This document shows positions 1-34,347 of a DNA stretch of 34,347 bases, piece by piece. The DNA comes from Deltaproteobacteria bacterium. GTDB taxonomy: Bacteria; Desulfobacterota; GWC2-55-46; UBA9637; GWC2-42-11. Position 1 is the stretch's first letter, and each line of letters opens with the position of its first letter. The position numbers were made by a program, and so were the translations under genes. The stretch spans positions 1-34,347 of the forward strand of contig JACRNI010000055.1 in the NCBI GenBank assembly GCA_016234925.1. Reading direction: 5' to 3'. The notes beneath the pieces were generated by a model. It was not told the origin of the DNA, did no database searches, and saw only the letters and a list, made by a program, of their open reading frames with translations.

Positions 1-1
1 T

Positions 2-88
2 GATAGATTGACTTCAGATTTAAAGGATGAGGAACTTAAAGGAATTATTGCAGGCATAATTGAAAAGCAAAAAACAATATTAAAATGA
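2..88 (+). CDS. C-terminal fragment of an unidentified protein (truncated by window start)
   Basis: Open frame from base 2 to TGA at 86-88 (DRLTSDLKDEELKGIIAGIIEKQKTILK*), same strand as rsfS; no family recognised. Confidence 0.35.
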   Translation, partial: DRLTSDLKDEELKGIIAGIIEKQKTILK

Positions 89-142
89 CGGCATGGATGA
101 ATATTTACCCGAAAAATGTATTTGGTTTTTATTTTTCGGGAG

Positions 143-275
143 CAAACGCAAGATTTGAGCCAAAGACAGGGAAAAGATGGCTGGACAAAACGGAGCATAC
201 TATTTTAAGTATGTGAGTATTTGGACAGCCAGATTTGACGCAGTATTTGACCAAAGATTGCGTTTGTCAAAAAAT
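143..275. repeat. Palindromic intergenic element with outer inverted repeat (gcaaacgcaa / ttgcgtttgt) and inner hairpin catacta-ttttaa-gtatg
   Basis: Outer arms near 143 and 265-275 are complementary; same architecture as the elements at 5777, 6831 and 15989, though sequence similarity is weak. Confidence 0.45.
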
Positions 276-300
276 GCAACTGCATTTTTTTGGGTTTATA

Positions 301-639
301 ATGAACTCTAAAGAAAAGACGATTTATATAGCAAATCTTGCTGCTGAAAAAAAAGCAGAAGGCATTGTTGCGCTGGATATACAAAAAATATCATCCATTG
401 CCGATTATATTATTATATGCACCGGCACATCTGACAGGCATGTTCAGGCAATTGCAGAGTCTATTGAGCAGGGATTAAAAAAGAAAAAGATTTCCCCTAT
501 AGGCACAGAAGGTATCCGCGACGGCAGATGGGCGCTTATAGATTACGGTGATATTGTAGTCCATATATTTTATGAACCTGTAAGGGATTTTTACAATCTG
601 GAAGGACTCTGGGCAGAAGCGCCCAGATTAACAATATAA
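301..639 (+). CDS. rsfS: Ribosomal silencing factor RsfS
   Basis: RsfS/Iojap-like: IADYIIICTGTSDRHVQAIAESIEQ...GTEGIRDGRWALIDYGDIVVHIF. Start taken at ATG 301; the ORF extension upstream lies in repeat DNA. Confidence 0.93.
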   Translation: MNSKEKTIYIANLAAEKKAEGIVALDIQKISSIADYIIICTGTSDRHVQAIAESIEQGLKKKKISPIGTEGIRDGRWALIDYGDIVVHIFYEPVRDFYNLEGLWAEAPRLTI

Positions 640-640
640 A

Positions 641-1975
641 ATGATGGCAAGATTAAGATTATTAATATTAATAATTGTTTTAAGTATTTTTATCTATCTC
701 TATTCATTAAATCCTCATCAAGTATCATTCTATTTGACAAAGGATAGATATGCGGACTTGCCGCTTGTCCTGCTGTTATTCATTTCGTTTTTTCTAGGGA
801 TGCTGCTGGCGCTCATTAGTTTTGTTTTAACGGGTGTAAATAAGATTATTTATGAATGGAGAGAGAGGCAGACAGCAAAGAGGTCAATTGATGCAAAAAA
901 ACTATACAGCGAAGCCGTAGAGAATATATTCAAGGGTGATATTGCAAAGGCGCAAAACCTTTTGAAAAAATCTTTAATAAAAGATCCGCAGCATATAGAC
1001 TCATGTTTAAAACTTGCTGAAATATATTTAAAGGATGGAAAAACAGAGGCGGCAAGGGATGCGCTGGGAAAGGGGCTCTCGGCATCTCCTTCAAATCCTG
1101 AAATAATTTTTAAACTGATTGATGTTTGTGCTGCTGCAAATGATAGGGACAAGACGTATGTATTGTTAAATAACTATCTTGAGAAAGAGCCGTCAAGTTT
1201 ATATGCGCTTCAAAAAATCAGGGGATTGCTTGCGGCAGACGAACAGTGGCATGAGTCAATAGGGCATCAGAAAAAGGTTGTCGCAATTATAAAATCAGGC
1301 ATTTCATCTGAAGCAGCGGGTGAAGCATCAAGCAATAAATTAAAGGAAGAGATAATCCTTCTTTCAGGCAGCAGATATGAGGCGGCAAAGGTTTTTTGCA
1401 AGGAAGAAAAATGGTCCAGCGCCTTGGAGCAGATTGAGGATATTTTAAAGATTGATAATAGTTTTGTGCCAGCGCATATTTTAATGGGAAATATTTTTTA
1501 CAAGCAGGGCAAACCTTCATCTGCTGTAAAGGTTTGGGAAAGGGCGTATAGAAAATACCGCCATATCGCCTTGTTTATGCAACTGGAGGAATTATACTTA
1601 AAGGAATCCCTCCCGTCCAAGATTATAAGATTGTACAAAAGGACTATAGATTTTCATCCTGATGATAAGAGATTAAGACTCTTTCTCGCAAGGCTTTATT
1701 TAAGACTTGAGATGATAGATGAGGCCATAAAAGAATTGGAAGGACTTTCAATGGAAGGCGAGAATTCTAGGTATCAAAATCTTCTCATTGCAGAGGCTTA
1801 TACACGGCGGGGCAGGTTTGATAAGGCTGCAGCAGCATTTAAAAATGCTATTGGGGCAAAGGATGCTGTTGCGCCTTTATTTGAATGCCGAAACTGCAAT
1901 CACTGTATAAATGAATGGAAATGCCGCTGTCCGCAATGCGGCAAATATAATACATTGGATTTCAACCCAATATGA
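641..1975 (+). CDS. LapA-domain + TPR + C-terminal zinc-ribbon protein (LapA/LapB-like fusion)
   Basis: N-term two-TM segment with NPHQVSFYL (LapA/DUF1049-like), central TPR-like repeats, C-term FECRNCNHCINEWKCRCPQCGKY rubredoxin-like ribbon as in LapB. Confidence 0.8.
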   Translation: MMARLRLLILIIVLSIFIYLYSLNPHQVSFYLTKDRYADLPLVLLLFISFFLGMLLALISFVLTGVNKIIYEWRERQTAKRSIDAKKLYSEAVENIFKGDIAKAQNLLKKSLIKDPQHIDSCLKLAEIYLKDGKTEAARDALGKGLSASPSNPEIIFKLIDVCAAANDRDKTYVLLNNYLEKEPSSLYALQKIRGLLAADEQWHESIGHQKKVVAIIKSGISSEAAGEASSNKLKEEIILLSGSRYEAAKVFCKEEKWSSALEQIEDILKIDNSFVPAHILMGNIFYKQGKPSSAVKVWERAYRKYRHIALFMQLEELYLKESLPSKIIRLYKRTIDFHPDDKRLRLFLARLYLRLEMIDEAIKELEGLSMEGENSRYQNLLIAEAYTRRGRFDKAAAAFKNAIGAKDAVAPLFECRNCNHCINEWKCRCPQCGKYNTLDFNPI

Positions 1976-3519
1976 CAGTAAAACCTTTAATACTTATCAT
2001 CCTTGACGGCTGGGGCATAAATCCAAGAAAAGAAGGCAATGCCCAGCATTTTGCCAATATGCCGAATATCAATGGTCTTTACAAAGAATATCCATGGACA
2101 AAACTTGAATGTTCAGGCATTGCAGTCGGACTTCCAGAGGGACAGATGGGAAATTCCGAGGTGGGGCATCTCACAATAGGCTCTGGAAGGGTGATTTATC
2201 AGGAACTGACAAGGATAAACAACGAAATAAAAACCGGCGAGTTCTTTAAAAACCCTGCAATTCAGCATGCCTTTGACAATCTTAAAAAAAGCGGCAAAGA
2301 TCTTCATTTGTTTGGCCTTGTTTCAGACGGCGGCGTGCATAGTCATATTGAGCATTTATTTGCGCTCATTGATATGGCTGACAAACAAGGTTTGAAAAAT
2401 GTCTTTATACATGCGTTTCTAGACGGAAGGGATACTGCCCCGTCCAGCGGAAAATCTTATATAGAAAAATTGCAGAAATATCTTAATAAAACTGGATTTG
2501 GAAAAATAGCAACAATCTCAGGCCGCTACTATGCAATGGACAGGGACAATAGGTGGCAGAGGATTGAAAAGGCATATAATGCAATAAGATTTGGCCATGG
2601 TAGGACTGCATTAGAGCCTGTGTCAGCAGTAGATAATGCTTACAAATTGAGTGAAACAGATGAATTTGTTATCCCTACTGTAATAACAAACAATAATAAA
2701 CCTATTGCAGCAGTAAATAACGGCGACGCTGTCCTATTTTTTAATTTTAGGGCAGACAGGGCGCGGGAAATAACAAGGGCATTTACTCAAGATGACTTTG
2801 ATTTTTTTGACAGGGGTTCAAAACCAGAATTGTCAACATTCCTTTGTTTAACAGAATACGATTGCAGTTTTAATCTGCCTGTCGCATTTCCGCCGCAGAA
2901 CCTCAAAAACATCATCGGCGAGGTCATTAGTGATGCAGGTTTAAAGCAGATGCGGATTGCTGAAACAGAAAAATATGCGCATGTAACATTCTTTTTAAAT
3001 GGAGGCATTGAAAAGCCGTTTAATGGCGAGGACAGGATGCTTATCCCGTCTCCAAAGGATGTCCCGACATACGATAAAAAACCGGAGATGAGCGCTTTTT
3101 CCATAACAGATGAGGTTATAAAACATATAGACGGCGATTATAAGTTTATACTTGTGAATTTTGCAAACGGCGATATGGTCGGGCATACCGGTATAATGGA
3201 TGCTGCAATAAAGGCATGCGGCGCAGTTGACGAGTGTCTCGGCAGGATTGTATTTAAAGCACGAGAAAATAACTGGGTAACAATAATAACATCAGACCAC
3301 GGCAATGTTGAACAGATGATTGATTATGAAACAAATTCACCCCATACAGCGCATACTTTAAACCCAGTTCCGTTTATTCTTATTGATGATAGCAAAAAAA
3401 ACATATCTCTCAATAAAGGCGGTCTATCAGACATTGCGCCGACAATACTTAAACTCATGGGCATAAACAAGCCTGATGAAATGACAGGGAATTGCTTAAT
3501 AAAATCAAATAGTTTTTGA
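1972..3519 (+). CDS. gpmI: 2,3-bisphosphoglycerate-independent phosphoglycerate mutase
   Basis: LIILDGWGIN, GNSEVGHLTIGSGRVIYQEL, HSHIEHLFAL, TSDHGNVEQM motifs; 4-bp ATGA overlap with upstream gene. Confidence 0.96.
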   Translation: MTVKPLILIILDGWGINPRKEGNAQHFANMPNINGLYKEYPWTKLECSGIAVGLPEGQMGNSEVGHLTIGSGRVIYQELTRINNEIKTGEFFKNPAIQHAFDNLKKSGKDLHLFGLVSDGGVHSHIEHLFALIDMADKQGLKNVFIHAFLDGRDTAPSSGKSYIEKLQKYLNKTGFGKIATISGRYYAMDRDNRWQRIEKAYNAIRFGHGRTALEPVSAVDNAYKLSETDEFVIPTVITNNNKPIAAVNNGDAVLFFNFRADRAREITRAFTQDDFDFFDRGSKPELSTFLCLTEYDCSFNLPVAFPPQNLKNIIGEVISDAGLKQMRIAETEKYAHVTFFLNGGIEKPFNGEDRMLIPSPKDVPTYDKKPEMSAFSITDEVIKHIDGDYKFILVNFANGDMVGHTGIMDAAIKACGAVDECLGRIVFKARENNWVTIITSDHGNVEQMIDYETNSPHTAHTLNPVPFILIDDSKKNISLNKGGLSDIAPTILKLMGINKPDEMTGNCLIKSNSF

Positions 3520-3542
3520 TAAATATTATGATGTTGCATTAT

Positions 3543-3703
3543 GCATTAACAGGTTGTTTTTCAACAACCTGTTAATGCAATCCATGGATGGATTGCCAAA
3601 TTGCGAGATTTAAAAAATTGAGCAATTTGCAAGGCTTGGACGAATTTACTTCGTCCAAGCCGCAGTTGAAAAAGCCATGGATGGACTTTTTCAACATCCT
3701 GTT
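3543..3703. repeat. Intergenic array of consecutive hairpins
   Basis: Stems: 3543-3556/3565-3578 (14 bp), 3577-3584/3589-3596 (8 bp), 3598-3604/3622-3628 (7 bp), 3633-3644/3650-3661 (12 bp), 3665-3674/3686-3695 (10 bp). Confidence 0.75.
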
Positions 3704-3715
3704 AGACATAAGAAT

Positions 3716-3874
3716 ATGGCAAATATAATTGCAATGATAATAGGCGGAGTTGCTGGATATTTGCCTCATCTCATTTTTGGTTCGCGAATGTCTTTTTTTA
3801 CTGATTTTATGGCGGGCTCAATAGTTGGGGGCGCGGCATATGTTTATGCTGTGTATAAGATTAAAAATATGTGA
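3716..3874 (+). CDS. Small hydrophobic membrane protein, unknown function
   Basis: MANIIAMIIGGVAGYLPHLIFGSRMSFFTDFMAGSIVGGAAYVYAVYKIKNM; start moved to the internal ATG because the upstream part overlaps the hairpin array. Confidence 0.45.
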   Translation: MANIIAMIIGGVAGYLPHLIFGSRMSFFTDFMAGSIVGGAAYVYAVYKIKNM

Positions 3875-3879
3875 TCCGT

Positions 3880-4045
3880 AAAATAGCGATAGAAGGTTGT
3901 CATTGCGAGGCGAAGCCGAAGCAATCTCGTTTGTCGCTCGGGATAAACTCCACAATCCCAAGCCTTTGTGATGAGATTGCCACGAACCCTTCAGGTTCTC
4001 GCAATGACAGGCATATTAAGGCTTTTATGTTTCTATCGCTATTTT
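3880..4045. repeat. Nested palindromic repeat element with 15-bp perfect terminal inverted repeats
   Basis: AAAATAGCGATAGAA (3880-3894) / TTCTATCGCTATTTT (4031-4045); inner tgtcattgcgag...ctcgcaatgaca arms. Confidence 0.75.
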
Positions 4046-4121
4046 TCCAGAATTAAACCTAGACTTTTAAAATATAATAGGGTATAGTATAGTTTTTGTT
4101 TTAAAGTTTTAAATTAAAGAT

Positions 4122-4240
4122 ATGGAGATACTATGAAAGATTATACCGATTATAAAGGCTGATTACACAGATTAAGGCAAAATAGTAGTTTTTAATCTGT
4201 GTAATCGTTTTTTTTAAAAATCTGTGTAATCAATTTCTTC
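4122..4240 (+). repeat. GATTACA-type interspersed repeat, copy 1 (upstream of rpoD)
   Basis: ggagatactatgaaagattataccgattataaaggctgattacacagattaaggcaaaatagtagtttttaatctgtgtaatcg...aatctgtgtaatcaatttcttc; other copies at 19222 and 33241. Confidence 0.85.
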
Positions 4241-4255
4241 ATGGGAGGTTAAACC

Positions 4256-5776
4256 TTGGCAAAGGCAAAGGCGAAAGAAGTTTCAGCAAATAGCGCTGAC
4301 CTTCAAAAATTGATAGATACAGGCAAGGAACGGGGATTTCTTACCTATGACGAAATAAATGATGCGCTGCCTCAAGAAGGTTTTTCTGTTGAGGACATGG
4401 ATAATTTTTTAGAAAGTCTCGGCGAAATGGGTGTGGATGTGGTTGATACAGTAGAAGGCGTCAGGCCTACAGAAGAGGCGGAGGTTCCAGAAGAAAAAGA
4501 AGAAACATGGAAGGCGGAACGCGTTGACGACCCTGTCAAGATATACATGAGGGAGATGGGCTCTGTATCACTTCTTAAAAGAGAGGAGGAGGTAGTTTTT
4601 GCAAAGGCAATTGAAGAGGGCAGGACAGAGTTAAAGAGGCTTATATTGAATACTACTATAGCGGCCAGAGAGGTTGTAAGAATTGCTGACAGGGTAAAGA
4701 GTGAGAAGTCGTCTCTAAGGGAACTGACTGAAGAGGTTGAAGACATTAACCAGTATGATGAAGGTTATGTTGAAGATATGCTTGCAACAGTTGAAAAGGT
4801 CAAAAGGAGAAAGAGGGAAGGCGCATATAAACTGCTCAAAGAAATGCCGCTCAGTCCTACCCTGATAGACCGCATTATAAAAAGGATAACAAGGATTGAA
4901 AGATTTGTGGCAAGAGAAGAGCGGAAAAGGGGGGTAAGAAAGGCTGAAAGGGCAAAAAAGAGGATAAGAAAGATACTCAGGAAACTTGAGATAAAGAGGG
5001 ATGAATTAAAAACGCTTTCCATTGAGGTTGCAAGACTTGACCGCGAGGTGAGAAAGGCAAAAAAAGAACTTGTTGAGGCGAACTTAAGGCTTGTTGTGAG
5101 CATTGCAAAGCGGTATGTGAACCTTGGCCTAAAGTTTTCTGATTTAATTCAGGAAGGCAATATCGGGCTGATGAAGGCAGTTGATAAATTTGACTATAAA
5201 AAAGGTTTTAAATTTTCAACATATGCCACATGGTGGATAAGGCAGGCGATTACCCGCGCAATTGCAGACCACGGCAGGACAATCAGGATACCTGTTCATA
5301 TGATAGAGACCATAAACAGGCTATTGCAGACATCCCGCCAATTATTAAAGGAACTTGGCAGAGAGCCGTATCCGGACGAAATCGCAGAGAGGATGGACCT
5401 GCCTGTTTCAAAGGTCAGGAGAATTTTAAGACTGATGAAGCAGACATTGTCGCTGGAAACGCCGATTGGCGACGATGAGGAGAGTTCGCTCGGAGATTTT
5501 ATAGCAGACGACAAATCGCCTTCCCCTGCTGACGCTGTAATTGAAAGCGACCTTTCAGAGCAGACCAAGAAGGTTCTTTCCACGCTTACGCAAAGGGAAG
5601 AAAAGGTCTTGAGGATGCGCTTCGGCATAGGGGAAAGGCAGGACTATACGCTGGAAGAGGTTGGGAAGGTATTGGGTGTTACAAGAGAAAGGATCCGCCA
5701 GATAGAGGCAAAGGCTATAAGAAGGCTACGCCATCCAAGCAGGGTAAAGATACTTAAAGGTTTCAGCGAAGAATGA
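4256..5776 (+). CDS. rpoD: RNA polymerase primary sigma factor (sigma-70)
   Basis: [93 protein letters not shown]...[35 protein letters not shown] start after GGGAGG. Confidence 0.97.
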
Positions 5777-5900
5777 TACGAACGCAATAAATGTCTTTAT
5801 ACTGTGTTGGACTCCTCGTAAAATCCTCAACATACTACAAAAGTATGTCTGCGGTTTTCCTCGTCGTCCGCCTTGTCTAAAGCCATTTCTTCCGTTCATA
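5777..5900. repeat. About 124-bp palindromic element, copy A, starting directly after the rpoD stop
   Basis: TACGAACGCAATAAATG ... CATTTCTTCCGTTCATA imperfect arms; interior nearly identical to the copy at 6831-6954. Confidence 0.85.
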
Positions 5901-5999
5901 TATGGCTGAAGGTTTAAAAAGTTTTTCACCTATGCCATCGTATGGTGTCAATTTATTTAATCCCGTTTGTATTAACAGCAGACTGGAAAATAGGAACTT

Positions 6000-6830
6000 A
6001 TGAAAAAACCAATCGGCATATTTGATTCAGGCATAGGCGGGCTAACTGTTTTAAAGGAGATAATGAGGGTATTGCCGCAGGAGGATACTATATATCTTGG
6101 GGATACTGCAAGGGTTCCTTATGGCGCAAAGTCTCCTGACACTGTAGTCCGCTATTCTTTAGAAAATGCAAGATTTCTTTTGAAATTTGACATAAAGGCG
6201 CTTGTGGTTGCATGCAACACAGCATCTGCATATGCGCTTTCAAGGCTTTCAGCAGAGATACCTGTTCCTGTTATAGGCGTGATAATGCCGGGCGCAAAAA
6301 AGGCGGTGTCTGTCACAAAAAATAAAAAAATCGGCGTAATCGGAACTGACGGCACAATAAAAAGCAGGATATATCTAAATACAATAAAGACAATAGCCCC
6401 GGATGCGTCTGTATTCAGCAAGGCATGCCCTTTATTCGTCCCCCTTGCTGAAGAGGGATGGATAGATAATGATGTCGCTTTCTTGACAGCGGATAAATAT
6501 TTGTCAGAACTTAAAGACCAAGGCATAGACACATTAGTTTTAGGCTGCACGCACTATCCGATTTTAAAAGATATAATCAGCCGTGTTATTGGCAGCAGTG
6601 TAACGCTTATAGACTCCGGACAGGAGACAGCGCTGGAGGCGGCAAAGGTATTGCAGGATAAAAACATTTTAAACGCAAACCCGCAGGCACAGCCTTTCCG
6701 TAAATTTTTCGTTACAGATTCCCCTGAAAGGTTTATTCAGGTTGGAGAACTCTTTCTCGGCACAAGTTTTAACAACAATGTTGACAAGGTGGATGTAATG
6801 CAATATACGCTCTTAAATCTTGCAAGTTAA
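6000..6830 (+). CDS. murI: Glutamate racemase
   Basis: PIGIFDSGIGGLTVLKEIMRVLP, YLGDTARVPYG, VVACNTASA, LVLGCTHYPIL. Confidence 0.96.
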   Translation: MKKPIGIFDSGIGGLTVLKEIMRVLPQEDTIYLGDTARVPYGAKSPDTVVRYSLENARFLLKFDIKALVVACNTASAYALSRLSAEIPVPVIGVIMPGAKKAVSVTKNKKIGVIGTDGTIKSRIYLNTIKTIAPDASVFSKACPLFVPLAEEGWIDNDVAFLTADKYLSELKDQGIDTLVLGCTHYPILKDIISRVIGSSVTLIDSGQETALEAAKVLQDKNILNANPQAQPFRKFFVTDSPERFIQVGELFLGTSFNNNVDKVDVMQYTLLNLAS

Positions 6831-6954
6831 TACGAAAGCAATAAATGTCTTTATACTGTGTTGGACTCCTCGGAAAATCCTCAACATACTATAAAAGTAT
6901 GCCTGCGGTTTTCCTCGTCGTCCGCCTTGTCTAAAGCCATTTATTGCTTTCGTA
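6831..6954. repeat. About 124-bp palindromic element, copy B, starting directly after the murI stop
   Basis: 17-bp perfect terminal inverted repeats TACGAAAGCAATAAATG (6831-6847) / CATTTATTGCTTTCGTA (6938-6954); inner hairpin catac-tataaaa-gtatg. Confidence 0.9.
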
Positions 6955-7012
6955 TGTTGTCAATAGATTATTTAATGCGCTTGTATTGATTTGCAGCCTT
7001 TCGGACACAACA

Positions 7013-7582
7013 ATGCCAAAGAAACAAAATAAATCCCCAAAACCTAAAAAGAAAAACAACGGAAGGTGGACGTCAATAATCATTATAGCGGTATTGACAA
7101 TGATTATTGGGATATATCTGCTTGCAAAATACAGCGAAAAAATCCCTGTTACGATTGTTCCGCAAAAAGCAAAGACAAGGACAGTGTCTTTATATTTTTC
7201 TGATGACAAAAATATGAAGCTCAATATAGAAAAAAGGGATATTAAAAAAGGCGCTGTTGCAGATGAGATAAAAGAGGTTGTAGCAGGACTTATAAAAGGG
7301 CCTTCTGAAAAATTGACACCTACCGTGCCGGAAGACGCAAAACTCTTAAATGCAGCAATTAAGCAAGGTACAGCATTTCTTGATTTCAGTCCTGAAATTT
7401 CATCAAAACATCCGGGCGGAAGTTCTGCTGAAATCCAGACCATATATTCAATAGTCAATACCATTACATCTAATTTTCCTGAAATAAAAAATGTGCAGAT
7501 ACTTATAAACGGCAAAAAGGAAAAAACCCTTGCAGGGCATATTGATATAAGTTTTCCAATTGCAGCAGATAAGACAAAATGA
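7013..7582 (+). CDS. GerMN-domain membrane-anchored protein
   Basis: N-terminal TM then LYFSDDKNMKL...IKEVVAGLIKGPSE...LLNAAIKQGTAFLDFSPEI...IQTIYSIVNTI...VQILINGKK, GerM-like. Start at internal ATG 7013. Confidence 0.75.
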   Translation: MPKKQNKSPKPKKKNNGRWTSIIIIAVLTMIIGIYLLAKYSEKIPVTIVPQKAKTRTVSLYFSDDKNMKLNIEKRDIKKGAVADEIKEVVAGLIKGPSEKLTPTVPEDAKLLNAAIKQGTAFLDFSPEISSKHPGGSSAEIQTIYSIVNTITSNFPEIKNVQILINGKKEKTLAGHIDISFPIAADKTK

Positions 7583-7600
7583 CAGAAGGGGTATTTTCAG

Positions 7601-10018
7601 GTGAAAAAACTTTTAAAAAGACTGCATGAAGAGGTTGTTGTATTTGACGGCGCCACAGGCACAATGCTTCAGGAGAGGGGGCTAAAGCCGGGGGCGTGTC
7701 CTGACGAGATGAATCTAACAATGCCGGATGCAGTAAAGGCTGTTCACAAGGCATATGTTGATGCTGGCTCAGATATTGTAACAACATGCACATTCGGCGC
7801 AAACAGGATAAAATTAGAAGAATATAATCTTGGAAATAAAGTAAACGAGATAAACTCTCAATCTGTAAAGCTCGCAAAAGAGGCAGTTCATCACCATGCG
7901 CTTGTCGCAGGAGGCATTGGGCCGACAGGCAAGTTTATTGAACCTGTCGGAGATTTATCATTTGATGATGCGCTTAAAATCTATTCAGAGCAGGCGCAAG
8001 CCCTTGCCAATGCTGGCGCTGACTGCATAATCATAGAGACAATGATGGACATAAGGGAGATGAAGGCTGCGATTATGGCGGCAAAGGAAACAGGTCTCCC
8101 TGTCATTGCGACAATGACATTTGATGAGACAATGAGGACTGTTTTAGGCACATCGCCGGAGGTCTTTGCAATAGTTGCTGAATCCATTGGCGCTGATATA
8201 GTCGGCGCAAACTGCAGCCTCGGCGCAGAGGGAATATTCAAGGCGGTTGAGGCAATGTCAAGGGTTTCGGATTTGCCTCTAATTGCGCAGCCGAACGCAG
8301 GCATACCATATTTAAAAGACGGCAGGACAGTATTTCCAGCCGTGCCTTCTGAGATGGCGGAGTATGTCCCAAAATTTCTAAGTATTGGCGTCAGGATAAT
8401 CGGCGGCTGCTGCGGGACAACACCTGAGCATATAAGAAAGATGGGTTCAAGGGTTCAAGGGTTCAAGGGTCAAAGGGTCAAAGGACAAGAAGTCAGCGGA
8501 ACTAAACTTGCGAGCAGGAGCAGGCACACAATATTTGGAAATGAATACCCGCCAATCATAATCGGCGAAAGGATCAATCCGACAGGCAAAAAAGCGTTTG
8601 CGCATGAGATACTGGAACATAAGACATCTACAACAAGAAAAGAGGCAAAGGCGCAGCAGGAATTGGGCGCGGATGCGCTTGATGTAAACATGGGCGTGCC
8701 GGGCGGCGACGAGCCAAAGGCGATGAAGACCGCCATATTCGCGGTAAATGAAAACTGTCATTTACCGGTTGTAATTGATTCATCCAGCGCTTTAGCAATA
8801 GAGGCGGGGCTAAAGTCGGTTGACGGCAAGGCGCTTATAAATTCAGTAAGCGGCGAGGAAAAAAGATTGAGCGCAATACTCCCGCTTGCAAAAAAATACG
8901 GCGCAGCAGTTCTCGGTTTGACGCTTGATAAAAGCGGCATACCTAAAACAGCGGAACACAGGTTTAAGATTGCTGAAAAGATATTAAATGCTGCATTGGA
9001 TGCAGGGCTTAAAAAGTCCGATGTTGTCATAGACTGCCTTGCAATGACCGTAAGCGCTGACCAGAAATCAGCAAGAGAGACCCTAAAAGCAATAAGGCTT
9101 GTAAAGGAAAAACTTGGGCTTACAACCATTCTTGGCGTAAGCAATATTTCCTTTGGTCTGCCGAACCGCGACTTAATCAATGCAAACTTCCTCTCAATGG
9201 CAATTGAGGCAGGGCTTGATGCGGCAATCATAAATCCGCACAGTCATTTGATGATGGACGCATATCATGCCTCGCTCGTTCTTGCAGGAAAGGACATAAG
9301 GGCAGAAAGATACATAAGAAAATACGGGCAGAAGGCAGAAGGCGAGAGCCTGAAGGCAGAAATAAAAGAAGAACCAAAAACAATCGGCGAAAAACTGAAA
9401 AGGGCGATTATAGACGGCGATGAAGAAGGGATTGTGCCTCTGGTTGAAGAGGCGATAAAGCAGGGTTGGGAGCCGCTGAAAATCAGCAACGACGGCCTTG
9501 TGCCGGGACTTGAAGAGGTCGGAAGATTATTTGGTAAAAATATATATTTTCTTCCTCAGATAATGCTTTCAGCAGACACAATGAAACTGGCATTTGAAAG
9601 ATTGAAAAAGGAATTAAAAGGAAAGAAAGGCGAGGGCAGGGGAAAGATTTTGATGGCAACAGTAGAAGGAGATATCCACGACATAGGCAAGAATATTGTA
9701 TCAACGCTTTTAGAAAATCACGGCTTTGATGTCATTGACCTTGGCAAAAATGTGCCTGCTGATAAAATCATTGATGAGGCTGTTAAAAATAATGTTGATA
9801 TTGTAGGTCTATCAGCCCTTATGACAACAACTGTTACAGAGATGGAAAATGTTATTAAAAAATTAAAGGAAAAAGGCATAAATGTAATAACAATGGTCGG
9901 AGGCGCTGTTGTAACACCTGAATTTGCGGATAAAATCGGCGCAGCGAGTTATGCAAAGGATGCGCTTGAGGCAGTTGAAAAGGCAAAGGGGCTTATAAAA
10001 ACAATTTCTAAAACCTAA
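7601..10018 (+). CDS. metH: Cobalamin-dependent methionine synthase-type protein (Hcy-MT + pterin-binding + B12-binding domains; no activation domain)
   Basis: FDGATGTMLQERGL, GGCCGTTPEHI, IIGERINPTGKK, B12-binding VEGDIHDIGKNIVSTLLENHGFDVIDLG; ends after the B12 domain. GTG start. Confidence 0.9.
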   Translation: MKKLLKRLHEEVVVFDGATGTMLQERGLKPGACPDEMNLTMPDAVKAVHKAYVDAGSDIVTTCTFGANRIKLEEYNLGNKVNEINSQSVKLAKEAVHHHALVAGGIGPTGKFIEPVGDLSFDDALKIYSEQAQALANAGADCIIIETMMDIREMKAAIMAAKETGLPVIATMTFDETMRTVLGTSPEVFAIVAESIGADIVGANCSLGAEGIFKAVEAMSRVSDLPLIAQPNAGIPYLKDGRTVFPAVPSEMAEYVPKFLSIGVRIIGGCCGTTPEHIRKMGSRVQGFKGQRVKGQEVSGTKLASRSRHTIFGNEYPPIIIGERINPTGKKAFAHEILEHKTSTTRKEAKAQQELGADALDVNMGVPGGDEPKAMKTAIFAVNENCHLPVVIDSSSALAIEAGLKSVDGKALINSVSGEEKRLSAILPLAKKYGAAVLGLTLDKSGIPKTAEHRFKIAEKILNAALDAGLKKSDVVIDCLAMTVSADQKSARETLKAIRLVKEKLGLTTILGVSNISFGLPNRDLINANFLSMAIEAGLDAAIINPHSHLMMDAYHASLVLAGKDIRAERYIRKYGQKAEGESLKAEIKEEPKTIGEKLKRAIIDGDEEGIVPLVEEAIKQGWEPLKISNDGLVPGLEEVGRLFGKNIYFLPQIMLSADTMKLAFERLKKELKGKKGEGRGKILMATVEGDIHDIGKNIVSTLLENHGFDVIDLGKNVPADKIIDEAVKNNVDIVGLSALMTTTVTEMENVIKKLKEKGINVITMVGGAVVTPEFADKIGAASYAKDALEAVEKAKGLIKTISKT

Positions 10019-10021
10019 TGT

Positions 10022-10046
10022 CTAATTTCTAATAATTAGAAATTAG
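10022..10046. terminator. Hairpin between convergent metH and the PAS/HD-GYP gene, candidate bidirectional terminator
   Basis: ctaatttcta-ataat-tagaaattag, 10-bp perfect stem. Confidence 0.5.
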
Positions 10047-10070
10047 GATTTAATATATATATTGTATAGC

Positions 10071-13000
10071 CTATTGCCCTGCAGTCTTCAAAAACGCATC
10101 CACCACCTTTGAATCAAACTGAATCCCAGAGCATCTTTTTAATTCTGCAATAATCTCATCCATTGTCTTGCCTTTTCTGTAGGGCCTGTCAGCGCCCATT
10201 GCGTCAATTGCGTCTGCAACGCCGATAATCCTTGCAAAAAACGGAATATCTTCGCCTTTCAATCCGTCTGGATACCCTGTGCCGTCATAAAATTCGTGAT
10301 GATGTTTTACAGCAAGGATAATATCCTTCAACTGTTTTATCGGTTCTAAAATCTCTGCGCCCTTTACAGTGTGCATCTTCATCACATTTAATTCCTCATC
10401 AGAGAGTTTTTCAGGCTTGTCAAGAATATATTCGTATGTGCCGATCTTTCCTATATCGTGCAAAAGCCCTGCAATCTCCAAATCCTTTAATGTCTTTTCA
10501 TCCATACCCATGCCCTTGCCAATCTTTATTGCAATTTCAGTAACCCTTTCCGAATGTCCTGCTGTCCATTTGGATTTGGCGTCAATGGCGGATGAAAGGG
10601 ACTTTACAGTTCCGAGGAAGAGGTTTTCAAGGTCTGCAAGGAGCCGCGCATTTTCCAATGCCACGCCGATTTGAATGCTGATTTTTTCTAAAGTTGAAAG
10701 GTCGTTTGGGGTGAATGCAGACGGTCTTTTTGCGCCGACACTCAATATGCCGACAACATTATCTCTTACCTTTATAGGCATCCTGATATGGGATAAAAAA
10801 CCTGCATCCAATAATTTTTTTTCTACCACCAGCAGATTTGATGACTCGATCAGATTAGCCGCATATTCAGGCATCCCTGTTTTCAATATCTTTGAAGCGC
10901 TTGTTTCTTCAAATTTGACAAAGGCTAAATTTTTTATTACAGCATCGTCTCCACCGCCTGCGGCATATCTAAATCCTTTCTTTTCATTATCCACAAGTGC
11001 AATGGTTACCCTGTCGCAGGATACGAGTCTTGAAATCATCCTGCTGGCAGTTTCTAAAATCTCCTGAGGATTCAGGGTGGAAAGTATGGTTTTGTCTATA
11101 TCATTCATTACCTGTATGGTCTCTATCTTATGAGAAAGTTCCATTGCCTTGTCTATGCCCTCTTTATAATGCCATGCCTCTTCAACGGCTGTTGAGACCT
11201 GATTGGATATGCCCTTGAAGATTTTTTTATCCCTGTCATTAAATTCCACAGGTTTTTTATATATGCTGATTATAAGTCCAAGATGTTTTTTTCGTCCGAG
11301 TAAAGGGATGATAACCATTGTATTAAAGTCTTTTAGCCACGGAACAGGCTTGGATGCAGGATCCGCACCCATAAACGGCGCAGATGAAATCGCCGCATCC
11401 CTTTCCCTTGCCGCCTTTTTTACAAATTCTATGCCTTCATCCAGATGCTCTACCCTAAATCTAGGAATCATTTCATCCGGCAAACCGACAGCGTGAACAG
11501 GCATGAACCTTCTTATATCCTCTTCCCACAGATATGAAAGACATGCATCGCTTTTCATAACCTTGTGTATGCAAATGACAGCCTGCTGCATCAACTTGTC
11601 CATGTCTGTAGTATGCGCGGTTGCCTCGGCAATCATGAGGATATGCGAGGTAATCTCCATCTCGTCCATTATTCTTTTTTCCGCAAGTTTTCTATTGGTA
11701 ATATCGTGAGAGATCCCCATTACCCCAGCCGTATTTCCCTGCAAATCTTTAAGAATAGACGCGGAAAGAAGGCTTGGGAATGTCTCGTTGTTTTTACGCT
11801 TATTAAGTATTTCCTGAACATATATGCCGTGCTCTATTGTCATTTTGTGCGCCTTCAAGCCCTCATCGGGATTTGCATAGAGGATGTCCGCGTGTCTTCC
11901 TAAAACTTCATCTGCTCCATATCCGAATATTTCCTGCGCAGCCTTGTTAAACACAGTAATCCTGCGGTCATTATCAACAGCGACAATCATATCCAGTGAA
12001 CTGTTGATGACATTATTGATATATTCCTGCGATGCCTTTAACGTCTCTTCCGCCTTTTTGGTCCCCGTGATATCCTGTACAATTCCTGTTCCTTTTACAG
12101 TTTTGCCTTGTTCATTGAATTCCACTTCAGCCTTTTCTCTGACCCACTTCATTTCACCGCCAACTAGGATGCGGTGTTCAATATCATAAGGCTCTCTATT
12201 AAGAGCGGCAGTCCATGCTTTATCAACATATTCCAGGTCATCAGGATGAACAGTTTCAAGAAACTTTTCGTATGTAAGAGGTGTTCCAATGGGAACTTTA
12301 AATATGCGATAAGTTTCATCAGACCAAATGAGTTCATTTTTCATTATGTCCAAATGCCAACTCCCGATATGGGCAACCTCCTGCGCCTTCTTAAGATTGG
12401 CTTCGCTTTTCCGAAGATTCTCGTCTAATTTTTTGCGTTCGGTTATATCCTCCATGACATGGGCAGAGTACAGATACCTTCCTTCAGCATCCTTCATTGG
12501 ATAGAATCTCACATTGAATATCCTGTCTATAGAAGGGATAAAAACCTCCTCCACTATATTTTCCTGTAATTCCATTGCCTTTTGGCACATTTTAAGGGGT
12601 GCATCCATTTTAGGAAAGACCTCGTAGTAAGACCTTCCTATAATCTCATTAAATGCCATCCCTGCTGCCATTTGATATGCCTTATTCACCCTCACAAGAT
12701 TAAACTTCTTATCATGGATGAATATAGGGTCTTTTATAGCATCAAATGTTGCCTCCCATTCTTTTTTTGCCTTTTCTACCGCGTCCCATGCAATCTTGCT
12801 TTCAGTAATGTCAGATACGAGTCCGTCGTATGCAGTTAAATTTCCATGCTCGTCATAGTGCATGACCGGCGTATTTCTAATCCATTTGATTCTGCCGTCC
12901 TTGCAGATTATTCTATGTTCAATAGGAGGCACCTTCTTGCCGGATAATATTGCTTCAGCCTGCTTCTTAACAGCCTCGCGGTCATGTTCATGTATCATTT

Positions 13001-13994
13001 GAAGCCATAAGAACGGATAGGCGTCAAATTCATCTGATGTAAAACCGGTTATCCCCGCGCATCCATAGCCGTGGGATGTGGAAACAGGCTTGCCGTTTTC
13101 CACCTTCACTGTGTAGATGTAGCCTGTAACTGAGTCTATTAAATATTTGTATCTGCTTTCGCTTTCCCTGATCATTTTTTCCGCTGTCTTTCGCTCAGTG
13201 ATGTCCCTGATAATCCCTGCGGACTGCCATTTCCCCTGTATATTCATGGCGGATATGGAGAGTTCAATTGGAAATTCTCTGCCGTCTTTGCGCAAGGCTG
13301 AAAGTTCAATGGTTTTGCCCACAACAGGTCCTGTCCCTGTCTCAAAAAATCTATTCAAACCTTTTGATGTCTTTTCACGGAATTTTTCCGGGACAATAAT
13401 ACTATGCAAATTCATGCCCATTACCTCATCCGCTTTATATCCAAACATCTCTTCAGCCTTTTTATTCCATAAAACAATATTGTCAGGCGCTTCCAGACAT
13501 ATGATTGCATCTGCCGCGTTTTCTGCAACTACGCGGAAGCGTTCGGCGTTTATTTTAAAATTTTCTTCTGCAATCTGGCGCAAGGAGATTTCTTGATTGA
13601 GTTTTAGGGTCGCCTCTTCCAGTTGTTTGCTTGTTTCTTGAAATTTTTTCAAGATGTTGTTAAATGAAATTGATATTTCGCGGAGTTCAGCCGCATCTTC
13701 GTGAATATCCATCATAACAAATTCGCCAGAATCAGCCTTTTTCATAAAATCGCTGATTAGCATGAATTTATCAAATATCTGGCGAAGGAGGATAAGCCCT
13801 AAAAGGGAAAGGACAAGGAGAGGCACAATGATAATCGCATAATGATATATAAATTTGAGAATGAGTCCTTCTTCATACAGGACATGGAAGAATATGAGGA
13901 AGGGGAGGATGAAAACTAGGGCAACAACCACAGTCAGCCTGTTTCTGAGACTCTTGCCCTGAATAGATAATCTTTTAGACAAAAAGAGCGGCAT
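10071..13994 (-). CDS. Membrane-anchored multi-PAS, GAF, HD-GYP sensor (predicted cyclic-di-GMP phosphodiesterase)
   Basis: Two N-term TMs, about five PAS/PAC units, two GAF-like regions, C-term GHSERVTEIA...LLHDIGKIG...HHHEFYDGTGYPDGLKGEDIP. Confidence 0.92.
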   Translation of the reverse strand: MPLFLSKRLSIQGKSLRNRLTVVVALVFILPFLIFFHVLYEEGLILKFIYHYAIIIVPLLVLSLLGLILLRQIFDKFMLISDFMKKADSGEFVMMDIHEDAAELREISISFNNILKKFQETSKQLEEATLKLNQEISLRQIAEENFKINAERFRVVAENAADAIICLEAPDNIVLWNKKAEEMFGYKADEVMGMNLHSIIVPEKFREKTSKGLNRFFETGTGPVVGKTIELSALRKDGREFPIELSISAMNIQGKWQSAGIIRDITERKTAEKMIRESESRYKYLIDSVTGYIYTVKVENGKPVSTSHGYGCAGITGFTSDEFDAYPFLWLQMIHEHDREAVKKQAEAILSGKKVPPIEHRIICKDGRIKWIRNTPVMHYDEHGNLTAYDGLVSDITESKIAWDAVEKAKKEWEATFDAIKDPIFIHDKKFNLVRVNKAYQMAAGMAFNEIIGRSYYEVFPKMDAPLKMCQKAMELQENIVEEVFIPSIDRIFNVRFYPMKDAEGRYLYSAHVMEDITERKKLDENLRKSEANLKKAQEVAHIGSWHLDIMKNELIWSDETYRIFKVPIGTPLTYEKFLETVHPDDLEYVDKAWTAALNREPYDIEHRILVGGEMKWVREKAEVEFNEQGKTVKGTGIVQDITGTKKAEETLKASQEYINNVINSSLDMIVAVDNDRRITVFNKAAQEIFGYGADEVLGRHADILYANPDEGLKAHKMTIEHGIYVQEILNKRKNNETFPSLLSASILKDLQGNTAGVMGISHDITNRKLAEKRIMDEMEITSHILMIAEATAHTTDMDKLMQQAVICIHKVMKSDACLSYLWEEDIRRFMPVHAVGLPDEMIPRFRVEHLDEGIEFVKKAARERDAAISSAPFMGADPASKPVPWLKDFNTMVIIPLLGRKKHLGLIISIYKKPVEFNDRDKKIFKGISNQVSTAVEEAWHYKEGIDKAMELSHKIETIQVMNDIDKTILSTLNPQEILETASRMISRLVSCDRVTIALVDNEKKGFRYAAGGGDDAVIKNLAFVKFEETSASKILKTGMPEYAANLIESSNLLVVEKKLLDAGFLSHIRMPIKVRDNVVGILSVGAKRPSAFTPNDLSTLEKISIQIGVALENARLLADLENLFLGTVKSLSSAIDAKSKWTAGHSERVTEIAIKIGKGMGMDEKTLKDLEIAGLLHDIGKIGTYEYILDKPEKLSDEELNVMKMHTVKGAEILEPIKQLKDIILAVKHHHEFYDGTGYPDGLKGEDIPFFARIIGVADAIDAMGADRPYRKGKTMDEIIAELKRCSGIQFDSKVVDAFLKTAGQ

Positions 13995-14045
13995 CGTATA
14001 ATAAGTCTAGCGTAAAATTGGTATTTGTCAACTAGGTGAGGGGAT

Positions 14046-14065
14046 ACCTGTCCTTTTGGACAGGT
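14046..14065. other. Intergenic hairpin downstream of the LpxH-like gene
   Basis: acctgtcc-tttt-ggacaggt 8-bp perfect stem; no clear U-tract. Confidence 0.4.
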
Positions 14066-14073
14066 AGGGTTAT

Positions 14074-14790
14074 CTATATTTTAAAGTTTTCCATGCTGAA
14101 TTTTTTATCTTCATACACAATGCATGTAAAATGGCTTATCCAGTCGCCCGGGTTGATGTAAAATTTTTCGCTGTCATTATCGGCTTGTTTAAAAATCTTT
14201 GGCGAGTGCGCATGACCGAGCATTACTGCGTCATAGCCCTGTTTCCATTTATCCCTTGCATAGTCAATGAACATCTCATCATATTTAACCCCCTTTGCAA
14301 GATATTGCCTGCTTCCTTTTGACATTGCATTTGCAATCTGCCAGACCATTGTTGACGGCAGAATATAAAAAACAATCCTCATAAGCCATGAGCGCAAAAA
14401 ATATCTTAAAATTCTATAACCATAATCTTTTTTATTCACCATGTCACCGTGAGCCAGAAAGATTTTTTTATTATCAAACGTTATTTCAGCGCTGTCAGAA
14501 TAAACATCTGCATTCAATGTTTCTGTAAAAATCCTTCCCATAAAAAAATCATGATTGCCTTCAAGGTATATGATTTTTGCGCCTGAGTTTTTTAGTTTCA
14601 AAAGTTTATCAAGGATGGGTTTATGATGCTTGTGCGCAATCTTGTTGCGTCCGTTCCAGAAATCAAAAAGGTCGCCGAGTATCACAAGCAGATTGACATC
14701 CTTTAGATTGTCTAAAAAATTTAGAATAATTTGATAGTTTTTGTCACACGGATTTTTAAGATGCGCATCTGAGATAAATACTGCCTTCAT
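14074..14790 (-). CDS. Calcineurin-like metallophosphoesterase, UDP-2,3-diacylglucosamine hydrolase (LpxH)-like
   Basis: FISDAHL, LVILGDLFDFWNG, YLEGNHDFFMG, FLAHGDMVN, VMLGHAHSPKI, YINPGDWI. Start at MKAVFISD; the ORF extension upstream lies near a repeat. Confidence 0.85.
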   Translation of the reverse strand: MKAVFISDAHLKNPCDKNYQIILNFLDNLKDVNLLVILGDLFDFWNGRNKIAHKHHKPILDKLLKLKNSGAKIIYLEGNHDFFMGRIFTETLNADVYSDSAEITFDNKKIFLAHGDMVNKKDYGYRILRYFLRSWLMRIVFYILPSTMVWQIANAMSKGSRQYLAKGVKYDEMFIDYARDKWKQGYDAVMLGHAHSPKIFKQADNDSEKFYINPGDWISHFTCIVYEDKKFSMENFKI

Positions 14791-14811
14791 TTGAAAATAT
14801 TCCTCCGAGAT

Positions 14812-14875
14812 TGTCATTCCGAGCGAAGCGAGGAATCTCGTTTTAGATTGCTTCGGCTTTGCCTCGCAATGACAT
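14812..14875. repeat. TGTCATTGCGAG-type palindromic repeat
   Basis: tgtcattccgagcgaagcgaggaatctcgttttagattgcttcggctttgcctcgcaatgaca; arms complementary; related to 3898-4008 and 32123. Confidence 0.8.
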
Positions 14876-14935
14876 AATGAAAAATCCTATCTTAATACGA
14901 TTTACTCTGCAAGGGTTTTGTGATATTTACTAAAA

Positions 14936-15766
14936 ATGGCAAAACTCTATATTGTTTCAACGCCAATAGGAAATCTTGAGGATATAACCCTGCGAGCACT
15001 ACGGATTTTAAAAGAGGTTGATTTGATAGCGGCAGAGGACACAAGGCACACAAAAAAACTTTTAAATCACTATAACATCAAAACCCCTCTAACAAGTTAT
15101 TTTGAGCATAATGAATTAACAAAAGGCGAGTTTATAATATCAAAAATAAAAGAGGGCAGGGATGCCGCGCTTGTTTCAGATGCAGGAACTCCGGGCATAT
15201 CAGACCCCGGCTACAGGCTTATAAAAATGGCAATTGAAAATAATATAGATGTTTCGCCGATACCCGGCGCCTCTGCTATAATCGCATCGCTTTCTGCATC
15301 AGGGCTTCCCACAGATAGTTTTGCATTTTATGGCTTTCTGCCGGCAAAACAAGGCGAGGTTGAAAGATTGCTCCTAAAGATAAAAAGCGAGAAGCGGACA
15401 GCGGTTTTCTATGAATCCCCAAGAAGACTTTTAAAAACGCTTGAAGCGGTTTTGAAAATATGCGGCGACATAGACATTGTGATTGCAAGGGAGATTACAA
15501 AGGTCTATGAGGAATTTTTAAGGGGAAAGGTTTCCGAAGTATTGGGAAAGATAAAAGGCAGAGAGGTTAAAGGCGAGATAGCAATAATCTTGTCAAACTT
15601 TTTAAAAGAAAAGATAGAAGGAAAAACGATTGAGGATGATATAAGATATTATCTTAAAGAACTCGGACTGCCTTTAAAAGAGACTGCTCAAATAATTGCA
15701 AAGGAATGGGGCATTCCAAAAAGAGAGGTTTATAAAATTGGTTTAAAGATAAAGGAGGAAGGATAA
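14936..15766 (+). CDS. rsmI: 16S rRNA (cytidine(1402)-2'-O)-methyltransferase
   Basis: LYIVSTPIGNLEDITLRALRILKEVDLIAAEDTRHTKKLL, ALVSDAGTPGISDPGYRLI, FYESPRRLLKTL. Confidence 0.96.
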   Translation: MAKLYIVSTPIGNLEDITLRALRILKEVDLIAAEDTRHTKKLLNHYNIKTPLTSYFEHNELTKGEFIISKIKEGRDAALVSDAGTPGISDPGYRLIKMAIENNIDVSPIPGASAIIASLSASGLPTDSFAFYGFLPAKQGEVERLLLKIKSEKRTAVFYESPRRLLKTLEAVLKICGDIDIVIAREITKVYEEFLRGKVSEVLGKIKGREVKGEIAIILSNFLKEKIEGKTIEDDIRYYLKELGLPLKETAQIIAKEWGIPKREVYKIGLKIKEEG

Positions 15767-15985
15767 ATGAAAAAACTAATACTCGGCATAATCATAGGCA
15801 TTGCGCTTCTCATAGTATTTGTCTATTTCGGAGGCGGCAAATATCTGCAGCAGGCAGGAAAAGAGGCTGAAAAGGCTGGCGGTGAACTTGAGCAGTATGA
15901 AAAGAAACTTAAGGAATCTGCCAAAACAGTGGAAAAGGGCATTGAAAAGGTAAAAGAGAAGATAAAGGAAAAGACAAGCGATTAG
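15767..15985 (+). CDS. Small membrane-anchored coiled-coil protein, unknown function
   Basis: Good SD (aaggagg) before ATG 15767, adjoining the rsmI stop; one TM then a Lys/Glu-rich helix. Confidence 0.7.
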   Translation: MKKLILGIIIGIALLIVFVYFGGGKYLQQAGKEAEKAGGELEQYEKKLKESAKTVEKGIEKVKEKIKEKTSD

Positions 15986-15988
15986 TTT

Positions 15989-16117
15989 ATACAGAGCGTC
16001 ATAACTTAGCATACCTGCGTTGCTCCTCGGCTCGTCGTTGCGGCGTATGCTTAAAAAAATACGCCTCACTCCTCGCCTTTGTCGCGCCTTGGTCTGCTTT
16101 GTTCTGACGCTCTGTAT
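15989..16117. repeat. Palindromic element related in architecture to those at 5777/6831
   Basis: 13-bp perfect arms atacagagcgtca (15989-16001) / tgacgctctgtat (16105-16117); inner hairpin ggcgtat...atacgcc (16042-16048/16059-16065); repeated ctcctcg motifs. Confidence 0.8.
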
Positions 16118-16158
16118 GCGGCTTTATTTATGTCGTTGTGTATAAACAAGGAATTATA

Positions 16159-17604
16159 TTGAGAAAGCAAGATTTTTTAAAACTTAAAAATGACCCTGTG
16201 GTGCGCGCAGTGTATTTTTCTGCAAAAGAGTGCGGTTCAGACGCCTATCTTGTCGGCGGTGTGGTCAGAAATGTCATCTCTAAACTCCCGATAGGCTGTG
16301 ATTATGATTTTGCGCTCACAGGGAATATAAAGAATATTGCTGAAAGATTTGCCTCTCTTGCAAATGGAAGCCCGTTTCTTCTGGACAAAGAAATTTCTTC
16401 TTTCAGGGTGGCTGTTAAAAAAGGCGATACAAAAATCAATGTTGATTTATCGCCGCTTAAAGGCGGAAATATAATTGCAGATATTTTTGCAAGGGATTTT
16501 ACAGTAAATGCTATGGCAATTGATTTGAGGGAACTTTTTGAAAAGGATAAGGTTCTGCTCATTGACCCTTTAGCAGGCGCGAGGCACAGCAAAAAACGGC
16601 TGCTAGCGCCTGTAAAAGATGATATTTTCAATAATGACCCGGTGAGGCTTTTGCGCGCTGTTAGATTATCTGCGCAATATGGATTTTCCATAAACAAGGA
16701 TACAGAAACTCTTATAAAGGCGCGGGCGCATCTTTTAAAGACATCCTCATGGGAAAGGATAAGGGATGAATTTTTTGCGACAATTATCTGCCATAATGCC
16801 AGCGATAATCTAAAAAAACTTTATGCGCTTGGACTGCTTCAGGAAATATTTCCAGAGATTATAGACTGGGACAGACTGGAAAATTACGACCTGATGTCTC
16901 ATATTATCAAGGCTGTTCAAGAAGGCGAAAGGATTATCTGCGGAATAACTGAAATTATACCTAAATATGAAGATGTGATTTTACGGCATTTTGATGGCTT
17001 AATTGGAAATATACCACGGTCTGCATTTTTCAAGTTTGCTATGTTTCTCCATGATGTCGGCAAGGCTGTTGCAATCAAGATAGACGGGGAAAGGATGAGG
17101 TTCCCCGGGCATGAGATGGAAGGCGAGGCCATTGCAAAAAAGACAGCAAAAAGGCTGAAACTGAGCAGGAAGGCATCAGTAATCCTTTGCAAACTCATAA
17201 GAAATCACCACAGGGTGTTTAATATGGCGTCCATGGAAAAGGTTTCATCAAGGTCAAAGGCGCATTTTTTCAGGATTATGGATGAGGATGGCATAGACCT
17301 GCTTTTTATGTCCCTTGCAGATGCAAGGGCAACGAGGGGCGGCGAAGACCTTGAACTTGCAGAACTTGTAAAAGAGGTTGTTTCATTTTATTTTGATGTA
17401 TATGCAGTAAAAAAACCGCCCTCCCTTTTTAAAGGCAATGATGTTATGAATATTTTTAATATCCCTGAAGGCATAATGGTCGGCAAGATTTTGGAAAAGA
17501 TTCAGGATGCTGAAGGCATTGGACTAATAAAAAATAAAAAAGACGCAGTAGAATTTATAAACAAATGGCTTTTGGATAAGTCAAAAAAGCCTGTTTTGTC
17601 TTGA
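16159..17604 (+). CDS. CCA-adding enzyme / poly(A) polymerase family protein with HD domain
   Basis: YLVGGVVRN...GCDYDFAL, RDFTVNAMAIDL, DPLAG, NDPVRLLRAVRLSAQYGFSI, HDVGKA. TTG 16159 preferred because SD aaggaa precedes it; the listed ORF begins at GTG 16138. Confidence 0.88.
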   Translation: MRKQDFLKLKNDPVVRAVYFSAKECGSDAYLVGGVVRNVISKLPIGCDYDFALTGNIKNIAERFASLANGSPFLLDKEISSFRVAVKKGDTKINVDLSPLKGGNIIADIFARDFTVNAMAIDLRELFEKDKVLLIDPLAGARHSKKRLLAPVKDDIFNNDPVRLLRAVRLSAQYGFSINKDTETLIKARAHLLKTSSWERIRDEFFATIICHNASDNLKKLYALGLLQEIFPEIIDWDRLENYDLMSHIIKAVQEGERIICGITEIIPKYEDVILRHFDGLIGNIPRSAFFKFAMFLHDVGKAVAIKIDGERMRFPGHEMEGEAIAKKTAKRLKLSRKASVILCKLIRNHHRVFNMASMEKVSSRSKAHFFRIMDEDGIDLLFMSLADARATRGGEDLELAELVKEVVSFYFDVYAVKKPPSLFKGNDVMNIFNIPEGIMVGKILEKIQDAEGIGLIKNKKDAVEFINKWLLDKSKKPVLS

Positions 17605-17733
17605 CATTGCCAGCATTATGGAGCAAATCAAATTAAAGAATATTGGCAAGGTAAAAATGGCTTGAATAATAGAGGCGCATTATGCTATCTTAACATAATC
17701 AATTACCAATCTTAAATTTAAGGAGGTGATTTT

Positions 17734-18498
17734 ATGAGGTTTAAATATCACGGCATGGGCAAATGGGGGAAATGGTTTTTATGTTTTTTATCCATCGCAA
17801 TAATTTCAGGCTGCGCAGGGACGAAAGGGGCTGAAAGAAAAGAAGCGCATACATTATATGCTGAAGGTGTGGAACTTTATCAGAAAGGTAAATACACTGA
17901 TGCAATTGAAAGACTGAAACTTGTTATGGAAGACCATCCGCTTTCAGCAGAGGCTCAAAGCGCGGAACTTCTTTTGGCAGATTCATATTTTGGCAATGAG
18001 GAGTATGATGACGCCGCGGCATATTATGCTAATTTTGTTTCCCTTCATCCTAGACATCCGAGGGCGGCATATGCGCAGTTTCAGAAAGGCATGAGTTATT
18101 TCCGCCAGATTTCTACTCTGGACAGGGACCAAACCCCTGTAAAAAAGGCGCTGATCGCATTTCAGGATTTGACATCTTCTTATCCATCGGGCTCATATGC
18201 TGAAAAATCTAAAGACATGATTTTATTCTTAAGAAAAAGGCTTGCGGAGAGAGAGTTATATATTGCTAATTTCTATTTTAAGAATAAGAATTACAAGGGC
18301 GCGCTTGCAAGGTATTCAGAGATTTTAAAGGAATATCCTGACGTCGGACTGACTGACAAGACATTATACTCCATAGGCGAGTCTTATATGAAACTCGGCG
18401 AAAAGGACCTTGCAAAGGACGCATTTTCAAATCTTATCTCAACCTATCCTGATAGTCCTTTTGCAAAGGATGCAAAGGGCTGGTTGAAGAGCATATAG
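17734..18498 (+). CDS. bamD: Outer membrane assembly lipoprotein BamD-like
   Basis: Lipobox IISGCAG, TPR-like YxxGVELYQKGKYTDAIERLKLVMEDHPLS...; strong SD aaggaggtgat. Confidence 0.8.
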   Translation: MRFKYHGMGKWGKWFLCFLSIAIISGCAGTKGAERKEAHTLYAEGVELYQKGKYTDAIERLKLVMEDHPLSAEAQSAELLLADSYFGNEEYDDAAAYYANFVSLHPRHPRAAYAQFQKGMSYFRQISTLDRDQTPVKKALIAFQDLTSSYPSGSYAEKSKDMILFLRKRLAERELYIANFYFKNKNYKGALARYSEILKEYPDVGLTDKTLYSIGESYMKLGEKDLAKDAFSNLISTYPDSPFAKDAKGWLKSI

Positions 18499-18500
18499 GT

Positions 18501-19217
18501 ATGAAAAGGCCTTTACATTGGCAGGATTTATATGAATTGGGCAAGAATGCCTTTGAAGGTAAAAGATATAATGAGGCGCAAAGATACTTTGAAGAACTGA
18601 TTAAAGAAAAGGCAAATTTTGCAGATGCATATAATTTCCTTGGCTTCATATATCATTTTAACGGCAAAACCAATGAGGCAATAGGATTTTTCAAAAAGGC
18701 TATTGAGATAAATCCGAGATATACAGAGGCATCGCTTAACCTTGCAGTTGTCTATAATGAGATTCAAGAATTTGAAAAGGCGAATGAGATTTATGCAATG
18801 GCAAAGGATGCCTCAAAACAAGGCGCAACATCCTACCTTGACCCTTATGCCAAGGGCAAACTCGCCAACATGCACGTAGAGATAGGGGCTATATATCATG
18901 AAATGGGTTTTTACAAAGAGGCTCAAGATGAGTATGAAAAGGCGATTCGCTTAAGACCAGAGTTTGTTGATATAAGAACCAGCCTTGGAATTATCTACAG
19001 GGATATGGGGGATTTTGCAGGCGCAATAAAAGAATTTGAAGAAGCGTTAAGTATAAAGCCGGAGTATCTGCCTGCAAAATTAAACATCGGCATAACGTAT
19101 TACAATATGGGACAATTGGAAGATGCAAAAAAGGCATGGATGGAAGTCCTAAAACACAATCCAAATGATAAAAAAGCAATGATGTATCTTAACCTGCTGG
19201 AGAGGTCAAAAAAATAA
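18501..19217 (+). CDS. Tetratricopeptide repeat protein
   Basis: Repeated TPR consensus (YNFLGFIYHFNGKTNEAIGFFKKAIEINPRY etc.). Confidence 0.85.
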   Translation: MKRPLHWQDLYELGKNAFEGKRYNEAQRYFEELIKEKANFADAYNFLGFIYHFNGKTNEAIGFFKKAIEINPRYTEASLNLAVVYNEIQEFEKANEIYAMAKDASKQGATSYLDPYAKGKLANMHVEIGAIYHEMGFYKEAQDEYEKAIRLRPEFVDIRTSLGIIYRDMGDFAGAIKEFEEALSIKPEYLPAKLNIGITYYNMGQLEDAKKAWMEVLKHNPNDKKAMMYLNLLERSKK

Positions 19218-19221
19218 AGAA

Positions 19222-19340
19222 AGGAGATGATATGAAAGATTACACCGATTATAAAGGCAGATTACACGGATTAAAACAAATAGTAGTCTTAAATCTGCGT
19301 AATCGTATTTTAAAAATCTGTGTAATCAATTTATTCTAAA
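19222..19340 (+). repeat. GATTACA-type interspersed repeat, copy 2
   Basis: ggagatgatatgaaagattacaccgattataaaggcagattacacggattaaaacaaatagtagtcttaaatctgcgtaatcg...aatctgtgtaatcaattt. Confidence 0.85.
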
Positions 19341-19355
19341 GAAAGGATGATAAAT

Positions 19356-19589
19356 ATGAATAAGATTATTAGCAGCGAGTTATTAGAAAGACTGCTCAAG
19401 GAAAATTTTGAATTCAAAAAGGCGTATGATTTGCATAATGATTATGAAGAAAAGGTTGCGCAGATGGACAAAAGAGCCCATCTTAATGCCAATGAAGAGA
19501 TTGAAAGAAAGAGATTACAAAAGATGAAACTGGCGCAAAAAGATAAGATGGAGGAGATGGTTTTAAAGTACGGAGAGGCGAGAGGTTGA
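19356..19589 (+). CDS. Small DUF465 (YdcH-like) protein
   Basis: LLKENFEFKKAYDLHNDYEEKVAQMDKR...ERKRLQKMKLAQKDKMEEMVLKY; ATG 19356 preferred over 19347 on SD spacing. Confidence 0.65.
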   Translation: MNKIISSELLERLLKENFEFKKAYDLHNDYEEKVAQMDKRAHLNANEEIERKRLQKMKLAQKDKMEEMVLKYGEARG

Positions 19590-19596
19590 AGAGCAA

Positions 19597-19650
19597 GTAG
19601 CGTTGCCCTTTATGGGCAACGAATTCGTCGGGGATAAACCCCGACGCTAC
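19597..19650. repeat. 54-bp REP-like element with outer stem and two internal hairpins, copy 1
   Basis: gtagcgttgccctttatgggcaacgaattcgtcggggataaaccccgacgctac; identical copy at 29890-29943. Confidence 0.93.
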
Positions 19651-19658
19651 GATTTCTT

Positions 19659-21311
19659 ATGCGAAGCGACAGGATTAAAAAAGGACTTGAAAGGGTTCCG
19701 CACAGGGCGCTCCTTTATGCAACAGGTCTCACAAAAGAGGAGATGGCAAAGCCTTTTATAGGCGTTGCAACATCCTTTAACGACCTTGTGCCGGGGCATA
19801 TCGGGATGAGAACCCTTGAGAGATTTATTGAAAAGGGCGTTCATACAGGCGGAGGGTATTCGTTTTTCTTCGGCGTGCCTGCGATATGCGACGGCATTGC
19901 AATGGGGCATACAGGCATGCATTACAGTCTGCCCAGCAGAGAACTCATTGCAGACATGATTGAGTCTGTTGCAATGGCTCATGCCTTGGATGGACTTGTT
20001 CTTTTGACAAACTGCGACAAAATCACCCCCGGAATGCTTATGGCTGCTGCAAGGCTTGACATTCCTTCTATAGTTGTTACAGCAGGACCAATGCATACAG
20101 GCATGTATCAGATGAAGAGACGCTCATTTGTCCGCGATACATATGAGGCAATCGGCAGATTTAAGAATAAAGAAATTACTCAGGATGAACTTTCAGACCT
20201 TGAGTTCTGCGCATGTCCGGGCGGAGGCTCGTGTCAGGGTATGTACACCGCAAACACGATGGCATGCGTAACCGAAGCCCTCGGCATGTCTCTTATTGGC
20301 TGTGCGACCGGTCTTGAAGGCTCTGCTGAAAAAAGAAGGACTGCGTTTGATTCAGGCGTCAGGATAGTTGAGATGGTGAAGGATGATTTGACGCCGAGAA
20401 AGATCATGACAAAGAATGCGTTTGAGAATGCCATAAGGGTTGACATGGCTCTTGGCGGTTCAACAAACACAGCGCTCCATATTCCAGCGATTGCCCATGA
20501 AACAGGCATTGACTTGTCTTTGGAAATCTTTGATAAAATAAGCAGGGAGACTCCTAATATTGTTAAGTTAGAACCGGCAGGCGACCATTTTATGGAGGAT
20601 TTGGAATACGCTGGCGGGATACCTGCTGTTATGAATAGGTTAAAAAATCTTTTAAAAGACAATATAACTGTCTCCCAAAAAACAATAAAAGGTATTGCTG
20701 AAAATGCAAAAATAAATGACAGCGATGTAATAAGAGAATTAAAAAACGCATATTATAAGGAAGGCGGCATTGCGGTTTTAAAAGGAAACCTTGCGCCTAA
20801 CGGCTGTGTTATAAAACAGACTGCTGTAAGCGATAAAATGAAACATTTTATCGGAAAGGCAAGGTGTTTTGATTCAGAAGAGTCTGCAATGCAGGTAATA
20901 CTTGCAGGAAAAATCAAGGCAGGGGATGTGGTTGTTATTAGATATGAGGGGCCCAAAGGCGGGCCCGGCATGAGGGAGATGCTTGCGCCGACAGCAACAA
21001 TTACAGGTATGGGTATGGCGGACAAGGTTGCGCTCATTACAGACGGCAGATTTTCCGGCGGCACAAGGGGACCTTGCATAGGCCACATATCACCGGAGGC
21101 AATGGAAGGCGGGACAATTGCGCTTATTAAAGATGGAGATGAGATAGAGATAGATATTCCGAACAGGAGTTTAGAGTTAAGAGTTAAGAGTGAGGAGTTA
21201 AAGAAAAGAAAAGAAAACTGGAAACCGCCGGAGCCAAAGATTAAAAAGGGCTGGCTTGCAAGATATGCAAAGGTTGTAACATCGGCGAATACAGGGGCTG
21301 TAGTAAAATGA
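19659..21311 (+). CDS. ilvD: Dihydroxy-acid dehydratase
   Basis: [106 protein letters not shown]. Confidence 0.97.
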
Positions 21312-21312
21312 G
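21269..21312 (+). repeat. Direct repeat, left copy (native ilvD 3' end)
   Basis: aaaggttgtaacatcggcgaatacaggggctgtagtaaaatgag; 39/44 match by eye to 22033-22076. Confidence 0.9.
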
Positions 21313-21333
21313 GTAAGGGACTCAAGACAGTTT

Positions 21334-21645
21334 ATGGTAACGCAAGAACAAATAAATCAGGTAATTAGCGCAATTATCAACGGATACCATCCTAAAAAGA
21401 TAATCCTGTTCGGCTCGTATGCTTGCGGAAGCCCTACAAGGGATAGCGATATAGACCTGCTCATAATCAAGGATGATGAGCAGCCGCCAGTTAAGAGAAA
21501 CCGCACTGTGCGGAGTTATCTAAAAAACTTTACAATACCTGTAGATGTTATTGTTAAGAGCAGTAATGAGTTTGAAATTTATAAGGACGTTATAGGAACT
21601 GTTGTATACGCAGCCAATAAATATGGCAAAGTCCTTTATGGTTAA
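21334..21645 (+). CDS. Minimal nucleotidyltransferase (MNT) domain protein
   Basis: KKIILFGSYACGSPTRDSDIDLLIIKD, NT-fold GSxAxGxxRxxSDxDL-type motif; adjoins a HEPN gene. Confidence 0.88.
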   Translation: MVTQEQINQVISAIINGYHPKKIILFGSYACGSPTRDSDIDLLIIKDDEQPPVKRNRTVRSYLKNFTIPVDVIVKSSNEFEIYKDVIGTVVYAANKYGKVLYG

Positions 21646-22075
21646 AAAAGAAGTTATAGATGGGTTGGTTAGCAAATGGATCGGAATAGCGGAAAGGGAC
21701 TTACTGACTGCGAAACAAGGACTAGAAGCGAAAACCGTCATAACAGACACGGTATGCTTTCACTGCCAACAGGCAGTGGAGAAGTATTTAAAGGCTTTTC
21801 TGGTTAAGCATCAGGTTGAGTTTATGAAGACACACAGCATCATGACGGTATTAAATCTTTGCTCGACTGTAGATAAATCGTTTAGCGAGGAGTTGTCCGA
21901 GGTCGATTACTTGACGGATTATGCCGTTGAGATTCGTTACCCTGACGAGTGGTATGAACCAACGATTGAAGAAGCCATGCAAGCGTTTCAGATGGTATTG
22001 AAGGTTAAAGGCTTTGTCGTTGATAAACTAAAAAAGGCTGTAACATCGGCGAATACTGGGGCAATAGTAAAGTGA
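21638..22075 (+). CDS. HEPN domain protein carrying an IlvD-like C-terminal tail
   Basis: AERDLLTAKQGLEAK...FHCQQAVEKYLKAFLVKHQVEFMKTHSI...DYAVEIRYPDEWYEPT; C-term [12 protein letters not shown]. Start uncertain (TTG 21602, ATG 21623 or ATG 21638). Confidence 0.85.
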   Translation: MVKKEVIDGLVSKWIGIAERDLLTAKQGLEAKTVITDTVCFHCQQAVEKYLKAFLVKHQVEFMKTHSIMTVLNLCSTVDKSFSEELSEVDYLTDYAVEIRYPDEWYEPTIEEAMQAFQMVLKVKGFVVDKLKKAVTSANTGAIVK

Positions 22076-22076
22076 G
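22033..22076 (+). repeat. Direct repeat, right copy (ilvD 3' end duplicated at the end of the HEPN gene)
   Basis: aaaggctgtaacatcggcgaatactggggcaatagtaaagtgag. Confidence 0.9.
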
Positions 22077-22092
22077 ATGTGAGAAGTGAGAG

Positions 22093-23091
22093 GTGAGAGG
22101 GAAAACACAAAACCTAATTCTACTTCCAATTATAGTTTTTTTTATCATTGCCATTCACAGAAATTCTGCATGGAATGATGCCCTGAATCTATGGCAGGAT
22201 GCTGTAAATAAATCTCCAAAAAAGGCAAGGGTGCATACAAATTTAGGGGCAGTTTATTCAGGCAAAGGGCTGTATGATGATGCGATAAGAGAATATAAAA
22301 TAGCGCTTGGGTTGAATCCGAATTATATGGAGACCCATACAAATCTTGGCGTTGCATATGCTGAAAAGAGGATGATGGGAGAGGCATTAGCCGAACTCAA
22401 AGCAGCAATAAGTTTAAAACCTGATTCATCAGAGGCGCATGACAATCTTGGTTTTGCATATTTGAGGATGGGCAAATTTGAAAACGCTATGAAAGAATTT
22501 CAAATTGCCATTGAATTAAATCCTGAAAATTATGCTGCATATTATAATTATGGTCTTGCATTAAGGGATTCTGGCAGGCTTGATGAGGCTGTTGACAAAT
22601 TAAAATTATCCATATATATAAAACCTGATGAACCCAAATCCCATTTTGACCTCGGCGTTGTTTATTATACAAAGGGTCTGCTGGATGATGCAGTAAGGGA
22701 ATATAAAACAGCGCTTGCGCTAAATCCAAATTCAATTGATGCGCGCAACAATCTTGGCGCAGCATATCTTAAAAAAGGTTTGTATGATGATGCTGAAAAA
22801 GAATTTAAAAAGGTTATTGAAATAAGACCCGACTTTGCGTCAGTTTATGGAAATCTTGGTGTTGTTTATGGCAGCAAGGGTATGCTGGACGAGGCAATTA
22901 AGGTTTTTAAAAAGGCAGTTGAACTTGAACCAAAATCAGCAGGCAATTATATAAATCTTGGATTTGCATATAAGCAAAAGGGCATGATAAAAGAGACGAT
23001 TGAAGAATATAAAAAGGCGCTGATGCTAGACCCTGATAATATTGAGGCAAAACAAGGGTTGGATGAAATTGCAAAGGAGAATGTCAATTGA
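22093..23091 (+). CDS. TPR protein with a single N-terminal TM segment; possibly a 5'-truncated membrane/TPR gene
   Basis: [53 protein letters not shown] followed by many TPRs; resembles the join between the last TM helix and TPR array in larger multi-TM TPR proteins. Confidence 0.75.
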
Positions 23092-24770
23092 AGATAAACG
23101 GTGCGCAGATATTTATTGAATCCTTATTAAAAGAAGGGGTTGATACAATCTTTGGTTATCCGGGCGGCGCTGTCATTCCGATATATGATGCGCTTTACAA
23201 TGACACGCGCTTAAGACATATACTTGTCCGTCATGAGCAGGGCGCTGTTCATATGGCAGACGGCTATGCAAGGGCAACAGGCAGACCCGGCGTTGTGCTT
23301 GTAACATCAGGTCCCGGCGCAACAAATACTGTAACAGGCATTGCAACAGCATATATGGATTCAATCCCGATTATTGTTTTTACAGGACAGGTGCCTACAG
23401 CGCTTATCGGCAATGATGCGTTTCAAGAGGCTGATATTGTCGGCATAACAAGACCATGCACAAAACATAATTATCTTGTAAAGGATGTCAGGGATATTGC
23501 AAGGGTTATAAAAGAGGCATTTCATATTGCAGCAACAGGCAGACCCGGCCCTGTGCTTGTTGATTTACCAAAGGATATTTTAAATGCTGCAACAGAATTC
23601 AAATATCCAGAAAAGATTGAACTCCGAAGTTATCAGCCGACATATGAAGGACATCCCGGGCAGATAAAAAGGGCGGTTGATACAATCCTTGCTTCAAAAA
23701 GGCCAGTGATATATGCGGGTGGCGGCGTGCTTTTATCAAATGCGTCAAAAGAACTAAAATCCCTTGCAGAGAAATTGAACATACCTGTTACATTGACGCT
23801 CATGGGTCTTGGCGGTTTCCCGGGGACGCATCCGCTGTTTCTCGGAATGCTAGGCATGCACGGCACATATACGGCAAATATGTCTGTAACAAATACAGAC
23901 TGCCTAATTGCAATCGGCTCAAGGTTTGATGACAGGGTTACAGGAAAGATTGATGAATTTGCGCCATATGCAAAGGTCATACATATTGATATTGACCCGA
24001 CATCCATAAGCAAAAATGTCCGTGTTGATGTGCCGATTGTCGGCGATGTTAAGCATGTATTAAAGGATATGCTGAAAGAATTGGATAATGCAAAACATAG
24101 CAAAGATGTCTTGAAAGATTGGCACGAGCAGATTGCAAAATGGAAAGACACGCACAAACTTTCTTACAAACAAAATGACAAGATAAAACCGCAGCATGTC
24201 ATAGAAAAACTCTATGAACTTACAAAGGGCAGCGCGATTATCACAACAGAGGTCGGGCAGAATCAGATGTGGGCAGCGCAGTTTTATCTTTATGACAGCC
24301 CGCGCCAGTTTTTGACATCAGGCGGGCTTGGCACAATGGGCTACGGGTTTCCAGCGGCAATAGGCGCGCAGGTTGCATTTCCTGACAAGACAGTTATTGA
24401 TATTGCAGGGGACGGCAGCATCCAGATGAACATACAGGAACTTGCAACAGCGGTTCAGCATAAACTGCCTGTAAAGGTTGCAATACTTAATAACAGATTT
24501 TTAGGCATGGTGCGGCAGTGGCAGGAATTTTTCTATGAAAAGCGGTATTCATATACATGCATGGATGCTGCGCCTGATTTTGTAAAACTCGCAGAGGCTT
24601 ATGGCGCAGTTGGACTTCGCGCAGAAAAACCAGAAGAGGTCGTGCCTGTTATAAAAGAGGCGCTTAAGGTTAATAAACCTGTGCTTATGGATTTCAGGAT
24701 TGACAGGGAAGAGGATGTTTATCCAATGGTGCCGGCAGGACAGCCTTTGAATAAGATGCTTTTGGTATAG
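23088..24770 (+). CDS. ilvB: Acetolactate synthase large subunit
   Basis: [97 protein letters not shown] start. Confidence 0.97.
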
Positions 24771-24782
24771 GGGAGGTTCTTG

Positions 24783-25271
24783 ATGCGTCATACAATATCC
24801 ATTTTAGTTGATAATGAGTTCGGTGTATTGAGCCGAGTTGCAGGGCTTTTTTCCGGCAGGGGATTTAATATTGAAAGCCTGTGCGTTGCAGAGACCCTTG
24901 ACCCAAAGGTCTCAAGGATGACGATAGTAACAAGGGGTGATGACCAGATAATTGAGCAAATTACAAAGCAGTTGAATAAACTTGTAAATATTATAAAGGT
25001 CTATGATTTGACAGCAGAGGAGCATATTGAGCGGGAACTTGCAATGATAAAGGTGAATGTGAGCGAAAAGGACAGGGCTGAGGTATTGAGCATAGTTGAC
25101 ATATTCAGGGCAAAGATTGTTGATGTTAGTCCAAAGACATATACAATTGAGATGACAGGCGATAATGAAAAGGTAAATGCAATGGTTGAGCTTTTAAAGC
25201 CGTTCGGCATAAAAGAGATTGCAAAGACAGGGAAAATCGCAATTGCAAGAAGCCCGAAAGCGGTAAAATAA
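24783..25271 (+). CDS. ilvN: Acetolactate synthase small subunit
   Basis: RHTISILVDNEFGVLSRVAGLFSGRGFNIESLCVAETLDPKVSRMTIVTRGDD ACT domain. Confidence 0.96.
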   Translation: MRHTISILVDNEFGVLSRVAGLFSGRGFNIESLCVAETLDPKVSRMTIVTRGDDQIIEQITKQLNKLVNIIKVYDLTAEEHIERELAMIKVNVSEKDRAEVLSIVDIFRAKIVDVSPKTYTIEMTGDNEKVNAMVELLKPFGIKEIAKTGKIAIARSPKAVK

Positions 25272-25300
25272 AATCAACGGTTTTTGGAAATGGATTTTTT

Positions 25301-26003
25301 ATGACAGATAGAGAAATTGAAGAAGTGTATCAAATCATCAAAGATTACCATGAGAAATATTTAAAAAAGCATGGGGTTAAGTTACCAAAGTTAAAAGATG
25401 CTGATGGGAAATATACCAGAAACGCGCTTGTTCTGATTTATCTAGCAAAATTTTATCCTAGCACTGTTTTAGTAACCAAACAAGATTTAACCGCATTTAT
25501 TAGGAAGTTTTATCCTGAAACAAATGATGTCCAGCAAGCAAGACATTTAGGGGCGCAGTCAGGATGGTTTATTTCAGCAGGCGGCAGGGATAATGTCCAT
25601 GTTAAGAAAATTGGGGAGTATCGGCTGATTACATTGGAAAGACCTTATCCCAACTTTAAAGGTCATAGAATTGAAACAACAGGCAATTGGGAGAATATAA
25701 AGCAGCAATATGGAAACAGATGTGCTACTTGCGGTTCAGAGGAAAATAAGAAAAATATACATTATCCTAATACAATAACAAAACTGCAAAAATCACACAT
25801 AGACCCTTTCAAATCATTAATTGAAGGCAATATCATTCCGCAATGCCAAAAATGTAACAGGGCATACAGAAATTTTTGGGTATTTGATGAAAGAGGAAGG
25901 GTTAGGGGAATAGCAAAACCGGCAGTAATTAAAAAATGCAGCAAAGACATAAAATGGAAAATCTACAAAATCTTATACAATGAATTTAAAGGAACAAATC
26001 CAA

Positions 26004-26011
<8 letters not shown>
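25301..26011 (+). CDS. HNH-type nuclease, probable type II restriction endonuclease
   Basis: CATC...QKSHIDPFKSLIEGNIIPQCQKCNRAYRNFWVFDERGRV, HNH-like with two CxxC zinc pairs; overlaps a DNA methyltransferase gene. Confidence 0.72.
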
Positions 26012-28083
<2,072 letters not shown>

Positions 28084-28100
28084 TACATGCGAGGCTTGTA

Positions 28101-28122
28101 GGGGCTTGATTTATCAAGCCCC
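28101..28122. terminator. Hairpin downstream of ilvC, terminator or REP-like
   Basis: ggggcttgat-tt-atcaagcccc 10-bp perfect stem 18 bp after the stop; followed by tttac only. Confidence 0.5.
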
Positions 28123-28336
28123 TTTACAATCAGGTTCAATAAATCGGGATGGGTAAGGAAGAAAGTTATTTATCTGTCCCATGAACCCCTACTAGCAGCC
28201 TTTCCTTCCATTCAACTACATTGCTTTCATCGGTAAATATCCAATCTCTGTCTCAGCCGCTTTTCCCTCAAAGTTTTCTTGATAGAAACATAGATTGATG
28301 ATATATATCTGCTGACTTTCTGGAGAAGTTTTTAAT

Positions 28337-29833
28337 ATGAAAAACCTTTCAATAAAAATCAAACTGTATATCCTCTTCCTTTTCTTTTTTGTAATAGGGT
28401 TTGTCAATATCATCATATTTATAAATTCCTTGAACAGGATGGCGACATACACCAATCTTTTGAATATATCAGGGTCTGAAAGGTGGCGTATCTACGGCAT
28501 TGTCTATAAAATCAATCTTTATAGTCCTGATTCAACCGAGGATGAAAAGGTATTAAAAGAACTTGTCCATATGTATGAATTGGTATTGGAGAAGATTAAA
28601 GCGTCTGTGAAGGAAGAAGATGGTGAAAGGGTGATGCTAAACAGCATAAATGCCCTATTAGAGGATATGACTAGAAAATGGATCCCTTTTAAGGCAAGCG
28701 TAAACGGCTTTATTGCTGCTGAAGGATTCAAGGCAAGAGAGGACTTCAGAAATCAGGCTGTCTATGCAGCGCCTGAACTTGTAAACTTTGCCGATAGATT
28801 AACCGGCGATATTCAAAGATATGCTGACAGCAGAGCGGTTTTTTTAAAGAGATTGACAGTCATTGCATTTTTAGTATCCATCCTGTTTTTAAGTTTTACA
28901 ATCTATATCTTTTTGAAAAGCGTGATAAAACCTATTGACGAGGCAAAGTCTTTTGCCAATAAGATCGCATCAGGCGATTTGAGTGTGAGATTAAGAACAA
29001 GGTCTCTTGACGAGATAGGAATACTCGTTCATACCCTCAATGATATGGTTGAAAAATTCGATGAGACATATAAGAATATGGAAAAGACTATAAATCAAAG
29101 GAGTGAGCAGCTTGTGAAGGCAGAGAAACTCAGCGCTATCGGCAGCCTTGCAGCCGGTATTGCGCATGAAATCAATAATCCGTTGACCGGGGTTGTCGGC
29201 TATTCACAACTTTTACTTTCAAGAGACCTCGATGATGACACAAAGAAAAAGATTAAAAAGATAAATGATGAGGCGCTTCGCGCTGCCAAGATAGTAAAAA
29301 ATCTTCAGTCTTTTGCAAGACAGGGCGCATACGAAAGGCAATATGTTGATATAAACAGTGTGATTGAAAAAACTATAGATGCAAAGAATGAGGAATTTTT
29401 ATCAAATAATATTCAAGTTGCAAGGGAATTTGGAAATGACCTGCCGTGGACAATGGGCGACCCTTTGCAGATTCAGTATGCCTTTTTAGCAATCATAAGC
29501 AATGCCGTCCATTCAATGGAAGCAACTAGCAGCAGGAAACTATTCACAGTAAAAACAAAACTTACAATAATAGACGATAAGACTAACAAGAGGATGATAA
29601 GGATATTGTTTAATGATACGGGCTGTGGTATTCCAAAAGGTATTATAGATAAGATTTTTGACCCGTTTTTTACAACAAAGGATGTCGGCAAAGGCACAGG
29701 ACTTGGTTTGTCTGCTGCGTATGGCATTATAAAGGAACACAATGGAGTTATATATGCAGAAAGCAAAGAAGGCGAGGGGACTACTATTATTGTAGAGTTA
29801 CCTGTTATAGAGGTGCCTGTGAAAAGCAAGTGA
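28337..29833 (+). CDS. Membrane sensor histidine kinase (HAMP, HisKA, HATPase)
   Basis: Two TMs, periplasmic domain with NISGSERWRIYGIVYKINLY, HAMP, SAIGSLAAGIAHEINNPLTGVVGYSQLLL, DPFFTTKDVGKGTGLGLSAAYGIIKEHNG. Confidence 0.94.
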   Translation: MKNLSIKIKLYILFLFFFVIGFVNIIIFINSLNRMATYTNLLNISGSERWRIYGIVYKINLYSPDSTEDEKVLKELVHMYELVLEKIKASVKEEDGERVMLNSINALLEDMTRKWIPFKASVNGFIAAEGFKAREDFRNQAVYAAPELVNFADRLTGDIQRYADSRAVFLKRLTVIAFLVSILFLSFTIYIFLKSVIKPIDEAKSFANKIASGDLSVRLRTRSLDEIGILVHTLNDMVEKFDETYKNMEKTINQRSEQLVKAEKLSAIGSLAAGIAHEINNPLTGVVGYSQLLLSRDLDDDTKKKIKKINDEALRAAKIVKNLQSFARQGAYERQYVDINSVIEKTIDAKNEEFLSNNIQVAREFGNDLPWTMGDPLQIQYAFLAIISNAVHSMEATSSRKLFTVKTKLTIIDDKTNKRMIRILFNDTGCGIPKGIIDKIFDPFFTTKDVGKGTGLGLSAAYGIIKEHNGVIYAESKEGEGTTIIVELPVIEVPVKSK

Positions 29834-29889
29834 AAAGACTAAAACTCAAATCTCAAAATGCAAAACTTTAGAAATGGTTCTAGGGTTCA

Positions 29890-29943
29890 GTAGCGTTGCC
29901 CTTTATGGGCAACGAATTCGTCGGGGATAAACCCCGACGCTAC
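29890..29943. repeat. 54-bp REP-like element, copy 2
   Basis: Identical to 19597-19650, same orientation. Confidence 0.93.
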
Positions 29944-30041
29944 TTGACCCCTCGAATCCATGAACCCTTTAAAAAATGGTTTTACAGTTTTGAGTTGTAG
30001 TTTTGACTTTTGCGTTTTGACTTTTGAGTTATCTTTTATCT

Positions 30042-30785
30042 ATGGAAAACCAATTCTTAAACATTACTATCTACTCAATGCTCGCAGGACTATCAACAGT
30101 TGCCGGGATATATCTTGTTTTAAAAAAAGAGGCATGGGCTGTAAAAAATTCTGTTTTTCTAATTAGTTTTTCAGGCGGCGTTGTCTTGACAGCGGCATTT
30201 GTAAATATACTACCCGAGGCAATGGAGATAAATGCCGACAGTCTTAACTATGTCTTAATTACGCTCATAACCTTTTATATTATTGAACATGCAGTGATGA
30301 TACACTCATGCCCTGAAGGCGGCTGCGAATCGCATCCGATTGGCTGGCTTAGCTTTTTAGGCATAGGCTTTCATTCCATTCTTGACGGTGTTGCAATCGG
30401 CGCCGGTTTTGAGGCAAGTTTTTCCCTTGGCATAGTAGCGACAATAGGGGTGCTTCTCCATGAACTGCCGGAAGGCATAACAATTACATCCATTCTTCTG
30501 CACGAAGGTTTTAGCAGAAAAAAGACCGTATTCCTTTCGTGGATAGTTGCCGCTGCAACGCCGATAGGCGCAATTGGCTCATACTTTTTCTTAACGGATA
30601 TTTCTAAAGAAGCACTTGGTTTTTTTCTTGCAGTAGCAGCAGGTTCTTTTATATATGTAGGCGCATCCGACCTTTTGCCGGAGACGCATAAAAATTCCAG
30701 CAAAAAAAATATATTATCTGTTATATCCGGGGCATTATTGATTTATCTTGTCGGACATTTTATCGCCGGAAATGGGGGGCATTAA
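30042..30785 (+). CDS. ZIP family metal transporter
   Basis: Multi-TM; IGFHSILDGVAIGAGFEASFSLGIVATIGVLLHELPEGITITSILL, typical ZIP H..DG / HE.PEG motifs. Confidence 0.92.
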   Translation: MENQFLNITIYSMLAGLSTVAGIYLVLKKEAWAVKNSVFLISFSGGVVLTAAFVNILPEAMEINADSLNYVLITLITFYIIEHAVMIHSCPEGGCESHPIGWLSFLGIGFHSILDGVAIGAGFEASFSLGIVATIGVLLHELPEGITITSILLHEGFSRKKTVFLSWIVAAATPIGAIGSYFFLTDISKEALGFFLAVAAGSFIYVGASDLLPETHKNSSKKNILSVISGALLIYLVGHFIAGNGGH

Positions 30786-32087
30786 ATGATAGAGAGATAT
30801 GCAAGAAAAGACATGGCTAAAATATGGGAGACTGAAAACAGGTTCAAGAAATGGCTTGATATTGAGGTGGCGGCATGCGAGGCATGGGCGAAATTAGGAG
30901 AGATACCCAATAATGCTGTCAAAAACATCAGGGACAAGGCTTGTTTTGATATTAAAAGGATTGATGAGATTGAGGCTGTTGTAAAGCATGATGTGATTGC
31001 GTTTCTCACATCTGTTGCTGAGTTTGTCGGTACTGATTCAAGATACATCCACAAAGGCATGACATCTTCTGATGTGCTTGACACATCCCTTGCCATTCTC
31101 CTGAAAGAGGCTTCTGACCTGATTATAACTGGCATAAAGTCAATGATGGGTGTTCTGAAAGAAAAGGCATTTGAGTATAAAGATACGGTTATGATCGGAC
31201 GCTCCCACGGCATCCATGCAGAGCCGATAACATTCGGCTTAAAAATGGCGCTCTGGCATGAAGAAATGAAGAGAAATCTTGAGAGGATGAAAACGGCAAA
31301 AGATATTATATCATACGGCAAGATTTCAGGCGCTGTCGGAACATTTGCAAATATCCCGCCGTTTGTTGAAGAGTATGTATGCAAGAAACTTGGACTAAAA
31401 CCCGCGCCTGTTTCTACTCAGATTATCCAGAGGGACAGGCACGCAGAATATTTCACAACCCTTGCAATTATTGCATCATCAGTAGAAAAATTTGCAGTTG
31501 AGATAAGGCATCTTCAGAGGACTGAAGTCTTAGAGGCGGAAGAGCCTTTTACAAAAGGCCAAAAAGGCTCATCTGCCATGCCTCATAAGAGAAACCCTGT
31601 TTTGTCGGAAAATCTGACAGGTCTTGCAAGGCTTGTAAGGGGCTATGCAAATGCGGCAATGGAGAATATTCCGCTCTGGCACGAGAGGGACATCAGTCAT
31701 TCCTCTGTGGAAAGGGTGATTGCGCCTGATGCCGCGATATTAGTTGATTTTATGTTGAACAGGATGACAGGGCTTATAAAGGACTTAAATGTATATCCTG
31801 AAAATATGAAGAAAAATCTTGATAAGATGAAAGGGCTTATAAATTCCCAAAGGGTCTTGCTTGCACTGGCTGAAAAAGGCGCATCAAGGGAAGATGCGTA
31901 TAAAGTGGTTCAGAGGAATGCAATGAAGGTCTGGGCAAAGGGCATGAACTTTAAAACCCTTTTGCTTAAAGACAAAGATGTTGTAAAATACCTTTCAAAA
32001 AAAGAGATTTCAGAATTGTTTGATATTGCATATCATTTAAAAAATGTGGATTATATATTTAAAAGGGTCTTCAAAAACAGGGATTAG
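30786..32087 (+). CDS. purB: Adenylosuccinate lyase
   Basis: MIERYARKDMAKIWETENRFKKWLDIE, GMTSSDVLDTSLA, GRSHGIHAEPITFGLK, GSSAMPHKRNPVLSENLTGLARL. Confidence 0.97.
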   Translation: MIERYARKDMAKIWETENRFKKWLDIEVAACEAWAKLGEIPNNAVKNIRDKACFDIKRIDEIEAVVKHDVIAFLTSVAEFVGTDSRYIHKGMTSSDVLDTSLAILLKEASDLIITGIKSMMGVLKEKAFEYKDTVMIGRSHGIHAEPITFGLKMALWHEEMKRNLERMKTAKDIISYGKISGAVGTFANIPPFVEEYVCKKLGLKPAPVSTQIIQRDRHAEYFTTLAIIASSVEKFAVEIRHLQRTEVLEAEEPFTKGQKGSSAMPHKRNPVLSENLTGLARLVRGYANAAMENIPLWHERDISHSSVERVIAPDAAILVDFMLNRMTGLIKDLNVYPENMKKNLDKMKGLINSQRVLLALAEKGASREDAYKVVQRNAMKVWAKGMNFKTLLLKDKDVVKYLSKKEISELFDIAYHLKNVDYIFKRVFKNRD

Positions 32088-32122
32088 GGGCTAGGGAATT
32101 ATAGTAACGGCAAGAAATAGAG

Positions 32123-32150
32123 TGTCATTGCGAGTGAAGCGAAGCAATCC
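32123..32150. repeat. TGTCATTGCGAG-type repeat, half copy
   Basis: tgtcattgcgagtgaagcgaagcaatcc; matches one arm of the elements at 3898 and 14812. Confidence 0.7.
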
Positions 32151-32184
32151 CTATACTATAGTATAGTTTATTCCTTATAAGGAA
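32151..32184. promoter_or_regulatory. Two adjacent perfect palindromes immediately upstream of the MscS gene
   Basis: ctatactatagtatag (32151-32166) and ttccttataaggaa (32171-32184); the second contains the SD aaggaa for ATG 32188. Confidence 0.5.
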
Positions 32185-32187
32185 GTA

Positions 32188-33255
32188 ATGAACATCAAAA
32201 TAAGCGAAAATCTAAAAGTCTGGAGTGAGGATATTATTTATTCACTCTTCATCTTGATTGCCTTCTGGCTCCTTGCAAGGTTTGCAAGATATTTTTTTGC
32301 AAAGTGGGTTTCAAGATTTACAAAGCACACTGAAACAGAACTGGATGATAAGATTATTGATGCTGTAAAATCGCCGATTTACTACATCATATTGCTTTTT
32401 GGCATTTCTTTGGCAATTTCTGTCCTTCCGCTTCCACCAAAGGTAATCTCTATAAGCGATGGCATTGTTTATGTCTTTGGCGTGTCCGTCGGCATATTTA
32501 TATCTTATAGGGTTGTGAATGTTTTTCTTGAATGGTACACGCATAATGTAGCGTTAAAGACAGACAGCCAGATAGAAAGGGAATTCCTTCCGCTTATTGA
32601 AAAAGTAATATTCGTTTTTATACTAATCACAGGTTTAATTGTTGTTTTAAAACATTTTAATTATGATATACTTTCTCTTGTAACAGCGCTCGGCGTTGCG
32701 TCTATGGCAATAGGTCTTGCTGCAAAGGACACGCTTGCAAACATGATTTCGGGATTTACCCTTATGCTTGACAGGCCGTTCAGGGTTGGCGACAGGATTC
32801 AACTTGCAGGCGGTGAAACAGGGGATGTTATGGAGATAGGGCTGAGATGCACAAGGATAAGGACTATGGAAAGCAATATCCTTGTTGTGCCGAATACGGA
32901 ATTGGTAAACACAAAGGTCATAAATCAGTGCTTTCCTGATAATGTGATGAGGGCAAAGGCAAAGGTCGGCATTGCATACAATAGCGATGTTGAAAAGGCA
33001 AAAAGGATAATGCTTGATATTGCAAACAACCATCCTAAAGTTGTAAAATTCCCGCCGCCAATAGCGCTCTTTACAGAATTTGCAGAGTCCTGTCTTGTGA
33101 TACAGATGTTTTACTGGGTGGATAACTGGTTTGAGATTGGTATTGTTCAGGACGAAATAAATTGCAGAATAAAAAAGAGATTTGAGGACGAAGGCATAGA
33201 GATACCGTTTCCCATAAGGACTATTTATTTGAAAAAAGGGGAAGAGATGATATGA
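32188..33255 (+). CDS. MscS family mechanosensitive channel
   Basis: LGVASMAIGLAAKDTLANMISGFTLMLDRPFRVGDRIQL...GDVMEIGLRCTRIRTMESNILVVPNTELVNTKVIN. Confidence 0.94.
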   Translation: MNIKISENLKVWSEDIIYSLFILIAFWLLARFARYFFAKWVSRFTKHTETELDDKIIDAVKSPIYYIILLFGISLAISVLPLPPKVISISDGIVYVFGVSVGIFISYRVVNVFLEWYTHNVALKTDSQIEREFLPLIEKVIFVFILITGLIVVLKHFNYDILSLVTALGVASMAIGLAAKDTLANMISGFTLMLDRPFRVGDRIQLAGGETGDVMEIGLRCTRIRTMESNILVVPNTELVNTKVINQCFPDNVMRAKAKVGIAYNSDVEKAKRIMLDIANNHPKVVKFPPPIALFTEFAESCLVIQMFYWVDNWFEIGIVQDEINCRIKKRFEDEGIEIPFPIRTIYLKKGEEMI

Positions 33256-33360
33256 AAGATTACACCGATTATAAAGGCAGATTACGCAGATTAAGGCAAA
33301 ATAGCAGTTTTTAATCTGTGTAATCGTATTCCCAAAATCTGTGTAATCAATTTCTTTCAT
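33241..33360 (+). repeat. GATTACA-type interspersed repeat, copy 3 (overlaps mscS stop, precedes MCP gene)
   Basis: gaagagatgatatgaaagattacaccgattataaaggcagattacgcagattaaggcaaaatagcagtttttaatctgtgtaatcgtattcccaaaatctgtgtaatcaatttctttc. Confidence 0.85.
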
Positions 33361-33372
33361 AAGAGATTTGAT

Positions 33373-34347
33373 ATGAATATGCAATCTTTAAAATTCAGAT
33401 ACGCTTTTTGTTTTGTATCGCTGGGTTTTTTGCTGCTGTCGGTGGTTGTTGTAACCTATATAATGGGCAGGGCTAATGAAGACACAGGGCAGATTATAAA
33501 TGTATCCGGCGGACAAAGGATGAGGACTGTAAAGTTGGCGTATCTTCTGGAACGTTATCAGGTAAACTACGGACCCAGTGAGTTAAAAGTAATAGAGGAT
33601 ACCGTGTCTGACTATGATGCAAGGATGAAGGCTTTGGAAAGCGGCAGCGCATTTGGAATAGAAAATGGCGTATCCGATGCGGCATTAAAGGAGGAACTTA
33701 AAAAAAGCATTAAAATCTGGGGGGATTTTAGAATTTTAATAAAAGATGGTTTGGCAGAAAAATATGACCCCAATAAAATAGATGCTGTAATAAACGACCT
33801 GCTTTCATCATTGGACAAATTAACCAATGGGTTGGCTGACGAATCAGTCCGTAAAAATAAAAAAGCAATGATGCTGGAGATAGGATTAACATTTATAGCC
33901 CTTTGCATGATATTTGCTTATACCTTTACCAATAATCATTACACTGTTAATCCCATTGCAGAAATAGTTAAGACAGTCAGGGCATTTGCTGGAGGAGATA
34001 TTACACAAAGGAGCAAGTATGCAACCGGTTTGTTTGAATTTAAAGACGAGATTTATGAATTAGAAGAGTTATTAAATACCGCCATAGAAAATACAGAAAT
34101 AATAATAAGTGACATAGCGAATTCCTCCTCCAAGATCGCCTCCTCCTCCGAGCAGTTAAGCGCCTCCTCCACCCAAATCGCAAAAGGAGCAGAGGCACAG
34201 ACCCAAAAGGCAGCCCAAGTAGCAACAGCAGCAGAGCAGATGTCAGCAACAGTAATAGAAGTAGCAAAAAACGCATCAGGCGCATCAGAAGCCGCAAAAG
34301 ACGCAAACAAAGCAGCCCATAAAGGCGGAGAAATAGTAAAAAGGACA
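33373..34347 (+). CDS. Methyl-accepting chemotaxis protein (3' truncated by window end)
   Basis: Open from ATG 33373 to window end (325 codons, no stop, hence absent from the ORF list): TM, INVSGGQRMRTVKLAYLLERYQ, second TM, HAMP-like, IASSSEQLSASSTQIAKGAEAQTQKAAQVATAAEQMSATVIEVAKNA. Confidence 0.92.
   Translation, partial: MNMQSLKFRYAFCFVSLGFLLLSVVVVTYIMGRANEDTGQIINVSGGQRMRTVKLAYLLERYQVNYGPSELKVIEDTVSDYDARMKALESGSAFGIENGVSDAALKEELKKSIKIWGDFRILIKDGLAEKYDPNKIDAVINDLLSSLDKLTNGLADESVRKNKKAMMLEIGLTFIALCMIFAYTFTNNHYTVNPIAEIVKTVRAFAGGDITQRSKYATGLFEFKDEIYELEELLNTAIENTEIIISDIANSSSKIASSSEQLSASSTQIAKGAEAQTQKAAQVATAAEQMSATVIEVAKNASGASEAAKDANKAAHKGGEIVKRT

Follow-up and report, generated by a model that had tools for sequence, protein, structure and literature searches.

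Insertion with long target duplication very probably brought a promoterless module of about 720 bp, consisting of a minimal nucleotidyltransferase (MNT) gene and a HEPN gene, into the 3' end of ilvD. The locus lies in the window, i.e. the whole 34,347-nucleotide stretch of DNA analysed here (Deltaproteobacteria bacterium, contig JACRNI010000055.1), and its features are summarized in Table 1. ilvD is whole after the insertion, and the HEPN gene reads into the second copy of the duplicated gene end. Only the MNT and HEPN genes lie between the two copies, the module extending from 21 bp past copy 1 up to copy 2, and the start of the HEPN gene overlaps the end of the MNT gene by 8 bp. The interval 21200-22250 yielded no promoter-like site, and 19000-24000 no structured RNA.

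Table 1. Features of the ilvD-MNT-HEPN locus (positions in the window).
Feature	Position	Strand	Basis
ilvD (dihydroxy-acid dehydratase, 550 aa), target gene, intact	19659..21311	+	TIGR00110, 778 bits, over cut-off; Pfam
Target-duplication copy 1	21269..21312	+	39/44 identical to copy 2
MNT gene (minimal nucleotidyltransferase, 103 aa), GSX10DXD motif intact	21334..21645	+	PF01909 (NTP_transf_2), 2.7e-10
HEPN gene, 145 aa	21638..22075	+	PF05168, 8.9e-27 over residues 12-126
Target-duplication copy 2, joined to native downstream flank of ilvD	22033..22076	+	Repeat; continuity with G005 empty site
Captured tail: 13 ilvD-derived codons and HEPN stop	22034..22075	+	Frame shared with ilvD end; G006 homology stops at 22034; TSAN in 0/80
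Native right flank (spacer, TPR-protein gene), shared with the G005 ilvD locus	22077..23091	+	Alignment with L004; TPR families

The 44-nt direct repeat at the ilvD and HEPN stops is genuine. Its copies are 89% identical and spaced by 764, and recomputation returned the same coordinates and identity count as an earlier reading of this DNA made from the letters alone (the sequence-only reading). Copy 1 comprises the final 14 ilvD codons (the first one incomplete), the stop codon and one base beyond it (TGAG). Both copies are translated in one frame, as the end of IlvD at the first and as the end of HEPN at the second. With 95 bp of the ilvD end as query against the 2.4-Mb genome, the second copy was recovered at E = 7e-10 and no third copy was seen, so the repeat is not a product of chance; a genome scan with a 20-bp pattern and at most two mismatches matched only the two known copies.

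The state before insertion can be read in a relative, G005, which belongs to the same taxonomic order as the window genome and has an IlvD that is 90% identical. Its single ilvD end continues via TGAG directly into ATGTGAGAG...GGGAAAACACAAAACCTAATTCT and a TPR gene, which is the DNA that follows the second repeat copy in the window. Once the insert and one copy are removed, the alignment of the window to G005 continues through the junction, broken by a single 7-bp gap in a short repeat immediately beyond it. A single ilvD end joined to the same right flank indicates that MNT/HEPN entered as an insertion, and the proposal that the pair (about 720 bp) came into the ilvD 3' end with target duplication is thereby supported. 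The sequence-only reading had likewise proposed that an MNT/HEPN segment entered this gene end and left direct repeats; it had suggested looking for relatives with a one-copy empty site, which G005 provides, and had named two ilvD 3' ends in a relative lacking the pair as an observation that would speak against it. G005 and five further relatives have one ilvD end each; in the five, what comes next is ilvB itself or other genes. An empty site that is clear and matches on both flanks was found for ilvD only; at mtnA (locus L180, see below) the right flank has no match in relatives, so no empty site is established there.

The G005 alignment places the old left-hand junction at the ilvD-side copy and the old right-hand junction at the HEPN-side copy, since the latter runs on into DNA native to the region downstream of ilvD. 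Of the two copies, the one on the ilvD side is slightly nearer to all relatives compared, as expected if that copy alone stayed under IlvD selection. The two copies are parts of one target duplication, and 44 bp is too short to single out either as the "original". The earlier description of the ilvD copy as native and the HEPN copy as acquired was thus too simple: it stands for the HEPN tail, which derives from ilvD, and fails for the HEPN-side copy, where the right-hand junction of the old site is kept.

The nearest module, in G006, is homologous to the window over 701 bp of DNA at 85% identity, from the ATG of the MNT gene to the point where the repeat begins. The motif TSAN is present in none of the 80 homologous loci, whose tails are short and varied. 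The window HEPN thus took 13 residues and its stop codon from the duplicated ilvD end, and the capture of the IlvD C-terminus suggested from the letters alone is supported; no homologue with an ilvD-like ending away from ilvD, which would have pointed the other way, occurred among the 80. The locus shows how a toxin-like protein may gain the tail of a metabolic enzyme in one step. At another locus (L185), the HEPN reading frame ends in about 36 residues of a ferredoxin-like protein, a looser second case of tail capture in which the HEPN half is shortened and joined through extra DNA.

The MNT and HEPN assignments of the sequence-only reading hold against Pfam, and by family membership the pair is predicted to be a toxin-antitoxin system. 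As in the type VII HepT/MntA systems, MNT precedes HEPN, the two genes overlap and the GSX10DXD motif is intact. Unlike those systems, the HEPN protein belongs to PF05168 with an aspartate in place of the motif histidine, and the MNT protein matches the NCBIfam MntA equivalog weakly and below threshold (32.4 bits, cut-off 60). The Rx4-6H motif region of HEPN reads RYPDEW, D replacing H, and a conserved histidine lies elsewhere (FHCQ). PF05168 HEPN proteins often have aspartate for the motif histidine and a conserved histidine at another place (PMC3710099), a pattern that the window protein seems to fit from its residues.

Bracketed MNT/HEPN modules were also found elsewhere. Two sets of loci, mostly from metagenome assemblies, were compared with module-sized control intervals on the same contigs for direct repeats abutting the module: MNT loci of 395 genomes of the phylum, with about 5.5 kb fetched on each side, and loci from a scan of GTDB genomes with the window HEPN. 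Tight brackets were present at 12 of 92 usable loci in the first set against 30 of 5705 control intervals (0.53%), and at 9 of 74 loci in the second against 14 of 3677 (0.38%). With strict two-copy repeats (at least 40 bp, multi-copy repeats excluded), 15 of the 166 MNT/HEPN loci were bracketed against 0.32 expected. The argument for enrichment rests on effect size, and exact P values are not to be relied on because control intervals overlap and loci are not fully independent. The remaining loci, about 87%, have no detectable bracket and may be old, intergenic or of another arrival route.

Accidental bracketing by dispersed repeats, tandem duplications or assembly errors is a very improbable explanation of these figures. 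Repeats with no relation to the bracket do occur between genes of the window itself (a 126-bp pair at 5776/6830 and two identical 55-bp copies at 19596/29889), and some brackets elsewhere are of this nature; L147 and L143 were rejected as examples for their multi-copy repeats, and L167 for a repeat that is a tandem MNT-family paralogue. Against such an origin, brackets occur at 12-13% of loci and at 0.4-0.5% of same-contig controls, the strict count exceeds its expectation of 0.3 many times over, most copies have diverged by several per cent, which misassembled duplicates would not, and coding ends are rebuilt in frame.

Most of the bracketing repeats are ends of protein genes, and their lengths range from about 30 to about 300 bp. 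The 3' ends used are those of ilvD (44 bp), gapA (twice), an M50 peptidase gene, mtnA, an integrase-like gene (L210), a ferredoxin-like protein gene, an M48/TPR protein gene (177 bp), lepA (145 bp), a DUF1549/1553 protein gene (43 bp), a class-III aminotransferase gene (146 bp) and, in a Methanosarcinaceae archaeon, a UDP-sugar dehydrogenase-like gene named by eye (298 bp). The 5' ends are those of porG, a lolA-like gene, a flippase gene and pyrD (by eye). Module and host gene are co-oriented in 15 of 16 cases as classified by eye (binomial P = 0.0005). PIN and ParE loci are enriched for brackets as well, more weakly than MNT/HEPN (6 of 70 and 5 of 50, respectively, where controls give about 1%); several of the PIN and ParE repeats are not clear gene ends, so the pattern can be carried over to these families only tentatively. 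Other cassettes are bracketed by ends of genes other than ilvD, and the process is not specific to ilvD, as the use of gapA, lepA, mtnA, pyrD, porG and others and the bracketing of PIN and ParE loci show.

Integrative elements are known to use gene 3' ends, with att sites in tRNA, tmRNA and protein genes. The ilvD locus resembles them in that the host gene end is duplicated on both sides and the host gene is intact, and the sequence-only reading had called the arrangement att-like. Site-specific integration would make the repeats attL and attR of a recombinase of the tyrosine or serine family that has been lost or acts in trans, with MNT/HEPN as the remnant, and it would account for the preference for 3' ends of conserved genes, for an integrase 3' end as the target at L210 and for the two modules bracketed by tRNA-Pro gene fragments (L137 and L159). 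These two are nearer to ordinary integrase attachment sites; tRNA-end targeting was rejected as a general rule, being seen in L137 and L159 only. Unlike such elements, the present cases have repeats of variable length and use 5' as well as 3' ends, and no recombinase is encoded between the ilvD repeat copies, an interval taken up by the module. When 17 repeats were compared pairwise, no shared core emerged, and only the two gapA ends matched beyond short chance words. Terminal inverted repeats are also lacking (the best inverted match between the module ends is 7 bp), and the duplication is long and variable, unlike the short, fixed duplications of transposons. The lack of a recombinase, of inverted repeats and of a common core argues against both transposition and site-specific integration. 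Relatives of the module were found neither in phage records nor in IMG/VR, and three distant matches lie on plasmids. Site-specific integration is thus an unlikely origin, and the att-like reading was not borne out.

The closest relatives of the module (85% DNA identity) lie behind gapA in G006 and G009, which belong to different genera; between these two, the modules are 98.9% and the gapA ends 97.7% identical. In G006, the last 102 bp of gapA are repeated after HEPN at 96% identity, ahead of pgk; G003 and G004 have a single gapA end ahead of pgk. G007, of another genus, carries a different HEPN-MNT pair behind gapA, with reversed gene order and 26% identity to the window HEPN, and its contig stops inside a second gapA end of 76 bp. 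In G006, the spacer after the first gapA copy resembles those of G005 and G010, and the spacer after the second resembles that of G009. The second copy is preceded by 46 bp that are related to the M23-like gene behind gapA in G005. By these comparisons, the G006 bracket is a mosaic of two haplotypes and not as a simple copy of one template, and its second gapA copy probably arrived on foreign DNA. The near-identity of G006 and G009 across genera suggests exchange through the flanks. By the same route, a complete ilvD-MNT-HEPN-ilvD-tail arrangement could have been made elsewhere and imported by recombination in ilvD and its downstream flank, and the 11% difference between the ilvD repeat copies is within the between-species range. 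Such replacement is improbable as the whole explanation for the window: in no other genome searched does the module stand behind ilvD, and import would account for spread and not for the origin of the duplication, so it adds to target duplication at ilvD without substituting for it.

The most likely mechanism of insertion with long target duplication is that illegitimate or microhomology-mediated recombination joins the incoming DNA at two positions offset from one another; at some loci, such as gapA of G006, a second target haplotype would arrive on the foreign DNA. Joins that delete part of the host gene would be lost to selection, and joins that duplicate the overlap would survive, an intact gene being rebuilt on one side. 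Purging of the former and retention of the latter would explain both the gene-end positions and the variable repeat lengths. The module would be transcribed from the host operon, as the co-orientation and the lack of a promoter-like site suggest, and toxin-antitoxin addiction may aid its persistence. Host tails can change as well: in G019 (L180, G019:C113), the mtnA beside the insertion has an altered C-terminus (...GLFAAQPSSCSCL), and a detached mtnA copy retains the usual-looking end LKGLKAL.

Insertion with long target duplication has been described for restriction-modification genes (Nobusato et al., 2000, Gene 259:99; Furuta et al., 2010, NAR 38:2428; as related in PMC3874152, PMC3031569 and PMC1643837). 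As those accounts relate it, the likeness lies in a small addiction-type unit, the lack of a known mobile element and long, variable target duplications, there on the order of 100 bp. The cases here differ in that the inserted gene, and sometimes the host gene, gains a new C-terminus from the duplication, in their strong co-orientation with the target gene and in their cargo; with MNT/HEPN in place of restriction-modification genes, they form a variant by cargo and not a plain member. The known process fits in all respects but cargo. MNT-HEPN is the most widespread mobile two-gene module of its class, and the text of the survey that reports this makes no mention of direct repeats or target duplication (PMC2701414). 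A review of toxin-antitoxin and restriction-modification systems describes long target duplications for the latter only (PMC3874152). The present results suggest that MNT/HEPN "addiction" units spread in a manner so far described for restriction-modification genes, and they bear on how small toxin-antitoxin modules, whose mobility has been quantified in surveys (PMC2701414), move without a transposase. The bracket serves as a readable scar, which marks insertions and reveals their target and orientation. It is conceivable, though somewhat short of probable, that such insertion is a general and recurrent route of spread for transposase-free toxin-antitoxin modules (MNT/HEPN, PIN, ParE and others) in bacteria and archaea, at the ends of core genes and co-directional with transcription, repeatedly making new C-termini where toxin or host genes become fused to duplicated ends.

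Other gene pairs were observed near ilv genes or within brackets. In G002, of another genus, the ilvD-ilvB interval holds a DUF4258-like/YgiT-like pair by eye (L005, 3163-3710), and IlvD ends in VVKA, not VVK; the ilvD-ilvB interval seems to be a hot spot. In the window, a 236-aa protein with HNH-like cysteine pairs and no Pfam match lies beside an N6/N4 DNA methylase (25301-27035), between an ilvN-like gene (24780-25271) and ilvC; the two may be restriction-modification genes that entered the same ilv cluster, and no bracketing repeat of at least 30 bp was seen around them. At L168 (G072:C104, 1070-3216), a HEPN/MNT pair and a DUF433-like/DUF5615-like pair lie together between repeats of 116 and 49 bp, with a DUF2283-like gene nearby (all named by eye).

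The window also contains several intergenic repeats. The 126-bp pair (5776-5901 and 6830-6955, 94% identical) flanks a glutamate-racemase-like gene; it was rejected as a gene-end duplication, being an intergenic element that looks like a dispersed repeat. The 55-bp element (19596-19650 and 29889-29943) contains two short hairpins (CGTTGCCC..GGGCAACG and CGTCGGGG..CCCCGACG), and an 87-bp intergenic repeat is present in three copies (4125-4211, 19224-19310 and 33244-33330).
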